Positions 1-64,000 of a stretch of 64,000 nucleotides of DNA are shown one piece after another. Below the pieces are notes generated by a model. It saw only the letters and a list, made by a program, of their open reading frames with translations, did not search any database and was not told the origin of the DNA. The translations under genes were made by a program, and so were the position numbers. Source of the DNA: Methanomassiliicoccales archaeon LGM-DZ1 (lineage in GTDB: Archaea; Thermoplasmatota; Thermoplasmata; Methanomassiliicoccales; Methanomethylophilaceae); assembly GCA_030168595.1 (NCBI GenBank), contig CP115556.1:1240001-1304000 (forward strand). Reading direction: 5' to 3'. Each line of letters opens with the position of its first letter. Positions within the stretch are counted from its first letter, which is position 1.

Positions 1-1
1 G

Positions 2-256
2 CCGATCATCATGGGCATGCAGGACCCGGAGGCGGGCCCCCGCATAGCCGAGATCTTCGAGGACCCGTCCTCCGATTACGCCGAGGCCGCCGAGGCCATC
101 GCCCTGATCAAGAGCACAGATTCCATCAGCAGGTGCCGCGCCGTTGCCGAGAGCATCGCCGATGAGGCCAAGCGCCATCTCGACCCCCTGCCGGACTCCG
201 AGTACAAGACGGCTATGTGCCAGCTGGTCGATTTCTTCGTTTCCCGCGATAGGTGA
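2..256 (+). CDS. Polyprenyl (geranylgeranyl/farnesyl) diphosphate synthase, C-terminal end
   Basis: The frame is already open at the window edge and ends with TGA at 254-256, so only the last 84 residues are seen. The helical tail, with repeated AEAAEAI and LPDSEYKTAMCQLVDFFVSRDR-type residues, is the usual C-terminus of trans-prenyl diphosphate synthases, which condense isopentenyl diphosphate for archaeal lipid chains. The aspartate-rich motifs lie upstream and are not visible. The stop overlaps the GTG start of geranylgeranyl reductase by four bases, consistent with a lipid operon. The family call rests on the tail and the neighbour, so it is probable rather than certain. Confidence 0.65.
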   Translation, partial: PIIMGMQDPEAGPRIAEIFEDPSSDYAEAAEAIALIKSTDSISRCRAVAESIADEAKRHLDPLPDSEYKTAMCQLVDFFVSRDR

Positions 257-1347
257 TCTCCGTGGATTCCGTCGATGTTCTGGTGATCGGCTCCGGTCCT
301 GCCGGGGTCCAGGCCGCCCGCGCCGCCGCCGAGCAGGGGCTCACCGCCCTCGTCCTGGAGAGGCGCTCTGCCGTCGGAGTGCCGGTCCGCTGCGGCGAGA
401 TGATGCCCTCCGTCAGCGAGATCAAGGACATGTTTCCCGCCTACTCCGGCTCCGACGAGCTCTTCTCCGTCCCTGATGGCCTCGTGGTCAGGAAAGTGAA
501 CTCGATCAGGCTCGTCGACCCGAAGCAGAAGGTCAGGGAGTTCCCGTTCACCGGCTACACCACCGACAGGGACCGCTTCGACAGGTACCACATGGACATG
601 GCCGTTGAGGCCGGCGCCGAACTGAAGCTGGGCACTGCTTTCGAAGGCTACACAGGGCGCACGGCGCGGACCTCGGCGGGCGAGATCGGCTTCAAGGTGC
701 TGATCGGAGCGGACGGCCCCGGTTCTGCCGTGGCCAAGGCCGCCGGGCTTCCCGCGAATGCCAATCCTTACCCTGCGGTCTCTGCGCAGGCCAAAGGCGA
801 TTTCGGCGACGCCATCCAGATGTTCTTCGGGCGCATCGCGCCCGGGGCGTACGGCTGGATCATGCCCAAGAACGGCACGGCGAACGTCGGCGTCGGGTTC
901 TCGCCCGCATTCTCGCACGGGTCCCTGAAAGAGTACATGGACAGGTTCTGCGAGATGCACGGGCTCGAGCTGCTGACCCCGATGAAAGGAAAATATGTTC
1001 CTTCTGAGGGCCCGATATCGAAGACCGTCGCCGACGGCGTGCTCCTCGCAGGGGATGCGGCGGGCATGGTCATGCCGGTCAACGGCGGAGGCATCCCCGA
1101 GGCCATGATGACCGGGCGCATGGCCGGCCTGGCCGCCGCCCGCAATGTGAAGGAAGGGAAGGCCCTGGAGCTTTACGAGGAAGAATGGAGGTCGGTGCTC
1201 TGGAAGCCCCTCCACATCGCGGCCAACAACAAGAAACTCGCCGATACCTTCGCTTTCCGCAGCGACAGGAGCACTGCCCTCTGCATGAGCATACTCGGGA
1301 CCCGCAGGATGGGCAAGCTCATCCGCTGCAAGCATCTCCTGCCTTGA
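253..1347 (+). CDS. Geranylgeranyl reductase family flavoprotein (archaeal lipid saturation)
   Basis: A 364-residue FAD enzyme of the digeranylgeranylglycerophospholipid reductase family, which saturates the isoprenoid chains of membrane lipids. The dinucleotide-binding motif GSGPAG is at residues 13-18, followed by an acidic-basic LERR strand end. Near the middle is GADGPGSAVAKAAG, and near the C-terminus GDAAGMVMPVNGGGIPEAM, the second FAD motif of this family. The GTG at 253 is chosen because it overlaps the stop of the preceding prenyl synthase (GTGA); another GTG at 262 is possible. The protein is slightly shorter than the usual 390 or so residues. It meets the zinc-ribbon end of nob1 tail to tail. 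Confidence 0.9.
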   Translation: MISVDSVDVLVIGSGPAGVQAARAAAEQGLTALVLERRSAVGVPVRCGEMMPSVSEIKDMFPAYSGSDELFSVPDGLVVRKVNSIRLVDPKQKVREFPFTGYTTDRDRFDRYHMDMAVEAGAELKLGTAFEGYTGRTARTSAGEIGFKVLIGADGPGSAVAKAAGLPANANPYPAVSAQAKGDFGDAIQMFFGRIAPGAYGWIMPKNGTANVGVGFSPAFSHGSLKEYMDRFCEMHGLELLTPMKGKYVPSEGPISKTVADGVLLAGDAAGMVMPVNGGGIPEAMMTGRMAGLAAARNVKEGKALELYEEEWRSVLWKPLHIAANNKKLADTFAFRSDRSTALCMSILGTRRMGKLIRCKHLLP

Positions 1348-1806
1348 TCGCCTTTTGCGGTATGCGCGCATCTGGGACCCGCAGATGGGGCACTCGTCCA
1401 TCTTCTCCTTGTACCATTTGCCGCAGCCGATGCACCGGTAGTTCCATTTCTCCTTCCGGACGATGCCGGCCTGGCCGACGCCCCTGTAGGGGATGCCCAT
1501 GGCGCGGGCCGTATTCTGGATAGAATAGTCGTCCGACCATACCGTCCCGCCCACATCCGCTGCCAGTGCCAGCACGTCGATGTCCACGGGAGAGAGCCTG
1601 CCGATGTCCCCGGTCTTTGTTGCGGCCTCCCTGACGCGTCTGAGCGAATCCTCGCTGGGGTCCTGGACGCGGAGGAGTCCCTCCCAGAGGTCGGGCCTGT
1701 CGTCCCCGTACTTCCTCAGCTCCCTGATGACCCCCGGCGGGCAGCAGGACTCCCCTTCGGGGAGCTGGGACATGGAGAAGAGCGCAGAACTGTCGAGGAC
1801 CTGCAT
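1348..1806 (-). CDS. Nob1-like PIN-domain endonuclease with zinc ribbon (rRNA maturation); no stop codon at expected end
   Basis: The N-terminal part starts MQVLDSSALF, the first PIN-domain strand with catalytic Asp; further acidic positions are in the PVDIDVLALAAD and WSDDYSIQN stretches. A four-cysteine ribbon follows, CIGCGKWY and CPICGSQMRAY, as in archaeal Nob1, which trims the 3' end of 16S rRNA. The ATG at 1806 is preferred over an in-frame TTG at 1836 because the PIN fold begins there. About 153 residues is the normal length, but the frame has no stop after the ribbon and stays open antisense to geranylgeranyl reductase down to 76. The coordinates given are the supported part; a frame shift would terminate it at 1319. 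Confidence 0.75.
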
Positions 1807-1832
1807 GCCCTCATAATGAGCGGGGCACGTTA

Positions 1833-3161
1833 TCAATCTATCCCGCCGATGATGTGTGCCAGCATCCCCTTCTCGCGGAGCGCCTGGATCTCCGAGATTA
1901 CCGATGTGGTGCCCAGGATCACAACCGGATGTCCGTCGGCGGCGGCAGATGCGAGCGCCGCGGCCGACCCCGGGATGCGTTCGGATTCTATGCCGGCGGC
2001 CGCCAGTGCGGAGGTCTGCATATCGGTGAAACGGTAGTGCGGATTATCGGATGATGTCAGCACTATCCTCCGGCATACCGGCGCCATCTCCTGAGCCACG
2101 CCCAGGAAGTCCTTGTCGTCCGGTATGCCGATGACCGCCGTTGCCCCGGAGATGCCGAGCTCGCGGAGGACCGACCTGACCTCTGAGCAGCTGGCACGGT
2201 TGATGCAGTTGTCCATGATGACGGCCGGGTCCCGGGAGATCAGGTCCATGCGGCCCGGCCACGATACGGACGATAGGATGCTTTCGATCCTGTCCCTGTC
2301 GAAATGCCTGAGTATGTCGTGCGCGGCCGCCAGTGCCAGAGCGCAGTTCCTGGCCTGGAAGGCCCCCAGGAGCGGGACCCTGAAGCGGCCGAGGTCCTCG
2401 TCTCCTACGGTAACGGAGAACTCGGTGCCGGACTCCGACACCTCAGCATCCTCAGAGGAGAAATCCTCGCCCCAGATCCTGAGCTCCGCGCCCATCCTGT
2501 CAGCTCTTTCCGCCAGGATTCCGAGGACCTTCTCCGTCTGGGGCGCCGTCCAGGCCGTGCGTGTGTCCGCGGTTATCACATGGCACTTGTCCATGGCGAT
2601 CTCCTCTGCGTCGGCCCCGAGCTCGCGGGTGTGCTCGGCGAACACGGTGTTGATGACCGCGCGGGTGTGGATTGCGTTGTTGACATCGTCGTACTGAGCG
2701 CCTTTGCCGCATTCCAGGACGTTGAACTCCGTCCCGCGTTCGCGGAACCACATGAGCGCGGCCGCCGTCTGGATGCCCATGGGGCTGATGTAGCGGCCGC
2801 CGTCCAATCCGGCCTGGATCTCATCGAACGCCGGCCTCAGGGATTCGATGCAGCGTGCCAGATCGTCTCCGGGGATCTCGGCGCCGTCTGCCCTGATCCT
2901 CTCTGTGAAGCGGACCAGATGCGGGCTGGTCATCAGGCCGACGGACATCTCCGAGCGCAGCGCTTCGCTGATCATCACGGACACCGATCCCTTCCCCTTG
3001 CTGCCGGTCACGCAGAGGGCGGGGGTCCCGGAGAGGCTGCGTATGATACCTTCCGTGAGCTCGGGATGCCTCTTCGAGGAATCCCTCCCGCTGTACTTCA
3101 GGCCGGCCGCGGCCTCGGCGTACGATGAATAGATGTAATCCTCTGCTTCACGCGCGTCCAT
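1833..3161 (-). CDS. FolC-like Mur ligase (folylpolyglutamate synthase family)
   Basis: A 442-residue ATP-dependent amide ligase. The P-loop TGSKGKGS at residues 52-59 matches the GTNGKGS signature of FolC, and MTSPHLVRFTERIR corresponds to the family's SPHL motif. Family members add glutamate to folate or related pterins. It overlaps the RimK-like gene upstream by 14 bases, so the two are probably translated together and may build one glutamylated product. Folate, a methanopterin-type pterin or F420 are possible substrates; nothing in the sequence decides between them. The stop lies 26 bases before the ATG chosen for nob1. Confidence 0.8.
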   Translation of the reverse strand: MDAREAEDYIYSSYAEAAAGLKYSGRDSSKRHPELTEGIIRSLSGTPALCVTGSKGKGSVSVMISEALRSEMSVGLMTSPHLVRFTERIRADGAEIPGDDLARCIESLRPAFDEIQAGLDGGRYISPMGIQTAAALMWFRERGTEFNVLECGKGAQYDDVNNAIHTRAVINTVFAEHTRELGADAEEIAMDKCHVITADTRTAWTAPQTEKVLGILAERADRMGAELRIWGEDFSSEDAEVSESGTEFSVTVGDEDLGRFRVPLLGAFQARNCALALAAAHDILRHFDRDRIESILSSVSWPGRMDLISRDPAVIMDNCINRASCSEVRSVLRELGISGATAVIGIPDDKDFLGVAQEMAPVCRRIVLTSSDNPHYRFTDMQTSALAAAGIESERIPGSAAALASAAADGHPVVILGTTSVISEIQALREKGMLAHIIGGID

Positions 3162-4008
3162 GCCGCATATCCTCCGAAGCCATCAGCAGGCAGGCGCGGG
3201 CGATGTTGATGCCCGTGCACGATTCTATGCCTTTGATCCCCGGCATGACGTTGACCTCGCAGAAGACATGCCCATCCTTCCCGTCGAGGAGGTCGATGCC
3301 GGCTATGTCGAGGCCGGTGGAGCGCCAGACGTCCTCGGCTATGTCCTTCATCTCCGGGGTGACCGGCACCGCCGATACGGATGCTCCCTGCGCGTAATTT
3401 GCTCTGAAATCATACGGATTGGTCCTGCGCATGCAGGCGACGGCCTCTCCCCTCAGGGAGAACAGCCGGAGGTCGGTCCCGCGGCTTCCCGGGTAGTACT
3501 CCTCGAAGAGCCATTCCTTCTCGGGCCCGAACCTTCCGGAGAGCTTCATGAAATCGTCCTCGGACTCGATCAGGAATATCTCATCCCCGCGGGAACCTTC
3601 CAGGCCCTTGGCGACAAGCGGCAGTCCCAGCTTTTCTGCGGCGCGGCGGAAGCACTCCTCCCCGCTCCCGACCGTGTAGCGGGGGACCTCCATATTGGAC
3701 GTCTTCAGGTCGACCAGCTGGGCGGCCTTGCTGATGTACCTGTCGAACCTGTCGCGGCTGTTGTATATCCTTCCGGCCAGGGCGCACACCGTGTCGCGCA
3801 CGGCCCCGCGCCGGCGCCTCAGGAAGGCGATATCAGCGCGTCCGAGCTCCGTCCCTCCGGAGATGAGCGTCCCGTCCTCTACCCGGCAGTCGAGCGTGCC
3901 GACGATGCGCATGTCCATCCCCATCTTCCTGCCCTCTTCGGCCAGGCGCCTGCAGGCATATCCCCCGGACATATCGGAATAGCGCTCGATGATGTAGCCG
4001 ACCGTCAT
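3148..4008 (-). CDS. RimK-like ATP-grasp amino-acid ligase
   Basis: A 286-residue ATP-grasp protein resembling the RimK/MptN/CofF group, which attaches alpha-linked glutamate to a protein or cofactor. Visible marks are the substrate-lid region LPLVAKGLEGSRG, the WLFEEYYPG strand and the metal-binding FCEVNVMPG near the C-terminus. It is the first gene of a two-gene unit with the FolC-like ligase. An AT-rich TATA-like element at 4056-4067 lies about 50 bases upstream of the ATG. MptN- or CofF-type activity is a reasonable guess, but the substrate cannot be read from the sequence. Confidence 0.8.
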   Translation of the reverse strand: MTVGYIIERYSDMSGGYACRRLAEEGRKMGMDMRIVGTLDCRVEDGTLISGGTELGRADIAFLRRRRGAVRDTVCALAGRIYNSRDRFDRYISKAAQLVDLKTSNMEVPRYTVGSGEECFRRAAEKLGLPLVAKGLEGSRGDEIFLIESEDDFMKLSGRFGPEKEWLFEEYYPGSRGTDLRLFSLRGEAVACMRRTNPYDFRANYAQGASVSAVPVTPEMKDIAEDVWRSTGLDIAGIDLLDGKDGHVFCEVNVMPGIKGIESCTGINIARACLLMASEDMRHGRA

Positions 4009-4055
4009 GGACCCCGCCGCGTTCGTTTTTGACGGAAGCGCGATTCCCAGAGCGC

Positions 4056-4067
4056 ATTAATATAATT
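4056..4067 (-). promoter_or_regulatory. TATA-like element upstream of the RimK-FolC pair
   Basis: The minus strand reads AATTATATTAAT in a GC-rich context. It lies about 50 bases upstream of the RimK-like ATG, which predicts a leader of roughly 25 nt. Confidence 0.45.
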
Positions 4068-4138
4068 GCGCGCGCAGGGGGCGTTCCGTGCGCGGGTTAC
4101 TGCGCAGGATTGCCCGATATACGGGGACGTTCCGAAAG

Positions 4139-4147
4139 CCTTTAAGG
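4139..4147 (+). promoter_or_regulatory. TATA box of carS
   Basis: CCTTTAAGG lies 25-28 bases upstream of the ATG at 4169 and is preceded by a purine-rich CCGAAAG (possible BRE). The spacing predicts a leaderless transcript starting at or near the ATG. Confidence 0.5.
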
Positions 4148-4168
4148 GGAAATGGGGATGCGTTCCGC

Positions 4169-4750
4169 ATGGACGCCGTAGAGTTCCTGAAGATCATCTT
4201 CGTAGGCCTGTGGGTTTTCCTGCCGGCGATGCTCCCCAACTCGGCGGCGGTCGTCTTCGGCAAGCACGGCAAGACGAAGATGGACTTCGGGAAGACCTGG
4301 CGCGGGAAGCGCATCTTCGGCGACGGCAAATCCTGGGCCGGCTTCTTCGGCGGGGCCTTCTCCGGCATCGTCCTCGGCCTGATCCAGATCGGCATCGCCT
4401 CCATTTTCGATGATTCCGGGGATTACTGGGGGTTCGGGGACTTCTGGGGCAACGTCGGGGTGCTGGCGACCCTGTCCTTCGGGGCCGTCCTGGGCGATCT
4501 GTGCGGCGCCTTCATCAAGAGGCGCCTCGGGCTCGAGAGGGGAGCGAAGGCGCCCGGCCTCGACCAGTACGATTTCGTGGTCGGCGCGCTGTGCGTGACA
4601 GCTCTGTTCTTCCCGGGATGGGTATACGACACGTACATCGAAGGCTGGCACATCTGCGCCCTGCTCTTCCTGCTCCTGATAATGTTCGGTATCCACCGCA
4701 TGGTGAACATCATCGGGTACAGGATGGGACTGAAGAAAGAACCGTGGTGA
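4169..4750 (+). CDS. carS: CDP-archaeol synthase
   Basis: A 193-residue membrane protein that transfers CTP to unsaturated archaeol before polar head group attachment. It has hydrophobic segments near residues 5-25, 52-75, 85-115 and 145-185, and the family hallmark KTWRGKRIFGDGKSWAGFF-type loop with conserved D and K residues. Translation from the ATG at 4169 gives the normal family N-terminus; an in-frame GTG at 4088 would add 27 basic residues not typical of CarS. It follows the divergent RimK-like gene and precedes pyrE by 6 bases, so they may be cotranscribed. Confidence 0.9.
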   Translation: MDAVEFLKIIFVGLWVFLPAMLPNSAAVVFGKHGKTKMDFGKTWRGKRIFGDGKSWAGFFGGAFSGIVLGLIQIGIASIFDDSGDYWGFGDFWGNVGVLATLSFGAVLGDLCGAFIKRRLGLERGAKAPGLDQYDFVVGALCVTALFFPGWVYDTYIEGWHICALLFLLLIMFGIHRMVNIIGYRMGLKKEPW

Positions 4751-4756
4751 TCAATT

Positions 4757-5293
4757 ATGGCAGACATTAAGAAAGCGCTCGAGGAATGCGGAGCGCTGCA
4801 GTTCGGAGATTTCACCCTCGCATCGGGGGCCAAGAGCAACTACTACATCGACATCAAGAAGGCCAGCACCAAGCCGGCCGTCCTGGCCCTGATCGCCGAC
4901 GAGATGGCCGCCAGGATGAAGGAGCTGGGCATCGAGCCGGACGAGGTCGCAGGCGTCGTCCTGGGATCGATACCCCTGGCCACTGCGCTCTCTCTCAAGA
5001 CCGGCATCAACCTGCTGATGGTCCGCAAGGAGAGGAAGGACCACGGGACCGGGAAGCTCGTCGAGGGCGACCTAAAGGAAGGCGACCGCGTCCTCGTCAT
5101 CGAGGATGTCATCACCACCGCCGGCTCGTCCATGAAGGCCATCGCCGCCCTCCGCTCGGAGGGGGTGAAGGTCGACAAGGTCTTCTCCGTCATCGACCGC
5201 GAGGGCGGCGGCAGGGAGAACCTCGCCAGCATCGGAGTCACCCTTTACTCCCTCGTGAAGGGCTCCGAGCTCCTCAGGGACGCCGAGAGATGA
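4757..5293 (+). CDS. pyrE: Orotate phosphoribosyltransferase
   Basis: A 178-residue enzyme that converts orotate and PRPP to OMP in pyrimidine synthesis. The PRPP-binding motif VLVIEDVITTAGS sits near residues 112-124, preceded by the KERKDHGTGK flexible loop that closes over the active site. FGDFTLASGAKSNYYIDIKK at the N-terminus is typical of PyrE. Its stop overlaps the start of the uracil-DNA glycosylase gene (ATGA), so the two are coupled. Linking nucleotide synthesis and uracil repair is a plausible but unproven rationale. Confidence 0.93.
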   Translation: MADIKKALEECGALQFGDFTLASGAKSNYYIDIKKASTKPAVLALIADEMAARMKELGIEPDEVAGVVLGSIPLATALSLKTGINLLMVRKERKDHGTGKLVEGDLKEGDRVLVIEDVITTAGSSMKAIAALRSEGVKVDKVFSVIDREGGGRENLASIGVTLYSLVKGSELLRDAER

Positions 5294-5826
5294 TAATCCC
5301 TCCCGGGAAGGACTGCCAGAGGTGCGACCTCTGCAGGCACCGCACGAAGATCGTCGTGCCGTGCGGGGACCCGGCATCCCCCGTGGCGTTCGTCGGGGAA
5401 GGCCCCGGCGAGAACGAGGACCTGCAGGGCGTCCCCTTCGTCGGCCGTGCCGGCAAGATCCTCGACGGGATACTGGAGGAGATGGGGCTTCCCAGGGAGA
5501 AGGTCTTCATCACCAACACGGTCAAATGCAGGCCCCCGGAGAACCGCGAGCCTACGCCCGAGGAGATGCAGGCCTGCCGCCCGTACCTGGTGAGCGAGCT
5601 TCAGGGGAGGAAGGCCATCGTCGGCCTGGGGAAATCCTCGATAAGGGACCTGCTCGGGTACGAGGGGTCCATGAAGGACATCGTCAACACGCGCCAGTAC
5701 ATCGACGTCGGCGGGGAGAAGATACTGTTCATCCCCACCTACCACCCGATGGCATGCATATACCAGCCGGCGGCCCGCGAACAGCTCAGGCTCACCATAG
5801 CAATGGTCAGGGAGGAGTTCTTCTGA
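5290..5826 (+). CDS. Type IV (4Fe-4S) uracil-DNA glycosylase
   Basis: A 178-residue DNA repair enzyme that removes uracil from DNA. The motif GEGPGENEDLQGVPFVG is the GxxPGxxED active-site region, and HPMACIY near the C-terminus is the second motif. Cysteines in CQRCDLC (residues 9-15) and in KCRPPENREPTPEEMQAC fit the iron-sulfur ligands of family 4. The ATG overlaps the pyrE stop by four bases and gives the natural start MIIPPGKDC. Length is normal for the short archaeal type IV group. Confidence 0.88.
   Translation: MIIPPGKDCQRCDLCRHRTKIVVPCGDPASPVAFVGEGPGENEDLQGVPFVGRAGKILDGILEEMGLPREKVFITNTVKCRPPENREPTPEEMQACRPYLVSELQGRKAIVGLGKSSIRDLLGYEGSMKDIVNTRQYIDVGGEKILFIPTYHPMACIYQPAAREQLRLTIAMVREEFF
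5810..5816 (+). promoter_or_regulatory. Shine-Dalgarno GGGAGGA deciding a CTG start
   Basis: The GGGAGGA run ends 6 bases before CTG at 5823. No ATG, GTG or TTG exists between this site and the conserved DMDGT motif, so it supports CTG as the start of the downstream phosphatase. Confidence 0.5.
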
Positions 5827-6617
5827 TCGCCTTCGCCCTCGATATGGACGGCACCCTCTACCACGGGGAGCGCCCCATACCGGGAGCGGCGGAGTTCGTA
5901 TCGGAACTGAGGGCCAGAGGCATCCCGTTCCGTTTCCTCACCAACAATTCCTCGCATCCGCGCGCGTTCTACCGCGACCGCCTGGTCCGCATAGGGTTCA
6001 GGGCCGAGACCGAGGAGGTCCTCACCAGCACGCTCGCGACCGTGCGCTACATGAAGCGCGCTCACAATGGGGAGAATGCGTTCGTCATCGCCACTCCCGA
6101 GGTGAAAGAGGAGATAAGGGAAGCGGGGATCCAGACGGACTTCCACGGAACTCCTGACAACGTTCTTTTGACATTCGATACGACCATCGATTATCAGAAG
6201 ATCAACAGAGGGTATCATTATATCCTTGAGGGCGCCGGCCTCATCGCCACCCATCCCGACGATGTCTGCCCGACGGAGAGCTCGTACGACGTGGACATCG
6301 GGCCGTTCATCAGGCTCTTCGAGTCGCTCACCGGGAAGAAGGCCGAGGTGGTCGGGAAGCCCAACCGGCTGATGCTGGAGATGGCCGCCGACGAGATGGG
6401 CGTGTCCCCTTCGGACGTGGTCATGGTCGGCGACCGCCTCTCCACGGACATCCGCATGGGAGCGGATGCGGGCACCAGGACGGTGCTGGTCTTTTCGGGG
6501 GAGACCGATGCCGATATGATGGCGCGTTCTCCCGTGAAGCCCACTTTCGCGGTCGGTTCCGTGGCCGATATAGCATCCGAGCTCCTGGACACCGGCAGGC
6601 TGAGGCGATCTCCATGA
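5823..6617 (+). CDS. HAD-superfamily sugar phosphatase (NagD-like), probable CTG start
   Basis: About 264 residues with the HAD nucleophile motif FALDMDGTLY at the N-terminus, the T/S motif FLTNNSSH, a NagD-type cap, Lys in VVGKPNRLM, and the acidic motif VMVGDRLSTDIRMG. NagD-like enzymes dephosphorylate small phosphate esters; the substrate is unknown. The next ATG (5844) falls inside the catalytic motif and would remove the nucleophilic aspartate, so translation must begin upstream. CTG at 5823 overlaps the stop of the glycosylase gene (CTGA) and has a strong ribosome-binding site. The stop overlaps the signal peptidase ATG. Confidence 0.85.
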   Translation: MIAFALDMDGTLYHGERPIPGAAEFVSELRARGIPFRFLTNNSSHPRAFYRDRLVRIGFRAETEEVLTSTLATVRYMKRAHNGENAFVIATPEVKEEIREAGIQTDFHGTPDNVLLTFDTTIDYQKINRGYHYILEGAGLIATHPDDVCPTESSYDVDIGPFIRLFESLTGKKAEVVGKPNRLMLEMAADEMGVSPSDVVMVGDRLSTDIRMGADAGTRTVLVFSGETDADMMARSPVKPTFAVGSVADIASELLDTGRLRRSP

Positions 6618-7162
6618 AACTGCTAGACATCAAATGGATCAATTGGCTCATAATCATCGGGATAGTAGCTTCCCTCGTGGTAGCTTTCTGCGGGATCAAC
6701 GGCGGTTCCCCGAACCCGATCGGCCGCGAGATGAGGTACATAGTGTCGGGGTCCATGGAAGGGAACCCCCAGGACCAGTACGATATCCCCGAGATCCCCG
6801 TGTATTCCGTGGTCGTGATAAATACCGGCGAGGATTCCCTCGATGATTTCGAGGTCGGCGACATCGTGGCGTTCGAATATCTCGGGTCCACCGTGGTGCA
6901 CCGCGTGATAAGCATCCAGTACGACGATTCAGGGAACGCTGTGTCGCTGACGGCCCACGGAGATTCCCGTCCGTCGGGTGACACGCAGACCGTCACCTCG
7001 GGGATGATCGACGGCAAGGTCGTAGGGGTCTCGGAGACGCTGGGCGCGATAACCCATTTCGCCAAATCCTCGTCGGTCCTCATCCTGGTCCTCCTGGCGG
7101 TCCTCATCGTCGCCGCCTTCTCCGTGCGCGATATCCTGGCCATTCTCAGGGAAGGCAAGTGA
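6614..7162 (+). CDS. Signal peptidase I, archaeal Sec11-like
   Basis: A 182-residue membrane protease that removes signal peptides. One transmembrane segment is near residues 10-28 and another near 150-172. The catalytic serine is in YIVSGSMEG, and the bacterial general-base lysine is replaced by histidine in STVVHRVI, as in the archaeal/ER type (Ser-His-Asp). GDIVAFEYLG and the later GVVxGVSE-like region match conserved boxes. It overlaps the stop of the preceding phosphatase gene by four bases and ends the pyrE operon. Confidence 0.9.
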   Translation: MKLLDIKWINWLIIIGIVASLVVAFCGINGGSPNPIGREMRYIVSGSMEGNPQDQYDIPEIPVYSVVVINTGEDSLDDFEVGDIVAFEYLGSTVVHRVISIQYDDSGNAVSLTAHGDSRPSGDTQTVTSGMIDGKVVGVSETLGAITHFAKSSSVLILVLLAVLIVAAFSVRDILAILREGK

Positions 7163-7231
7163 GCCTTCCCGGCCCGGCAGCGGCGGTCCACGCATGACCC
7201 AGAGGGGACTTGTATCCGGCCAATCGCACCC

Positions 7232-7244
7232 TTTTTTAAATATA
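7232..7244 (+). promoter_or_regulatory. TATA box of the smc-scpA-scpB operon
   Basis: TTTTTTAAATATA in a GC-rich gap. Transcription would begin near 7265-7270, leaving an unusually long leader of about 90 nt before the smc ATG at 7359. The rest of the gap 7163-7358 shows nothing else I recognise. Confidence 0.5.
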
Positions 7245-7358
7245 GAGAGAACGTACGGTGGGACGAGGTTGGAGCGCCTGCGCCGCTGACGGACGGACGC
7301 CCTGCCGCATCAGGGATGCACTGCGGCTATGCCGTACGTTCCGAAAGGATGGTTCGGG

Positions 7359-10300
7359 ATGTATCTAAAACAGATAGAACTGGAGAACTTCAAGTCGTTC
7401 GGCGGTAAGGTGACCGTTCCGCTGATGGATGGCTACATGGCGGTCACGGGCCCGAACGGGTCCGGAAAGTCGAACATCGGGGATGCGATCCTCTTCGTCC
7501 TGGGCCCCAGGTCCCCCAAGGCGGTCCGCGCGGGCAGGATCACGGACCTCATATTCAACGGAGGGTCCAGCAGGTCCAGGGCCAGCTACATGAAGGTGTC
7601 GCTCGTCTTCGACAACAAGGACCGCATCATGCCCTGGGACGACGACACCGTCACCCTGACGAGGTACGTCAAGCTGAACGACAACGGCGTCGATTACTCG
7701 TCATATTTCTTCATCAACGACCAGAAATCCACGCTGACCGAGTTCGACCGCCTGCTCACGAAGGCGAGGATCAGCGCGGACGGCTACAACATCGTCCAGC
7801 AGGGCGACGTCACCAGCATCGTCGAGATAGGGGCCGTCGAGCGCAGGAAGATCCTCGACGGGATATCCGGCATAGCCAGTTTCGATGCCGACCTCCAGGC
7901 CGCCGGCGCCGAGAGGGTCGAGGTCAACTCGAACCTCGAGAGGGTGGAGTTCATCCGCTCGGAGAAGGAGAAGACGGTCAGGCAGCTGGAGAAGGACCGC
8001 GCCGAGGCCATGAAGTACAAGGAGGTCAAGGACAGGCTCGACACCGCCACGGCCCAGCTGACCGTGAGGCAGAGGGACAACCAGAAGGCGACCTACGAGA
8101 GCATCGTGTCCTCCCTGGACGGGACCGAGAAGGAGCTCGAGGAGCTCTCCCGGAAGAAGGCCGAGGCGATCGAGCAGCGCGACAGCAACGAGAAGGCCGT
8201 CAGCGAGAAGGACGCCGAGATCGAGGCCAGGCTCGGCTCGGAGTACACCAAGGTCAAGCAGGACGTGGAGGAGGCCAAGATCAAGGTCGCTTCCGAGAAG
8301 AGCAGGGCGGATGCTGCGTCCGAGGACATCGAGAAGCAGAAAGCGTTCCGCGAGGGGTTCGTGCAGGACAACGAGGAGAACCGCAGCCAGCGCCAGACGC
8401 TCACCGACAACCTGTCGGACCTGGAGATAAAGAAGAAGGACGCCGACACCGAGCTCTCGACCGCCCTCGCCGAGGAGAAGTCCATCCGCGAGGAGACCGC
8501 CAGCCACGGGGGCGAGATGACCGATCTCCAGAAGAAGCTGGAGGCCGTCGAGAAGCAGATCGACGCCGCCGCCCGCAGCGAGCAGGAGGCGAGCTCCAGG
8601 CAGGCGGCCGTCGGGTCCGTCCTGGAGAACGCTAAGAACGCCAAGGACCAGGCAGAGCAGGCGGTGGAGTCGGCCAGATTCGAGGTCAAGGACGCCGACT
8701 GGAACCTCCAGGAGATCAAGAGGCAGGCCGGCCCGCAGAACGAGGCCGAGGAGCTCGGGAACAAGATCCTCGCCCTGAAGAAGCAGGAGAGCGAGCTCGA
8801 GAAGCAGGAAGATGAGCTCAGGTCGATCGCGGACAAGAAGACCGCCGAGTACAACCGCCTGTCGACGGAGAAGAGGGTCACCGAATCGCTCAACAGCGGC
8901 AGCGAGGCTCTCTCCCGCATCCTCACCCTGAAGGAGAGCGGCGAGATCAAGGGGATCCGCGGGACCGTGGCCCAGCTGGCCACCGTCGATCCCGGCTACG
9001 AGACCGCCGCGGCCGTCGCCGCCGGCGGCAAGATGAACGCGGTCGTCGTCGACAACAAGAACGTCGGCGCCGAATGCATCAACTACCTCAAGAGGAACGG
9101 GCTCGGGAGGCTGACCTTCCTGCCCATGGACGAGATGATGCCCGGGAAGCCCCGCGCGAAGGCCATCATGGTCCTCAAGAGGACGGACGGCTACATCTCC
9201 GGGTTCGTGGAGTACAAGCCGGAGTACGAGAACGTCTTCTGGTACGTCTTCGGCGACACCCTCGTGGTCGGCGATCTCGACAAGGCCAAGGACGTCATGG
9301 GCGGGGTCAGGGTCGTCACCCGCGCCGGCGAGCTGATCGAGGCGTCCGGAGCCATGACCGGAGGGAACCTCGACAAGCGCAGGATCGGCAAGTTCGGGCC
9401 CTCCGGGCAGTCCGCGCTGGAAGCGGCCGCCGCCGAGATGAAGAAGGCCCAGGACCAGCTGGACGAGATCCGCTCCGACCTGAGGGCGCTCCGCGACAAG
9501 ATAAGGGAGACCGACTCCCAGATGACCCAGGCGGGCTCCCGCGGCATAGGGATGAAAGGGAAGATCGCGGCGGCCGACGCCACCCTCGCTCAGGCGAAGA
9601 AGGGATTGGCCGCCGCCGAGGCGGACCTCGCTAAGAAGGCCCAGGCCGTCTCGGACGCGGAGGCCCAGCTGTCCTCGGCGGATGCCGCCCTGGAGGAAGC
9701 GAGGGCAGGGCTGCAGTCCCTGAGGGACTCCCAGGCGAAGATGCGCGAGCGCCTCAGCGTCATAGCGCCCGCAGGCCTGCAGGAGAGGATCCAGAAGGCC
9801 GGCGACAGGGTGTTCGCGGCCAGGAACGCCGTGTCCGACCTTGAGTCCCAGATCAACTCCGTGAAGGCCGAGGCCGCAGGGCTGGACAGGCAGAAGGAGG
9901 CCACTGACGAGCAGATATCCCATGTCGACGGCATCATCGCCCAGGACGAGGAGGCGGTGCGCGTGCATACCGCCAACTCCGAGAAGCTCAAGGTCGACCT
10001 GGAGGCCGTCAAATCGATCATGGAGAAGATGGAGTCCGCCATCGAGGGGCTGAAGGCCGAGCGCGATGCGCTCATCGAGAAGGGCTATTCCCTCAGGAAC
10101 AGGGCCGAGGCCGCCCAGAAGGACATCGAGGTCAAGGAAGGGTTCCTGACCAGCCAGAGGGCCCAGGCCGAGATATGCAGGAAGGAGCTGGAGCAGCTCG
10201 AGGAGGCCGTGCGCGCCATAACGGTGGAGGTCGCCGAGCCGGTCCCCTCGGAGGCCGCGCTCAAGGCCGAGATCAAGCAGTGCAACGAGGCCATATCCGC

Positions 10301-10970
10301 TCTGGGCAACGTCAACCTCCGCGCCATCGAGGATTACGATGCCGCCGTGGCGGAATACGGGCAGCTGGTGGAGCAGACCAAGGTGCTCACCGGGAGGATA
10401 ACCGAGCTCGACAGGCTCGCCGAGGAGCTGTCGCAGAAGAAGAAAGGGCTCTTCATGGAGGCGTACGACGCCGTGGACGCCAACTTCAAGGAGATCTACG
10501 CCAAGCTCTCCGGCGGAGGCGAGGCCTACATGGCCCTGGACGACCCGGAGGACCCCTTTGCGGGAGGCCTGCAGATAAACGCCAAGCCGAGGAACGGGAA
10601 GATGACCCGCCTGGCGGCCCTGTCCGGAGGGGAGAAGTCGCTCACTGCGCTGTCGTTCATCTTCGCCATCCAGGAGTATCAGCCCTCGCCGTTCTACGTG
10701 CTCGACGAGGTCGACATGTTCCTGGATTCGGTCAACGCGGAGACGGTGGCCGCCAGGGTGAAGGAGTCCTCCGCCACGGCGCAGTTCATACAGGTCTCCC
10801 TGAGGCAGGTCGCCCTGCGGCATGCGGACCACCTCATAGGGGTCACGAGGCCGCCCAACGGCATCAGCAGGATCATCATGCAGCCCGATATCGCGGAAGT
10901 ATCAAAATATGAGGAAGAAGCATTAAGGAATATGAAGAAGGAGGAGGAAGGCTCCTCCGGAACTCAATGA
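7359..10970 (+). CDS. smc: Chromosome segregation ATPase SMC
   Basis: About 1203 residues, the usual SMC size. Walker A GPNGSGKS is at residues 31-38. Two long charged coiled coils flank a hinge at roughly residues 520-690 with AAGGKMNAVVVDN and glycine-rich elements. The C-terminal head carries the signature LSGGEKSLTALSF and Walker B FYVLDEVDMFLDS. It forms the condensin ring that organises and segregates chromosomes. MYLKQIELENFKSFGG is the canonical start; an ATG 30 bases upstream would add ten atypical residues. scpA and scpB follow directly, so all three subunits are made from one operon. Confidence 0.96.
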   Translation: MYLKQIELENFKSFGGKVTVPLMDGYMAVTGPNGSGKSNIGDAILFVLGPRSPKAVRAGRITDLIFNGGSSRSRASYMKVSLVFDNKDRIMPWDDDTVTLTRYVKLNDNGVDYSSYFFINDQKSTLTEFDRLLTKARISADGYNIVQQGDVTSIVEIGAVERRKILDGISGIASFDADLQAAGAERVEVNSNLERVEFIRSEKEKTVRQLEKDRAEAMKYKEVKDRLDTATAQLTVRQRDNQKATYESIVSSLDGTEKELEELSRKKAEAIEQRDSNEKAVSEKDAEIEARLGSEYTKVKQDVEEAKIKVASEKSRADAASEDIEKQKAFREGFVQDNEENRSQRQTLTDNLSDLEIKKKDADTELSTALAEEKSIREETASHGGEMTDLQKKLEAVEKQIDAAARSEQEASSRQAAVGSVLENAKNAKDQAEQAVESARFEVKDADWNLQEIKRQAGPQNEAEELGNKILALKKQESELEKQEDELRSIADKKTAEYNRLSTEKRVTESLNSGSEALSRILTLKESGEIKGIRGTVAQLATVDPGYETAAAVAAGGKMNAVVVDNKNVGAECINYLKRNGLGRLTFLPMDEMMPGKPRAKAIMVLKRTDGYISGFVEYKPEYENVFWYVFGDTLVVGDLDKAKDVMGGVRVVTRAGELIEASGAMTGGNLDKRRIGKFGPSGQSALEAAAAEMKKAQDQLDEIRSDLRALRDKIRETDSQMTQAGSRGIGMKGKIAAADATLAQAKKGLAAAEADLAKKAQAVSDAEAQLSSADAALEEARAGLQSLRDSQAKMRERLSVIAPAGLQERIQKAGDRVFAARNAVSDLESQINSVKAEAAGLDRQKEATDEQISHVDGIIAQDEEAVRVHTANSEKLKVDLEAVKSIMEKMESAIEGLKAERDALIEKGYSLRNRAEAAQKDIEVKEGFLTSQRAQAEICRKELEQLEEAVRAITVEVAEPVPSEAALKAEIKQCNEAISALGNVNLRAIEDYDAAVAEYGQLVEQTKVLTGRITELDRLAEELSQKKKGLFMEAYDAVDANFKEIYAKLSGGGEAYMALDDPEDPFAGGLQINAKPRNGKMTRLAALSGGEKSLTALSFIFAIQEYQPSPFYVLDEVDMFLDSVNAETVAARVKESSATAQFIQVSLRQVALRHADHLIGVTRPPNGISRIIMQPDIAEVSKYEEEALRNMKKEEEGSSGTQ

Positions 10971-10980
10971 GGGATGAGAA

Positions 10981-11832
10981 ATGGATGGGAAGGATGGGAA
11001 CGCGGCCACCGAGCAGATCGAGCAGCATCTGCTCTACTACAAGGCGATGGCCGACAGCGATGCCGACATAGAGAGGTTCGACGGGTATCTGAGGACCCTC
11101 AGGGAGACCGGGGACAACGCCAAGCTCGACGACCCGGTGGACGAATCGATAAGGGCGGTGTTCAGCGCGGTGCTGGACAACGGGTTCGACCCCTGGGCCA
11201 TCGACCTGGACGAGTTCGTCAGGGTGTACAGCGCCAAGGTCGCCGGCGGAAGGTTCGACATGGTGGTCGCCGGGAGCCTCCTACTGATGGCATGGAAGGT
11301 CCTCAACGCGCAGTCCGACAGGCTCCGCCTGATCGCCGAGCCCCCCGAGCCCGAGGTCCTGGAGGAGGATTTCGCCTTCGAGGACGAGGACCCGATGGTG
11401 GTGCCCGACATAGTCCTGAGGGCCTCGTACGCCAGGGACGTGCCCCGCAGGGTCACCATGAAGGACATCCTCGATGCCTTCGAGGGGGCCAGGGAAGAGG
11501 CCGAGATCGCCCGCGCCAGGGAGATCAGCAGGGAGAAGCTGAAGAACAGGGAGCCCCTGAAGTTCGACAACAAGGCGCACCGCGAGGACGACGAGAGGAC
11601 CGTCGAGAAGGTCTACGAGAGGATCAAGAGCATGGGCGCAGGGCCGATGCCGATCACCGAGTTCTACAGCGGGGACGTCGAGCAGAACATCACCGTCTTC
11701 GTATCCGTGCTGCACCTGGTGAGGAACGGCCTGCTGGATGTTTCCCAGACCGAGCTCCCCTACGGGGAGATCACCGTCCAGATAAAGGCCCCCGAGGCCA
11801 GGGTGCCCGTGGCAGAGGCCGCGGTGAACTGA
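10981..11832 (+). CDS. scpA: Segregation and condensation protein A
   Basis: A 283-residue kleisin that bridges the SMC heads. After a short N-terminal extension the core includes FDPWAIDLDEFVRVYSAKV and GRFDMVVAGSLLLMAWKVL, the recognisable ScpA helices, then an acidic linker and a C-terminal winged-helix domain near residues 195-275. It starts 10 bases after the smc stop, with a purine-rich GAGGGATGAGA before it, and ends one base before scpB. Confidence 0.9.
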   Translation: MDGKDGNAATEQIEQHLLYYKAMADSDADIERFDGYLRTLRETGDNAKLDDPVDESIRAVFSAVLDNGFDPWAIDLDEFVRVYSAKVAGGRFDMVVAGSLLLMAWKVLNAQSDRLRLIAEPPEPEVLEEDFAFEDEDPMVVPDIVLRASYARDVPRRVTMKDILDAFEGAREEAEIARAREISREKLKNREPLKFDNKAHREDDERTVEKVYERIKSMGAGPMPITEFYSGDVEQNITVFVSVLHLVRNGLLDVSQTELPYGEITVQIKAPEARVPVAEAAVN

Positions 11833-11833
11833 T

Positions 11834-12394
11834 ATGGACGAGAGGACCATCGTGGAGGCCGCCCTGTTCGCGGCCACCGAGTCTCTCAGGGTGGACGACA
11901 TCGTCGCCAGGACCGGCCTCAGCGAGCCGGACGTCCGCTACGCCCTCAAGGACCTCAAGATGGAGTACGATATGCGCAATTCCGCGATCGTCATCTCCGA
12001 GGCGGCCGGGAACTACCGCATGGTGCTCAGACAGGAATATCAAAAATATATTGACGATTTCGCCAGGCCGGCCATCCCCGGCGGCGTCATGCGCACGCTG
12101 GTGACCATCGCCTACAACCAGCCCGTCCTCCAGTCGAAGCTGGTCAAGGTGCGCGGGCCCCGCGCCTACGAGGACGTGAAGGTCCTCAGGAGCATGGGCC
12201 TGGTATCCGCCAGCAGCAACGGCCAGACCAAGGAACTCAGCACCACGGCCAAGTTCGCCGAGCAGTTCGGCATCGGCACCAACTCGAAGGCGGCCATCCG
12301 CAAGTGGATCGAGGAGAACTCCTCCAAGAGCAGCTCCGCAGGGGATGCGGAGGAAGAGGACACGGCCCCCGAGGACAGGAACGACGCGTCCTGA
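11834..12394 (+). CDS. scpB: Segregation and condensation protein B
   Basis: A 186-residue protein with two winged-helix domains. Family sequence includes EAALFAATESLRVDDIVART at the start, YRMVLRQEYQKYIDDFARP, and the strongly conserved TLVTIAYNQPVLQSKLVKVRG in the second domain. The tail is acidic and low-complexity. It partners ScpA in the SMC complex and is the last gene of the operon. Confidence 0.92.
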   Translation: MDERTIVEAALFAATESLRVDDIVARTGLSEPDVRYALKDLKMEYDMRNSAIVISEAAGNYRMVLRQEYQKYIDDFARPAIPGGVMRTLVTIAYNQPVLQSKLVKVRGPRAYEDVKVLRSMGLVSASSNGQTKELSTTAKFAEQFGIGTNSKAAIRKWIEENSSKSSSAGDAEEEDTAPEDRNDAS

Positions 12395-12438
12395 CCCCGT
12401 CTTGCTCCGGATCCGCACATCTATAGAGGCTATGGCGG

Positions 12439-12466
12439 GATATATCGCGCGCACGAAGTTATATAA
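12439..12466 (+). promoter_or_regulatory. Two TATA-like elements before the ABC importer operon
   Basis: GATATATC at 12439-12446 and TTATATAA at 12459-12466 stand out in the GC-rich gap after scpB. The first would place the transcript start about 20 bases before the leader ORF, leaving its GGAGG site inside the mRNA. Confidence 0.45.
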
Positions 12467-12490
12467 TCGCGCGGCAATCCGAAGGAGGCA

Positions 12491-12544
12491 ATGTATGGGA
12501 CCGGCGATCCTATCGCCAGGTCCCCGCAGGACGTCCTCCGATGA
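12491..12544 (+). CDS. Putative 17-residue leader peptide of the ABC importer operon
   Basis: ATG at 12491 follows a strong AAGGAGG ribosome-binding site at 12481-12487. It encodes 17 codons (MYGTGDPIARSPQDVLR) and ends in TGA at 12542-12544, which overlaps the permease ATG at 12541 (ATGA) in another frame. The permease itself has no separate strong ribosome-binding site, so its translation probably depends on ribosomes finishing this small frame. It could be a regulatory upstream ORF or simply a coupling device. Confidence 0.5.
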   Translation: MYGTGDPIARSPQDVLR

Positions 12545-14184
12545 GTTTTCTAGACAGGGTGAACAAGGCCTCGGAAAAGGAGAGCACGCGCAGAGCGTGG
12601 TTCTCGCTGGCGCTCGCCGTCTTCATCATAATCATCCTGATACCGTCCGTATACGTCGTAACCAAGATCCTCACCCAATGGGACAGCGTCTCCGACGTCT
12701 GGAACGACGCGTCGGAGATGGGCCAGATCTGGGAGGCCGTCGGCAACTCCTTCGGGCTCGCGTTCGCCGTCACCATATTCGACATCATCGTCGGGCTCCC
12801 GATGGCCTGGATCATGGTGAGGAAGGAGTTCCGGGGCAAAGGGCTCCTGGATTCCCTCCTGGACATGCCGCTGGCCTTCCCCACCGCGGTCCTGGGGCTC
12901 AGCGTCCTCATGTTCTGGGGATGCCCCGAGGGCGTGGACATCCCCGGGCTGGGACTCCATCTCTCCCCCTTCTGCGCCCTGTTCCTCCTGCACGTGATCT
13001 TCACGTACCCGTACATCGTCCGCTCCCTCTCCGGGATCCTGGAGCAGATCGATACCAGCTACGAGACGGCCGCCATGACCCTGGGCGCCAGCCGCTGGAC
13101 CGCCGTGCGCACCATAACCCTGCCCCTTTTCCGCGCCGGGCTCGTCACCGGGTTCATCCTCTGCTTCGCGCGTTCCCTCTCCGAGACCGGCGGCACCTAC
13201 ATCACCCTCATGATCCTGGGACATCAGACCGACTTCTTCACCGGCCCGACGTACATCATGACCCACAAGCACGGGAACGAGGCCACCCCGGAGATGATCC
13301 TCATCAGCGTGATCATGATCCTCATCGCGCTGGCCCTCCTGGTGGCCGCGAGGTACATAATCACGAGGGTCGGGATCCCGGGGGAGAAGGTCTTCCCGGA
13401 GCTGGGGAGGAAGCTCAGCCACGGCGCGGTCCCCAAGATCAAGGACGGCCTGGCCGTGCTGGTGCTGTTCGTGATGGTCCTCATACCGTCGTTCTACATC
13501 TTCATGTACCTGACGGAGCCAGGCGACATAGACGGGGACAGGCTGGCCGGGTCGATAGCCAATTCCTTCCTGATAGCCGGGGCGGCGGTGGCCTTCGACG
13601 TGGTCTTCGGGATACCGTTGGCCATGTACATAGCCAGGCACAGGGGGGAGAAGCTGGCCGGGACCCTGGACAACCTGATGAACGTCCCGCTCATAGTCCC
13701 GACCACCGCCCTGGGAGTATCGCTTTACCTGTTCTGGACTGATATCGGGGACGGGGTGCCGGAGATGCTCCTGGTCATCCTGGGGCATATATCGTTCACC
13801 TATCCGCTGGTCGTGAGGAACATCGCCGGCGCCGTGGAGGAGGTCGACCCCTCCTACGAGGAGACGGCCATGACCCTGGGCGCCAAGCCCTTCCAGACCT
13901 TCAGCAGGATCCTCCTGCCGATGATAAAGAACTCCGTCATTGCCGGGGCCATAATGGCGTTCACCCGTTCCCTCGGGGAGACCGGCGCCACCTACGCCAT
14001 CGCGCCGGACGTGGATTCCGTGCCGATCTACATCGTCAACCTGGTCCAGAAGGGAGTGGAGACCGGCGACCCGTCATGCTATGCCGATGCGGCCATGGCG
14101 TCCATCGTGCTGATCGCGATATGCTTCCTGCTGATGCTGGCGGTCAGGCGTCTCAGCCGCCGCGAGGAGGCGCGCCATGACTGA
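12541..14184 (+). CDS. Fused two-domain ABC importer permease (oxyanion-type)
   Basis: A 547-residue membrane protein holding two permease halves of about 270 residues, each with about six transmembrane segments. Each half has an EAA loop: YETAAMTLGASRWTAVRTIT followed by RSLSETGGT, and YEETAMTLGAKPFQTFSRIL followed by RSLGETGAT. The GETGAT-type end resembles the sulfate/molybdate/tungstate group more than sugar importers. Fused permeases of this layout also occur in iron and thiamine transporters. The two following ATPase genes overlap in series. No substrate-binding protein is present nearby, so the substrate is uncertain. Confidence 0.85.
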   Translation: MSFLDRVNKASEKESTRRAWFSLALAVFIIIILIPSVYVVTKILTQWDSVSDVWNDASEMGQIWEAVGNSFGLAFAVTIFDIIVGLPMAWIMVRKEFRGKGLLDSLLDMPLAFPTAVLGLSVLMFWGCPEGVDIPGLGLHLSPFCALFLLHVIFTYPYIVRSLSGILEQIDTSYETAAMTLGASRWTAVRTITLPLFRAGLVTGFILCFARSLSETGGTYITLMILGHQTDFFTGPTYIMTHKHGNEATPEMILISVIMILIALALLVAARYIITRVGIPGEKVFPELGRKLSHGAVPKIKDGLAVLVLFVMVLIPSFYIFMYLTEPGDIDGDRLAGSIANSFLIAGAAVAFDVVFGIPLAMYIARHRGEKLAGTLDNLMNVPLIVPTTALGVSLYLFWTDIGDGVPEMLLVILGHISFTYPLVVRNIAGAVEEVDPSYEETAMTLGAKPFQTFSRILLPMIKNSVIAGAIMAFTRSLGETGATYAIAPDVDSVPIYIVNLVQKGVETGDPSCYADAAMASIVLIAICFLLMLAVRRLSRREEARHD

Positions 14185-15316
14185 GATCGTGCTCGACCAC
14201 ATCCGCAAATCGTTCGGCGACGTCTCCGCATCGGACGACCTCTGCCTCACGGTGAGGGACGGGGAGTACCTGTGCCTCCTCGGCCCGACCGGCGCGGGGA
14301 AGACCACCGCGCTCAGGATGATCTGCGGCCTCACCAAACCCGATTCCGGGCGCGTGCTCTTCGACGGGAAGGACATGTCCGAGGTGCCGATCAGCGAGCG
14401 CAGGGCGACGATGCTGTCCCAGACATACGCCCTGTTCCCGAACATGAACGTCTACGACAACGTGACCTTCTCCCCGAGGATCCGCGGATGGCCCGATGAG
14501 GACACCCAGAAGCTCGCCACGTCCATGATCGATATGGTGCACATGAGCAAGAAGGCGGGGAACATGCCCGGAGAGCTCTCGGGAGGGCAGCAGCAGAGGG
14601 CGGCCCTGGCACGTGCGCTCGCCTCGGATTCGAAGGTGCTCCTCCTCGACGAGCCACTCCGCGCTCTGGACGCCAGGCTCAGGATCGAGCTCAGGAAGGA
14701 GCTGAAATCCATGGTCAAGGACATGGGGCTGACCGCGGTCCATGTCACCCACGACCAGGACGAGGCGATGGAGGTGGCCGACCGCATCGCCATCATACGC
14801 AAGGGGAGGATCCTGCAGGTGGGGACGCCGATGGACATCTTCCAGAACCCGGCATCGCCGTTCGTCGCCAATTTCCTGGGCAGGTCGAATGTGTTCAGCG
14901 GCAGGCTTCTCCGCTCCGGCCCGGAGGGCTCGGAGGTCGAACTGATGCCCGGGACGGTCATCCGCGCGAGGAGCACGGACCTGGAGCCCGGGTCGCAGGT
15001 GGTCGTGGCGGTCAAGGTCGGTACCACGGTCCCGGAGGTCGTCGGGGCCAAGGCCGACGTCCAGGACAAGCACCTGCCCGACTTCCTGCCCGACGGCTAC
15101 CTCAGGGGGAAGGTTGCCAGGGTGCTTTACGAAGGGGCGACTATCACGGTGGAGACGGAAGTGGAGGGCCTCGGCATCGTCTCGAGCCAAAGATCCAGCA
15201 GGAGGTACGAGATGTACTCGCCGGGGATGGAGGTCACGATCACATGGCAGCCTGAGAAGGCCTCGGTGTTCCCGATGCCCGAGGGAGGCCTGGAGGAGGA
15301 GATGCGCCTTGACTGA
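14177..15316 (+). CDS. ABC importer ATPase, first copy (with TOBE-like C-terminal domain)
   Basis: A 379-residue nucleotide-binding subunit. Walker A GPTGAGKTT is near residue 37, Q-loop QTYALFPNM, signature LSGGQQQRAALARALA, Walker B VLLLDEPLRALD and the H-loop HVTHDQDEAM. The last 140 residues form the MalK/CysA-type regulatory domain. It overlaps the permease stop by 8 bases. It differs clearly from the second ATPase, so the importer may use a heterodimeric motor, one ATPase for each half of the fused permease. Confidence 0.9.
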   Translation: MTEIVLDHIRKSFGDVSASDDLCLTVRDGEYLCLLGPTGAGKTTALRMICGLTKPDSGRVLFDGKDMSEVPISERRATMLSQTYALFPNMNVYDNVTFSPRIRGWPDEDTQKLATSMIDMVHMSKKAGNMPGELSGGQQQRAALARALASDSKVLLLDEPLRALDARLRIELRKELKSMVKDMGLTAVHVTHDQDEAMEVADRIAIIRKGRILQVGTPMDIFQNPASPFVANFLGRSNVFSGRLLRSGPEGSEVELMPGTVIRARSTDLEPGSQVVVAVKVGTTVPEVVGAKADVQDKHLPDFLPDGYLRGKVARVLYEGATITVETEVEGLGIVSSQRSSRRYEMYSPGMEVTITWQPEKASVFPMPEGGLEEEMRLD

Positions 15317-16445
15317 CGAGAAGGTTCAGGCAGCGCCGGCCCCGGAACAGGAGGCCCCGGTCCCCAAGATCCGCCTGGAGCACGTCTCCATGAGGTTCGG
15401 CAGCTTCTATGCCGTGCGCGACATCTGCCTGGACGTAGCCGAGGGGGAGTACGTCACGATCCTGGGTCCCAGCGGATGCGGGAAGACCTCCCTGATCAAG
15501 GTCATATCCGGGATATGGAGGCCCACCGAGGGGAGGGTGCTCATCGACGGCCGCGACGTCACGGACGTCCCCTTGGAGGACAGGGACGTCGGCTACGTGT
15601 TCCAGAACATCGCGCTCTTCCCCAACATGACCAACAGGAAGAATGCCGAGTACGGGCCCAGGGTGCGCGGCGAGGACCCGGAAAAGAGAAAGGAGACGGC
15701 GGAGAAGTACCTGAAGCTGGTCGGCATGCTCGACCGCGCCGGCATGTTCCCGCAGGAGCTGTCCGGAGGTGAGAAGCAGAAGGTCGCGATAGCCCGCGCC
15801 CTCTCGTCCGGATCGAAGATAATCATGCTTGACGAGCCCCTCTCCGCCCTCGACGCCAGGGTCAGGATGGAGCTCAGGTACGAGATCCGCAGGATCGTCA
15901 AGGAACTGGGCATCACCATCCTCCATGTCACCCACGACCAGGAGGAGGCCATGTCGGTCTCCGACCGCATCGTGCTTATGAAGAGGGGCACGGTGCATGA
16001 GACGGGCAGCCCCCTGGAGATCTACAGGAACCCCAAGACGGTATTCGCCGCCTATTTCATCGGCGAGATAAACCTGCTCACGGGGGTCATCGAGAGCCGC
16101 ACCATGAAAGGCTGGACGAAGGTCCGCCTGAGGGGCGGGAAAACTGTCAAAGCAGGACCCAGCAGCCTGCAGGAGGGCGAGGCCGCGGTTGTCGCGGTCC
16201 GCCCGGAGAACGTCTACACCACGGACGACGGGATCCGCGCCAAGGTGCAGGGGTCGGTGTTCATGGGGACCTACTGGAGGGTCAGGGTCAGGACCGAGAC
16301 CGACGACAACGTCGAGTACAACCTGTCCGACAACCTGGACCCGCCGGCGGACGGGAGCATCGTGCGCGTCAGCTTCAACAAGGAGATGACCCAGGTGTTC
16401 CAGGTCCCGGAAGAAGGATTATCGGAGGCGATCAGCCTTGAGTGA
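15309..16445 (+). CDS. ABC importer ATPase, second copy (with TOBE-like C-terminal domain)
   Basis: About 378 residues. Walker A GPSGCGKTS, Q-loop QNIALFPNM, signature LSGGEKQKVAIARAL, Walker B IIMLDEPLSALD and H-loop HVTHDQEEAM are all intact, followed by a regulatory beta domain. TTG at 15309 is selected because GGAGGAGGAG ends 6-7 bases upstream and the coding sequence of the first ATPase ends just after it (8-base overlap). It has an extra proline/alanine-rich stretch before the first strand. The PhoU-like gene overlaps its end. Confidence 0.9.
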   Translation: MTDEKVQAAPAPEQEAPVPKIRLEHVSMRFGSFYAVRDICLDVAEGEYVTILGPSGCGKTSLIKVISGIWRPTEGRVLIDGRDVTDVPLEDRDVGYVFQNIALFPNMTNRKNAEYGPRVRGEDPEKRKETAEKYLKLVGMLDRAGMFPQELSGGEKQKVAIARALSSGSKIIMLDEPLSALDARVRMELRYEIRRIVKELGITILHVTHDQEEAMSVSDRIVLMKRGTVHETGSPLEIYRNPKTVFAAYFIGEINLLTGVIESRTMKGWTKVRLRGGKTVKAGPSSLQEGEAAVVAVRPENVYTTDDGIRAKVQGSVFMGTYWRVRVRTETDDNVEYNLSDNLDPPADGSIVRVSFNKEMTQVFQVPEEGLSEAISLE

Positions 16446-17118
16446 AAGCAACAAAGCTCTATTGGATTGGTTCGGGAAGAGGAAGGAGAGCTCGGTCACG
16501 GAGGATGCCCGCGGCCATGCGCTCTCGATATGCGACTGCGCTTCGGACCTGAGGAACGTGCTCGACTGCATGGCCCGCGGGGACCCCGAAGGGGCAAGGA
16601 AGGGGATAGAGAGGCTGATCCTCGCCGAGGACGAGTCAGTCCGCGTGAGCGAGCGCCTCTGCGTCCGCATCAGCCGCGGGGAGATCGACCCCCGCGCCAG
16701 GATGGACCTGATTAGGTACGTGAGGAAGACCCAGACGATCGCCGGGCTTACCAAGGAAGGCGCCATCCGCGTGCAGCTGGCCCTGGAAACGGCCGCCGCG
16801 GTGCCGCAGGAGGTCTGGAAGGAGATCTCCGCCACGGTGTCCGAGCTCGCCGAGGAGGTTAGGTTCATCGCGGCCGCCATCGAAGCAGTCGACTCCGACC
16901 CCAAGGAGGCCAACCGCCAGGCCGAGGCAGTCAGCGACCAGGAAAGAGTGATAGACGGGATGTATTATTCATCCCTGAAGCACATATACCTGTCAGAGAT
17001 GGACACGAGGGCGCTGCTCATCGTTTCCGGGCTCATCGAGTGCATCGAAGATGCTGCCGACGCCGGCAAGGACTGCGTCGACATCATACAGATTATGCTG
17101 GCTGCGAAAGGGATCTGA
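16438..17118 (+). CDS. PhoU/DUF47-like helical regulator
   Basis: A 226-residue all-helical protein with PhoU-like charged repeats, such as RKGIERLILAEDESVRVSERL and YSSLKHIYLSEMDTRALLI. PhoU/DUF47 proteins modulate phosphate or related transporters. TTG at 16438 has GGAGG nine bases upstream and overlaps the ATPase stop, which makes it the last member of the importer operon. Its presence suggests phosphate or a similar oxyanion as the substrate. The family call is by pattern and moderately sure. Confidence 0.65.
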   Translation: MSESNKALLDWFGKRKESSVTEDARGHALSICDCASDLRNVLDCMARGDPEGARKGIERLILAEDESVRVSERLCVRISRGEIDPRARMDLIRYVRKTQTIAGLTKEGAIRVQLALETAAAVPQEVWKEISATVSELAEEVRFIAAAIEAVDSDPKEANRQAEAVSDQERVIDGMYYSSLKHIYLSEMDTRALLIVSGLIECIEDAADAGKDCVDIIQIMLAAKGI

Positions 17119-17119
17119 A

Positions 17120-18499
17120 ATGGGGAAGATGTTCGGGACCAACGGGATACGCGGTATAGTCAACGAGGACATGAACGCGGCGCTCGCGCTGCAGATAGGC
17201 AAGGCCGTCGGCAAAGAGTTCCCCGGAAGGGTGGCCGTCGGCACCGATACCCGCCTCTCCGCCGATATGCTCACCGCGGCGGTCGCCTCCGGCCTGATGT
17301 CGGTCGGATGCGACGTGGACCTCCTCGGCATGCTCCCGACCCCGGCCATCCAATACTACGTGAAGAGCCATCAGGACATCAGCGCGGCGGTCATCGTCAC
17401 CGCATCCCACAATCCCCCGGAGTTCAACGGGCTCAAGGTCATAGCCGGCGACGGCACCGAGGCATCGAAGGATGCCGAGAACGCCATAGAGGACCTCTAC
17501 GGCACGGAGATCGAGACCGTCCCCTGGGACGCCGTGGGCAAGACCAGGGAGGTGCCGGGAGCGGCCGAGGAGTACGTGGACGCCATCCTGTCCAGGGCCG
17601 ACGTCAAGGCGATACAGGATGCCAAGCTGACCGTCGTCATCGACTGCGCCAACGGGGCGTCCTGCTTCACATCCCCCCTGCTCCTCAGGAAACTGGGCGT
17701 CAGGGCTGTCATGCTCAATGCCTCTCCCGACGGGACCTTCCCCGGGCATCCCTCTGAGCCTACCGCGGACAACCTGAAGGACCTCTGCAGGATGGTCCCG
17801 GAGGTCAAGGCGGACCTGGGCATAGCCCATGACGGCGATGCGGACAGGTGCGTCTTCGTGGACGGGAGCGGGAACTATGTTCCCGGGGACAAGACCCTGG
17901 CCGTGCTGTCCAAATCAATGTGCCAGAGGAAGGAAGGCTCGGTCGTCGTGACCCCTGTGGCCACTTCCTCCGTCATCGAGGATGCCGTCGCTTCTGTCGG
18001 CGGCCGGGTCATCAGGACCGCCGTCGGATCGCCTGTCGTCGCCCGCAAGATGATGGAGGTCGGAGGGGTCATGGGCGGGGAGGAGAACGGAGGGCTGATC
18101 TTCCCGGACAACCAGTACTGCAGGGACGGCGCCATGGCCATAGTCCGCATGCTCGAGTGCATAATCAGGAACGGACCGCTCAGCGGGCAGGTCGCTTCCC
18201 TGCCCACCTATTACACCGTCAAGGACAAGATCTCCTGCCCCAACCAGATGAAGAAGAAGCTCCTGAAGCACATGGCCGAGTACTCCCAGGACGAGCGCAT
18301 CGACAAGACCGATGGAATCAAAGTGCTCTTCAGGGACGGCTGGGTCCTCATGAGGCCGTCCGGCACGGAGCCTATCTTCAGGATCTACGCCGAATCCAGG
18401 GACGAGGCCAAGGCCGCCGCCTATGCGGACAGGTACATGAAGGAAGCGGAGAAGTTCCTGTCGGAATCCGCGCCTGCCGGCCAGTCCCGCAGGAAGTGA
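17120..18499 (+). CDS. glmM: Phosphoglucosamine mutase / phosphohexomutase
   Basis: A 459-residue alpha-D-phosphohexomutase. The catalytic serine is S96 in VTASHNPPEFNG, magnesium is held by DGDADR near residue 240, the sugar loop is GGEENGG, and the phosphate loop RPSGTEP lies near the C-terminus. The N-terminal FGTNGIRG matches archaeal GlmM, which makes glucosamine-1-phosphate for UDP-GlcNAc; phosphomannomutase activity is also known in relatives. It begins two bases after the PhoU-like gene but may be only a neighbour. It converges with agmatinase. Confidence 0.9.
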   Translation: MGKMFGTNGIRGIVNEDMNAALALQIGKAVGKEFPGRVAVGTDTRLSADMLTAAVASGLMSVGCDVDLLGMLPTPAIQYYVKSHQDISAAVIVTASHNPPEFNGLKVIAGDGTEASKDAENAIEDLYGTEIETVPWDAVGKTREVPGAAEEYVDAILSRADVKAIQDAKLTVVIDCANGASCFTSPLLLRKLGVRAVMLNASPDGTFPGHPSEPTADNLKDLCRMVPEVKADLGIAHDGDADRCVFVDGSGNYVPGDKTLAVLSKSMCQRKEGSVVVTPVATSSVIEDAVASVGGRVIRTAVGSPVVARKMMEVGGVMGGEENGGLIFPDNQYCRDGAMAIVRMLECIIRNGPLSGQVASLPTYYTVKDKISCPNQMKKKLLKHMAEYSQDERIDKTDGIKVLFRDGWVLMRPSGTEPIFRIYAESRDEAKAAAYADRYMKEAEKFLSESAPAGQSRRK

Positions 18500-18513
18500 A
18501 AAAGGTCCCAGGC

Positions 18514-19374
18514 TCAGCGCTTCAGGGATTTTCCGAGGACAGCGAGGCCTTCGTTGATGAGCCTCGCGCCGAGGATCGAGGTGATCCCGGACGGATCTGC
18601 AGGGGGGCAGATCTCCATGACGTCCATCCCGGCGAGCCTGTCGCCGATGATGTTTATGACCTTCCGCACGTCGTTGGGGGTGAGGCCGAACGGTTCCGGG
18701 GTGCCGGTCCCGGGAGCGTAGGCCGGGTCTATGCCGTCTATGTCTATCGAGAGGTAGACCTTGTCCGCCTTGAAGCCGTCCAGTGCTTTCTTGACGGCCC
18801 ATTCGATGCCGTGGTCGAAGACGTCGAAGGAGGTGATGTAAGGGACGACATCGTCCCTTTCGAGCTCCTCCCTCCCGATCGACCTGACGCCGACCGCGCA
18901 GCAGTTCTCGATGCCCAGGTGCTCGGAGGCCCTCCGGGTCACGCAGGCGTGGCTGTTCGGAGTGCCCATGTACTCGTCCCTGGAATCAAGGTGAGCGTCT
19001 ATGGTCATCAGGGCGATGCTGTTCTTCTCGAACGACTGTATGACCGGCACGGTGGCGGAGTGCTCCCCGCCGATGACTATCGGGAACTTGCCGTCCCTTA
19101 TGACCGGCCCGGCCGCGAACTTGACCTCCTCGAACATGTCCTCGGGGAGGATGAAATCGTCGCAGTTCCCGTAGTCGTTAACCCTCGGCTTCTCATCGCC
19201 GAGACAGTAGAAAATCGTCTCCTCGAAGTTGTAGGAGGCGCGCCTCACGGCCGTAGGGGCCTCGCGGGCCCCGGCCTTGAAGGATGCGGTATGATCGTAG
19301 GGCACACCTATGATGACGGCATCGGCCTCGTTGTACTCGGCGTCCGAATCGGCATAGGTGAGCCCGTACGGCAT
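18514..19374 (-). CDS. speB: Agmatinase / ureohydrolase
   Basis: A 286-residue ureohydrolase that converts agmatine to putrescine and urea. The manganese ligands are in GGEHS, DAHLDSRDEY and DIDGIDPAYAPGTGTPEPFG. The N-terminal GVPYDHTASFKAGAREAP is typical of SpeB. It lies 9 bases downstream of the gene for aIF5A on the same strand. Putrescine/agmatine metabolism supplies the hypusine precursor of aIF5A, so the pair is functionally coherent. Confidence 0.92.
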   Translation of the reverse strand: MPYGLTYADSDAEYNEADAVIIGVPYDHTASFKAGAREAPTAVRRASYNFEETIFYCLGDEKPRVNDYGNCDDFILPEDMFEEVKFAAGPVIRDGKFPIVIGGEHSATVPVIQSFEKNSIALMTIDAHLDSRDEYMGTPNSHACVTRRASEHLGIENCCAVGVRSIGREELERDDVVPYITSFDVFDHGIEWAVKKALDGFKADKVYLSIDIDGIDPAYAPGTGTPEPFGLTPNDVRKVINIIGDRLAGMDVMEICPPADPSGITSILGARLINEGLAVLGKSLKR

Positions 19375-19383
19375 GCCGGTCCC

Positions 19384-19773
19384 TCACATCAGCTTCATCC
19401 TGTCCATCGCCACGATGTACAGGATCTCAGCGCCGTCCGTGAGGACCGACTCATGGTCCGGGTTGATGGGCATGCTGAAGGTCTCGAAGGTCTCGAGGTC
19501 CATGATCTGGACTTCGTTGTTGGCCTCATCGATGGAGATGACCTGTCCCTTTCTCTTGTCGATGACAGGGACCTGCACCTTCGCGGAGACAGGCGCGTTG
19601 ATGGACCTCTTCTGGCCGGTGAAGATATCGGTCGCCTCGATGCTTGCTTTGGCGGATCCGTGCTTTCCGGGCTTGGAGGTGGTGATGCTGATAATCTTGC
19701 AGGGGCAGTCATCGATGTTAACGTACCTTCCGATCTTGAGCTCACGGAGCTCTTTCATTTCCCACTCGGCCAT
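19384..19773 (-). CDS. Translation factor aIF5A (hypusine-containing)
   Basis: A 129-residue archaeal IF5A. The hypusine loop TTSKPGKHGSAK puts the modified lysine at K37. The SH3-like N-domain and OB-fold C-domain have standard length. The ATG at 19773 is taken instead of a TTG two codons upstream. aIF5A relieves ribosome stalling. It is first in a unit with agmatinase, preceded by a possible tiny ORF. Confidence 0.93.
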   Translation of the reverse strand: MAEWEMKELRELKIGRYVNIDDCPCKIISITTSKPGKHGSAKASIEATDIFTGQKRSINAPVSAKVQVPVIDKRKGQVISIDEANNEVQIMDLETFETFSMPINPDHESVLTDGAEILYIVAMDRMKLM

Positions 19774-19809
19774 AATCAAACCTTCTTATGATTCGTGTTT
19801 GCCTGATGC

Positions 19810-19875
19810 TCACTGTATTCTCTTGTTCTTCTCGCGCATGTATTGCGGTTCAGGAACGATATCGATATGGAACAC
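19810..19875 (-). CDS. Candidate 21-residue ORF upstream of aIF5A
   Basis: GTG at 19875 opens a 21-codon frame, MFHIDIVPEPQYMREKNKR plus IQ, ending with TGA at 19810. A TATA-like stretch (minus strand CATTATATATTTTC, about 19898-19911) sits about 27 bases upstream, just the spacing seen at leaderless genes here. The peptide composition looks coding-like but it is too short for certainty. It could be a leader peptide of the aIF5A-speB unit or chance. Confidence 0.35.
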   Translation of the reverse strand: MFHIDIVPEPQYMREKNKRIQ

Positions 19876-19947
19876 GGCAATCGTGCCTTGGTAAGGCCTG
19901 AAAATATATAATGCGAACGGGTGCGCGCGAGGCATCCAGATGTCCGG

Positions 19948-20733
19948 TCATCCGGGCCTGAGCGAATAGACGGCATCGGCGAGCTCCCCTATCTGCGCAG
20001 GGCTGAGGCGCTCGATCCTCTCGTCCGCGAAGGGGATGTCGCCGGAGGACGAGATCATGCCGGTGGCCTTCAGCGACGTGCCGATCTTCTTCCTCCTGTG
20101 CTCGAAGCAGACATCGACGACACGGAAGAACGTCTTCTCGTCCGCGACCTCGAAGTCCGCCTTCCTGGGTCTTATCGAGACGATGCAGGAGTCCACTTTG
20201 GGGCGGGGGTTGAAGCGGCTGCTGGGGACGTTCTCCAGCATCCTGCATTCGGCGCGGTAGGCGAGGTTCACGGTGAGGCGGGAGTAGTCCACGGATCCCG
20301 TCTCGGCCACCATGCGCTCCGCGAACTCCTTCTGCACCATGACCACGGCGATCCTGAAGTCATGTTCCAGGAGCTTGAAGATGATGGGCGTGGAAACGCT
20401 GTACGGGAGATTGCTGACGAAAACATCGAACTCCGGGAAAGGAACCTTGACGGCGTCTCCGCGGATGAGCGTGATCCTGTCGCCGTAGGTCTTCTCGATG
20501 TAATCGGCGAGGTTATCATCCAGCTCGATGCAGGTGAGGCTGTCGGTCTTCTCCGCCAGGCGCTGGGTCAGTATGCCGAGGCCCGGGCCGACCTCCAGGA
20601 CCCGGTCGTGGGGACCGATGCAGGCATACTCCACATGCCTGTCGGCGATTCTCCCGTCGGTCAGGAAGTTCTGCCCGCGGGATTTGCTGGGCCTAACCCC
20701 TGTCTCTCTTATGAGACGCCCCGTCTCGGTCAT
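19948..20733 (-). CDS. ksgA: 16S rRNA dimethyladenosine transferase
   Basis: A 261-residue SAM-dependent methyltransferase that dimethylates two adjacent adenines at the 3' end of 16S rRNA. It shows SRGQNFLTD at the N-terminus, motif I VLEVGPGLGILT, acidic CIELDDNL and catalytic NLPYSVSTP. The basic C-terminal domain contains RFNPRPKVDS. Its start overlaps the DUF655 stop by four bases, as in the conserved archaeal L21e-rpoF-DUF655-ksgA cluster. Confidence 0.94.
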   Translation of the reverse strand: MTETGRLIRETGVRPSKSRGQNFLTDGRIADRHVEYACIGPHDRVLEVGPGLGILTQRLAEKTDSLTCIELDDNLADYIEKTYGDRITLIRGDAVKVPFPEFDVFVSNLPYSVSTPIIFKLLEHDFRIAVVMVQKEFAERMVAETGSVDYSRLTVNLAYRAECRMLENVPSSRFNPRPKVDSCIVSIRPRKADFEVADEKTFFRVVDVCFEHRRKKIGTSLKATGMISSSGDIPFADERIERLSPAQIGELADAVYSLRPG

Positions 20734-21302
20734 TTCTGCGAGTTCTGCACGAAAAGATAGCGGCGTCTCTCAGGGTCCTCGATCTCGAGCACGATCCTGG
20801 CGACGACAGGCTTCTCGGGTTTGAAGGACTGAACCTTCTGGTACTCGGAGAGCCTGGAGGAGAGGTCCTCGTATCCCTTGAAGCTGCCCCTGGGGCTCTC
20901 GCGCTCGGCGAGGATGGCGTTCATGGTCTTCTTGCCGAGTCCGGGAAGCTCCTCGAGGAGGTGCTTCTTGAGCGAGATGGGGCCGGCCTCGTTGTAGAAG
21001 CGGATGAACCTGGCCTCATTGTTCTTCACGATGTCCGCGACGGCGTACTCTATCTCGGACGCCGCCATGTTGGGCAGCTCTGTGAAGGAGATCCTCCTCT
21101 TCACATGGTCGATGGTGTCCCTCTTCGAGGCCTCTTTGCCGATGTACACGCGGTCGCCGATGTTGATGACAGCGTTGTCCTTCGGGACGAGCTCGAAAAG
21201 CTTGAAATCGGTGTCTCCGAGAGCGAAGGCCACGCGCTGCTCGCGCCTGTCCCTGCCTCCGGCTATCGTTCCGATGTCCAATATATACGCGTAATCTTCC
21301 AT
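20730..21302 (-). CDS. DUF655 family protein (OB fold plus helix-hairpin-helix)
   Basis: A 190-residue archaeal protein of the DUF655 family. The N-terminal half resembles an OB-type nucleic-acid-binding domain (VPKDNAVINIGDRVYIG), and the C-terminal half has a helix-hairpin-helix signature LEELPGLGKKTMNAIL. It sits between rpoF and ksgA as in many archaea, suggesting a role in RNA or ribosome metabolism. MEDYAYILDIG is the conserved start; the frame is open further upstream but that part is proline-rich noise. Confidence 0.88.
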   Translation of the reverse strand: MEDYAYILDIGTIAGGRDRREQRVAFALGDTDFKLFELVPKDNAVINIGDRVYIGKEASKRDTIDHVKRRISFTELPNMAASEIEYAVADIVKNNEARFIRFYNEAGPISLKKHLLEELPGLGKKTMNAILAERESPRGSFKGYEDLSSRLSEYQKVQSFKPEKPVVARIVLEIEDPERRRYLFVQNSQK

Positions 21303-21322
21303 TGAAGCACCCCCTGAAGAAT

Positions 21323-21649
21323 TCAGTAGTAGGGTTCGACGGTCTTCAGGACCTGGTCGATCATATCCGCGTCGAGGGGGCGGGGGAGGTGCTCTTTCGA
21401 GCACAGCGCCCTGACGTCGGACTGGTACTTCGGGAGGATGTCGACGATCTTCATGGCAAGGGGCTCATTGCCCTTGATGAAGTCGAGCTCCAGGAGTTTG
21501 CCGAAGAGCTCGTCGGCCTGATCCTTGGAGATGTGGCACAGTTCGGCCTGGGAGAGGGCGTTCTTCTGCATAGGGAGGAGTTCCCTCTTCTCATTCTCAG
21601 CAGTGAGCATATCCCTTACTTCAGCAAGCGAAACTATCTTTCCGTCCAT
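21323..21649 (-). CDS. rpoF: RNA polymerase subunit F (Rpb4 homologue)
   Basis: About 108 residues, helical, matching archaeal RpoF, which pairs with RpoE to form the polymerase stalk. The DQADELFGKLLELDFIKGNE and KIVDILPKYQSDVRAL regions are typical. ATG at 21649 is preferred because AGGTGAT, complementary to the 16S rRNA 3' end, lies just upstream; ATG at 21655 and GTG at 21658 are alternatives. Cotranscribed with L21e. Confidence 0.88.
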   Translation of the reverse strand: MDGKIVSLAEVRDMLTAENEKRELLPMQKNALSQAELCHISKDQADELFGKLLELDFIKGNEPLAMKIVDILPKYQSDVRALCSKEHLPRPLDADMIDQVLKTVEPYY

Positions 21650-21702
21650 CCACATCACCTGTAATCAAAGGAGAAAATGTTTTTGCGGACCCGTCAGCGG
21701 AT

Positions 21703-21996
21703 TCACTGAACGGTCCTGACGAGATGCTCCGGCCTGGAGACGACGGTCTTGGTTTTCCCGCCGACCTTCACGGAGACCTCGTACGCGGATCCCCTGGAGC
21801 CGATGACGACTCCGGTGAGCCCCTGGAACCTGGAGTGGGGCATGCCCTTGTGGATGGAGGGGTCGATGACGATGTTGACCTTCTCTCCGTTCTCGAAAGT
21901 CTGGAATCCCCTGGTGATGGGGGAGAGTCCCCTGGACCTGGGCTTCTTCTGGAGAAGCTGGCGGGTCTTGGACCTGAATCCTCTGGATCTCTGCAT
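21703..21996 (-). CDS. rpl21e: Large-subunit ribosomal protein L21e
   Basis: A 97-residue basic protein with the family sequence GFRSKTRQLLQKKPRSRG at the N-terminus and an SH3-like core including FENGEKVNIVIDPSIHKGMP and GLTGVVIGSRGSAYEV. It heads the rpoF-DUF655-ksgA cluster. A perfect inverted repeat lies in its upstream leader. Confidence 0.94.
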   Translation of the reverse strand: MQRSRGFRSKTRQLLQKKPRSRGLSPITRGFQTFENGEKVNIVIDPSIHKGMPHSRFQGLTGVVIGSRGSAYEVSVKVGGKTKTVVSRPEHLVRTVQ

Positions 21997-22045
21997 GTGA
22001 TCTGCCTCTGATATTTTTCGGATCTGCGCCGATGGATTGACCTAA

Positions 22046-22071
22046 TCCTATCTGAGCAACCCTAGATAGGA
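22046..22071. promoter_or_regulatory. Inverted repeat in the leader of the L21e operon
   Basis: TCCTATCT (22046-22053) and AGATAGGA (22064-22071) are perfect 8-base arms around a 10-base loop. TATA-like sequences at about 22090-22118 on the minus strand would start transcription just before it, so it would fold in the 5' leader. A partial third copy (CTATCTG) follows at 22077. It may be an RNA regulatory stem or a protein operator. Confidence 0.45.
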
Positions 22072-22150
22072 CTGCGCTATCTGCTCCCTGTTTATTAACC
22101 TTTCTTCTATTATTCTTAATAAAGGGAAAGACGGCGGGGACCCGGGCCGC

Positions 22151-23374
22151 TCAGTAGTCTATTTCGATGACGTCCAGGAGGTCCACCGTCAGCTTGGCGC
22201 CGACTAGTTCCGACAGGTTCGGGTCGGTCCTCCCCCCGTCGCCGGAGACAAATTCCTTCACGTAGGTCCCCGACTGCGTCTTCAGCTCCAGGTCGAAGCC
22301 CTCGTCGGTGAAGTTATCGGCCTTCAGCCAGTAGATCCTGCGGTTCCTCACCAGGTCGGCGCGGCGGTGCTCGACCCTCACGGGAGTGCGCTGTGCCAGA
22401 TCCACGTCTTTGAACGAGGAGACCACCTGCATGACCTTCTCCCGGTCATAGGGGCCGTCGGAGACCACTTTGGCGCGGTAGGTCTTGTCGGGGTCGGACC
22501 CCTTGTACTCCGCCACTTCCGCCCTGGGGACGAAATGCAGGCCGTGATACTGTGCCAGTATGCTTTCGTTGGCCCTTCTCTCCAGTTCGTCCAGGTCGAT
22601 GTCCCTGCGCTTCGGCTGGGAGATCTCGAGTACGAACGGCCTCCCGGTCCCGAGCATGCGGGCATCGATGTCCTCCCTGCCCATGCCGTGGAAGAAATCC
22701 TCCTTCCCGCCGGCCATCTCCAGGGCTATGCGGCCGATCTCCTCCTGCACGGAGGTCTGGTACATCTTGCCGGAACCGTGGCAGCGGGGGCAGCCCTTCC
22801 CGTGGCAGACGCGGCAGGGCCATCTCGTCTGGGGGATCTCGCGGCTGTACTTGTTGTAGCGTCCGGCGATGAACAGCGGGGCGCAGTCGAGGGTGACGTC
22901 GGCGAAGCGCGTGTCGATGCAGGCGACGACCTCCGGTTCCTTGAACTCCACGCGGCGGTTGATCATCGGGAGCGCGGCCTTGCCGATCTCCCTGTTGAGC
23001 TCGGTCTTGAGAGGCTCGGCGGTCTCGGAGAGGCCGAGCTTCTCCGTCAGCTCCTTCTCGCGCTTGACCTGCCCCGGGTCGACCCTGCAGCCGACCAGGA
23101 AGTTCTCCGACTGGACGGTGTTGACCTTCTCGGCCACCGCCCCGGCGAACCTGGGTACCATATCGAAGATGTCCTCGCACAGGGGGCAGATGTCCGCCTT
23201 CCCATAGCGCTCGCCCTTCTCCTCCAGGGCGGCGCGCAGCATGCGCCCGCGCTCCTCATCGGTGAGCCTCTCGCCCAGCTTGGCGAACTGCCTTCCTATG
23301 CAGTGGTCGCAGAGGCCCATCTTTGCGAGCTCGCGTGCTTTGCCGATGTTCTCTTCCGCCCATTCCTCGGTCAA
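22151..23374 (-). CDS. pus10: tRNA pseudouridine synthase Pus10
   Basis: A 407-residue Pus10, which makes pseudouridine 54/55 in archaeal tRNA. The N-terminal THUMP-like region has zinc cysteines CDHCIGRQF and CPLCEDIF. The catalytic domain shows GTGRPFVLEISQPKRRDID, and an internal CRVCHGKGCPRCHGSG ribbon is present. The last part contains SGTYVKEFVSGDGGRTDPNL, the conserved C-terminal motif. TTG at 23374 is the start, with GAGGCGAT just upstream overlapping the KH gene stop. Confidence 0.92.
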   Translation of the reverse strand: MTEEWAEENIGKARELAKMGLCDHCIGRQFAKLGERLTDEERGRMLRAALEEKGERYGKADICPLCEDIFDMVPRFAGAVAEKVNTVQSENFLVGCRVDPGQVKREKELTEKLGLSETAEPLKTELNREIGKAALPMINRRVEFKEPEVVACIDTRFADVTLDCAPLFIAGRYNKYSREIPQTRWPCRVCHGKGCPRCHGSGKMYQTSVQEEIGRIALEMAGGKEDFFHGMGREDIDARMLGTGRPFVLEISQPKRRDIDLDELERRANESILAQYHGLHFVPRAEVAEYKGSDPDKTYRAKVVSDGPYDREKVMQVVSSFKDVDLAQRTPVRVEHRRADLVRNRRIYWLKADNFTDEGFDLELKTQSGTYVKEFVSGDGGRTDPNLSELVGAKLTVDLLDVIEIDY

Positions 23375-23383
23375 GCTATCGCC

Positions 23384-23932
23384 TCAGATGTCGAAGCCCA
23401 TCTCCGCTATGCGGAGCCTGGGGCGCTGCGATTCGAGATAGTGGTACACCGTGGAATGCTCGCTCCCGTGCAGGAGCATCTCGACTGCAGTCTTGGCGAC
23501 CGGGAGCGATATGGAATTGCCGATCAGCGACACAGTGTTGCCGTAGACGCTCATGTAGACGTCCGCCAGCTCCTCGATGAGCTCTCTGGTGCGGCCGTTG
23601 CGCCCGATGAGCCTCCCGCGGGCGCGCTCGACCTGGGACTGCCTGTCGCCGACGGCCTCCTTGATGTCGATGGTCTGCAGGAACATGTCGTCGTCATCGA
23701 GGATCTTGGCGGCCTTGTCCGGATTGAACCCCCTGGCCACGGCGCGGATGACGTCGAGGATCTTCAGGGCGTTGATAGGCTCTATGCCCTCGGCCTCGTC
23801 GTGGATGATGACCTCCCCTTCGGTGTCCACGTCTATCTTTATGCCGGTCCTCTCCTCTAGCATCCTCTTGGACGCTCCTCCTTTCCCCACGAGCGCGCCG
23901 ACGCGTTCCGCGGGGATCCTGATCTCCCTCAT
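23384..23932 (-). CDS. Archaeal KH-domain protein (Krr1/Pno1-like)
   Basis: A 182-residue protein with two KH domains. The first holds RVGALVGKGGASKRMLEERTG (GxxG loop) and the second RGRLIGRNGRTRELIEELAD. Eukaryotic relatives Krr1 and Pno1 act in small-subunit assembly, and archaeal copies are normally next to rio1 and aIF1A, as here. ATG at 23932 overlaps the rio1 stop by four bases. Confidence 0.88.
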   Translation of the reverse strand: MREIRIPAERVGALVGKGGASKRMLEERTGIKIDVDTEGEVIIHDEAEGIEPINALKILDVIRAVARGFNPDKAAKILDDDDMFLQTIDIKEAVGDRQSQVERARGRLIGRNGRTRELIEELADVYMSVYGNTVSLIGNSISLPVAKTAVEMLLHGSEHSTVYHYLESQRPRLRIAEMGFDI

Positions 23933-24747
23933 TCGTCTTCCTCCTCGTCCCCGCCGTCCTTCTCCTGTTCGGCGGCGGCCTCGTCGCATTCTTTCTCGAT
24001 CTCTTCGGCGGGCATGACATCCGCCCCTCTGGAGGCGAAGAACCTGTTGATGTTGGCGATGTCGCGGCGCAGGAGGTCCTTTGCGTTGAACCAGTCGGCG
24101 GTCATCGCCTGCCCGACGTCGATGACGACCGGCTCGCCGTCCCTCATGAGTATGTTGTATTCGCTCAGGTCCCCGTGGACCAGCCCGGCGTCCGCCCATC
24201 CGCCGACAATGAAGTCCACCACGTCCCCGTAGGTCCCGTCGGGGTCGTCGAGCTCGGCGTTCCTGAGCTGCGGGCAGGCGCCCGTCTCGTCGCCGATGTA
24301 CTCCATGAGGAGGCAGTTCTGCTGGCAGGTTATCGGTTCCGGCACGGGGAGCTCCGCCTCCCAGTACCTCTCGAGGTTCTTGAACTCCTTGGACGCCCAT
24401 GCGTAGATGAACTTCCAGCGGTTCCCCGTGGTCCCCCTGAACCTGGGGTCGCCCTCGATGTACCTGGACACCTTCTTGAACGTGGACGTGGAGGTCCTGT
24501 AGATCTTGAGGGCGACGGGAGCGCCCTCGGCATCGGTGGAGTAGAACACGTTGCCCTCCTTGCCGGTGGAGATGGGGTAGTGGACCTTGTCCAGCAGCCC
24601 CTTCTTCATGAAGCCGTAGATCGTCATCAGGGTCTTCCTGTCGAAGACCTCGGCCTCAGTCTGGCGCTCGTCGCCGGTGCGGTCGGTCTTGAGGGCATCT
24701 ATGCGCTTCTCGAGGTAGGCGTACTCCTCTTCGTAGGATTCCTTCAT
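23929..24747 (-). CDS. rio1: RIO1-type serine/threonine kinase
   Basis: A 272-residue atypical kinase for small-subunit maturation. The flexible ATP loop STGKEGNVFYS, the lysine in VALKIYRTS, catalytic VHGDLSEYNIL and metal-binding VVIDVGQAM define RIO1. The C-terminal tail is very acidic. It lies between aIF1A and the KH protein in a conserved archaeal translation cluster. Confidence 0.94.
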   Translation of the reverse strand: MKESYEEEYAYLEKRIDALKTDRTGDERQTEAEVFDRKTLMTIYGFMKKGLLDKVHYPISTGKEGNVFYSTDAEGAPVALKIYRTSTSTFKKVSRYIEGDPRFRGTTGNRWKFIYAWASKEFKNLERYWEAELPVPEPITCQQNCLLMEYIGDETGACPQLRNAELDDPDGTYGDVVDFIVGGWADAGLVHGDLSEYNILMRDGEPVVIDVGQAMTADWFNAKDLLRRDIANINRFFASRGADVMPAEEIEKECDEAAAEQEKDGGDEEEDE

Positions 24748-24784
24748 CCGGTAACCTCCTCCACGCCGGCCCGCGGATGCGGGC

Positions 24785-25111
24785 TCAGAATATGTCCAGG
24801 TTCTTCGGGATCTTGTTCCTCTTGCTGAGGTTGACCGCCTGGGTCTTGGTGTACCTGAACCTGACGTCGCATTTGGTGGGCTCGAAATCCCAGACGGACA
24901 CGATCAGCAGGTCCCCCTCGCGGATCCACATCCTCTTCTTGATCTTGCCGGGGATGCGCCCTACGCGGGACTGGCCGTCCTCGCACATGACCTTTATTTT
25001 GCTTGCCCCGAGGAGCTGGTCGGCGATGCCGAACATCTCCCCTTCTTTGATATTGGGGAGGCGGACGCGGGTCACGTCCTCTTCCGTCGATTCGAAGGGT
25101 CCTTCTGCCAT
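24785..25111 (-). CDS. Translation initiation factor aIF1A
   Basis: A 108-residue OB-fold initiation factor. VRLPNIKEGEMFGIADQLLG, KVMCEDGQSRVGRIPGK and MWIREGDLLIVSVWDF are the conserved strands. It heads the aIF1A-rio1-KH-pus10 unit. GGATGAT lies just before the ATG, and TATA-like AT-rich sequence lies between 25138 and 25175. Confidence 0.93.
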   Translation of the reverse strand: MAEGPFESTEEDVTRVRLPNIKEGEMFGIADQLLGASKIKVMCEDGQSRVGRIPGKIKKRMWIREGDLLIVSVWDFEPTKCDVRFRYTKTQAVNLSKRNKIPKNLDIF

Positions 25112-25230
25112 TTTATCATCCAGCCATGAGAAGCCCTGCTTATTAAGTGTTGCCTTTGATGTTTATAGAATAATAAGAAAGGACGGGACCAGGGTCCTGC
25201 GCCGGGAGCTGGCCTGAGAACCCCCAAATA

Positions 25231-25239
25231 TTTTTAAAT
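25231..25239 (+). promoter_or_regulatory. TATA box of tRNA-Glu
   Basis: TTTTTAAAT ends 24 bases before the first base of the tRNA, the expected archaeal spacing. Confidence 0.6.
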
Positions 25240-25247
25240 CGAGTCTA

Positions 25248-26753
25248 TCATGGGACAGGCACTGCTCCAGTAGTGTAGCGGCCAATCATCCGGCCCTTTC
25301 GAGGCCGGGACTCGGGTTCGAATCCCGCCTGGAGCACCATAAATTCTGCATCATGCTGTTTCGATCGCGGTCCCTGCCGTCCCGATCGGTCCGCGCCTCC
25401 CGGTTCGGCGGGAGCGTTCCTGTAATCAGTCTTGGAGGATATCCAGAGGGCCGTCCCGGTCATGAGGATGCCTCCGAAGATGTAGACCGCCACGCAGGCG
25501 ATTATCAGCGCATGGAACGAGACGGTGCATACCGCGGCGTACGCCGCCAGTTTCGCGACGCCCCAGATCAGGACGAGCCTGGACGACATCTTGGAGCGCC
25601 TCAGGACCTGCAGCATGCAGGAGCCCAGTTTCCTCAGGCCGTCGAAGGGGATGAAGATGCAGAACATCCTGAGGACCCAGACCATCTCGTCACTGTGCTC
25701 CGCCATCGACGGCTCCGTGGTAAATATTCCGATCAGCGGCTCCGCCAGGATGAAAACCGCTGCGGACAGGGCGACCGTGACGGCCGCGGAGATCCTGGCC
25801 GAATACGAGAGGCCCAGCTTCATCTTGGGTATGTCCCCCTGGCCTATCGCCGCCGAGCACACGGGGATCATCGCCGCGCCGATCGCCTCGGAGACGGCGG
25901 CTATGAGGGTGCAGTACCTGAACGGGACGTTGTACATCATGACGGCGACGGTCCCGCCGGCGATGATGATGAACACCCTCTGGATTATGTTGGTCACGCT
26001 GGTGACGGTGGCCTCCGTCGTCCTCGGCCCGGCGATCCCCATGAGCTCGGACATCGACGCCCTGTCCGGGCGGTATCCCCTGAACGATATCCTGACGTTC
26101 ATCGACCCGTCCATGTACCAGTACAGGCCGATCAGGGTCGAGGCGAGGGCCCCGATCGATGTCGCCCATCCTGCCCCGGAGATCCCCATGCCCGCCCAGT
26201 AGATGAGCGCGGGGTCGAGGACCATGTTGAGCCCGGCCGACACTGTCAGGATGATTATCGACCTCTTCCCGGCGCCCTCCGAGCGGAGCAGCCCGGAGAC
26301 CACGCCGTTCATGATGATGGCGCCGGCGAGGGCGATGAACGGGAAGGCGTATTCCCTGCATCCCTCGCGGACATCGTCCGCTCCCATGAACGATATTATC
26401 GGATCGAGGAGGACCCAGACGATCAGGGCGGTCGCCGCCGAGGAGATAAGTCCCAGCACGATTGCGTTCTCGGCGAGCGCGGAGGCGCGGCGCATGTCGT
26501 CCTTCCCGATGCGGAAGGAGATACATGCCGATGCCCCCACGCCGAGTCCCACCCCCACCCCGGCGATGAGCCAGTACACGGGGGCCATCATCGAGAGAGC
26601 GGACAGGTCGCTGTCGCCGAGCCCGGAGGCCCAGGCGGTGTCGACGAAGAGGTTCACCTGGATGACCAGATAGGAGAACAGCAGCGCCCAGGCGAGCGAG
26701 CGGATCGCCTTCTTCGGCTCTCCCAGCATCCTCCTCAGCTCTGCTCCGTCCAT
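25248..26753 (-). CDS. MATE-family multidrug/Na+ efflux transporter
   Basis: About 501 residues with 12 hydrophobic segments and MATE-type sequence, for example FVDTAWASGLGDSDLSALSM near the start and DPALIYWAGMGISGAGWATS in the middle. ATG at 26753 is taken because a TATA box lies 25 bases upstream. Homology seems to end around ISSKTDYRN; the last 45 or so residues are polar and read straight through the antisense tRNA-Glu gene before the stop at 25248. Export substrate unknown. Confidence 0.85.
   Translation of the reverse strand: MDGAELRRMLGEPKKAIRSLAWALLFSYLVIQVNLFVDTAWASGLGDSDLSALSMMAPVYWLIAGVGVGLGVGASACISFRIGKDDMRRASALAENAIVLGLISSAATALIVWVLLDPIISFMGADDVREGCREYAFPFIALAGAIIMNGVVSGLLRSEGAGKRSIIILTVSAGLNMVLDPALIYWAGMGISGAGWATSIGALASTLIGLYWYMDGSMNVRISFRGYRPDRASMSELMGIAGPRTTEATVTSVTNIIQRVFIIIAGGTVAVMMYNVPFRYCTLIAAVSEAIGAAMIPVCSAAIGQGDIPKMKLGLSYSARISAAVTVALSAAVFILAEPLIGIFTTEPSMAEHSDEMVWVLRMFCIFIPFDGLRKLGSCMLQVLRRSKMSSRLVLIWGVAKLAAYAAVCTVSFHALIIACVAVYIFGGILMTGTALWISSKTDYRNAPAEPGGADRSGRQGPRSKQHDAEFMVLQAGFEPESRPRKGRMIGRYTTGAVPVP
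25264..25339 (+). tRNA. tRNA-Glu (anticodon TTC), 3' CCA encoded
   Basis: The acceptor arms GCTCCAG and CTGGAGC pair perfectly, with discriminator A and encoded CCA at 25337-25339. The anticodon stem CGGCC/GGCCG encloses loop CTTTCGA, giving TTC. The T loop TTCGAAT is standard; the outermost T-stem pair is mismatched. The gene lies fully antisense to the 3' end of the MATE transporter frame. Confidence 0.92.
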
Positions 26754-26771
26754 GCCCCGGCCTATCAGGTT

Positions 26772-26783
26772 CTTTTTAAATAG
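26772..26783 (-). promoter_or_regulatory. TATA box of the MATE transporter gene
   Basis: Minus strand CTATTTAAAAAG, centred about 25 bases before the ATG at 26753; predicts a leaderless mRNA. Confidence 0.55.
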
Positions 26784-26856
26784 ATTGGCAGGGCGGGAAG
26801 CATCTCCGCGGGCGTCCCCCGGGGTCCGGGAAGCGCCGGATCCCAACAATCAAAGA

Positions 26857-26864
26857 TTAAATAA
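26857..26864 (+). promoter_or_regulatory. TATA box of the MFS transporter gene
   Basis: TTAAATAA centred about 28 bases before the ATG at 26888; predicts a leaderless or nearly leaderless mRNA. Confidence 0.55.
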
Positions 26865-26887
26865 CAAATCATATTGACTGCTTTTCC

Positions 26888-28087
26888 ATGTCAGAGAACA
26901 GGGGCGCGAAGGAATTCACGCCCAATGTCTGGTCGAGGTATGCTATCCTCACCGCCTCCATGCTCATCATCATGGGAGCGGCGGCGGTGGCCCCCGCGCT
27001 GAACGGGATCGAGGAGGAGTTCGGGGCAGGCAAACTGCTCACCTCCTTCGTCGTGACGCTTCCCGCGCTGGCCGTCGCCTGCTTCGGGTTCCCCATGGGG
27101 ACCATGGCCGATAAGCTGGGCATGAGGTTCACCCTCATCCTCTCGCTTATTATCTTCACTGTGTTCGGGATCGCTGGGTATTTCGCGACCTCGATCGGCA
27201 TGCTCCTGGCCATGAGGTTCATGGTGGGAGTGGGGATCGCCGGCATAGCTACGGCGGACAACGCCCTCATCGGCATGTACTATTCCGGCCCGGAGAGGGC
27301 GAAGGTGATCACCCAGCAGGCCGTCTTCATGGGCCTGGGCGTCATCGTCCTCGAGATGCTCGGAGGGTTCCTGGCGGACATCGACTGGAAGTCGCCGTTC
27401 CTCGTCTACGCGATCGGAGTCCCCATCCTGCTCTTCGCCTTCCTCGGAATCTACAACGTCTCCGGCAGCGGCCGCGCAGGCCCCTCGGATGCGCCCGAAA
27501 GGGACATACCCAGGAGGAAGGCTAGGATCGCCCTCTGCTACATCTCGATATTCTCCGCGATGTTCTGCCTTTACGTGGTGACCGTCAACATGTCCGACTA
27601 TCTCGTTGACATGGGCGAGAGCATGGCCCTGTGCGGCACCATACTGGCTCTTCTGGGGGCCATGAACTCCGTCGTGCCGATGGCGCTGAACAGGGCAGGC
27701 ATCAGGCTTCCCCTGTGGAAGGCCGCGGGCGCAGCGTTCATCCTCTATGCGGCCGGGATGTTCCTGCTAATCCCGTCGGAACTTGTTCTGGCGATCATCG
27801 CAGTGGTGCTCGTCGGCATAGGGATGGGCACCATAGTGCCGTGCCTCGTGGGCTCCATCTCCTCCCTTGCCGTGCGCGGGAAGGAAGGGAAGGTCCTCGG
27901 CGCCTATTCTGTCTTCATGAACCTGGGACAGTTCGTCTCGGCCATCGTCGTAGGCACCATCATCGATGCGGCGGGGTTCGACGATGCCTTCCTGATCGTC
28001 GGGATCGCGATGGCCGTGCTCGCGGTCGTCCTGTCGGCGGCCGTCAGGACGGCGTTCTCGGACAGGCCTCAGCGTTCCGCCGAGTGA
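26888..28087 (+). CDS. Major facilitator superfamily transporter
   Basis: A 399-residue protein with twelve predicted transmembrane segments. The loop GTMADKLGMRFTL after the second segment matches the MFS motif between helices 2 and 3, and the central loop RAGPSDAPERDIPRRKAR divides the two halves. Similar repeats in the second half (GTIVPCLVGSISSLAVRGKEG) fit an MFS exporter or nutrient permease. Substrate cannot be inferred. It is divergently transcribed from the MATE gene. Confidence 0.85.
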   Translation: MSENRGAKEFTPNVWSRYAILTASMLIIMGAAAVAPALNGIEEEFGAGKLLTSFVVTLPALAVACFGFPMGTMADKLGMRFTLILSLIIFTVFGIAGYFATSIGMLLAMRFMVGVGIAGIATADNALIGMYYSGPERAKVITQQAVFMGLGVIVLEMLGGFLADIDWKSPFLVYAIGVPILLFAFLGIYNVSGSGRAGPSDAPERDIPRRKARIALCYISIFSAMFCLYVVTVNMSDYLVDMGESMALCGTILALLGAMNSVVPMALNRAGIRLPLWKAAGAAFILYAAGMFLLIPSELVLAIIAVVLVGIGMGTIVPCLVGSISSLAVRGKEGKVLGAYSVFMNLGQFVSAIVVGTIIDAAGFDDAFLIVGIAMAVLAVVLSAAVRTAFSDRPQRSAE

Positions 28088-28106
28088 AACTAAAAAACAG
28101 GGTTCC

Positions 28107-28128
28107 GGCGGGCCTTCCGGCCCTCCGG
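28107..28128. terminator. GC hairpin after the MFS gene
   Basis: GGGCCTTCCGGCCC (28110-28123) can fold into a tight stem; the same 14-mer lies after ilvB at 36339-36352. It sits between two convergent genes. Confidence 0.4.
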
Positions 28129-28131
28129 GCC

Positions 28132-29259
28132 TCAGGAATTCCCGAGGCTGCTCATTATCGCCTTGCGGCAGGCGCTGCTCTCGGATGCGACCTCCGTGAC
28201 GTTGTCCTTGGTGATCCTGCGGACCATCGGCAGTTCGGGCTCTTTGAGCATGGCCTCCATGAGCCCGGGGTCCGGGTATCTGGTGTATGCCTTCAGGTCG
28301 TCCCTGTTCCAATGGTCGATGAGGTCGTAGACTCCTTCGATCCCGGTGTCGTAGAACTGCTCGACGAGGACCGCCCCGGCGAGGCTGCTCTCCGAGATGA
28401 CCGATACGTTGGCGCCGTGGACGGCGAACTCCGATCCGTTGTAGGCGATGGCCAGGCCCCCGCCGTCCTTCACCAGGTCGAGCGCCTGGTAATCTATGGT
28501 CTCCCCGCCGATGTAAGCGGTGCCGTCCATGTCGATTTGGGTCGTTTTCCGGATGTCGAGAAGGGCGTACGCCTTCTCGTTGGCTCCGACGGCCGGCATC
28601 TCGCTTATCATATCGTACGCCGAGGTCCCCTGGAGGCGCCTCACGAACACATCGTCCAGGGCCTCTACCATGTCGACCTCGTCCTTCGAGAGCGTCATCG
28701 GGACGTTGAGCCGGTACCGGGTGGTGGGGAGGGGCAGGTCCGCGATCTCCGCCGCGATCTTCCTGAGCATGCTCCTCTCGTCCCAGGACATGTCCGATGC
28801 GGCGCTGTCCAGCTCCAGCTGGGTGCATCCCACAGATTCCCTGGCCAGCCCGGTGAGGCTGCAGAGGGCGTCCGCCGCGTGGCTGTACATGCACGAGTCG
28901 TAGAACGACGGCAGGACATCGCGGAAATAGCTGACGACCTGCGGGGCGTCGGCCATGAGCTTCATGTTTTCCGAGTAGAACTTCTCGGCCTGGTAATCCG
29001 AGGCGCCGAAGGCCACCAGGAACGGGGCGACCATCCGGATGGCGTCGGCGCTGTGCCCGACGTCCGTCCTGTTGAGGACGTAGGAGGTGATGTTGTCGTA
29101 CCTGTCGATCAGGTCGTACAGCCTCTCTCCTCTGGGTATGAAGTGCCCGCAGAGCATCCTGGCACAGTCGTTCCTGACCAGGAACCCCTGGGGCTCGCAT
29201 ATCAGCTGCTTGTCGTGCACCAGGCCCATGTCCTGCATCGGGTTGATCTCGTCAGGCAT
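28132..29259 (-). CDS. EhaR-like HAD-fold protein lacking the usual first aspartate
   Basis: A 375-residue protein. The first 150 residues follow the pattern I recall for the EhaR (energy-converting hydrogenase A subunit R) HAD-like family: a CEP.GFLVRND opening, HFIPRGERLYDLIDRYD, and VAPFLVAFGAS. In that family the opening is normally DCEGP with Asp as HAD nucleophile; here it is ICEPQG, so phosphatase activity may be lost. The rest is unassigned. It overlaps the formyltransferase-like gene by 8 bases and is translated after it. The assignment is by resemblance only. Confidence 0.5.
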   Translation of the reverse strand: MPDEINPMQDMGLVHDKQLICEPQGFLVRNDCARMLCGHFIPRGERLYDLIDRYDNITSYVLNRTDVGHSADAIRMVAPFLVAFGASDYQAEKFYSENMKLMADAPQVVSYFRDVLPSFYDSCMYSHAADALCSLTGLARESVGCTQLELDSAASDMSWDERSMLRKIAAEIADLPLPTTRYRLNVPMTLSKDEVDMVEALDDVFVRRLQGTSAYDMISEMPAVGANEKAYALLDIRKTTQIDMDGTAYIGGETIDYQALDLVKDGGGLAIAYNGSEFAVHGANVSVISESSLAGAVLVEQFYDTGIEGVYDLIDHWNRDDLKAYTRYPDPGLMEAMLKEPELPMVRRITKDNVTEVASESSACRKAIMSSLGNS

Positions 29260-30079
29260 CTCCGACCGCCCCGTCGACCTCCTCTGTGAGGTCGTAAGGC
29301 CCGTCCAGGACCTTCCCGTCCCTGACCAGCCTCTTGTCCTTCATCTTCACGGTGCCGTCGGCGAAGAGCTTTATCGTCTCGGTTATCAGCGGCAGCTCGC
29401 GCTTCGCCCCGTTCTCGCGTATCTTGCGGAAGAGCGGCTCGTCCGTGCCCTCTTCGGCGCGGATCTGCTCCAGGGTCCTGTCCTTCAGCTTCTCATGCAT
29501 ATCGTCCCAGAGGCCGTCCCAGCCCTCTCCCCTGATGGGGAAGCGGCAGTAGGTGATGGCCGCCCCGCGGTCATGCTCGCTGGTGCAGATGTGCATCATG
29601 GCGCCCTGTTCCCGCGCATCGGACGCGATCAGCTGCCAGATGACGTCCTGCCAGGTCCCTTTGGGGCCGTCGGGCAGGGCAGGGTGCAGGTTCAGCATGT
29701 CGTACGCATCGCAGGTGGCGTCGTCCATCCACAGCATGTACCCGGCGAGGATGCCCAGGTCCATCCCGTACTTCCCGGTGCTTTCCCTCAGCACCTTCCC
29801 GTACTCGTTCCCCCAGGCCTTCTCGTCCCTTTCCCTGAGGTCGGGCATGAACTTCTTCCAGGAGGCGGTGACCAATGGTATCCCGTACGATCTGACCTCC
29901 TCGAAGAACAGCTCCCTTTGGTCCTTCTTGGGATTATCTTCCTCGGTGTTGTCCCAGTTGCAGAATACGAACGAGATCTCCGCATCGAGGTAGCCGCTAC
30001 CGATAGCCTGCTCCACCGATCTCAGGAGGTTGCGGGACCCGGGGCCCCGGCCGGTGGAGAACCATCCCAGTTTCAACAT
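29252..30079 (-). CDS. Formyltransferase-like protein (PurN/Fmt fold)
   Basis: About 275 residues. MLKLGWFSTGRGPGSRNLL is a Rossmann-like start, followed by FVFCNWD, GIPLVTASW and the diagnostic MLNLHPALPDGPKG, which corresponds to the NxHPSLLPxxxG motif of 10-formyl-folate-dependent transferases. The usual catalytic Asp may be in the later part. ATG at 30079 is used because a TATA box lies 26 bases upstream and the conserved strand begins there. Substrate not identified. Forms a two-gene unit with the EhaR-like protein. Confidence 0.65.
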   Translation of the reverse strand: MLKLGWFSTGRGPGSRNLLRSVEQAIGSGYLDAEISFVFCNWDNTEEDNPKKDQRELFFEEVRSYGIPLVTASWKKFMPDLRERDEKAWGNEYGKVLRESTGKYGMDLGILAGYMLWMDDATCDAYDMLNLHPALPDGPKGTWQDVIWQLIASDAREQGAMMHICTSEHDRGAAITYCRFPIRGEGWDGLWDDMHEKLKDRTLEQIRAEEGTDEPLFRKIRENGAKRELPLITETIKLFADGTVKMKDKRLVRDGKVLDGPYDLTEEVDGAVGDA

Positions 30080-30100
30080 CGCCACCCAATCTCCCCGCGG

Positions 30101-30110
30101 GTATATAGAA
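30101..30110 (-). promoter_or_regulatory. TATA box of the formyltransferase-like gene
   Basis: Minus strand TTCTATATAC about 26 bases before the ATG at 30079. Confidence 0.55.
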
Positions 30111-30134
30111 AGGCGCGCCCGAATGGCTTTCCTG

Positions 30135-30548
30135 TCATACATCGAAGAGGACGGTGGCCTCGCAGGCATCGGGATCGATATCCATCATGTGGAACGTCAC
30201 CGCCTTGATCTCGGTGCGTATGCGCATGCGGGACCGGTCGAGGGGCTCGCCCGAGCAGTCGCAGGAGATGCTGAGGCCGTCTCCGCTGACGCGCACCGAG
30301 AAACCGCACAGTATCAGGCCGTCGCAGTCCTCCAGGAACAGCAGCTCCGACAGGAACGAGTACAGGGCGTCCTCCGGATCCTCGCCCGAGACCTCCACGT
30401 GCCTCGTCTCGGACTGCCCGACCCCCGAGAGGTCGACCATCTGGTCGAACATCCCGTAGGCGAGGTTCGCATAGCATTCCCCCATGTCCTTCCCGCGGGC
30501 GTGTATCATGAGGTCGGCCGTGTGGTCGAGGACCTCGTACCTCTGCAT
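30135..30548 (-). CDS. Archease
   Basis: About 137 residues. YEVLDHTADLMIHARGKDM is the characteristic archease start with metal-binding DHTAD, and the C-terminus ATVLFDV ends in the conserved acidic residue. Archease activates the RNA ligase RtcB for tRNA splicing and repair; rtcB is not in the window. ATG at 30548 gives the family start; an ATG at 30650, closer to the divergent promoter, would add 34 poorly conserved residues. Confidence 0.88.
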   Translation of the reverse strand: MQRYEVLDHTADLMIHARGKDMGECYANLAYGMFDQMVDLSGVGQSETRHVEVSGEDPEDALYSFLSELLFLEDCDGLILCGFSVRVSGDGLSISCDCSGEPLDRSRMRIRTEIKAVTFHMMDIDPDACEATVLFDV

Positions 30549-30680
30549 GCCGTACGCATCGCCCAGGGAATAGATATCTGTGTCCATCGGTGCGGAATAC
30601 GTGGAATCGGCAATGCGAAAACGCTGTAAAACGCAATACAGGCTCTGCATTCCGCAGAAGAAACCCTGGAATCCAGGTAA

Positions 30681-30690
30681 TATTTAATAA
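30681..30690. promoter_or_regulatory. Bidirectional TATA region between archease and aspartate dehydrogenase
   Basis: TATTTAATAA is centred about 29 bases before the nadX ATG at 30714. On the minus strand TTATTAAATA could serve archease. Confidence 0.5.
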
Positions 30691-30713
30691 GAAGTCCCGT
30701 CAATCGCGGTAGC

Positions 30714-31520
30714 ATGAGGATAACAATCGTCGGCTGCGGCTCCATCGGCTCCAGGCTGGCCAAGGCCGCTGACGAGATGGAAGAGGTCAAGAGGATCTAC
30801 CTTGTGGACATCAGGAAGGACATCGCCGACAATCTGGCGGCAGGGCTGAAGAAGGCCATCGTGGTCGACTCCGTCGAGGACGAGCTCTATCACTGCGACC
30901 TGGTCATCGAGGCATCGTCCCAGAGCGCCGCCAGGCAGATCGCCCCGGTCGTGGCCGCCAGGGGAGTGGACATCATGATCATGTCCGTCGGGTCCCTCGT
31001 CGACGATGAGTACAGGGCGGCGCTGTTCCAGAACGCCAGAGAGCATGAGGCGAAGATCTTCATCCCCACCGGCGCCCTCTGCGGCGTCGACGGCCTGAGG
31101 TCCGCCAGCCAGGACGACCTCGACTCCGTGGAGCTGATCACCACCAAGGGCCCCAAGTCCCTGGAGAACGTCCAGTACCTTCTGGACAAGGGCGTCATAG
31201 TCGACAAGATCAAGGAGAAGACCGTTGTTTACTCCGGCCCCGCCAGGGACGCCGTCAAGTACTTCCCCAAGAACATCAACGTCGCTGCTACCGTTTCCCT
31301 TCTGGGCATCGGCTTCGACAGGACCAAGGTCACCATCGTCTGCGACCCCGAGGCCACCTCCAACTCCCACGAGCTGAAATACGAAGGGAAGTTCGGCAAG
31401 GCTGTTGCGCACACCTACAACATCCCTGAGACCGACAACCCCAAGACCTCGCACCTTGCCGCCCTCGCGGCCATAGCGGCGCTCAAAAGGATCTGCCGCA
31501 ACGAGTGGTTCGGAATCTGA
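30714..31520 (+). CDS. nadX: L-aspartate dehydrogenase
   Basis: A 268-residue NAD(P)-dependent enzyme that oxidises aspartate to iminoaspartate for NAD synthesis. Rossmann motif IVGCGSIGS is at residues 5-13, GALCGVDGL near residue 120 is the active-site region, and NVAATVSLLGIGFDRT is the family signature near residue 190. Length and C-terminal LAALAAIAALKRICR are typical. nadA/nadC are not in the window. Confidence 0.9.
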   Translation: MRITIVGCGSIGSRLAKAADEMEEVKRIYLVDIRKDIADNLAAGLKKAIVVDSVEDELYHCDLVIEASSQSAARQIAPVVAARGVDIMIMSVGSLVDDEYRAALFQNAREHEAKIFIPTGALCGVDGLRSASQDDLDSVELITTKGPKSLENVQYLLDKGVIVDKIKEKTVVYSGPARDAVKYFPKNINVAATVSLLGIGFDRTKVTIVCDPEATSNSHELKYEGKFGKAVAHTYNIPETDNPKTSHLAALAAIAALKRICRNEWFGI

Positions 31521-31530
31521 AAAATTTCTG

Positions 31531-31567
31531 TGATGATCGGGGAGGCTGCAGCCTTTCCCGATCATCA
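31531..31567. terminator. Strong bidirectional hairpin between nadX and a small-gene cluster
   Basis: TGATGATCGGG (31531-31541) pairs perfectly with CCCGATCATCA (31557-31567); between them AGGCTGCAGCCT is itself a 12-base palindrome. It follows the nadX stop and its right arm contains the stop codon of the minus-strand 48-residue ORF, so it could terminate both. Confidence 0.55.
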
Positions 31568-31711
31568 TCGCAGCATCCCGAATGCCTTGATATCAGAAGC
31601 AGAATATTCCTCGTATGTGTATCCAGGCGGACATCCGTTCGCCCTCGGATACTGTATATTTTCCATATCCTGCTTAGGTTCGATCTGAACGATCTTAACC
31701 TGCGGCTTCAT
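31565..31711 (-). CDS. Small ORF C (48 residues) of an AT-rich three-frame cluster
   Basis: ATG at 31711 overlaps the stop of the small membrane-protein gene (TGATG), and the frame ends at TGA 31565-31567 inside the terminator hairpin. The peptide begins MKPQVKIVQIEPKQDM, contains NGCPPGYTYEEYS and ends FGMLR. No family recognised. The overlap with the previous gene is the main argument that it is real. Base composition is lower in GC than the rest of the window. Confidence 0.45.
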   Translation of the reverse strand: MKPQVKIVQIEPKQDMENIQYPRANGCPPGYTYEEYSASDIKAFGMLR

Positions 31712-31926
31712 CACTGATCTTTATCGACATCCGTTGCGCAATACTTCATCAGAATGAAGTAAACTGCCAGAGCAGCTGCCATTTCGATGATTGTAACTAT
31801 TATCAACAGTACAATATCAAAATCATTCATCAAGATATAGAAATTGCCTGTGAATGCTATTATGAAGCATAATAAAAGGAAAATCTGAAGATCTCTTTTC
31901 TTTGCTATCTTTCTCATATCGCTCAT
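31711..31926 (-). CDS. Small two-helix membrane protein (ORF B)
   Basis: ATG at 31926 gives 71 residues: a basic start (MSDMRKIAKKRD), hydrophobic segments near residues 14-31 and 38-60, and a short acidic tail. An in-frame ATG at 31953 would add nine residues. Its ATG overlaps the stop of an upstream frame (ATGA), and its stop overlaps ORF C. AT-rich relative to neighbours, suggesting recent acquisition. No family recognised. Confidence 0.5.
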   Translation of the reverse strand: MSDMRKIAKKRDLQIFLLLCFIIAFTGNFYILMNDFDIVLLIIVTIIEMAAALAVYFILMKYCATDVDKDQ

Positions 31927-32084
31927 CTCGAAGTTGTTGTGTCCCAAAACCATTTCCTGCGACCAAAGACTTTGAAATGCCCTCTGACGGTGAAGTCAAT
32001 CCCTATTCCATTGCCTGCATTATATTGCTCTGTGACAAACTGGTACAGTCTGCTTAATTGAGAACGTCCTCTATTGAAAAAACG
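31923..32084 (-). pseudogene. Open coding-like fragment upstream of ORF B (ORF A)
   Basis: A frame of 53 codons opens after a TAA at 32085-32087 and ends with TGA overlapping the ORF B ATG. It reads like protein (FVTEQYNAGNGIGIDFTVRG, then HFKVFGRRKWFWDTTTSR), yet has no ATG, GTG or TTG; only CTG at 32048 could start it. It may be a 5'-truncated gene or use CTG (about 41 residues). The start overlap with ORF B favours a once-functional operon. Confidence 0.35.
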
Positions 32085-32165
32085 TTAATACATAATAATT
32101 TAATTAACTAAATAAATACATCACTATGATTTAACTAACTCGTTAAATTATCAAACAATAATCTG
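32085..32165. other. AT-rich spacer between small-gene cluster and structured element
   Basis: About 80 bases of mostly A/T with repeated TTAACTAA/GTTAAATTA pieces. It could hold divergent promoters; on the minus strand AATTATTATG near 32090-32100 is TATA-like. No open frame of interest. Confidence 0.3.
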
Positions 32166-32171
32166 ATAATT

Positions 32172-32288
32172 GCGACTGATCGAGGCCCAGCTTCCGTTGG
32201 GTAAGTCGCCGCATCATCCGCATTTTCACTCAGCTGTTCTCACGCCCGGAAACTGCCGGTCTAGGTCCGTACGGGCGCCTTCGGCGCC
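32172..32288. ncRNA. Candidate structured RNA or regulatory element
   Basis: Three nested or consecutive stems: GCGACT (32172-32177) with AGTCGC (32204-32209) enclosing CCCA/TGGG; CGCCCG (32243-32248) with CGGGCG (32272-32277); and GGCGCC-TTC-GGCGCC (32274-32288), a possible terminator. It lies in a 500-base stretch without a convincing gene, flanked by AT-rich sequence. I cannot match it to SRP RNA, RNase P RNA or a tRNA. Strand is undecided. Confidence 0.3.
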
Positions 32289-32398
32289 GGATTATACGTT
32301 ATAAACTGCTGAAAATACGTTTCTTCTTCGTTTAGCCGATACTGGATTCGCACACATCATCGTATGCGCTGGCACATCGGCCGGACTTTGCAACCCCG

Positions 32399-32405
32399 TT
32401 TATAT
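32399..32405 (+). promoter_or_regulatory. TATA box of the M24 peptidase gene
   Basis: TTTATAT centred 24-25 bases before the ATG at 32426; predicts a leaderless mRNA. Confidence 0.55.
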
Positions 32406-32425
32406 GCCTAAGCAATCTGCCAATC

Positions 32426-33520
32426 ATGGCAACAAGAGCGGAGAGGCTGATGGCGAACGCGCCCGAGGACATGGACGCGATCGTGATCGCCAACGGCGGC
32501 GAGAACTTCATCGATTCGATGTACAAGTATCTCCTGAACCCCAAGGGAGGCGTGTTCGAGGACTGCTACATGGTCGTCAGGAAGGACGGTTCCCAGGACG
32601 TCATCGTCAACATCCTCGAGGAAGAGGCCGCCCGCTCCGGGACCGGGAACGTCCGCGTGTTCCATGACCGCGCCGAGCTCGAGGCGATCTTCAAAGACTG
32701 CCTTGGGGACTGCAGGAAGGTCGGCTTCAACGTCGACTCCGTCCCTTACAGCACTGTCATGGGGATCAAGAAGCTCTCGGGGAACGATTTCGAGGTGGCG
32801 GACGCCAGGAAGGCCATCGCCGAGACCGTAGCCGTCAAGGATGCGGATGAGATCGCCGCCATACAGAAGGCATGCGACATATCCTCTCAGGTTGCCCGGG
32901 AGATCCCGGAGTACCTGTCCGAGGGAGTCTCCGAGACCGAGGTCGCCACCAGGATGGAGATCAGGATGCAGGAGCTCGGCGGGAGGGGGCTGGCCTTCGA
33001 TACCATAGCCGCCTTCGGCCCCAACTCGAGCATGCCCCACTACATGCCTGCGGACTACCGGCTGAAGAAAGGAGATGCAGCTCTCTTCGACTTCGGATGC
33101 AAGTGGGGAGGCTACTGCTCCGACATGACCCGCACCGTCTTCCTGGGGGAGCCGCCGGACATCATGAAGAGGGCGTACGAGGTCGTGAGGGAGGCCCAGC
33201 AGGCCGGTATCGATACCTACCGCGACGGCGCTCCCGCCAAGGACGCCGACCTCGCGGCCAGGAAGATCATCGATGCTTCCGAGTTCAAAGGGAAGTTCAT
33301 CCACTCCTTCGGCCACGGCATCGGCATGGACGTCCACCAGCCCATCTATGTCAGCTACCGCTCGGAGCAGGTGCTGAAAGCGGGGAACGTGGTCTCGGCG
33401 GAGCCGGGCGTGTACATCCCGGGCATAGGCGGGGTCAGGATCGAGGATACAGTGCTCATCGAGAAGGATGGGTGCCGCCGTCTCTCCGATTTCCCGAAAG
33501 AACTCACGATCGTGGAATGA
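32426..33520 (+). CDS. M24 family aminopeptidase (Xaa-Pro dipeptidase-like)
   Basis: A 364-residue pita-bread metallopeptidase that removes N-terminal residues next to proline. The creatinase-like N-domain covers about 120 residues. Metal ligands of the catalytic domain are visible: two Asp in LFDFGCKWGGYCSDMTRTV, His in HSFGHGIGMDVHQ, Glu in SAEPGVYIPG and Glu in VRIEDTVL. Probably a cytosolic peptide-recycling enzyme. Confidence 0.92.
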   Translation: MATRAERLMANAPEDMDAIVIANGGENFIDSMYKYLLNPKGGVFEDCYMVVRKDGSQDVIVNILEEEAARSGTGNVRVFHDRAELEAIFKDCLGDCRKVGFNVDSVPYSTVMGIKKLSGNDFEVADARKAIAETVAVKDADEIAAIQKACDISSQVAREIPEYLSEGVSETEVATRMEIRMQELGGRGLAFDTIAAFGPNSSMPHYMPADYRLKKGDAALFDFGCKWGGYCSDMTRTVFLGEPPDIMKRAYEVVREAQQAGIDTYRDGAPAKDADLAARKIIDASEFKGKFIHSFGHGIGMDVHQPIYVSYRSEQVLKAGNVVSAEPGVYIPGIGGVRIEDTVLIEKDGCRRLSDFPKELTIVE

Positions 33521-33578
33521 ACAGAGGGCGGACGGCTTTTTATCCTCGTTCGGCATCTCTAGAACGGAGACCTCTCAA

Positions 33579-33884
33579 TTGGTAAGGTTCTACAAATGCA
33601 GCAGCTGCGCCAACACGTTCATCAGCGACGAATGGCACTCGTACTGCCCTCACTGCGGCGCCCACGGCTGGAGCACCGACAAGGTGTTCTTCTTCAAATG
33701 CTCTGGGTGCGGCAGGATCTTCATGGGCGATGATATCGACCAGACCTGCCCCTTCTGCGGCGGTTCCGGCTGGAAGGCCGAGGATTTCGCGTTCTTCAGG
33801 TGCGGGCGGTGCGGGAAGTACTTCGTCGGCGACGGGCTCAACGAGAGGTGCTCGTTCTGCGGCGGGTCGGGCTGGAGACAGTGA
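33579..33884 (+). CDS. Triple zinc-ribbon small protein
   Basis: About 101 residues made of three near-identical ribbons of about 33 residues. Each has CxxC, an F-x-G/S-D-turn, then C-P/S-x-C-G and ends in GW: CSSCANTF/CPHCGAHGW, CSGCGRIF/CPFCGGSGW, CGRCGKYF/CSFCGGSGW. Twelve cysteines could bind three zinc ions. TTG at 33579 gives the natural start, with GGAG upstream. The stop overlaps the GTG start of the exonuclease gene. Function unknown; nucleic-acid or protein binding is likely. Confidence 0.75.
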   Translation: MVRFYKCSSCANTFISDEWHSYCPHCGAHGWSTDKVFFFKCSGCGRIFMGDDIDQTCPFCGGSGWKAEDFAFFRCGRCGKYFVGDGLNERCSFCGGSGWRQ

Positions 33885-34507
33885 GGCCTGCCGTCGAGTG
33901 GGATGCCCTCATCGAGAGGAAAGGCGGCTACCGTTCCGTGTGCAGGGCCCGCCCGCTGCGCGGGGCGAACGTCCTCATCGATCCCGACGACTACGTCTGC
34001 ATCGATATCGAGACCACCGGGCTCTCGCCTGCCCGCGAATCGATCATCGAGATTGCGGCGTACCGCATGAGGGAGGGGGCCATGGATGATGCGTTCGTCT
34101 CGTTCGTGAGGCCCGATAAACATGTAAGCTCCTTCATCACGTCGCTCACCGGCATAACCGACGCCGATGTCGAAGATGCGCCCCTGCCGTCCGAGGTTCT
34201 CCCCGATCTGAAGGATTTCGTCGGCGGCGATCCCATCCTGGGGCACAACGTCAGTTTCGACATGAACTTCATCCACGATGCCTGCCTGCGGGAAGGGATC
34301 GAGCCCATCGGGAACGACTTCTTCGATACCAAGAACATCGCCAAGTGGGGGCTGCCGGGACTGGAGAACGGAAAGCTGGAGACCGTTGCCGAATATCTCT
34401 GCATACCGCTCGGGGTCCATCACCGCGCAGGCGCCGATGTGGAGACCACTGTCAGATGCTATGAGGCGATGGTTAAGGGCAGGGAGCCCATATTCAGACG
34501 AAAATAA
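33881..34507 (+). CDS. DnaQ-like 3'-5' exonuclease (DEDDh)
   Basis: About 208 residues. Exo I motif VCIDIETTGLSP, exo II HNVSFDMNFIHDAC and exo III HHRAGADVETTVRC place it in the DEDDh exonuclease group, similar to the polymerase III epsilon exonuclease domain. GTG at 33881 overlaps the zinc-ribbon stop (GTGA), so the two are translated together. The N-terminal 40 residues (before the exonuclease fold) are not recognised. Could act in DNA repair or RNA trimming. Confidence 0.85.
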   Translation: MRPAVEWDALIERKGGYRSVCRARPLRGANVLIDPDDYVCIDIETTGLSPARESIIEIAAYRMREGAMDDAFVSFVRPDKHVSSFITSLTGITDADVEDAPLPSEVLPDLKDFVGGDPILGHNVSFDMNFIHDACLREGIEPIGNDFFDTKNIAKWGLPGLENGKLETVAEYLCIPLGVHHRAGADVETTVRCYEAMVKGREPIFRRK

Positions 34508-34568
34508 TCAAAAAAGTTTTTACTTATCTTCACTGAGCGGTCTCAAAACCGATCGCAGTGTCTCAGGT

Positions 34569-34973
34569 TCAGATCTGCTGTATGAGGGTGATGTTCTGCC
34601 TGTCGCCGGAATTCTCCAGGCCTGAGCAGTCGCCTTCGATGCGACCGAACTTCACAAGCGGGTATTTCCAGACGGGCCTGCCGTCGTCCCCGCTGAGGGG
34701 CGTGGGCCCGTAGAAGATGACCATAGCGTTGACCTTCGGCCACCAGCATATGTCGCCTGCGTCGAAAACAGTAGCCGCCTCGCCTTTGATCTCAGGGTCC
34801 GCAGGCAGTTCGAAGTAGTACAGGCCGGAGACCTGATTGGCCTCCGCCTTGTACTCAGGAGATGAAAGGAACCAGACCGAGCTGCCTATATCGCTCTCGT
34901 CGAGCAGGGCGGGGTAATCCCCGCACCTTGTTCTTATGAGCAGTTTCAGCACGGTCCGGCCCCCGAAGGCCAT
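34569..34973 (-). CDS. Cyclophilin-like fold protein (TM1367/PF04126 type)
   Basis: A 134-residue protein with GLYYFELPADPEIKG, FDAGDICWWPKVNAMVIFYG and TPLSGDDGRP, the pattern of the small cyclophilin-like family of unknown activity. Its ATG shares a base with the ilvC stop (TGATG), so it is cotranslated after ilvC. Whether this has anything to do with branched-chain amino acids is unknown. Confidence 0.7.
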   Translation of the reverse strand: MAFGGRTVLKLLIRTRCGDYPALLDESDIGSSVWFLSSPEYKAEANQVSGLYYFELPADPEIKGEAATVFDAGDICWWPKVNAMVIFYGPTPLSGDDGRPVWKYPLVKFGRIEGDCSGLENSGDRQNITLIQQI

Positions 34974-35980
34974 CAGTTCTTCGCAGCCTTGCGCTGGAAG
35001 AGAGACCTGACCATGGCGCCGGTCTTCTCGATGTCCTTCTTGGACTCGGCGTCCATCATCTTGTGGAGGTTGACGAGGCCGTTGGCCCACTCCTGCCTCC
35101 ACTCGGTCTTGAACTCGCCGGCGTCGATCTCGCGGTAGATCTCCTTCATGCCCTCGATGGACTTGTCGTTGATGACCCTGTCCCTGCGGGTGAGGCCGCC
35201 GTACTTGGCGGTGTTGGAGCAGACGTTCCACATGTAGGTGAATCCGCCGGAGGTGATGAGGTCGATGATGAGCTTGCACTCATGGTCGCACTCGAAGTAA
35301 GCGACGATGGGCGGGAAGCCGTTGTCGACAAGGGTCTGGTATCCGGACTGGATCAGCTTGGAGAGGCCGCCGCACTCGACAGCCTGCTCGCCGAAGAGGT
35401 CGGATTTGGTCTCGTAATCGAAGTTGTCGACCTCGAAGGTCCCTGCGCGGGTGGCTCCGAGCCCTTTCGCGAGAGCGAGAGCGATCTTCTTCGCGTTGCC
35501 GGTGAAGTCCTGGTGGACGACGATGAGGGCGGGGACACCGAATCCCTCGACGAACTGCTGCCTCTCGGCGTCTCCGGGGGCCTTGGGCGCCATCATGATG
35601 ACGTCGACGTTCTTCGGGGGGACGATCAGCTTGTAGGTGATGGCGAAACCGTGGGCGAAGTCAAGGGCCGCGCCCTCTTTCAGGTTGGGCTCGACGTACT
35701 GCTTGTAGACATCGGGCTGGGTCTCGTCGGGGGTGAGGATAAGGACGACATCGGCGTCCTTGACGGCCTTGTCCATGGTGGTGACGGTCATTCCTCCGTC
35801 TTCCTTGGCCTTCTTCCAGGAAGGTCCGTTCTCCCTGACGCCGACGGTGACATCGAGGCCGGAGTCCCTGAAGCAGAGGGCCTGTGCGCGGCCCTGGGCA
35901 CCGTATCCGATGACGGCGATCTTCTTTCCTTTGAGGACGTTGAGGTCTGCGTCCTCATCATGGTAGATTTTTGTTTCCAT
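34973..35980 (-). CDS. ilvC: Ketol-acid reductoisomerase
   Basis: A 335-residue class I enzyme of valine/isoleucine synthesis. NADPH motif GYGAQGRAQALCFRD, then VLILTPDETQPDVY; the metal-binding knotted domain has FGEQAVECGGLSKLI and TKSDL. Length is typical of the short form. A TATA-like box (minus strand GTATAAAG) is 25 bases upstream. The two acetolactate synthase genes lie upstream on the same strand. Confidence 0.95.
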   Translation of the reverse strand: METKIYHDEDADLNVLKGKKIAVIGYGAQGRAQALCFRDSGLDVTVGVRENGPSWKKAKEDGGMTVTTMDKAVKDADVVLILTPDETQPDVYKQYVEPNLKEGAALDFAHGFAITYKLIVPPKNVDVIMMAPKAPGDAERQQFVEGFGVPALIVVHQDFTGNAKKIALALAKGLGATRAGTFEVDNFDYETKSDLFGEQAVECGGLSKLIQSGYQTLVDNGFPPIVAYFECDHECKLIIDLITSGGFTYMWNVCSNTAKYGGLTRRDRVINDKSIEGMKEIYREIDAGEFKTEWRQEWANGLVNLHKMMDAESKKDIEKTGAMVRSLFQRKAAKN

Positions 35981-36001
35981 GAATGATTCCTCTGAATGTC
36001 C

Positions 36002-36009
36002 CTTTATAC
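36002..36009 (-). promoter_or_regulatory. TATA box of ilvC
   Basis: Minus strand GTATAAAG about 25 bases before the ATG at 35980; another TATAAAG-like box lies at 36014-36022. Confidence 0.5.
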
Positions 36010-36176
36010 TTCGCTTTATAAGTATGTTTGCGGGGCTTATTATTGCCTGGTATCAGCAGGGATTTGCGCCGACAGGAAAACTGCTGACCCAGCCTTATAT
36101 CATTATTACAAAATGTTCTGAATGTTATTAAATTGAAAGAATATAATCCGCAAAATCACAGTTCTTCAAATACAGG

Positions 36177-36320
36177 TCAGAACATAATCCCGATATGGCC
36201 GATGCAGCCCGGCATATCAGGCGCGAAAAATACCTGGAATAAACGGCCCTTCTCAACATGTTCATCAGCGGCCTCATCGAAGACGGGACCGATGAAAAGG
36301 AATAGTGTACCTGGAGTTCG
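36177..36320 (-). pseudogene. Decayed coding fragment between ilvB and ilvC
   Basis: A 47-codon frame bounded by TGA at both ends, with no start codon except an internal ATG. It reads like protein: GPVFDEAADEHVEKGRLFQ then VFFAPDMPGCIGHIGIMF. The PG-x-I-x-x-I-x-x-x-F spacing resembles the start of an ACT domain, and the small acetolactate synthase subunit (ACT protein) normally sits between ilvB and ilvC. A relic of ilvN/ilvH is therefore possible, but the match is too short to be sure. Confidence 0.3.
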
Positions 36321-36336
36321 TCACAGGATCGGGGTT

Positions 36337-36354
36337 GCGGGCCTTCCGGCCCGC
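36337..36354. terminator. Hairpin just after ilvB (first copy)
   Basis: GCGGGCCTTCCGGCCCGC folds into a 7-base GC stem. It is 10 bases past the ilvB stop and shares GGGCCTTCCGGCCC with the element at 28110. Confidence 0.45.
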
Positions 36355-36363
36355 TGAATTATC

Positions 36364-38031
36364 TCAGAACTTGCAGCGCCCTTTGACCGGCGGCAGGGCC
36401 GGGTTCGGGGGCAGCATCGGGAGGGCATCCTCCTCCGGGTCGCAGTGTATGTCGACCACGCAGGTCTCCCCGCAGTCGAAGGCCTCCTTGAGGGCGTCGC
36501 GCACCTCGCCGGCACGCTCGACGGTGATCCCCTTGGCGCGGTACGCTTTGGCGATCAGCGCGAAGTCGGGGTCGTCCCCCAGCTCGGTCTCGGAATAGCG
36601 CTTGTCCCAGAACAGCTTCTGCCACTGCCTGACCATGCCCAGCCATCCGTTGTTGAGCAGGACGACGACCACCGGGAGCTTCTCCGCGACCGAGGTCGCC
36701 AGCTCCTGGATGACCATCTGCAGCCCTCCGTCGCCGACGACGGCCGCCACTTTGCAGTCTGGGCGGGCGGCCTTGGCGCCTATGGCGGCCGGCAGCCCGA
36801 ACCCCATGGTCCCGAACGACCCGGAGGACAGCAGCTGGCGGGGCCTCTTGATGTCCAGGAAGTGCATCGCCCACATCTGGTTCTGCCCGACGTCGGTGGT
36901 GATGATGGTATCGTCGTCGATGAAGGCATTGAGCTCTTTCATGACCTTCTGCGGGACGATCGGGGAGGTGAAGTAGTCATAGTCGCAGGTGCACCGCTTC
37001 TTCCATTCGGTGTTCATCCTCCTCCACTGCTCCCGGTCGGCCGGAGCCTCTCCCAGGGCATCGAGGATCAGGCCGAGGGCCTTCTTCGCATCGGCCTTGA
37101 TGTTGACGGCCTCCCTGTTCGCCTTCCCGAACTGGGTGGCGTCGATGTCGATTTGGATGACCCTGCAGGTCTTCGCCGGGGCGGTGTGGGGCGAGTACGT
37201 CCTGTCCGAGAACTTGGTGCCGACGGCGATGACGAGGTCGGCGCTGCTGAATGATTCCTGGGCGCACATCCTCCCGTGCATGCCGAGGGCCCCCATGCAG
37301 TACGGGTCCGAGCTGGGTATGATGCCGATGCCCATCAGTGGGGTGACGACGGGCGCGGAGATGGCGCGCGAGAGCCTGCGGACCTCCTCGGAAGCGCCCG
37401 CTCCGATGGCGCCGCCTCCTGCCATGATGACGGGGCGCTGGGACTCCCTGATGAACCTGACAGCATCGGGTATGCCGGAAAGGTCCTCCGTCGGTTCCTT
37501 GATGCCGTAATGCTGCTCGGTGAGCGATTCGTCGATCTCGGCGTTGATCTGGTCGACCGGGAGGTCGATATGGACCGGCCCGGGCCTTCCGGAGCGGGCG
37601 ATCTGCCACGCCTCGTCGATGGCATGCGGCAGCCTGTTGACGTCCGTGACCCTGAAGTTGTGCTTGGTGACGGGCATCATGAGCGAATAGGCATCGACCT
37701 CCTGGAACGCCTCGGAGCCTAGGACCTTGGAGCCGACCTGGCCTGTGAGGGCGATCATCGGCACGGAGTCCGCGTAGGCGGTGGCGATCCCGGTGAGCAT
37801 GTTGGTGGCCCCCGGCCCGGAGGTGGAGAGGCAGACCCCTGTCTCCCCCGATGCGCGGGCGAAGCCGTCGGCGGCATGGCCGGCGCACTGTTCGTGCCTG
37901 ACCAGGATATGTCTGATCGAAGATTCCCTTATCTCGTCGTAGATGGGGATGACGGAACCTCCCGGGTATCCGAACATCGTCTCGACGCCTCTGTCCTCCA
38001 GCATTTTGAGCAGAGCTCTGGAGCCTTTCAT
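36364..38031 (-). CDS. ilvB: Acetolactate synthase large subunit, copy 1
   Basis: A 555-residue thiamine diphosphate enzyme that starts branched-chain amino acid synthesis. The cofactor-activating glutamate is E47 in RHEQCAGHAADGFARAS. The FAD-binding middle domain is present, and the TPP/Mg motif is GDGGLQM with a downstream NNGWLGMVRQWQKLF. It is closely related to the copy at 40.5-42.2 kb. A complete small regulatory subunit is not found nearby. A TATA box lies 29 bases upstream. Confidence 0.92.
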   Translation of the reverse strand: MKGSRALLKMLEDRGVETMFGYPGGSVIPIYDEIRESSIRHILVRHEQCAGHAADGFARASGETGVCLSTSGPGATNMLTGIATAYADSVPMIALTGQVGSKVLGSEAFQEVDAYSLMMPVTKHNFRVTDVNRLPHAIDEAWQIARSGRPGPVHIDLPVDQINAEIDESLTEQHYGIKEPTEDLSGIPDAVRFIRESQRPVIMAGGGAIGAGASEEVRRLSRAISAPVVTPLMGIGIIPSSDPYCMGALGMHGRMCAQESFSSADLVIAVGTKFSDRTYSPHTAPAKTCRVIQIDIDATQFGKANREAVNIKADAKKALGLILDALGEAPADREQWRRMNTEWKKRCTCDYDYFTSPIVPQKVMKELNAFIDDDTIITTDVGQNQMWAMHFLDIKRPRQLLSSGSFGTMGFGLPAAIGAKAARPDCKVAAVVGDGGLQMVIQELATSVAEKLPVVVVLLNNGWLGMVRQWQKLFWDKRYSETELGDDPDFALIAKAYRAKGITVERAGEVRDALKEAFDCGETCVVDIHCDPEEDALPMLPPNPALPPVKGRCKF

Positions 38032-38054
38032 GCGAATCGGCCTGTAATCGCTTT

Positions 38055-38066
38055 GAATTATAAATA
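38055..38066 (-). promoter_or_regulatory. TATA box of ilvB copy 1
   Basis: Minus strand CTTATTTATAAT region, about 29 bases before the ATG. The stretch GATTCGC-ATGAAAGGCTC around the start is shared with ilvB copy 2, so the duplication included the start region. Confidence 0.5.
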
Positions 38067-38198
38067 AGGGGAAGAGCCCGGGAGCCCGCTGGGTGCGCGC
38101 TGAAAAACTTCATTCCTGCAATATGCGCCTGAACTTTCTGTCTTCGATAATCGCTTTCGCGTATACGATCACAGCCGGCGCTGTCGGTGCCCGGTCTC

Positions 38199-38576
38199 TC
38201 AGTCCAGGTATCCGAAGGCCGAGAGGGCGAACAGGAGGTCGAGCCCGAGCCCGACCAGCCATCCCATCGAAGCGCCGGTCAGCGCGGAGGCTGTTTTGCT
38301 CTGCGGCCCGTACCCGCCGACGAACACGAACGGGAAGAACAGGAGGCCCCAGATACCCAGCAGGAAGCCCATCGCCATGCCCAGCAGGAAAGATGCCCAG
38401 AAGACCTTGCCGAAGGTGACGGGACGGGAACCGGAATCTTCTGTCTGGGTATGCTGAATGGAGTCCGTCCCGGAAGACGAGCCGGTGCCGTTCTCGTCGC
38501 GGATGATGGCCCCGCAGTAGGGGCAGAACGAATACTCTTCGTCTATCGGCTTCCCGCATTCGGTGCAGTATCTCAT
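38199..38576 (-). CDS. Zinc-ribbon membrane protein
   Basis: A 125-residue protein with an N-terminal ribbon (YCTECGKPIDEEYSFCPYCG), a polar serine/threonine-rich linker, and two hydrophobic helices near residues 58-80 and 92-122 with GMAMGFLLGIWG-type glycine packing. This layout is common among archaeal membrane proteins of unknown function. The gap 38032-38198 upstream of its end contains nothing recognisable. Confidence 0.65.
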   Translation of the reverse strand: MRYCTECGKPIDEEYSFCPYCGAIIRDENGTGSSSGTDSIQHTQTEDSGSRPVTFGKVFWASFLLGMAMGFLLGIWGLLFFPFVFVGGYGPQSKTASALTGASMGWLVGLGLDLLFALSAFGYLD

Positions 38577-38672
38577 GCGAACCTTCCGACCGGAGCCATA
38601 CCGTCCTCCGAGATAAACCGCTCTATGACAGATATCTCAGGATGACATTACTCGAGAAAGATGCTCGGAAGG

Positions 38673-38762
38673 AATCGTTCCCAGCGGAAACGGGCTCCGC
38701 GGACGGGCGTGCGCATCGACACCCTCGAGGTCAAATCGTTCCCAGCGGAAACGGGCTCCGCG
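38673..38762. CRISPR. Two-repeat CRISPR-like element (29-bp repeats, 32-bp spacer)
   Basis: Two identical 29-base repeats (38673-38701 and 38734-38762), beginning AATCGTTCCCAGCGGAAACG and ending GGCTCCGCG, are separated by a 32-base unique spacer (38702-38733). Each repeat contains a short inverted pair GCGGA/TCCGC. The 61-base period equals that of type I-E arrays. No third repeat and no cas gene are seen in the window. It could be a minimal or decayed array, or an unrelated duplicated element. Confidence 0.45.
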
Positions 38763-38767
38763 CATCT

Positions 38768-39316
38768 TCATGCCGACATCGGCTTCAGACCGCATCGGTC
38801 GGGCTGAAACGCATCATCCGGGCCTCGGAGGCACAGGTAATGGATGATGATGTCCTCGTAGCTCCCGTCCTTCATGCGGAAGCCCCCGGGGATGGTACCT
38901 AGCTGCCTGAACCCCATCTTGCGGTACAGTGCCAGCGCAGGATAGTTGGTGGTCACAACCGCATTGAACTGGATGATCCGGAACCCGGCCTCCCGAGCCC
39001 TCTCGATCGAATCCTTCACGAGGATCTCCCCGATGTGCCTGCCGCGGGCGCTCCGCTCGACTGCATAGCTGCAGTTGGCGATATGCCCGCAGCGGCCCAC
39101 GTTGTTGGGGTGGAGGATGTAGAGACCCAGCGCCTCATCGGTCTCGGTGTCGCGGGCAATCCCGGTGAAGGTCTGAGACGAGAAGAATTTCTCCGCTTCC
39201 GGCGGCGTGAGGTCATCTTCCTGCGGGTAGGCGATCCCGTCATCGACGACCTCGTTCCAGATGCGCGCCGCATCTTCTGCGTCCTTCGCGGCGAATCCCT
39301 CTATCTTCACGGGCAT
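38768..39316 (-). CDS. GNAT-family acetyltransferase
   Basis: A 182-residue protein of the Gcn5-related N-acetyltransferase fold. The acetyl-CoA loop is in VERSARGRHIGEILVKDSIERA, and the C-terminal NYPALALYRKMGF is the typical GNAT beta-alpha end. The sequence resembles phosphinothricin-type acetyltransferases, but the substrate is open. A TATA box is 27 bases upstream. Confidence 0.82.
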   Translation of the reverse strand: MPVKIEGFAAKDAEDAARIWNEVVDDGIAYPQEDDLTPPEAEKFFSSQTFTGIARDTETDEALGLYILHPNNVGRCGHIANCSYAVERSARGRHIGEILVKDSIERAREAGFRIIQFNAVVTTNYPALALYRKMGFRQLGTIPGGFRMKDGSYEDIIIHYLCLRGPDDAFQPDRCGLKPMSA

Positions 39317-39338
39317 GTTTCGGACGATTGCCCCTCGG

Positions 39339-39347
39339 ATATTTAGT
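39339..39347 (-). promoter_or_regulatory. TATA box of the acetyltransferase gene
   Basis: Minus strand ACTAAATAT centred about 27 bases before the ATG at 39316. Confidence 0.5.
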
Positions 39348-39409
39348 TGGAATCTCTTTGTTCCGGCCGGACCGCCATCCGTATAACGGTATTCGGCGTT
39401 AGACGCTGC

Positions 39410-40513
39410 ATGGAAAAGCCGATCGGAGGCCGCGGGCGTTATTCGTGGCCGCTGTCATCCCCCGCTTGCCGGGTCTCGCTCGCCGACGACGTCCTTGATG
39501 AGGAGAACCCCAGGACGGTCCTCGATCCCTACGTGACCGACGGAGCGGTGAGCCTGGCCTGCGCCTACCGCGGCATCGCGGGCACCGGGCTGTGCCCCGA
39601 CCCCCTCCTGCTGAAGCTGACTCAGGCGAAGACCGGCATCTACGGGGAGAAGACCGCGGAAACGCTGGGATATTCCTGCGCGACCATCACCGACGAGGTC
39701 TTCTGGGAGTCCGACACGGACCCGCTCCCGGAGATCGCCGGGACCTACGGCTACGAACCGGCACGCGGCGATTTCCTGGCGCGCTGGCTCTATCAGCTTC
39801 CGAAAGAGAGCAGGGACGAGATCAGGGACCTTCTGTTCGTTTCATACCTGAGGGCGTCGGAACTCCTGATGGGAACAGGGGTTTTCGACGAATCCATCGG
39901 GATGGAGACCTTCTGGGACGGCGTCTCGCAGGTCAGGGACACCCTTCCGGACAATCCCTCGGTCCCGGCGTCGCTCTCGGAAGGCGGCGCAGACGGCATC
40001 CCGTGCCCCCTGAGGAAGCATTACGGCCTGATCCTGTCGTTCCTGCCTTCGCCGTCCGCATCGTACGACATGGGATACAGGACGCTGGCACAGAGGTCCG
40101 GAGTATTCACGGACAGGACGGTCATGAGGCGCCGGGACGCTCAATGCATCGGGATGCCGCTGGAACCGATGGCGGATTACATGAAGGAGTGGACGCCGTC
40201 CGGGCCCGCTCCGTCCTCGATATCCGACGCCCTTTCGGAACTTGAAGGCCGTCCCGAGTACATGTTCATCCGCCGCTATGCGGAGGATATCGGGGAACTG
40301 ATCGCATCCGTCGGCGAGGTCCTCGGGGGATCGAAGGCCGTGTTCTTCGCCGGCAATGCCGTGATCGACGGCATCGAGATCCCGACGGAAGCCCTGATCC
40401 CCGAGCTGGCCGAGAAGGCAGGGCTGAAGTGCCAGGAACCGGAGAAGGTTCGCATACGCGATAATTTCCGCGGGCTCGCCGACTGGAGGTTCGACATCTC
40501 CGGAGGGGCCTGA
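39410..40513 (+). CDS. Degenerate DNA-methylase-like protein
   Basis: About 367 residues. Near residues 39-75, VLDPYVTDGAVSLACAYRG followed by TGLCPDPLLLKLTQAKTG resembles the SAM-binding motif of N4/N6 DNA methylases (DPFxGSGTT plus an acidic strand end). A later LILSFLPSPSASYDMGYRTL aligns in position with the SPPY catalytic motif, but both motifs are altered: glycine-rich residues are missing and no DPPY/SPPY remains. It may be inactive or have changed role. ATG at 39410 gives a sensible start; TATA-like GTATAA lies upstream. Confidence 0.45.
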   Translation: MEKPIGGRGRYSWPLSSPACRVSLADDVLDEENPRTVLDPYVTDGAVSLACAYRGIAGTGLCPDPLLLKLTQAKTGIYGEKTAETLGYSCATITDEVFWESDTDPLPEIAGTYGYEPARGDFLARWLYQLPKESRDEIRDLLFVSYLRASELLMGTGVFDESIGMETFWDGVSQVRDTLPDNPSVPASLSEGGADGIPCPLRKHYGLILSFLPSPSASYDMGYRTLAQRSGVFTDRTVMRRRDAQCIGMPLEPMADYMKEWTPSGPAPSSISDALSELEGRPEYMFIRRYAEDIGELIASVGEVLGGSKAVFFAGNAVIDGIEIPTEALIPELAEKAGLKCQEPEKVRIRDNFRGLADWRFDISGGA

Positions 40514-40551
40514 AGCTTCAGTCTGCCACAAAGCCGGCGTTCTTCGAACGC

Positions 40552-42222
40552 TTACACCCTGTACGGGCATCTGCCCATGACGATAGGAACCTTGGGGTCC
40601 TGGAGGATCATCGGGGTGATGTCGGCCTCGGGGTCGCAGTGTATGTCGATGAGGCAGGTGATGTCGGACTTGATGCCGCGTTCCAGGGCCTCGCGGATCT
40701 CCGAGGATTTGGTGACGCGGATCCCCCATGCGCCGTAGCTCTCGGCGATCTTCACGAAATCGGGGTCGGCATCGAGTTTGGTGCCGCTGTACCTCTTGTT
40801 CCAGAACAGCTTCTGCCACTGCCTGACCATGCCCAGCCATCCGTTGTTGAGCAGGACGATGGTGACGGGGATGTCCTCCGCGACCGAGGTCGCCAGCTCC
40901 TGGATGACCATCTGCAGCCCTCCGTCCCCGACGATGGTGAGGACCTTGGCCTCCGGCCTGGCGACCTTCGCGCCGAGGGCCGCCGGGAGGCCGAACCCCA
41001 TGGTCCCGAAGGACCCGGAGGTTATGAACTGCCTCGGGTACCTGACATCGAGGCAGTGCATCGCCCACATCTGGTTCTGCCCGACATCCGTGGTGACGAT
41101 GGTGTTCCTGTCGGCCAGGAGGCGGTTGATCTCGTGCATGACCTTCTGCGGGAGGATGGGGTCGGCATCGTAATCGAAGTCGCACTGGCACAGCTTCCTG
41201 AGCTTGGTGTAGCGGCCGTCCCACTCGGAGTGGGCGTCCTTGTACCCCCTGAGCCTGTCCAGGAGCATCCTGGTGCCTTTCTTCGCATCGCACTGGATGT
41301 TGACGCTGGGCAGCTTGGACTTCCCGAACTGGGTGGCGTCGACGTCGATCTGGATGACCCTGCAGGTTTCCGCCGGCATGGTATGGGGGTTGTACGTCCT
41401 GTCCGACATCTTGGTGCCGATGGCCAGGACCAGGTCGGCCGACTGGAAGGCGTCGAGCGCTCCCATCCTGCCGTGCATACCTAGGGGGCCGAGGTTGAGC
41501 GGGTGCTCCGAGGGGACGACGCCGAGCGACATCAGCGTGGTGACGATCGGCATGCCGGTGAGCTCGGCGAGCTTGACGACCTCCTCCGAGGCGTTGACGG
41601 CCCCGCCTCCGACCAGCATGATGGGGCGCTCCGCGCTCCTGATGAGGGAGACCGCATCGGACATCCCCGACAGGTCCTCGGCCGGGGGCTTGACGCCCCA
41701 GCTCTTGGTGAGGAGCTCCGAATCGATATCGGAGTTGATCTGGTCGACCGGCATATCGATGTGGACCGGCCCGGGCCTGCCCATCTGGCATATCTTCCAT
41801 CCCTCGTCGATGGCGTGCGGGAGCCGTTCCGGGTCGAGGACGCGGAAGTTGTGCTTGGTGACGGGCATCATCAGGGAATAGGAGTCGACCTCCTGGAACG
41901 CCTCGGCGCCCAGGAAGCTGGTGCCGACCTGCCCTGTGAGGGCGATCATGGGTATGCTGTCCGCGTAGGCGGTGGCGATGCCGGTGACGAGGTTGGTAGT
42001 CCCGGGGCCGGAGGTGGCCAGGCAGACCCCGGGCTTGCCGGAGGCGCGGGCGTAACCGTCGGCCATATGGGCGGCGCACTGCTCGTGCCTGACCAGGATA
42101 TGCCTCACGTCCGACTCCAGGAACTCGTCGTAGATCGGGATGACGGTGGCGCCCGGGTATCCGAAGACGTTCCTCACGCCGCGGTCCTCGAGCATCCTGA
42201 GAAGCGCTTTCGAGCCTTTCAT
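40552..42222 (-). CDS. ilvB: Acetolactate synthase large subunit, copy 2
   Basis: About 556 residues, closely similar to copy 1 throughout. The catalytic glutamate is in RHEQCAAHMADGYARAS, and the TPP motif is VGDGGLQMVIQELATS with NNGWLGMVRQWQKLFW. Start at ATG 42222 (MKGSKALLRM) matches copy 1; nine extra residues from an upstream codon are unlikely. A TATA-like TTTTATAATTG box is about 30 bases upstream. Copies may form a mixed enzyme or serve different conditions. Confidence 0.92.
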   Translation of the reverse strand: MKGSKALLRMLEDRGVRNVFGYPGATVIPIYDEFLESDVRHILVRHEQCAAHMADGYARASGKPGVCLATSGPGTTNLVTGIATAYADSIPMIALTGQVGTSFLGAEAFQEVDSYSLMMPVTKHNFRVLDPERLPHAIDEGWKICQMGRPGPVHIDMPVDQINSDIDSELLTKSWGVKPPAEDLSGMSDAVSLIRSAERPIMLVGGGAVNASEEVVKLAELTGMPIVTTLMSLGVVPSEHPLNLGPLGMHGRMGALDAFQSADLVLAIGTKMSDRTYNPHTMPAETCRVIQIDVDATQFGKSKLPSVNIQCDAKKGTRMLLDRLRGYKDAHSEWDGRYTKLRKLCQCDFDYDADPILPQKVMHEINRLLADRNTIVTTDVGQNQMWAMHCLDVRYPRQFITSGSFGTMGFGLPAALGAKVARPEAKVLTIVGDGGLQMVIQELATSVAEDIPVTIVLLNNGWLGMVRQWQKLFWNKRYSGTKLDADPDFVKIAESYGAWGIRVTKSSEIREALERGIKSDITCLIDIHCDPEADITPMILQDPKVPIVMGRCPYRV

Positions 42223-42248
42223 GCGAATCAGGACGCTATCTACTGACA

Positions 42249-42260
42249 ATTATAAAATAT
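42249..42260 (-). promoter_or_regulatory. TATA box of ilvB copy 2
   Basis: Minus strand ATATTTTATAAT, centred about 32 bases before the ATG at 42222. Confidence 0.5.
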
Positions 42261-42268
42261 CGGACCAT

Positions 42269-42378
42269 CCGGAGGCCGCTTCCGGAGGCGCGGACGCCCC
42301 GGGCGGCCGCTCCCCGCAGAGGCCTCAGGGCCCTGCCGCGGGGCCTCTGGCACTTATCGTACGGGCCTGCAGGGCCCG
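42269..42378. repeat. GC-rich inverted repeats between divergent promoters
   Basis: This stretch between ilvB copy 2 and GAPDH holds direct repeats CCGGAGGC (42269, 42282), an inverted pair CAGAGGCC/GGCCTCTG (42317-42324, 42342-42349) enclosing CAGGGCCCTG (42326-42335), and GGGCCTGCAGGGCCC (42363-42377). No open frame. Confidence 0.45.
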
Positions 42379-42430
42379 CTTAGATTACTATTATATGAGT
42401 GGACGCTATCGTTTCTCCAGTGAAGATCCC

Positions 42431-43444
42431 ATGGCTAAGATAAAGGTCGGAGTCAACGGCTACGGAACGATCGGCAAGAGGGTCGCGACGGCGGTCCTGG
42501 CACAGGACGATATGACGCTCATCGGGGTGTCGAAGACGAGGCCCACGTTCGAGGCGCAGACGGCCGTCGCCGCCGGAATCCCCCTGTACGTCCCCGCTGA
42601 GAGCATCCCCGCCTTCGATAAGGCCGGGATCAAGGTCGCCGGGACCATCGACGACCTCATCGCCGCATCCGATATCATCGTGGACTGCACCCCCGGGACC
42701 GTGGGCCCGGAGGACAAGGCGAAATACGAGAAGGCCGGGAAGAAGGCCATATTCCAGGGCGGCGAGGAGCACGGCCTCACCGGCGTATCCTTCAACTCCA
42801 CTGCGAACTACAAGGATTCGTGGGGGATGCAGTTCTCCCGCGTCGTGAGCTGCAACACCACCGCCCTCCTCAGGGCCCTCAGCGTCCTCGACAGGGAGTG
42901 CAAGATCAAGAACGCCTACGTCACCATCGTCCGCCGCGCGGCCGATCCCGGCGACAGCAAATCGGGGCCCATCAACGCCCTGGAACCGTCGGTGTCCCTC
43001 CCGACCCATCACGGGCTCGACGTCAAGTCCGTCCTCCCCTGGCTGGACATCACAACCATGGCGATCAAGGCCTCCACCACCCTCATGCACATCCAGGCCG
43101 TGGTGGTCAGGCTCGGCAAGGAGATCACCACCGAGGAGGCAGTCGCCATGTTCGCCAAGATGCCTCGCGTGAGGCTGATCTCCTCCAAGGACGGGCTCAA
43201 GAGCACCGCCCAGATCATGGAGCTGGCGCGCGAGCTCGGCCGCAGCAGGTCCGACATGTACGAGATCTGCGTCTGGTCGGACGGGATCAAGATGGTCGGC
43301 GACACCCTGTACTACTATCAGGCCGTCCACCAGGAGTCCGATGTCATCCCCGAGAACATCGACTGCATAAGGTCCATGTTCAAGATGATGGAGGGGCCCG
43401 AGTCCGTGGCCAAGACCAACAGGGCGCTCGGCATCGATCACTGA
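42431..43444 (+). CDS. gap: Archaeal type II glyceraldehyde-3-phosphate dehydrogenase
   Basis: A 337-residue NAD(P) enzyme of glycolysis/gluconeogenesis. NGYGTIGKRVA is the Rossmann motif; the catalytic cysteine is C141 in RVVSCNTTAL. The short archaeal form and GGEEHGLTGVSFNSTANY-type substrate region match. ATG at 42431 has GTGAAGATC before it and a TATA-like TATTATATG near 42388-42396; an ATG at 42395 is a weaker option. pgk follows after 9 bases. Confidence 0.95.
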   Translation: MAKIKVGVNGYGTIGKRVATAVLAQDDMTLIGVSKTRPTFEAQTAVAAGIPLYVPAESIPAFDKAGIKVAGTIDDLIAASDIIVDCTPGTVGPEDKAKYEKAGKKAIFQGGEEHGLTGVSFNSTANYKDSWGMQFSRVVSCNTTALLRALSVLDRECKIKNAYVTIVRRAADPGDSKSGPINALEPSVSLPTHHGLDVKSVLPWLDITTMAIKASTTLMHIQAVVVRLGKEITTEEAVAMFAKMPRVRLISSKDGLKSTAQIMELARELGRSRSDMYEICVWSDGIKMVGDTLYYYQAVHQESDVIPENIDCIRSMFKMMEGPESVAKTNRALGIDH

Positions 43445-43453
43445 GGCAGGAAC

Positions 43454-44692
43454 ATGGAGGACACGTACAACACGCTGGGCGACATGAACTTCCGCGGGAA
43501 GAGGGTTCTCCTCAGGGTTGACATCAACTGCCCGATGGACAGGCAGACCCTGAAGATCATCAACGACTCGAGGATCCGCGCGGTCATACCCACCATCAGG
43601 GAGCTCATGGGCAAGAGGGCCAAGGTGGTCATCCTGGCCCATCAGAGCAGGAAAGGCAAGTGGGACTTCACCGATCTGTCCCAGCACGCTGCGATCCTGG
43701 CGAGGGACCTCAACGCCCCCGTGAAGTATGTGGACGATGTCATCGGCGAGAAGGCGGTCGCCGCCATCAAGGAGGTCGGCGAGGGGGAGGTCCTCCTCCT
43801 CGGCAACGTCAGGGCCATAGACTCGGAGGTCGCCAAGCTCGATTCCGTGGGGCATTCCAAAGGCGAGATCGTCACCGCCCTCGCCCCGCTCTTCGACATC
43901 TACGTCTGCGACGCTTTCGGCGCCGCCCACAGGTCCCAGTGCTCCCTGGTCGGCTTCGAGGAGGTCCTTCCCTCCGCTTCCGGCCGGCTGATGGCCAAGG
44001 AGATGTATGCCCTCAGGACCATCTTCAACAACCCCCGCCGCCCGTCCGTTTTCATCCTCGGAGGGGCCAAGTTCGGGGACATCCCGCACATGATCGAGAG
44101 GGTCCTCGGCAACGGCACCGCGGACACCGTCATCGTGGTCGGGCTCGCCGGCAACGCCTTCCTCATGGCGAGGGGCGTCGACATAGGCGGGGCCTCCAGG
44201 GTCCCGCTGGCGGAGGAGCTCACCCCCGAGAACTTCGCCCGTGCCAAAGAGGTCATGGCCAAGTTCGGCCAGAAGATCCTCCTGCCGGTGGATGTGGCCG
44301 TCGAGAAGGACGGGAAGAGGGTCTCCGTGCTCACCGGCGACATGGCCGACGCGGGAGCGGCGCTGGACATCGGCGACAAGTCGATCGAGATCTTCCGGAA
44401 GGTCATCGAGCAGGCGAAGACCTCGTTCATGAGCGGCCCCGCCGGCATGTTCGAGAAGCCCGGCTTCGAGAACGGCACCAAGGCCATCATGAACGCCATG
44501 GTCGACAGCAAGGGGCTCTCCGTCCTGGGCGGAGGGCACACGTCGGCCGCCGCCGAGAGGTTCGACCTCGCGGATTCGATGTCCTACGTGAGCACTGGCG
44601 GAGGCGCCCTGGAGACCTTCCTGCTCAGGGAGCCCCTGCCGGTCATCGATGCCCTGGAGAAGTCCAGGGAGAAGTTCGGGAACGGTCAGTGA
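43454..44692 (+). CDS. pgk: Phosphoglycerate kinase
   Basis: A 412-residue two-domain kinase. The substrate loop VLLRVDINCPMD, the basic-patch region ILAHQSRKGK, and SVLGGGHTSAAAERF near the C-terminus are archaeal PGK landmarks. Placed directly after GAPDH, it gives the pair that interconverts glyceraldehyde-3-phosphate and 3-phosphoglycerate. Its end overlaps a convergent gene by 7 bases. Confidence 0.95.
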   Translation: MEDTYNTLGDMNFRGKRVLLRVDINCPMDRQTLKIINDSRIRAVIPTIRELMGKRAKVVILAHQSRKGKWDFTDLSQHAAILARDLNAPVKYVDDVIGEKAVAAIKEVGEGEVLLLGNVRAIDSEVAKLDSVGHSKGEIVTALAPLFDIYVCDAFGAAHRSQCSLVGFEEVLPSASGRLMAKEMYALRTIFNNPRRPSVFILGGAKFGDIPHMIERVLGNGTADTVIVVGLAGNAFLMARGVDIGGASRVPLAEELTPENFARAKEVMAKFGQKILLPVDVAVEKDGKRVSVLTGDMADAGAALDIGDKSIEIFRKVIEQAKTSFMSGPAGMFEKPGFENGTKAIMNAMVDSKGLSVLGGGHTSAAAERFDLADSMSYVSTGGGALETFLLREPLPVIDALEKSREKFGNGQ

Positions 44693-45396
44693 TCCCTCTC
44701 GAAACCGTCCAGCCAGCCGTTAGTGGTGTTGATCAGCTCCATCAGGTAGCGGCGCTGGGTCATATCGTAGGGGTCGCAGAGCTCCAGCTGGAGGTTGAGC
44801 TTCTCCACGTTGCTGCGGCCCCAGGCGATGATCTTCTGGTTCTCCGCCAGGTACCTTCTGTTCCTGGCACTCTGGAGATCGGTCAGTCTCCCGTCGCGCT
44901 CGGCCCGGGACACGAGCTCCGAGAGCCTCTCCATCTGCTTAGTGTAAGCTTCGCACTTCCCGTCGTACTCGATGTACTTGGAGGCCACCTCGCACCGGGA
45001 GAGCAGTTTGGACGCCCAGCCGCGGTACTGCGAAGGGCACATGTCGGAATCCATCGACAGATGCACTGCGCTGTACTGCACCAGGTCGCAGATGAGCTTC
45101 AGGATGCCGGCGGCCTTCTCCCTGAGGGCATCGGAAGGGAAGTTGAAGCAATGGGCGGAGGTGTCGCGGAGATCGGTGAAGACGATGTCCGCCAGCTCCA
45201 TGTAGGTCCTCGAGACGCTTCTGAAGTTGACGTCTTCAGGCACTTCGCGGCCCATCTCCGCCAGTTTCCTCTCGGTCAGCGCCTCGTAGCAGTCCAGCGC
45301 AATCATCTTCCCGGCCTTCTCCAGGTACTCGTTGTCGACGACCATCTGCTCATAGCTGAACGAGGCGCAGGCGTTCCTGAGCTCTCCCAGCAGCAC
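44686..45396 (-). CDS. Unknown helical protein; possible N-terminal extension through TAG
   Basis: From GTG at 45396 the protein is 236 residues, mostly helical and charged, with an even spread of Cys (for example RNACASFSYEQ, DLVQYSAVHLSMDSDMCPSQ). No family recognised. GGAGGAG lies 6 bases before the GTG. However, coding-like sequence with strongly GC-biased third positions continues upstream for another 28 codons until an in-frame TAG, preceded by an ATG with its own ribosome-binding site. The gene follows the nitroreductase gene closely. Confidence 0.6.
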   Translation of the reverse strand: MLLGELRNACASFSYEQMVVDNEYLEKAGKMIALDCYEALTERKLAEMGREVPEDVNFRSVSRTYMELADIVFTDLRDTSAHCFNFPSDALREKAAGILKLICDLVQYSAVHLSMDSDMCPSQYRGWASKLLSRCEVASKYIEYDGKCEAYTKQMERLSELVSRAERDGRLTDLQSARNRRYLAENQKIIAWGRSNVEKLNLQLELCDPYDMTQRRYLMELINTTNGWLDGFERDH

Positions 45397-45492
45397 CAGG
45401 AGCTCCTCCGGCCCGGCGTCTTCCGTCGCCTCCGAGAAGGTCTCCTCGGGCGTTCCCCTGACCTCTCCGCTCAGGAGGGTCTATGCGTCCAT
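45397..45492 (-). other. Possible extension of the unknown protein with amber (pyrrolysine) codon 4
   Basis: ATG at 45492 (preceded by TGAGGGGCGG) is followed by GAC GCA TAG and then 28 sense codons (TLLSGEVRGTPEETFSEATE and onward) in frame with the downstream protein. If TAG is read as pyrrolysine, as known in Methanomassiliicoccales, the protein gains 32 residues. No ATG, GTG or TTG lies between the TAG and 45396. Confidence 0.35.
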
Positions 45493-45500
45493 GCCGCCCC

Positions 45501-46019
45501 TCACTCTCCGCTGCGGGCGGCATCGAACGATGCGAATACCTCCCTGGGGGCCTTCTCCCTCACGGTGCCCTCCTCGGCAGGATATCCCACCGGCATGATG
45601 GCTGTCAGGACGGCGTCCTCTGGGATGGCGAGCGCGCGCTTGACCATGTCGGAATCGAAATGGCCCATCCAGACGGTGCCGAGGCCGAGCGCGGTGGCCT
45701 CGAGCATCATATTCGTGAGCGCGATGGAGCAGTCGACGACCTTCGAGCTGATCCCGCACTTCATGGTCCTGTCGTTATCGGCATAGACGGCGATGACACA
45801 GGGCGCCGAAGAGACCCAGGAGAAGGGATCGCAGGCCTCGGCGATGATCCCGATCTCCTCCCGGTCGATCGCGAAGACGGCGCGGACGCGCTTCTCGTTC
45901 ATGGCCGACGGGGCCAGCCTGCCTGCGTCGGCGATAAGGTCGAGCTTCTCCTTCTCGATCGGCCTGTCCTCGAACTTCCTGATGCTCCTGCGGGCTTTGA
46001 TCGCGTCGAGTACTTCCAT
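45501..46019 (-). CDS. Nitroreductase-family FMN oxidoreductase
   Basis: A 172-residue protein. The FMN phosphate-binding ARRSIRKFEDRPI at the start and GLGTVWMGHFDSDMVKRALAIPED near the C-terminus are family marks; the middle APSAMNEKR also binds flavin. Substrate unknown. ATG at 46019 is chosen because the conserved region begins there and a TATA box lies about 28 bases upstream. Likely cotranscribed with the next gene. Confidence 0.85.
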   Translation of the reverse strand: MEVLDAIKARRSIRKFEDRPIEKEKLDLIADAGRLAPSAMNEKRVRAVFAIDREEIGIIAEACDPFSWVSSAPCVIAVYADNDRTMKCGISSKVVDCSIALTNMMLEATALGLGTVWMGHFDSDMVKRALAIPEDAVLTAIMPVGYPAEEGTVREKAPREVFASFDAARSGE

Positions 46020-46042
46020 ATGCCGGGAATGATGTTCCAGGC

Positions 46043-46052
46043 GGATAAAAAA
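46043..46052 (-). promoter_or_regulatory. TATA box of the nitroreductase gene
   Basis: Minus strand TTTTTTATCC, centred about 28 bases before the ATG at 46019. Confidence 0.5.
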
Positions 46053-46091
46053 CAAACGAGTCGACCCGGAGATGGGTCCGGGTAAGTGGTT

Positions 46092-46370
46092 TCACTCCTG
46101 TTTCCTGCACCAGATGAGCCCTATCACGATGGACAGGATCGCGATGGCGATGACGACGGCTGCGTACTCGTACACGTCGTCGGTCTGGGAATCGCTGTCG
46201 TCGCTTTCGGCGAGGAATACGGAATCGCCGCTGTCAGCGTCAGCCTGCTGGGTCTCGGCCTGCGCGTCGTCGGAGCCGAGGCCGGCGATGCCGAAGGCGC
46301 AGGCGGCCAGGACAACGGCCGCAGCGAGGGCGGTCAGCCCGTTCCTGTGCTGTTTGAAGATGTTCTCCAT
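46092..46370 (-). CDS. Small secreted or membrane-anchored protein
   Basis: A 92-residue protein with a signal-like hydrophobic segment (GLTALAAAVVLAACAFGIAG, residues about 13-32), an acidic central region rich in D/S/Q, and a C-terminal transmembrane helix (residues about 67-86) followed by WCRKQE. Topology suggests both ends membrane-anchored with an acidic outside loop. No family recognised. Confidence 0.6.
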   Translation of the reverse strand: MENIFKQHRNGLTALAAAVVLAACAFGIAGLGSDDAQAETQQADADSGDSVFLAESDDSDSQTDDVYEYAAVVIAIAILSIVIGLIWCRKQE

Positions 46371-46475
46371 TTTAATCACGTTTCTATGCGGGGTAATCCG
46401 GATGCAATTAGAAAAAAGGTTTGGCTGGCTCAGGGCGGACGGCGCCGTACGCCCCGCCCGGAATGCCCGGGAGGC

Positions 46476-47636
46476 TCAGTCGTTCTTCTTGCCCATGCGC
46501 TTGAGCGCGATCTCGATCTGGTCGATGGGCTTGGTGGCGGCCATCCTGATGTAGCCCTCCTCGCTCCCGAAACCGGTGCCCGGGGTGACGATGACGCCCT
46601 TGTCGATCATGTCCTTGGTGAAGTCCCCGGAGTTCCTGCCGCAGTTGAACCAGACGTAGAAGGTCCCCTTGGGCATGTCGCACTCGTAACCGAGGTCCCT
46701 GAGCCCCTCGACGATGACCTTCCTCCTCTCGCCGTACTCCTCGATGTTCTTCCTGGCGGCGTCCTTGAGCTCGCCCTTGTCGTTGTACATCTGCAGGGCG
46801 GCGATGGCGGCCTTCTGGATGAATATGGGCGCTCCGGAATCGATCTGCCCCTTGCACTTGGTGAGCCCTGCGACGAGGTCCTCGTGGCCGACCGCGAAGC
46901 CCAGCCTGAAGCCGGTCATGCAGAAGGTCTTGGACATGGACATGAACTCGATGGCGTTCTTCCCGGCCTGCATGACCGAGGGCGCCCTGAACCCGTCGAA
47001 GGTCATCTCGCAGTAGGCGTTGTCGTAGGCGAGTATGGTCTTGTTCCTGCCGGCCCACTTCATGACCTTCTTGAGGTAATCGACGTCCGCCACTGCCCCG
47101 GTGGGGTTGTTGGGGTAGTTGAGGTACATCATCCTCGCATGCTCGGGGCAGTCATCGACGTCCAGGAGCCAGTTGTTCTCGTGCTTCAGCGCGACCTTCT
47201 CGCAGACGGCGTTGTTGAAGATGCTGGCGGCGCCGGAGTAGACCGGGTAGCCGGGCGCGGGGGCGATGATCGTCTCGCCGTCGTTGACGAACGCCTGGGC
47301 GATGTTGAAGATGGCCTCCTTGGACCCGATCGTCACGCAGACGTTCGCGTCGGGATCGATCTTCGCGTTGAACCTCTTCTTGTAGTATTCGGCGATGGCC
47401 TCCCTGAGGTCCTTCTCGCCCTGGGACGAGGAGTATTTCTGGTTCTCGTTGACATCGGCGGCCTTCTTCATCGCCCTGACGATCTCGCCGGGGCAGGGGA
47501 GGTCCGGGTCCCCGATGCCGAAGTCGATCATCTTCACGCCCTCCGCCCTCTTGGCGGCGGCGAGCTTCTCCAGCCTCACGAACAGATAGGGAGGGAGCTT
47601 CTGGAGCCTTTCAGCCTGCTTGTAGCTTACCGGCAT
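46476..47636 (-). CDS. dapL: LL-diaminopimelate aminotransferase
   Basis: A 386-residue class I/II PLP aminotransferase. NYPNNPTGAV is the cofactor/substrate motif, and the PLP lysine is in MSKTFCMTGFRLGF. The family and its place after dapF identify DapL, which makes LL-diaminopimelate directly from tetrahydrodipicolinate and so removes the need for succinyl or acetyl intermediates. Last gene of the lysine operon. Confidence 0.88.
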   Translation of the reverse strand: MPVSYKQAERLQKLPPYLFVRLEKLAAAKRAEGVKMIDFGIGDPDLPCPGEIVRAMKKAADVNENQKYSSSQGEKDLREAIAEYYKKRFNAKIDPDANVCVTIGSKEAIFNIAQAFVNDGETIIAPAPGYPVYSGAASIFNNAVCEKVALKHENNWLLDVDDCPEHARMMYLNYPNNPTGAVADVDYLKKVMKWAGRNKTILAYDNAYCEMTFDGFRAPSVMQAGKNAIEFMSMSKTFCMTGFRLGFAVGHEDLVAGLTKCKGQIDSGAPIFIQKAAIAALQMYNDKGELKDAARKNIEEYGERRKVIVEGLRDLGYECDMPKGTFYVWFNCGRNSGDFTKDMIDKGVIVTPGTGFGSEEGYIRMAATKPIDQIEIALKRMGKKND

Positions 47637-47642
47637 TCTTCA

Positions 47643-48488
47643 TCACCTGAGATATTCTATGTTTCCTTCGTAGACCAGCTCTGCCGGCCCCTCCATGAGG
47701 ACGCGGTCCAGCTTGGAGCTGGCATTGATCTTGAGCCATCCGCCCGGGAGGCGGACGTCGACGGGCGTGTCGAACGGGACCAGCCCGTTCAGCGCGGCCG
47801 CCACCGTGGTGGCGCACGCCCCGGTCCCGCAGGCCAGGGTCCATGCCGCCCCTCTCTCGTACACGCGTATGTATATCTTACCGTCCCTGACCTGGGCGAA
47901 CTCGACGTTGGTCTTCTTGGGGAAGAACGGATGCTTCTCCAGCAGGGGGCCGAGGCGGTCGATCTCGGAGTCGCTCAGGGGGTCGAAGGTGATGAAATGG
48001 GGGTTGCCCATGGATACCGCGTTCGCCCTGAACTTGGCCCCGTACGCCTCGAACGGCTGGTTGATGAAACGGCCGTCGAAGTCCACCGGGACCTTCCTGC
48101 CGTCGAGGATGGGAGCGCCCATGTCTATCTGCACACGGGAGACCCAGTCGTCCTCCGGGTCCTTGGACACCTTGGCGCTGAGGATTCCCCTGCCGGTCAT
48201 GATCTTCATCTCGCCGGGGCCCGCTAGGCCGGTGTCCGCCGCATGCTTGGCGACGCAGCGGATCCCGTTCCCGCACATCTCCGCTATGGAGGAGTCCGAG
48301 TTCACCACGGTCATGGTGATGTCGGACCCGTCCTTCCCGGGCTGGATGTAGAGCACGCCGTCCGCGCCGATGCCGAAATGGCGGTCGCAGACCTGCTCCG
48401 CCCAGGCCGGGTCCACCGGGACAGGGTCGTGTATGCAGTCCAGGACGATGAAGTCGTTCCCGATCCCGTGGTACTTCCAGAACTTCAT
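47643..48488 (-). CDS. dapF: Diaminopimelate epimerase
   Basis: A 281-residue cofactor-free epimerase. The two catalytic cysteines are in EMCGNGIRC and LACGTGACA. The conserved GNDFIVLD occurs near the N-terminus. ATG at 48488 overlaps the lysA stop (ATGA). It converts LL- to meso-diaminopimelate for LysA. Confidence 0.94.
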   Translation of the reverse strand: MKFWKYHGIGNDFIVLDCIHDPVPVDPAWAEQVCDRHFGIGADGVLYIQPGKDGSDITMTVVNSDSSIAEMCGNGIRCVAKHAADTGLAGPGEMKIMTGRGILSAKVSKDPEDDWVSRVQIDMGAPILDGRKVPVDFDGRFINQPFEAYGAKFRANAVSMGNPHFITFDPLSDSEIDRLGPLLEKHPFFPKKTNVEFAQVRDGKIYIRVYERGAAWTLACGTGACATTVAAALNGLVPFDTPVDVRLPGGWLKINASSKLDRVLMEGPAELVYEGNIEYLR

Positions 48489-49747
48489 CGCTGCAGCCTC
48501 TCCGGGACCTTCTGGTGCCTCCACTGCTCCTCGGGGGTCTCCCTCTCGCGGATCAGCTCGGCCTTTCCGTCGTTGACCAGGACCTCGGCGGGCAGCGGGC
48601 GGCTGTTGTAGTTGCTCGCCATCGTGAACCCGTAGGCGCCCGCGTCGTAGACGACCATGATGTCGCCCTCCTCCACCTCGGGCAGGACGCGGTCATGTCC
48701 CAGATAGTCTCCGCTCTCGCAGAGCGGGCCGGCGATGTCGTACCTCGAGGTGCAGGCCCTGCCGAACTTGCTCCCGTCGGCGATGTAATGGAACGAGCCG
48801 TACATGGCCGGGCGGATGAGGGTGTTGAACCCGGCGTCGACCCCCACGTACTTCTTCGTCTCCGCGTCCTTGATGTCCGTGCAGGCGGTGAGCAGCACGG
48901 TCGAGTCGGCGACGATGTACCTCCCCGGCTCGATGATGATCTTCCTGACGTCGGTGTTCTGCTCGAAGACGTCGGTGACCTCCGAGGCCATTCCGTCGAG
49001 GTCCATCTCGTCCTCGTTGGGCTTGTACGGGACGCCGATGCCGCCGCCGATGTCCACGAAGTCCAGCTTGATGCCCGCTTCGTCTATCTGGTTGATGAGC
49101 TCGGCGAGGACCTCCGCCTCGTCGACGAACGGCTCGACGGACTGCCCGCCGGACCCGATGTGAGCGTGTATGCCGACCGGCTCGAGCCCGATGTCGAGCG
49201 CATGCAGGTAGGTCTCGACGACCTTGTCCCTCGGGATGCCGAACTTGGCCCCCTTGTTGCCGGTGATGACCTTCTCGCCGTGGCCGGAACCGACCCCGGG
49301 GGTGATCCTGAAGGACACCTTGGTGCCCGGGGCGATGCGGGCCAGCTTCTCCATCTCGGAAACCGAGTCGAGGTTGATGCGGACGCCCGTCTCCACGACC
49401 TGCTTTAGCTCTTCCTCGCTCACGAACACGCCGGTGTACATGATCTTGGAGGGGTCGAACCCGGCCTTGAGGCAGGTCTCCACCTCCCCGATGGAGACGG
49501 CGTCGATCCCCGCGCCCTCCTGGCGGAGGATGCTCAGTATCGCGAGATTGGTGTTCGCCTTGCAGGCGTAGTGGACCTCGGTCTCCATGTACTTGGAGAA
49601 AGCACTGTAGACCGCCCTGTAGTTCTCCCGGACCCTCTGCTCGTCCGTGACGTACACGGGCGTGCCGAACTCCTTCGCTATGTCCTCCACGTTCATGCCG
49701 GCGAAGATCATCTTCCCGTCCCGGCTCTCGAAATCGCGCATGGCCAT
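48485..49747 (-). CDS. lysA: Diaminopimelate decarboxylase
   Basis: About 420 residues. The PLP lysine is in YACKANTNLAIL; the barrel includes HIGSGGQSVEPF and DIGGGIGVPY; CESGDYL supplies residues of the dimer active site. It makes lysine from meso-diaminopimelate. ATG at 49747 shares a base with the lysC stop (TAATG), a coupled start. Confidence 0.93.
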   Translation of the reverse strand: MAMRDFESRDGKMIFAGMNVEDIAKEFGTPVYVTDEQRVRENYRAVYSAFSKYMETEVHYACKANTNLAILSILRQEGAGIDAVSIGEVETCLKAGFDPSKIMYTGVFVSEEELKQVVETGVRINLDSVSEMEKLARIAPGTKVSFRITPGVGSGHGEKVITGNKGAKFGIPRDKVVETYLHALDIGLEPVGIHAHIGSGGQSVEPFVDEAEVLAELINQIDEAGIKLDFVDIGGGIGVPYKPNEDEMDLDGMASEVTDVFEQNTDVRKIIIEPGRYIVADSTVLLTACTDIKDAETKKYVGVDAGFNTLIRPAMYGSFHYIADGSKFGRACTSRYDIAGPLCESGDYLGHDRVLPEVEEGDIMVVYDAGAYGFTMASNYNSRPLPAEVLVNDGKAELIRERETPEEQWRHQKVPERLQR

Positions 49748-51114
49748 TATGCATTCCCTCCGTCCTCGACGAACTTCTTGTGCAGTATCCTGATGGTGTC
49801 CAGCACATGCGCCATGGGCACTACGAAATTGAGGGACACGTCGGACGCGCCCTCGCTTATCATCTGCACGTTGGCATGCGCTTCCTTGACGGCGCCGAAG
49901 ATCTCCCCGGACACGCCGCAGGTGGTGAGCAGGTTGTCGCCGACGCAGCAGATGAGGGCCACGTCGCCGGTCACGTCGATCCTCTCGATGTCCTCGCTCT
50001 CGAGCTCGTTGAGCTTTCTCAAAGTATCCTTGACATCGTTGTTGTGGATGAGCAGGGCGACGGTCGAAAGGGTGGTGCTTATCGAGTAGATGGCGTCGTT
50101 GTTCTCGGAGATCTTGGCGAGGATCCTGGTGACGATCTCGGGCCGGTAGGCGATCTCCGGGGAGCTGATGCTTATGATGGACAGGTCGGTCTTGGCCGCC
50201 ACCGAGCGCAGCAGCTCGTTCTTGGGCTTCCTGAACTGGGAGATGAGGGTGCCTCTCTCCTCGGGCTTGAACGAGTTCCTGACCCACAGGGGGATGTGCT
50301 TCCTCCTGACCGGCTCGATGGTCCTCGGGTGGAGGACCTTGGCTCCGAAGTACGCGAGCTCGGCCGCCTCGGTGTAGCTCATCTCGTCGATCTTGACCGC
50401 ATGGGGGACGATCCTGGGGTCGGCGGACATGAACCCGTCGACGTCCGTCCAGATGTCGAGCCTGTCGGCGTTGAGGGCGTTGGCGATGACCGCTGCGGCG
50501 TAATCGGAGCCGCCGCGGCCGAAGGTCAGGGGGAGCCCGTCCTTCTTGACGCCGTAGAAACCGGTGATCACGGGGATGAAGCCGCGGTTGATGTAGGGCA
50601 TCACGTTGATGTTCATCGCCCTCTCGGTCTCCACCAGGTCGGCGTTCCCGTTGAGGGGGGAGCCGACGGCGCGGATGCCGCAGTCCTCGGCGGTGAGGGC
50701 GACGGAGTCATGCCCCAGCGCCCTGAGCTTGTGGCACAGCAGGAGGGAGGAGAACCTCTCCCCCTGGGAGGTCACGTTGTCCCTGTAATAGGGGTCCTTC
50801 ATGGCGTACTCGTCGAAGAGGAGCCTGCGGAACGCCTCCATCCTGGGCCTGAACTCCTCCAGGAAGGCTGAGTACTGCTCGTCGTTGAGCATGGCCTTGG
50901 CGACGTCGAGATGCTTCTTCTCGAACGTGGCTAGGGCCTCGTCCCTCTTCCCGGGTATGTCCTCGCAGAGCCCCACGAGGAAGTTGGTTATCCCGGACAT
51001 GGCCGAGGTGACGACTACCTTCGAGCCGTCCGTCTTGAGAACAATGCCGGCGACCCTTTCGAGCGCCTCTATGGAACCTACGCTGGTCCCTCCGAACTTC
51101 ATGACTGTCAGCAT
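49747..51114 (-). CDS. lysC: Aspartate kinase
   Basis: About 455 residues. Kinase core KFGGTSVGS at the N-terminus, TFGRGGSDY and the two C-terminal ACT-type regulatory domains (KTDLSIISISS and VALICCVGDNL) indicate a feedback-regulated aspartokinase. ATG at 51114 lies within the end of dapB (7-base overlap). As the first step of the aspartate family it could be inhibited by lysine. Confidence 0.93.
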   Translation of the reverse strand: MLTVMKFGGTSVGSIEALERVAGIVLKTDGSKVVVTSAMSGITNFLVGLCEDIPGKRDEALATFEKKHLDVAKAMLNDEQYSAFLEEFRPRMEAFRRLLFDEYAMKDPYYRDNVTSQGERFSSLLLCHKLRALGHDSVALTAEDCGIRAVGSPLNGNADLVETERAMNINVMPYINRGFIPVITGFYGVKKDGLPLTFGRGGSDYAAAVIANALNADRLDIWTDVDGFMSADPRIVPHAVKIDEMSYTEAAELAYFGAKVLHPRTIEPVRRKHIPLWVRNSFKPEERGTLISQFRKPKNELLRSVAAKTDLSIISISSPEIAYRPEIVTRILAKISENNDAIYSISTTLSTVALLIHNNDVKDTLRKLNELESEDIERIDVTGDVALICCVGDNLLTTCGVSGEIFGAVKEAHANVQMISEGASDVSLNFVVPMAHVLDTIRILHKKFVEDGGNA

Positions 51115-51890
51115 AATCCGAGCACCTCGTCCATGCTGTGGACCTTGCCGTCCCTGTGGGCGGCGGCCCACTTGATCGTTACTATGCACCCTCTGGCGAA
51201 CACCTCGCGCGATATGGCGCGGTGGGTGAGCTCCAGCATCTCGCCGTTGGCGGCGAAGATGACCGTATGGTCGCCCACGATGTCGCCGGCGCGGACCGAG
51301 TGGACCCCGATCTCGCGCTGCCTCGGGCCGACGACGCCCTTCCTGCCGTAGACGACGCGCTGGATGGCGGTCGCGGCCTGGAGTCTGCGGACGGCCTCGG
51401 CGGCGGTGCCGGACGGGGCGTCCTTCTTGCGGTCGTGGTGCATCTCGATGACCTCGATATCATATCCCGGGAGCATCCCGGCCATGTCGCCGCAGAGCTT
51501 CCAGAAGACGTTGACCCCTACCGCGAAATTGGCCGAGACCACGGCGGAGGACCTCTTGGAGGCAACTTCCCTCGCCATCGCGGAGATGGCCTTCTCGGGG
51601 ACCGCGGTGGTGCCGATGACCACCGAGCATCCGGCCGCGGCCGCCGCCTCGATGGCGGGCCCTGCCGCCTCCGGCGACGTGAGGTCGACGTACACATCGC
51701 ATCCGCCGAGGACCTCGCCCAGGCGGTCGGGCCCCACGGCCTTCACGCCGAAGACGTCCTCGCCGACGTGCCCTCCGTTCTGCGAGACCACCGCGCCCGT
51801 GAGCTCGAGCTCCGGGTCCTCGGAGGCGAGCCTGCAGACGATGCTCCCGAGCCTGCCGGTGGCACCGGCCACCGCCACCCTGACGGCCAA
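51108..51890 (-). CDS. dapB: 4-hydroxy-tetrahydrodipicolinate reductase
   Basis: A 260-residue Rossmann enzyme with VAVAGATGRLGS at the start and the active-site motif MHHDRKKDAPSGTA. TTG at 51890 is the start, 4 bases after the dapA stop. It reduces the DapA product on the route to diaminopimelate. Confidence 0.93.
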   Translation of the reverse strand: MAVRVAVAGATGRLGSIVCRLASEDPELELTGAVVSQNGGHVGEDVFGVKAVGPDRLGEVLGGCDVYVDLTSPEAAGPAIEAAAAAGCSVVIGTTAVPEKAISAMAREVASKRSSAVVSANFAVGVNVFWKLCGDMAGMLPGYDIEVIEMHHDRKKDAPSGTAAEAVRRLQAATAIQRVVYGRKGVVGPRQREIGVHSVRAGDIVGDHTVIFAANGEMLELTHRAISREVFARGCIVTIKWAAAHRDGKVHSMDEVLGLC

Positions 51891-51894
51891 GGGA

Positions 51895-52782
51895 TCACAG
51901 TCCGTAGGCGTCGATGAGGGGGTCGACGACCGCCATCCCCTTGTCGGAGAGGGGGGTCAGGGGCAGCCTGGGGTTGTTCAGCCCGAATCCCATGTGCGAC
52001 ATAACGTACTTGATGGGTATGGGGTTGGATTCGCAGAACAGGCCCTTGAACATCGGCATCAGGGCATCGTTCATCTTCTCCGCTTCCGCGAACCTGCCGT
52101 CCCTGCAGGCCCTGACCATTTCGGACACCTGCTTGGGCATGCAGTTGGACGCCACAGAGAATACTCCTTCCGCGCCCGCCCTCATCATGTCGAAGGTCAT
52201 GTCGTCGTTGCCGGAGAGGACGTTGAACCCTTCGGGCCTCCCGGCGAGGGTGGACTTTACCTGCTCCATGTTCCCGCAGGCCTCCTTGATGCCGCAGATC
52301 CCGGGGATCTTCGCCAGCTCTATCTGGGTTCTGCTGTCGATGTTGATCCCGGTCCTGCTGGGGACGTTGTACACGATCACCGGTATGCCGGCCATCTCCG
52401 CGATGGACATGTAATGCAGGTAGATGCCGTGCTGGGTCGGCTTGTTGTAGTAGGGGCAGATGGAGAGGATGGCGTCGGCGCCCATGTCGGCCGCCTCCAT
52501 GGAGAGGTCGATGGCCTCCCTGGTGCAGTTGCTGCCGGCCCCGGCAACGACCTTTGCCTTCTTCGCCTGGTCTATGACGATCTTGATGACGTTGAGGTGC
52601 TCTTCCCTGCTGAGGCAGGCGGCCTCGCCGGTGGAGCCGCAGGGCAGGAGCATGTCCACCCCGTTCTCCTCCTGGAAATCGACGAGCCTCCTGAGGGCCT
52701 CCTCGTCCACGGTGCCGTCCCTCTTGAAGGGGGTCACCAACGCCGTTCCGGTTCCCTTGAACTTGCTGCTCTCTGCGTACAT
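51895..52782 (-). CDS. dapA: 4-hydroxy-tetrahydrodipicolinate synthase
   Basis: A 295-residue TIM-barrel lyase. The Schiff-base lysine is in GICGIKEACGN; YNVPSRTG holds the catalytic tyrosine, and CGSTGEAACLS the substrate loop. It condenses pyruvate and aspartate semialdehyde. It begins one base after the Lrp-like gene ends. Confidence 0.94.
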   Translation of the reverse strand: MYAESSKFKGTGTALVTPFKRDGTVDEEALRRLVDFQEENGVDMLLPCGSTGEAACLSREEHLNVIKIVIDQAKKAKVVAGAGSNCTREAIDLSMEAADMGADAILSICPYYNKPTQHGIYLHYMSIAEMAGIPVIVYNVPSRTGINIDSRTQIELAKIPGICGIKEACGNMEQVKSTLAGRPEGFNVLSGNDDMTFDMMRAGAEGVFSVASNCMPKQVSEMVRACRDGRFAEAEKMNDALMPMFKGLFCESNPIPIKYVMSHMGFGLNNPRLPLTPLSDKGMAVVDPLIDAYGL

Positions 52783-52783
52783 G

Positions 52784-53206
52784 TCAATTCTCTCCGAAAT
52801 GCTCCTTCAGGATTAGGCGGGTCCTGGTGCTCAGCACGTTGTCGTACTTGCGCACCTTCTCGATGATGTCGTTCAGGTTCTGGGTGGACTCGACGTCCAC
52901 GATGGCGATTATGTCCTGGTCGCCGGTGACCTCGAAGACCTCGGTCACCCCGTCGTACTCCGACATCCTCCTGGCTATCTCCTCGGTGTCGGTGTTGACA
53001 TCGATGCTGACCTCGACCAGTGCCTTCACGTTCTTGGAGCTCGTCTTGATGGTGAACCCGCGGATCACTCCGTCCTCGGTCATCTTGTGGACCCTGCTCC
53101 TCACCGTCCCCTCGGACACGCCAAGCTGGTCCGCTATGTCCACGTAGGGGCAGCGGGAGTCCTTCTTCATGATCTCGAGGATGCGCTTGTCTAGGTTGTC
53201 TATCAT
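52784..53206 (-). CDS. Lrp/AsnC-family transcription regulator of the lysine operon
   Basis: A 140-residue regulator. The helix-turn-helix spans about residues 20-45 (YVDIADQLGVSEGTVRSRVH), followed by the RAM ligand domain with TGDQDIIAIVDVEST. As first gene of dapA-dapB-lysC-lysA-dapF-dapL it probably senses lysine or a related amino acid and controls this operon. ATG at 53206 is preceded by GGCGGTG. Confidence 0.9.
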   Translation of the reverse strand: MIDNLDKRILEIMKKDSRCPYVDIADQLGVSEGTVRSRVHKMTEDGVIRGFTIKTSSKNVKALVEVSIDVNTDTEEIARRMSEYDGVTEVFEVTGDQDIIAIVDVESTQNLNDIIEKVRKYDNVLSTRTRLILKEHFGEN

Positions 53207-53249
53207 TTTCGGCACCGCCTGGAACCTTATGGGGGCGGTGTAACATTCG

Positions 53250-53263
53250 TTGCTATATAACAA
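53250..53263 (-). promoter_or_regulatory. TATA box inside a palindrome: promoter and likely Lrp operator
   Basis: TTGCTATATAACAA (plus strand) is palindromic apart from one pair (TTG-n-TATATA-n-CAA). It contains the TATA box expected for transcription starting about 25 bases before the Lrp ATG. A dimeric regulator binding here would block TBP, so it is a natural autoregulatory operator. Confidence 0.5.
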
Positions 53264-53368
53264 TAATGAAGGAAAGGCGGGAATCCGCAGTAATGGCCGT
53301 CTGCGGTTAAGGAAAACATGAAGTTGTTTACGATTTCCGAGGACGGACCGCCCGTCCCCGGAAACCGC

Positions 53369-55039
53369 TCAGGCGCTGCCGGCAGGGGACGGGCCGCTGC
53401 CGTCCGCGCCCTCGTTGGGGAACGCCTTGCCGCCGTCCTCCACCACGATGCGGGTGTAGTCGATGTCGATGCCGTTCTCCTTGAAGGCGGCGTACAGGGC
53501 CTGGCGGATCTGCCCGCGGACGGTGTAGCTGGTGTTGAAGTCGTCCACGTACATTCCCATCTTAACCTGTATGTTGCTGTCCTCGAACTCCTCGACGCGG
53601 GTGTAAGGCCTTCCGTAGGAGCCGTCGGTGATGACGTGCGGGTTGGCTGAGGCGACGTCCTGCATGATCTGCCTGACCTTGTTCAGGTCGGAGTCGTAGG
53701 ACACGCTCATCGAGATGTAGCACTTGTAGACCGTGGTCTCCCTGGTGATGTTCTTGATCCTGGAGGTCTCAAGGGTCGAGTTGGGCATGATGTTGATGTC
53801 GGTGTTGTCCCAGTTCTCCAGCTGGGTGTTCATGATGTTGACCTCGCGGACGCGGTACACCGTGGTGTCCGTGCCCACCTGTATGAGGTCGCCCTTCTGG
53901 AACGGCCTGGTGGCGAGGATGACCAATCCGGAGAAGAACTGCGACAGCACATCCTTGGCGCCCATCGATATGCCTAGGGATATCAGTCCGGCCGAGGTGA
54001 TGATGGCCGCGACGTCCACTCCGAACATGCTCAGGGCCACGATGGTGACCACGGTGGCGATGGCGATCTCCCCTATGTACATGAAGAGCGGGCGCAGGCT
54101 GTCGTAATCCTTCCTGTGGCGGTCGTCCTTGTTCCCGATCCTGGTGATGATCACATCGACGACGAGCTTGTAGAGCCTCCATCCGACGATGGCCCCGACG
54201 ATCAGGTAGCAGACGTAGAAGACGCGGTTGACGATGTCGATGTACTCCTCGTCAGTCCCTGCGATGCGGAGGACCTGCCCGATGGCCCACAGTATGATGA
54301 TGACGTGGCAGAGGTCGTACAGGGTCTTCTTCATGTATTCCCTGTCCGGATCGTCCTTCTTCATCACGATCCTGACGCACACCGGGACCGCGATGAGCAT
54401 GATGACGTATCCGATGGCCAGGAGGCCGAAGAACGAGACGATCGCAGTGAACCAGACCTCGCCCATGATCCCGCTGAAGTCGTTCTCGATGAATCCCAGG
54501 AACTTGTTGTACTTGTTGCCCGAAGACAGGTCGGAGGTCACCTTGAGGTCTATCGATACGGATCCCGTCTCGGGCGTCCCGGAACCTGTGGAGTCGTACG
54601 ACGTGATGAAAACGGTCAGGGTGTAATCTCCCTGATGTGCGTACCTGTCGGCGGATATTTCGATGTACGCCGTGTCCGAATTGGCCGTGCTGGTCGAGCC
54701 CGACACCTTGGCGGAAAGGGTCTTCGTGTTCTCCGGGTTCGATCCGCTGAAGTGCGCCGAGGCGCTGACCTTGCTGTTGTCGGTCGACGCCGACACGCTG
54801 ATGTAATGGGCGTCGGTCGTGTTGTTGTTGATGAGCAGCAGGCTGGCCTGCGTGGTCCCGTTGGCCGAAACAGTGATGCTGTCCTGTTCGCAGATGTAGG
54901 CGATGTCCGTGACACCGTCTAGGTCTCCGTTGATGGCCGCTGACGAGTCGTCGGAATACTGGACGGGGACAATCGCCACCGCGAGCATGGCAAGGACGGC
55001 CGCTGCTGCGATGAGTAACTTGTTCCTGCTTCTGAACAT
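53369..55039 (-). CDS. MscS-type mechanosensitive channel with extracellular N-terminal domain
   Basis: A 556-residue protein. A signal-like helix (residues about 7-27) precedes a Ser/Thr-rich beta domain of about 140 residues, then transmembrane segments near residues 200-225, 245-262, 270-300, and the pore helix region LISLGISMGAKDVLSQFFSG. The MscS beta domain includes FQKGDLIQVG and NTDINIMPNSTLETSRI. The outside domain is unusual for MscS. Releases solutes under osmotic down-shock. Confidence 0.85.
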   Translation of the reverse strand: MFRSRNKLLIAAAAVLAMLAVAIVPVQYSDDSSAAINGDLDGVTDIAYICEQDSITVSANGTTQASLLLINNNTTDAHYISVSASTDNSKVSASAHFSGSNPENTKTLSAKVSGSTSTANSDTAYIEISADRYAHQGDYTLTVFITSYDSTGSGTPETGSVSIDLKVTSDLSSGNKYNKFLGFIENDFSGIMGEVWFTAIVSFFGLLAIGYVIMLIAVPVCVRIVMKKDDPDREYMKKTLYDLCHVIIILWAIGQVLRIAGTDEEYIDIVNRVFYVCYLIVGAIVGWRLYKLVVDVIITRIGNKDDRHRKDYDSLRPLFMYIGEIAIATVVTIVALSMFGVDVAAIITSAGLISLGISMGAKDVLSQFFSGLVILATRPFQKGDLIQVGTDTTVYRVREVNIMNTQLENWDNTDINIMPNSTLETSRIKNITRETTVYKCYISMSVSYDSDLNKVRQIMQDVASANPHVITDGSYGRPYTRVEEFEDSNIQVKMGMYVDDFNTSYTVRGQIRQALYAAFKENGIDIDYTRIVVEDGGKAFPNEGADGSGPSPAGSA

Positions 55040-55062
55040 ACGTCTGCATGTAACCTCTCCCC

Positions 55063-55075
55063 TTTATTAATTAAA
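55063..55075. promoter_or_regulatory. Shared palindromic TATA for divergent mscS and prepilin peptidase genes
   Basis: TTTATTAATTAAA is nearly self-complementary and is centred about 24-29 bases from both start codons, so one element may serve both leaderless genes. Confidence 0.5.
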
Positions 55076-55092
55076 CTCGTTTGGACTCGCGC

Positions 55093-55893
55093 ATGGAGTT
55101 CACCGAGCCTTTGCAGGCAGCCGCAGCCGTCGTGTCCCTTGCGATCCTGGCATCGGCAGCATGCAGCGATATCCGCACCAGGGAGGTCCCGGACATCCAC
55201 TGGGCATCGCTGGGTCTTATCGGTTCGGTGCTGTATGCGCTTCTGTGCGTGAGCGAGGAGGGGATGAGGTTCGACTGCCTTGCGGTGCCGGCGTGCCTTC
55301 TCATGGAGTTCGTAGCGGTGGCATTCCTCGAAGGGAAGGCGGCGGTATCAGCGGGCGCGGCTGCCGCCGTTCTGTTCTTCGCCGTGGTTGTTCAGGGCGA
55401 CAGCCCGTACATAGTGACCCAGGGGCTTGTGTCCGCAGCCGCTGTGGCCGCCTACGCCGGCCTGTACTATGCCGGCGTGCTCCGCGGCGGCGCCGATGCA
55501 AAATGCCTGATGTCGCTGAGCATCGCGCTTCCGTACTATCCGGAGATCGGGCCCTTCCCTCTGATGCCGCCCGATCCGCGTATCGAGGAGTTCATCCCTC
55601 CGTCCCTGTCGGTGCTCTTCGTCGGAGCGGTCATCGCAGCGGCATGGGCGCTGATATGGTATGCGGTCCGCACGGACCGCGGCCGGATGAGGCTCGATGA
55701 GGCCGCGGGATCGTTCGTCTGGATATGCAGCGGCGAGGACAGCCGCGGAGAGGAGAAGGAAGCGGCGGCCGCCCGCCTGATGTCAGAAGGGGCCTCCGAC
55801 GCCAAGGTGGTCTACCAGATACCGTTCATAGCGCCGCTGGCCATCGCATCGGCGGCCGTCGTCCTGCTGGGGAGCCCGCTGTTCATCTTATGA
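55093..55893 (+). CDS. Prepilin/archaellin peptidase, A24 family
   Basis: About 266 residues with six or more hydrophobic segments. The first catalytic aspartate is in ACSDIRTREVPD (near residue 25) and the second in GGADAKCLMSL, the GxGD-type motif. These enzymes cleave class III signal peptides of pilins and archaellins. ATG at 55093 is taken because of the TATA spacing; a TTG at 55081 is possible. No pilin genes are next to it. Confidence 0.8.
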   Translation: MEFTEPLQAAAAVVSLAILASAACSDIRTREVPDIHWASLGLIGSVLYALLCVSEEGMRFDCLAVPACLLMEFVAVAFLEGKAAVSAGAAAAVLFFAVVVQGDSPYIVTQGLVSAAAVAAYAGLYYAGVLRGGADAKCLMSLSIALPYYPEIGPFPLMPPDPRIEEFIPPSLSVLFVGAVIAAAWALIWYAVRTDRGRMRLDEAAGSFVWICSGEDSRGEEKEAAAARLMSEGASDAKVVYQIPFIAPLAIASAAVVLLGSPLFIL

Positions 55894-56875
55894 TGTTCAG
55901 CTTGTGCTTGCAGAAGGCGCAGCGGTCCCCGTCGAGCCCGACGATGTCCACGCGGTAGCCGGTCCTCTTGATGACCGCGGCCCCGCATTCGGGGCAGTAG
56001 GTGTCGGACGCATCGTCATGTATGATGTTGCCCACATAGGCGTAATCCAGGCCGTTGTCCTCGGCCAGCTTCTGGAACCTGAGGAGGGTGTCCACTGGGG
56101 TCATGGGGACGGTCTCCATGTTGTAATCGGGATGGAAGCGGCTGAAGTGCACGGGGATGTCGGGGGAAAGGTCGTCCCTGACCCAGCGGACGAACTTCTC
56201 GACCTCCCCCGTGCTGTCGTTGTATCCTGGGATGACCAGGTACGTGAGTTCCAGGTGGACGCCCTGCTCGTGGACCACGCTGCAGGCGGTCTTGACCGAT
56301 TCGAGGTCCCCGCCGCAGATCCTGCGGTAGAAGCGGTCGTTGAACGATTTGACGTCGATGTTCATGGCATCGCTGACCCTGCAGAGGTCCTTCATCGGGT
56401 CCTCGTTGAGATAGCCGTTCGTGACGAGGGCGATCCTCAGGTCCGGGTCGGCCTCGTGGACGTCCATGATGTACTCGTACCAGATCCCCGGCTCGTTGTA
56501 CGTGAAGGCGATCTGGTCGAAGCTCTGCTGGCGGCAGAGCGCGGCGATGTCCTCCGCGGACTTGAAGGTGGTGCGCTTCTTGCCGAAGGACTCCATGGAT
56601 ATGGAGTAGTTCTGGCAGTACTGGCACTTGAAGTTGCAGCCGATCCCGCCGACAGAGAATATCCTGGTCCCGGGGCGGTAATGGTAGAACGGCTTCTTCT
56701 CGATGGGATCGACGGCGATGGATGACACTCTGCCGTAGTTGTAGGCCGTGAGCTTCCCGCCGGTGAACTTGCGGGAGCTGCAGAGGCCGAACTCCTCGCT
56801 GCCGATGAGGCAGCGGTGGGGGCAGAGGTCGCACCTTGCTCTGCCGTCCTCTATGTGCCAGTATGTCGCTTCTAT
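55883..56875 (-). CDS. AmmeMemoRadiSam-type radical SAM enzyme
   Basis: About 330 residues. Radical SAM motif CNFKCQYCQN, then SMESFGKKRT and FTYNEPGIWYEY, identify the AmrS family, and a C-terminal CPECG/CAFCKHK zinc pair is present. The N-terminal CDLCPHRCLI region, conserved in this family, is encoded upstream of the first usual start (GTG 56728). The frame continues in coding style up to 56875, where only ATA or ATT codons are available, so an unusual start is proposed. It lies 7 bases after thiL. Its MEMO1 and AMMECR1 partners are not seen here. Confidence 0.82.
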   Translation of the reverse strand: MEATYWHIEDGRARCDLCPHRCLIGSEEFGLCSSRKFTGGKLTAYNYGRVSSIAVDPIEKKPFYHYRPGTRIFSVGGIGCNFKCQYCQNYSISMESFGKKRTTFKSAEDIAALCRQQSFDQIAFTYNEPGIWYEYIMDVHEADPDLRIALVTNGYLNEDPMKDLCRVSDAMNIDVKSFNDRFYRRICGGDLESVKTACSVVHEQGVHLELTYLVIPGYNDSTGEVEKFVRWVRDDLSPDIPVHFSRFHPDYNMETVPMTPVDTLLRFQKLAEDNGLDYAYVGNIIHDDASDTYCPECGAAVIKRTGYRVDIVGLDGDRCAFCKHKLNIIR

Positions 56876-56882
56876 ATTGGGG

Positions 56883-57842
56883 TTAATAAATGCCGTCCGG
56901 CATCTCCCTCCTCTCGCCGCCTTCCGCGATGAATGCTCCCCTGCCGTTGTCGACAGAGCCGATTATCGAGAACGCCACCCCTGCCTTGTAGAGGGCGTCT
57001 ATGTCCTTGGGGTCGAAGGTGAACAGGAGCTCGTAATCCCCGCCCCATCTGAGGGCGGTCTCCCTGAGGTCCTTCCTGCATAGGCGGCAGACCTCTTCCG
57101 TGTCCTCGCCCAAGGGAAGGAACTCCCACTCGATCTCCATCCCCGCATGCGAGGCGGCGCACACGGCGCGGCAGGCATTGCCGAGGCCGTCCGACAGGTC
57201 CATGCAGGACGTCACGATGCCGGTGCCGGCCATGGCCATCCCCTCTTCCCAGCGGGGGACCGGGACGCGGAAGGCGAACTCCGCATCGTCGAACCCCTCG
57301 AGGCCGTTCTGCTCCGCCAGGAACCCGGCCGCCGCCTCGCCGATGCACCCGGTCACGGCGACCACGTCGCCCGGGCGGGCGCCCGAGCGGGTCAGGGGCT
57401 TCCTGCCCTCGAAGCTCCCGAGGGCGGTGGCGGTCACGGTCCCGGGGCCGGGCTTGGTGTCCCCTCCCACGACCTCCGTCCCGCAGAACTCGCAGCATTG
57501 GTCGATCCCGCTGGCTATGTCGAGGAAGTCGGCCTCTTCCATGTCCCCGGGCATATCCATGGCCGCCAGGAGGCCGACGGGCCGGGCGCCCATGGCCGCC
57601 AGGTCGCTGAAGTTCACGGCCGCCGCCGTCCAGCCGAACTGCTCCCAGTTCATCCCGGGGGTCTTGTGCCTGGCCACCGAGACCGAGTCGGTGGTGGCCG
57701 CGATCCTGCCGTCGGAGAGGCCGCCGATGACCGCTGCATCGTCGCCGGGCCCGATGACAGTGGTCGCGCCCTGGCGGGGACGGCAGACCGAAAGCATGCG
57801 CTCTATCAGCCTCCTCTCTCCGATCGTCTCCAGGGTCGCCAT
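56883..57842 (-). CDS. thiL: Thiamine-monophosphate kinase
   Basis: A 319-residue enzyme that phosphorylates thiamine phosphate to the diphosphate. GPGDDAAVIG near the start, DSVSVARHKTP and VTGCIGEAAAGF are family elements, and CMDLSDGL is the second metal motif. A TATA box lies 27 bases upstream of the ATG. The acetolactate synthases nearby use thiamine diphosphate, but no direct link is implied. Confidence 0.92.
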   Translation of the reverse strand: MATLETIGERRLIERMLSVCRPRQGATTVIGPGDDAAVIGGLSDGRIAATTDSVSVARHKTPGMNWEQFGWTAAAVNFSDLAAMGARPVGLLAAMDMPGDMEEADFLDIASGIDQCCEFCGTEVVGGDTKPGPGTVTATALGSFEGRKPLTRSGARPGDVVAVTGCIGEAAAGFLAEQNGLEGFDDAEFAFRVPVPRWEEGMAMAGTGIVTSCMDLSDGLGNACRAVCAASHAGMEIEWEFLPLGEDTEEVCRLCRKDLRETALRWGGDYELLFTFDPKDIDALYKAGVAFSIIGSVDNGRGAFIAEGGERREMPDGIY

Positions 57843-57864
57843 GCTTTCCGTATCTGCATTCCGA

Positions 57865-57875
57865 CTTTAAAATTG
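57865..57875 (-). promoter_or_regulatory. TATA box of thiL
   Basis: Minus strand AATTTTAAAGT centred about 27 bases before the ATG at 57842. Confidence 0.5.
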
Positions 57876-57934
57876 GTCTTCGGCCGAGGCCCTGCCGGCA
57901 GTCCAGAGATATCCGCGCCGACATAGGAATCTAT

Positions 57935-58045
57935 AGATTATATATTTTATATAATCTTGATTTGTTAAAAAAATAAATATCAATATATGAAATTATGATT
58001 ATTAAATATCTACAATCAAACTGATTGAAAGTCGATTTTTTTTTT
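57935..58045. other. AT-rich intergenic region with perfect 10-bp inverted repeat
   Basis: About 110 bases of almost pure A/T. AGATTATATA (57935-57944) and TATATAATCT (57948-57957) are perfect arms around TTT. Near 58035-58047 an oligo-T run merges into a TATA-like element 25 bases before the ATG at 58071. No gene. Confidence 0.5.
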
Positions 58046-58070
58046 ATGTCTGAACATGCATACGTTCCCC

Positions 58071-59249
58071 ATGGACCGGAAAGCGATGATATGCATAGCG
58101 TCAGCGGCCGTCCTGGCGGTATGCGCATGCTCTCTGATAGTGTTCAGCGGATCTTCGGATGATCCCGGCGATTCGGGCGATGCCGCTGAGCCGAGCAGTT
58201 ACAAGCACGAGGATTTCGGTATGATGATCCTTGCCGGCGGGGATGCCGGGGACCCGTCCTCTGCATTCGCGGAGAGCTATACTGTCAGCGGAGCCGTCGC
58301 CGCCGATGAGATCCCGGCCGGTGCGGCCGTGATTGTGGACGGCATGTGGTTCGGTTCGGTCGGCGGGGATGCCGCAGGAGATTTCCTGACCCAGCTGTAT
58401 GAAAGGGGCAATGTCATCGCCGCGTTCGCGGACATTGGGACCTTCACAGGTGCCGTCCCCTTCGGGTTCGTCGCGTACTCCGACACCGCGAACCTCTATG
58501 CCGCCTACCATGACCCAGATACCGGAAGGAACGTGTTCTGCAGCATCTGCGCGGGCTCCGATGAATCATCCATCGCCAAGTTCCGGGAGTGGGCGGCGGA
58601 ATATGCAGCGGAAGGCTCCGAGCCCGACAGCAGCATACTGAAGGCCGCGGGCGTGACGGACGGCTCCGGCTGGGGCGGGGAAAACTATTCCTGTCTATAC
58701 AGGGAGTGCAGCGGATACGGGTGGATGGAGGTCGGCACCTGCTACTACACGGTCAGGGAGGACAACGACAGCTACAGCTACTACTGCACGCGCTACGATG
58801 TTCAGGGCGTGCCCGACGGCTGCTCCGTCTCGGACCTCAACATCAGCACCGAGCTCGGGGACGGGTACAGCATCCTCCAATACGGCCCGTCGACGATGAA
58901 GGGCTCGGACGTCTCGGTCAGCCTCGGATCGATCTCCGACGGGTCGGCGTCCAGGACGGTCTCATGGGACTATCAGGCGGACATCTCGGTGATAAAGGAC
59001 AGGTCAAATTATGCGACCGGGGAGATAAGAATCGACCACGAGCTGGACAACGGCGATGCCCGGAACGCCTGCGCCGTGATGCCCGGGAAGGTCGTCCGCG
59101 TCGAATGCGGTCCCGGGAACACGGACGGGTCGTATTCGGCGACAGACCATTACGAGGTCGCGTTCTGCAGGAACACCGGGTCCGGGCTCTTCGGGATGTC
59201 CGAGGAGTGCCAGTTGTTCAGCGAGGACATCAGGGTCCTCATCCGCTGA
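58071..59249 (+). CDS. Secreted lipoprotein-like protein of unknown function
   Basis: About 392 residues. A hydrophobic signal (residues about 7-28) contains LAVCACS, which fits an archaeal lipobox, followed by a low-complexity S/D/G linker. The mature part is rich in Tyr, Ser and Asp and has many cysteines (ENYSCLYRECSGYG, GTCYYTV), suggesting an extracellular beta-rich domain. ATG at 58071 is preferred by TATA spacing; 58056 is alternative. No family recognised. It overlaps the UvrA-like gene end to end by 11 bases. Confidence 0.6.
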   Translation: MDRKAMICIASAAVLAVCACSLIVFSGSSDDPGDSGDAAEPSSYKHEDFGMMILAGGDAGDPSSAFAESYTVSGAVAADEIPAGAAVIVDGMWFGSVGGDAAGDFLTQLYERGNVIAAFADIGTFTGAVPFGFVAYSDTANLYAAYHDPDTGRNVFCSICAGSDESSIAKFREWAAEYAAEGSEPDSSILKAAGVTDGSGWGGENYSCLYRECSGYGWMEVGTCYYTVREDNDSYSYYCTRYDVQGVPDGCSVSDLNISTELGDGYSILQYGPSTMKGSDVSVSLGSISDGSASRTVSWDYQADISVIKDRSNYATGEIRIDHELDNGDARNACAVMPGKVVRVECGPGNTDGSYSATDHYEVAFCRNTGSGLFGMSEECQLFSEDIRVLIR

Positions 59250-61731
59250 GGTACCTGCCGGTCACGCTCGACGGGTCCGAGGCGACCTGCTCGGGTGTCC
59301 CGGCCGCCACTATCCTCCCGCCGGCCTCTCCTCCGCCGGGGCCCATGTCTATAACATAATCGGCGTTGCGTATGAGGTCGAGGTCGTGCTCGATCGTGAT
59401 GACTGTCGCTCCGCTGTCTATGAGCCTCTGCAGGATCCCTATGAGCAGGCGGACATCCAGCGGATGGAGCCCGATGGTGGGCTCATCGAAGACGAACACC
59501 GTCCCGTTCTGCCTCCTGCCGATCTCGGATGCGAGCTTGAGGCGCTGAGCCTCGCCGCCGGAGAGGGCAGGGGTGGACTCGCCCAGCGTCAGGTATCCCA
59601 GGCCGAGGTCCTTCATCGTCTGCAGGCTCTCCCCGATCCCGGGGACGTCCTTCAGGACCTCAAGGGCCGAGTCGACGGTCATGCCCATCAGCTCGGTTAT
59701 CGAATACCCTCTGTTCGATCCCTCTGGGTAATAGAGTATCTTCCCGGCTTCGGGGCCGTAGCGGGAGCCTCCGCAGTCCGGGCAGGGTATGTCCACGTCC
59801 GGCAGGAACTGCACGTCCATGGAGACCGATCCGGTGCCGTCGCATCCGGGGCAGCGGAGGGACCCGGTGTTGTAAGAGAAATCCCCGGCCTTCTTCCCGG
59901 CCTTCTTGGCATCCGGAGTGAAGGAGTACAGGCGGCGGAGGCCGTCGAGGATGCCGCTGTAGGTGGCGACCGTGGAGCGCACATTGGCGCCGATCGGGGC
60001 GGCGTCCACCAGGACGACCCTCTTCACGTCCGCCTCCAGCTCCTCGGCCGGGGCCGGGAGGGGCCTTCCGGCGATCCTCGCCTCCAGGGCGGGAACGAGG
60101 GTCTCCAGGACCAGGGTGGTCTTCCCCGCGCCAGAGACGCCGGTGACGGCAGTCATGCGGTTCAGCGGGATGTCCAGTTCCAGCGGTTTGACGGAATGGA
60201 TGGCACCGGACCTCAGATGTATCCGTCCCCCGGCGAACATGGCCGCCGCGGAGGCGCGCTCCCGCGCCTCGACCTTCTCCGTCCCGTTCAGGAAGCCGGC
60301 GATCAGGGAGTTCCCGTTCTTCTCCACGTCCTCCACGGTCCCGGCCGCGAGGACCTTCCCGCCGCGGTCCCCGGCGCCGGGCCCCATCTCGATGAGCCAG
60401 TCGGCCTCCCTGAGCACACGGACGTCGTGGTCCACGACCACCACGGTGTTGCCCATATCGACCAGGTCGCGCATGATTCCGACCAGCCCGTCGACGTTGG
60501 AGGGATGCAGGCCGATGGAGGGCTCGTCGAGGACGTAGAGGACCCCGGTAGTGTGGCTCCGCACCGACCTCGCCAGCTGCACGCGCTGGCGTTCCCCGGT
60601 GGAAAGGGTGGGGCCCGCCCGGTCGAGGGTGAGGTATCCCAGGCCGAGGGAGAGCAGGCGCTCGGCGTTGCGCAGGAACTCTGCGGAGACGGTCTCCGCC
60701 ATCCGGCGCATCTCCGGGGGCATGAGCCGGGGAATCCCCTTCACCCATGCCGTTGCCTCCTCCAGGGTCATCCGGCAGGCGTCGGCGAGGGTCTTCCCGT
60801 CCAGGGTGACGGATTTGGCTCTCTCGTTCAGGCGGTCTCCGCCGCACACGGGGCAGGGGCCGGTGGAGAGGTAGCGGTTGATCCTGACCAGGCCCTTCTC
60901 GGTGGTCGTCTTCCGGAGCGCCTCGGCGACCGCCTCGTGGGCGTTGCGGTAGGTGCAGTTGAGGTCGAAGAGCTTCCCGTTGGCGGTCCTCATGGGGGTC
61001 ATCTTCTGCACGGCGGGCCCGGAGTAGACGATGTCCTTCTCCTTCTGGGTCAGTTCGGAGAACGGCACATCCGTGCGGACCCCGAGCTCTCCGGCGACCA
61101 GGTACATCCACTGGATCCCGAACATGTTCCAGGGCCCGACGGCGCCTTCCTTCAGGGTGAGCGACGGGTCGGCCACGAGCTTGGAGTCGTCGATGTCCCT
61201 GACGACCCCGGTCCCGCTGCAGCGCGCGCAGGCCCCGCCGCTGTTGAAGGAGAGGTCCTCCGCCGAGGACCCGTCGAACTCTGCCCCGCACTCGGGGCAT
61301 CTTATCTTCCTGCCTACGGCCACAGCCGTCGACGGGGGCACGCGGTGCCCTTTAGGGCACATATAGCTGCCGAGGCGGGAGAACATCAGGCGGAGGCTGT
61401 TCAGCAGCTCGGTCGATGTTCCGAAAGTGCTCCTGATCCCGGGGACGGTGGGGCGCTGGTGGAGGGCGAGCGCCGCCGGCACGTTCTCCACGAAATCGAC
61501 ATCCGGGCGGCTCGCCTGGGTCATCCTCCGGCGGGTGTATGCGGAGAGGGCCTCAAGGTACCGGCCGGACCCCTCGGCGTAAAGCACCCCGAGCGACAGG
61601 GAGGACTTCCCCGAGCCGGACACTCCGGCGATCCCCGTCATCTTCCCGAGCGGCACATCGACCGATACGTCCTTCAGATTGTGCACGCGCGCTCCCCTGA
61701 TCTCGATGCTCTCCGGACCCTTTTCTTCCAT
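59239..61731 (-). CDS. UvrA-like ABC ATPase lacking the UvrB-binding domain
   Basis: About 830 residues, shorter than the usual 940-970. Both ATPase modules are present (Walker A GVSGSGKSS at residues 36-43 and GVSGAGKTT in the second half; signatures LSTGERQRVQLARSV and LSGGEAQRLKLASEI) as well as several CxxC zinc elements. After RLGSYMCP the sequence goes directly to KIRCPECGAEFDG, so the segment that binds UvrB is absent, as in UvrA2-type proteins. ATG at 61731 gives the natural start. Likely DNA damage or drug tolerance rather than classic repair. Confidence 0.85.
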   Translation of the reverse strand: MEEKGPESIEIRGARVHNLKDVSVDVPLGKMTGIAGVSGSGKSSLSLGVLYAEGSGRYLEALSAYTRRRMTQASRPDVDFVENVPAALALHQRPTVPGIRSTFGTSTELLNSLRLMFSRLGSYMCPKGHRVPPSTAVAVGRKIRCPECGAEFDGSSAEDLSFNSGGACARCSGTGVVRDIDDSKLVADPSLTLKEGAVGPWNMFGIQWMYLVAGELGVRTDVPFSELTQKEKDIVYSGPAVQKMTPMRTANGKLFDLNCTYRNAHEAVAEALRKTTTEKGLVRINRYLSTGPCPVCGGDRLNERAKSVTLDGKTLADACRMTLEEATAWVKGIPRLMPPEMRRMAETVSAEFLRNAERLLSLGLGYLTLDRAGPTLSTGERQRVQLARSVRSHTTGVLYVLDEPSIGLHPSNVDGLVGIMRDLVDMGNTVVVVDHDVRVLREADWLIEMGPGAGDRGGKVLAAGTVEDVEKNGNSLIAGFLNGTEKVEARERASAAAMFAGGRIHLRSGAIHSVKPLELDIPLNRMTAVTGVSGAGKTTLVLETLVPALEARIAGRPLPAPAEELEADVKRVVLVDAAPIGANVRSTVATYSGILDGLRRLYSFTPDAKKAGKKAGDFSYNTGSLRCPGCDGTGSVSMDVQFLPDVDIPCPDCGGSRYGPEAGKILYYPEGSNRGYSITELMGMTVDSALEVLKDVPGIGESLQTMKDLGLGYLTLGESTPALSGGEAQRLKLASEIGRRQNGTVFVFDEPTIGLHPLDVRLLIGILQRLIDSGATVITIEHDLDLIRNADYVIDMGPGGGEAGGRIVAAGTPEQVASDPSSVTGRYLSG

Positions 61732-61810
61732 GCTCTGCGGAATCCGCCTGCCGGATAAATCTCCATCGGGGCCGCGCGCGCTCCGTACCAGCCGCGCCCT
61801 GCTGGTGCGC

Positions 61811-61824
61811 ACATATAATATAAG
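61811..61824. promoter_or_regulatory. Divergent TATA region of larA and the UvrA-like gene
   Basis: ACATATAATATAAG lies about 35 bases before the larA ATG at 61852. On the minus strand the same region would give the UvrA-like gene a leader of about 55 nt. Confidence 0.45.
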
Positions 61825-61851
61825 GGAGTCCGTGATTAGCACGCGATTGCA

Positions 61852-63102
61852 ATGGTCAAGGTGGAGATCAGGTACGGCAGGGACGGGACCCAGTCCGCCG
61901 AAGTGCCCGAGAAGAACTACATAGGCACCTATTATCCGAAGGACGTCGTCTGCGGCGATGCCGACGAGGTCATCAATGCTTCGCTGGACGACCCGATCGG
62001 GTCCGAGCCCATAGGGAAGTTCCTGGAAGGCGGGAAGGACATCGTGTTCATCGTGAACGACGGAACCCGCCCGACCCCTACCGCCAAGGTCCTCGACGCC
62101 CTCTCCAAGAGGATGGACCTCCGCGCCGCCAGGTACCTCATCGCCACCGGCACCCACCGCGCGCCCACCGAGGAGGAGTACCACAACATCTTCGGCTCCC
62201 ATCTCGAGGAGCTCAGGGACAGGATCGTCGTCCACGACGCCAAGACCTCGGAGTGCGTGAACCTCGGGACCTCCAAGAACGGGACCCCCATGGAGGTCAA
62301 CAAGATAGCCGTCGACGCCGACAGGCTGGTCATCATCACCTCGGTCGAGCCCCACTACTTCGCCGGCTGGACCGGGGGCAGGAAGTCCTTCCTCCCGGGC
62401 GTCGCCTCGTACCGCACCGTCGAGGCCAACCACAGGATGGCGGTCGGCATGGACGCCCAGGCCCTGAAGCTCGAGGGCAACCCCGTCCACGAGGACATGA
62501 TGGATGCCCTCGAGGTCGTCCGCGGGAAGAAGATATTCTCGATCCAGGTGGTCATGGACCGCCATCACAGCATCTACAAGGCCGCCTCCGGCGACCTCAA
62601 TGCCGCCTTCGCCCAGGCCGTGAAGTGGGGGGAGGAGGTGTTCATCGTCCCGGTGCCGGAGAAGGCCGACATCGTCGTGACCGCCGCCCCCTACCCGATG
62701 GACGTGGACCTCTACCAGTCCCAGAAGGCCCTCGACAACGGGAAATGGGCGCTGAAGAAGGGAGGCATAATGATCCTCGTCTCGAAGTGCCGCGAGGGCA
62801 TCGGCAGCGATGCCTTCCTGAAGCAGCTCTCCACCTCGTCCGACCCGAAGGAGGTAATAGCCAACATCATGAAGGGCTACAAGCTGGGATACCACAAGGC
62901 GGCCAAGATGGCTGAGATCGCGACCTGGGCCAGCATGTGGGCGGTCACCGACCTCGACCCGGAGCTGCTGAGGAAGGCCAACATAACCCCCAAGAAGAGC
63001 GTGGAGGAGGCCGTGAGGGACGCGCTCGCCCTGAAGCCCGAGGGCAGGCTCATCGTCCTCGCCGAGGGCAGCGTCACCATACCCAGGCCCATGAAGGAGT
63101 GA
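61852..63102 (+). CDS. larA: LarA-like nickel-dependent racemase/epimerase
   Basis: A 416-residue protein with LarA hallmarks: NDGTRPTPT, GTHRAPTEEEY, and the nickel-pincer cofactor region VEPHYFAGWTGGRKSFLPG. LarA family enzymes racemise lactate or other 2-hydroxy acids. larB, larC and larE, which make the cofactor, are not in the window. The next gene, 4 bases away, encodes an HdrD/GlpC-like iron-sulfur protein, which suggests 2-hydroxy-acid oxidation, but the substrate is unknown. Confidence 0.85.
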   Translation: MVKVEIRYGRDGTQSAEVPEKNYIGTYYPKDVVCGDADEVINASLDDPIGSEPIGKFLEGGKDIVFIVNDGTRPTPTAKVLDALSKRMDLRAARYLIATGTHRAPTEEEYHNIFGSHLEELRDRIVVHDAKTSECVNLGTSKNGTPMEVNKIAVDADRLVIITSVEPHYFAGWTGGRKSFLPGVASYRTVEANHRMAVGMDAQALKLEGNPVHEDMMDALEVVRGKKIFSIQVVMDRHHSIYKAASGDLNAAFAQAVKWGEEVFIVPVPEKADIVVTAAPYPMDVDLYQSQKALDNGKWALKKGGIMILVSKCREGIGSDAFLKQLSTSSDPKEVIANIMKGYKLGYHKAAKMAEIATWASMWAVTDLDPELLRKANITPKKSVEEAVRDALALKPEGRLIVLAEGSVTIPRPMKE

Positions 63103-63106
63103 GAGC

Positions 63107-64000
63107 ATGTCAGGAAGCGTATTCACAACTGAGAAGATCGATATGGTGAGGGATGCCCTCAACACCTGCACCATGTGCGGGTTCTGCAAGAGCGTCTGCC
63201 CATCGTTCAAGGCCATCAACTGGGACACCGACCTGTCCCGCGGCCGCATAGTCATGACCTACGGCATTTCCGTCGGGCAGCTGAAGCCCGACGAGTCCGT
63301 GGTCAGGAGCATGTACACCTGCACCACCTGCGCGGACTGCGTCAGGAGATGCCCCTCCAAGGTGAAGATCGTCGACATCATCGAGCTCTGCAGGGCTGAC
63401 CTGGTCAGCAACGGCTTCGCGCTCCCCAAGCACAAGCAGATGTGCCAGAACATCATCGACCACAACAACCCGTTCGGCGAGGAGAAGTCTGTGGCCGAGG
63501 TCATGAAGGGATGGGGCTACGAGCCCCATAAGGCGCCCATCGCGTACTTCGCCGGGTGCACCGCGACCTACCGCGCCGTGAAGACGGCGAAGGCGTCCCT
63601 GTCCATCCTGAAGAAGCTCGGCGCGGACTTCACCACCCTGCCCGAGGTCTGCTGCGGGTCCGTCATGTCCCGCGTCGGATGGCCTGAGGAGGAGAGGCTG
63701 AAGCTCTACAGGAAGAACGTCGAGGCGATCGAGGCCCTCGGGGTCAAGACCCTGGTCCTCTCCTGCGCCGGATGCTACAGGATGTTCAAGGTCGAGTACC
63801 CCAAGTACCTGGGCGAGCTCCCCTTCGAGGTCAAGCACATCACCGAGTTCCTGGCCGGCAGGAAGCTCGACCTGACCCCGCTCGGGGACGCGACCGTGAC
63901 CTACCACGACCCGTGCCATCTCGGCCGCCACTGCGGCGTCTACGAGCCTCCCCGCGAGGTCATCGCGCAATTCCCCGGCGTGAAGTTCAAGGAGATGAAG
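63107..64000 (+). CDS. HdrD/GlpC-like iron-sulfur protein, 3' end cut by window
   Basis: The frame runs from ATG 63107 to the window edge (298 codons, no stop). Two ferredoxin clusters are CTMCGFCKSVCP at residues 21-32 and CTTCADCVRRCP near residue 72. Two cysteine-rich CCG elements follow: CCGSVMSRVGWPE and SCAGCYRMF. A third pair begins at HDPCHLGRHCG. This is the HdrD/LutA/GlpC family, which passes electrons from hydroxy acids or heterodisulfide. Position after larA favours a hydroxy-acid oxidoreductase; a role as HdrD in methanogenesis is also possible. Confidence 0.85.
   Translation, partial: MSGSVFTTEKIDMVRDALNTCTMCGFCKSVCPSFKAINWDTDLSRGRIVMTYGISVGQLKPDESVVRSMYTCTTCADCVRRCPSKVKIVDIIELCRADLVSNGFALPKHKQMCQNIIDHNNPFGEEKSVAEVMKGWGYEPHKAPIAYFAGCTATYRAVKTAKASLSILKKLGADFTTLPEVCCGSVMSRVGWPEEERLKLYRKNVEAIEALGVKTLVLSCAGCYRMFKVEYPKYLGELPFEVKHITEFLAGRKLDLTPLGDATVTYHDPCHLGRHCGVYEPPREVIAQFPGVKFKEMK

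What the first reader, a model, noticed from the sequence alone, without database searches (positions are those of the whole stretch)
31565..32084. Overlooked AT-rich operon of three overlapping small frames
Three minus-strand frames are joined by ATGA and TGATG overlaps: a 53-codon fragment, a 71-residue two-helix membrane protein and a 48-residue protein whose stop lies in a strong terminator stem. Composition is far more AT-rich than the surroundings. Small membrane protein plus small soluble partners is a layout seen in toxin-antitoxin, immunity and signalling cassettes, and none of the proteins is recognisable.
Basis: partly seen in the sequence, partly recalled or inferred. Interest (0 to 1): 0.6.

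Follow-up and report, generated by a model that had tools for sequence, protein, structure and literature searches.

The report
Remnant of an archaeal toxin-like cassette
The three small frames are the broken-down remains of a mobile gene cassette found in related methane-producing archaea: a secreted, possibly toxic protein, a small membrane protein that probably protects against it, and a protein-cutting enzyme; here only the small membrane protein looks complete.

Summary
They are not an operon of three intact genes. Frame 1 has no start codon and is the C-terminal end (63% identical over 35 aa) of a 190-250-aa secreted, glycine-rich hydrophobic protein. The last 25 residues of frame 3 are the C-terminus of a 225-250-aa transglutaminase-like peptidase. 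Frame 2 is a complete two-helix protein. Related Methanomassiliicoccales carry the full-length set in this order (RUG10898), or two of the three genes. The secreted protein is usually followed at once by a small membrane protein. That looks like a secreted toxin, its immunity protein and a maturation peptidase; this function is inferred, not shown. Relics of an IS end lie beside the truncated frame. The site is a cassette hotspot: the flanking genes are 66-100 bp apart in eight same-genus genomes, but the gap holds four unrelated minus-strand inserts in four others. The family matches no Pfam, PHROG or PADLOC model. Best reading: decayed cassette, perhaps keeping an orphan immunity gene.

The parts
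31923..32084 (-). P1 remnant: start-less 53-codon frame plus TGA, C-terminal end of a secreted Gly/Ala-rich hydrophobic protein (full length 190-250 aa in relatives)
   Evidence: 63% identity over 35 aa to UBA386 P1, E 5.9e-10; profile of relatives finds it as best window frame, E 1.1e-4; no start codon
31711..31926 (-). P2: complete 71-aa two-helix membrane protein, putative immunity protein; start overlaps the P1 stop (ATGA)
   Evidence: Open frame; matches the 73-aa 2-TM protein of G022, E 2.3e-4 genome-wide and 0/2000 pattern-preserving shuffles, and G058, 6/2000; same position relative to P1 as the small membrane proteins of relatives
31565..31711 (-). P3 remnant: 48-aa frame whose last ~25 residues are the C-terminus of a secreted transglutaminase-like (LapG-like) peptidase; the catalytic part is absent
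   Evidence: Matches to G086, G002, G058, G006 C-termini; profile E 3.6e-7; parent protein has Transglut_core / LapG similarity
31531..31567 (.). Stem-loop (perfect 11-bp arms) shared by the 3' ends of aspartate dehydrogenase (+) and the cassette (-); terminator-like
   Evidence: Inverted repeat, fold z -3.24; GC-rich stems at the same place in most same-genus relatives
32145..32330 (.). Relic of the end of an IS1634-like insertion sequence, directly upstream of the truncated end of P1
   Evidence: DNA matches to three places that each adjoin a transposase: G000:548447 (79%, 57 bp), G025:C7 (77%, 73 bp), G028:C1 (96%, 25 bp)
31521..32425 (.). Hotspot interval between the two conserved + strand genes: 905 bp here, 66-100 bp in most same-genus genomes, other inserts in three
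30714..31520 (+). Left flank: probable L-aspartate dehydrogenase (conserved in 57 of 61 genomes)
   Evidence: the name is from my own reading of the sequence
32426..33520 (+). Right flank: probable Xaa-Pro aminopeptidase
   Evidence: the name is from my own reading of the sequence

Best explanation
Shown by sequence: the locus is a decayed copy of a laterally moving cassette of Methanomassiliicoccales. In intact copies P1 is a protein with an N-terminal signal-like helix, a conserved (E/D)xIDxGRT...IYLDS stretch, a Gly/Ala-rich hydrophobic segment and an NGI...FG...P tail. P2 is a 60-90-aa protein with two (once three) membrane helices, starting at or within about 20 nt of the P1 stop in the clearest cases. 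P3 is a signal-anchored transglutaminase-like cysteine peptidase. Here P1 has lost all but its C-terminal 53 codons, next to an insertion-sequence relic; P3 has lost its catalytic part; P2 is complete. Inferred: P1 is a secreted membrane-active toxin (bacteriocin-like) carried in a precursor, P3 releases or activates it at the cell surface, and P2 sits in the producer's membrane and blocks the hydrophobic part of P1. An insertion sequence and deletions disarmed the window copy, leaving P2 as a possible orphan immunity gene that could still protect against P1-producing neighbours.
For: P1 and P3 fragments match full-length proteins lying together elsewhere, confirmed with profiles that exclude the window. 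Order P1-P2-P3 intact in RUG10898; P1-P2 with a divergently read P3 in the same-species genome G101; P1-P3 in UBA386 and G092; P2-P3 in COG_1. P1 is followed directly by a small 2-TM frame in 4 of 9 loci under strict rules against 1 of 141 control genes, p 3e-5; by eye in 7 of 9, and fused in an eighth. P2 sequences are very divergent (12-27% identity to the window's) although their place is constant, and P2-like frames also stand without an intact P1 in G000, G022, G002 and G058, as orphan immunity genes do. Lateral spread: P3 is 71% identical between COG_1 and UBA386, of different families, where the flanking dehydrogenase is about 50% identical between the window and that other family. IS relic beside the P1 truncation. 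Known analogue: Fab1 protoxin, RFab1 immunity protein, fragipain peptidase, orphan rfab1 in strains without fab1 (PMC8406203).
Against: No experiment shows that any P1 is toxic or any P2 protective. P2 homology rests on one strong and one moderate pairwise match; a leave-one-out P2 profile did not recover the window P2. UBA386 P1 has a GRAM-domain membrane protein rather than a plain 2-TM P2 next to it. P3 is absent from several P1 loci. AlphaFold models were too poor to use (pLDDT 34 and 48). The P1 fragment also lacks stops, so the decay may be too recent for the intact P2 to prove selection. G022 and G058 may carry P2-like proteins for another reason.
Confidence: 0.5

Rival explanations
1. 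Pure relic: the whole cassette is dead. P1 and P3 are fragments, P2 is merely not yet broken, and nothing here has a function now.
For: No start codon on P1, no catalytic part on P3, IS relic, AT-rich sequence found at this place in no other genome searched; related P3 copies are broken in G058 and G141.
Against: P2 is full length with a normal start and clear membrane helices; P2-like frames persist without an intact P1 in other genomes.
Confidence: 0.35
2. Surface-protein module: P1 is a cell-surface or adhesion protein, P3 a LapG-type peptidase that releases it, and P2 a membrane partner or regulator; no toxicity.
For: Best solved-structure and NCBIfam relatives of P3 are LapG-type proteases; P1 is exported; P2 is a membrane protein.
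Against: P1 is small with one Gly/Ala hydrophobic segment and no repeats or adhesin domains; P2 stays next to P1 where P3 is absent; high turnover among close strains.
Confidence: 0.12
3. Viral lysis or superinfection genes: P1 and P2 are membrane-acting (holin-like) genes of a provirus remnant.
For: Small 2-TM proteins and a Gly-zipper protein; an integrase-like frame lies near the G058 copy.
Against: No P1 or P2 relative in IMG/VR; peptidase hits there are only distant and local. No PHROG family fits. P1 has an export signal, and no structural virus genes surround any copy examined.
Confidence: 0.05
4. Three intact small genes forming a toxin-antitoxin or signalling operon.
For: Overlapping frames and a shared stem.
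Against: P1 has no start codon and both P1 and P3 align only with the C-termini of much longer proteins; no toxin-antitoxin family matches.
Confidence: 0.04

Closest known systems
Bacteroides Fab1 / RFab1 / fragipain (PMC8406203)
   Same: Secreted protoxin next to a small immunity gene, activation by a cysteine peptidase, lateral transfer, orphan immunity genes in strains without the toxin
   Different: No sequence relation was tested or claimed; fragipain is a different kind of peptidase; function shown there, only inferred here
Class II / hydrophobic bacteriocins with small membrane immunity proteins (own knowledge)
   Same: Gly-rich hydrophobic segment, adjacent small helical membrane protein, rapid divergence, orphan immunity
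   Different: P1 precursors are 190-250 aa with a conserved non-hydrophobic region; no double-glycine leader or ABC exporter seen in the loci read; no bacteriocin Pfam match
Halocin C8 of haloarchaea (own knowledge)
   Same: Archaeal secreted precursor associated with an immunity function
   Different: No sequence comparison was made; in halocin C8 the immunity part is in the same precursor, here a separate gene (fused only in G101b)
LapG / transglutaminase-like cysteine proteases (PF06035, PF01841)
   Same: P3 parent proteins carry the GDCED and D-H motifs and match weakly to LapG (4u65) and Transglut_core
   Different: Below or at the curated cut-offs; no LapA-type adhesin in the loci read; the window P3 has no catalytic residues
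ParE toxin / DUF6290 antitoxin pair at the same site in G101
   Same: Small AT-rich minus-strand cassette inserted between the same two genes in the same species
   Different: Unrelated proteins; a type II toxin-antitoxin pair

Membership tests
P1-P2-P3 cassette of Methanomassiliicoccales (defined here) | P1: exported protein with IDxGRT region, Gly/Ala-rich segment, NGI...FG tail | tested here: not met
   Only the NGI...FG tail remains in the window; a remnant, not a working member
P1-P2-P3 cassette of Methanomassiliicoccales (defined here) | Complete small 2-TM protein directly after P1 | tested here: met
   71-aa frame, ATGA overlap with the P1 stop
P1-P2-P3 cassette of Methanomassiliicoccales (defined here) | Transglutaminase-like peptidase with Cys, His, Asp motif | tested here: not met
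   Only the last ~25 residues remain
Bacteriocin / secreted toxin with immunity protein | Toxic secreted product | not testable with these tools
   needs expression and killing assay with an intact relative
Bacteriocin / secreted toxin with immunity protein | Adjacent small membrane immunity gene | tested here: inconclusive
   Position and topology met: 4/9 strict against 1/141 control genes; protective function untested
Bacteriocin / secreted toxin with immunity protein | Match to a curated bacteriocin or toxin family | tested here: not met
   No Pfam or PHROG family fits the 9 P1 members; no NCBIfam match above cut-off for the 2 P1 proteins scanned
Type II toxin-antitoxin system | Cytosolic toxin plus DNA-binding antitoxin of a known family | tested here: not met
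   No family match for the three frames; a real pair exists at this site in G101, not in the window
LapG / BTLCP peptidases | Profile match above the curated cut-off | tested here: inconclusive
   Parent proteins: BTLCP 14.7 against 27 bits, LapG model 23 against 320 bits, Transglut_core 20-24 against 23 bits
Anti-phage defence systems (PADLOC) | Match to a PADLOC model | tested here: not met
   no match for 3 P1 proteins, 1 peptidase and the window P2

The most novel reading that the evidence does not exclude
Methanomassiliicoccales, methanogens found among other places in the rumen, exchange a previously unclassified family of secreted toxins (Gly-zipper precursor, two-helix immunity protein, LapG-like maturation peptidase) through chromosomal cassette hotspots, and the window strain keeps an orphan immunity gene after IS-mediated disarming.
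Probability: 0.35. Interest if true: 0.7.

Novelty: new variant of a known kind. Interest (0 to 1): 0.42.

Why it matters
Weapons used by methanogens against each other or against bacteria are hardly known. If P1-P2-P3 is a toxin, immunity and activation cassette, it gives named, testable genes for antagonism in methane producers, and the flanking site shows how such cassettes come and go between strains of one species. For annotation, the case shows that a run of overlapping small frames can be the stump of larger genes.

Tried and rejected
Structured RNA: one sub-threshold microRNA match, rejected. tRNA-guided integration: the only tRNA in the window is 6 kb away. Virus origin: no P1 or P2 relatives in IMG/VR; peptidase hits there are local and distant. 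Plasmids: no P1 match. PADLOC: none. AlphaFold models of P1 and P3 relatives: confidence too low, not used and not fold-searched. A broad P1 alignment could not be turned into DNA patterns. P1 profile in 390 Thermoplasmatota genomes: clear hits only within the order. A leave-one-out P2 profile failed to find the window P2; pairwise tests were used instead. No further P1 or P3 pieces were found upstream of 32084. A survey of archaeal toxins that I looked for by DOI was not held in the library.

Full report
What is in the sequence. The window lies in a 1.77-Mb genome placed among Methanomassiliicoccales-type archaea by its named relatives. The three frames exist as described: a start-less 53-codon frame (31926-32084), a 71-residue two-helix protein (31711-31926) and a 48-residue frame (31565-31711), joined by ATGA and TGATG, with the last stop inside a perfect 11-bp stem. 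GC is 0.39 for the cassette against 0.62 for the window.

What the frames are. Frame 1 (P1) matches the C-terminus of a 245-aa protein of Methanomassiliicoccus sp. UBA386 at 63% identity over 35 aa (E 5.9e-10; named). The last ~25 residues of frame 3 (P3) match the C-termini of 225-246-aa proteins in UBA386, COG_1, G058 and RUG10898. Profiles built from relatives only, run on all 1269 window frames, put these two frames first (E 1.1e-4 and 3.6e-7). Frame 2 (P2) matches the 73-aa two-helix protein of G022 (E 2.3e-4 in a blind whole-genome search; 0 of 2000 shuffles that keep the hydrophobic pattern reach its score) and more weakly that of G058 (6 of 2000). A leave-one-out P2 profile did not recover it, so family membership of P2 rests on these pairs and on its position.

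The intact cassette. RUG10898 carries P1 (191 aa), P2 (66 aa, starting at the base after the P1 stop) and P3 (225 aa) in the same order. The same-species genome G101 has P1 (199 aa) and P2 (66 aa), with P3 (249 aa) read the other way, plus a second P1 fused to a two-helix tail. UBA386 has P1, a GRAM-domain membrane protein and P3. G092 has P1, a small two-helix frame and P3. COG_1 has P2 and P3. G117, G076, G066, G033 and G036 have P1; in the four of these that were read, a small membrane protein follows it. Under strict rules 4 of 9 P1 genes, against 1 of 141 control genes, are followed by such a frame (p 3e-5). P1 members share an N-terminal signal-like helix, an (E/D)xIDxGRT...IYLDS stretch, a Gly/Ala-rich hydrophobic segment and an NGI...FG tail. 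P1 matches no Pfam or PHROG family and was clearly found only within the order among 390 sampled Thermoplasmatota genomes. P3 relatives are transglutaminase-like: Transglut_core up to 23.7 bits (cut-off 23), best solved relative a LapG-type protease.

How the window copy broke. P1 lacks a start and everything before its last 53 codons. Within about 60 bp of its broken end begins a stretch (32145-32330) that matches DNA beside transposases in three places: G000 548447, G025 and G028 (transposase domain sub-threshold; the IS1634 label is from my own knowledge). P3 lacks its catalytic part. P2 is complete. Because the P1 fragment also still lacks stops, the damage may be recent, and the intact P2 alone does not prove selection.

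The site. The flanking genes, a probable aspartate dehydrogenase and a probable Xaa-Pro aminopeptidase, are neighbours in all 11 other same-genus genomes examined and in the same-species G101. The gap is 66-100 bp in eight, 264 bp in G002, and filled in four: this cassette (window), a DUF6290/ParE toxin-antitoxin pair (G101, same species, flanks 92-96% identical), a SIMPL/DUF541 protein (G011) and an unnamed membrane protein (G010), all on the minus strand. The stem at 31531-31567 fits this picture: same-genus relatives also carry a GC-rich stem just after the dehydrogenase gene.

Function. Order, export signal, hydrophobic segment, adjacent small membrane protein, peptidase, patchy and laterally moved distribution (P3 is 71% identical between COG_1 and UBA386, of different families, against about 50% for the dehydrogenase between the window and UBA386's family) and P2-like frames without intact P1 all resemble secreted-toxin, immunity and activator cassettes such as Fab1/RFab1/fragipain with its orphan immunity genes (PMC8406203; orphan immunity genes are also named in PMC10598978). 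This is inference. A pure-relic reading and a surface-protein (LapG-like) reading remain possible.

Verdict. Observation confirmed; interpretation partly right (conflict-type cassette) and partly wrong (not three intact genes, not conserved in place). The finding leads to an unclassified archaeal cassette family and a cassette hotspot; the window copy itself is a remnant.

Noticed in passing
L098 4702-5735 (G101, same species, same intergenic site): DUF6290 antitoxin / ParE toxin pair sits between the same two genes where the window has the broken cassette.
   Followed up: partly
L048 3412-4534 and L051 4047-4843: Further minus-strand inserts at the same site: an unnamed ~313-aa membrane protein (G010) and a SIMPL/DUF541 protein (G011).
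   Followed up: partly
L113 1291-2016 (G101): A second P1-like gene fused in frame to a two-helix tail, about 2 kb from the intact P1-P2-P3 set, suggesting duplication or a P1-P2 fusion.
   Followed up: no
L058 5009-5482 and L064 37-595 (G058, G141): Broken copies of the peptidase gene with in-frame TAG codons and shifted frames; TAG is the pyrrolysine codon in these archaea (own knowledge), so reading-through cannot be excluded.
   Followed up: no
L056 4146-4736 and L058 6010-6552: A two-helix GRAM-like protein lies between or beside P1 and P3 in UBA386 and G058 and may replace or accompany P2.
   Followed up: no
window 36364-38031 and 40730-42229: Two ALS-like (acetolactate synthase, own reading) regions: both match one G101 stretch, at 93% and 74% identity; in G101 about 4 kb, including the P1-P2-P3 set, lies where the window has about 0.7 kb (38080-38825).
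   Followed up: no
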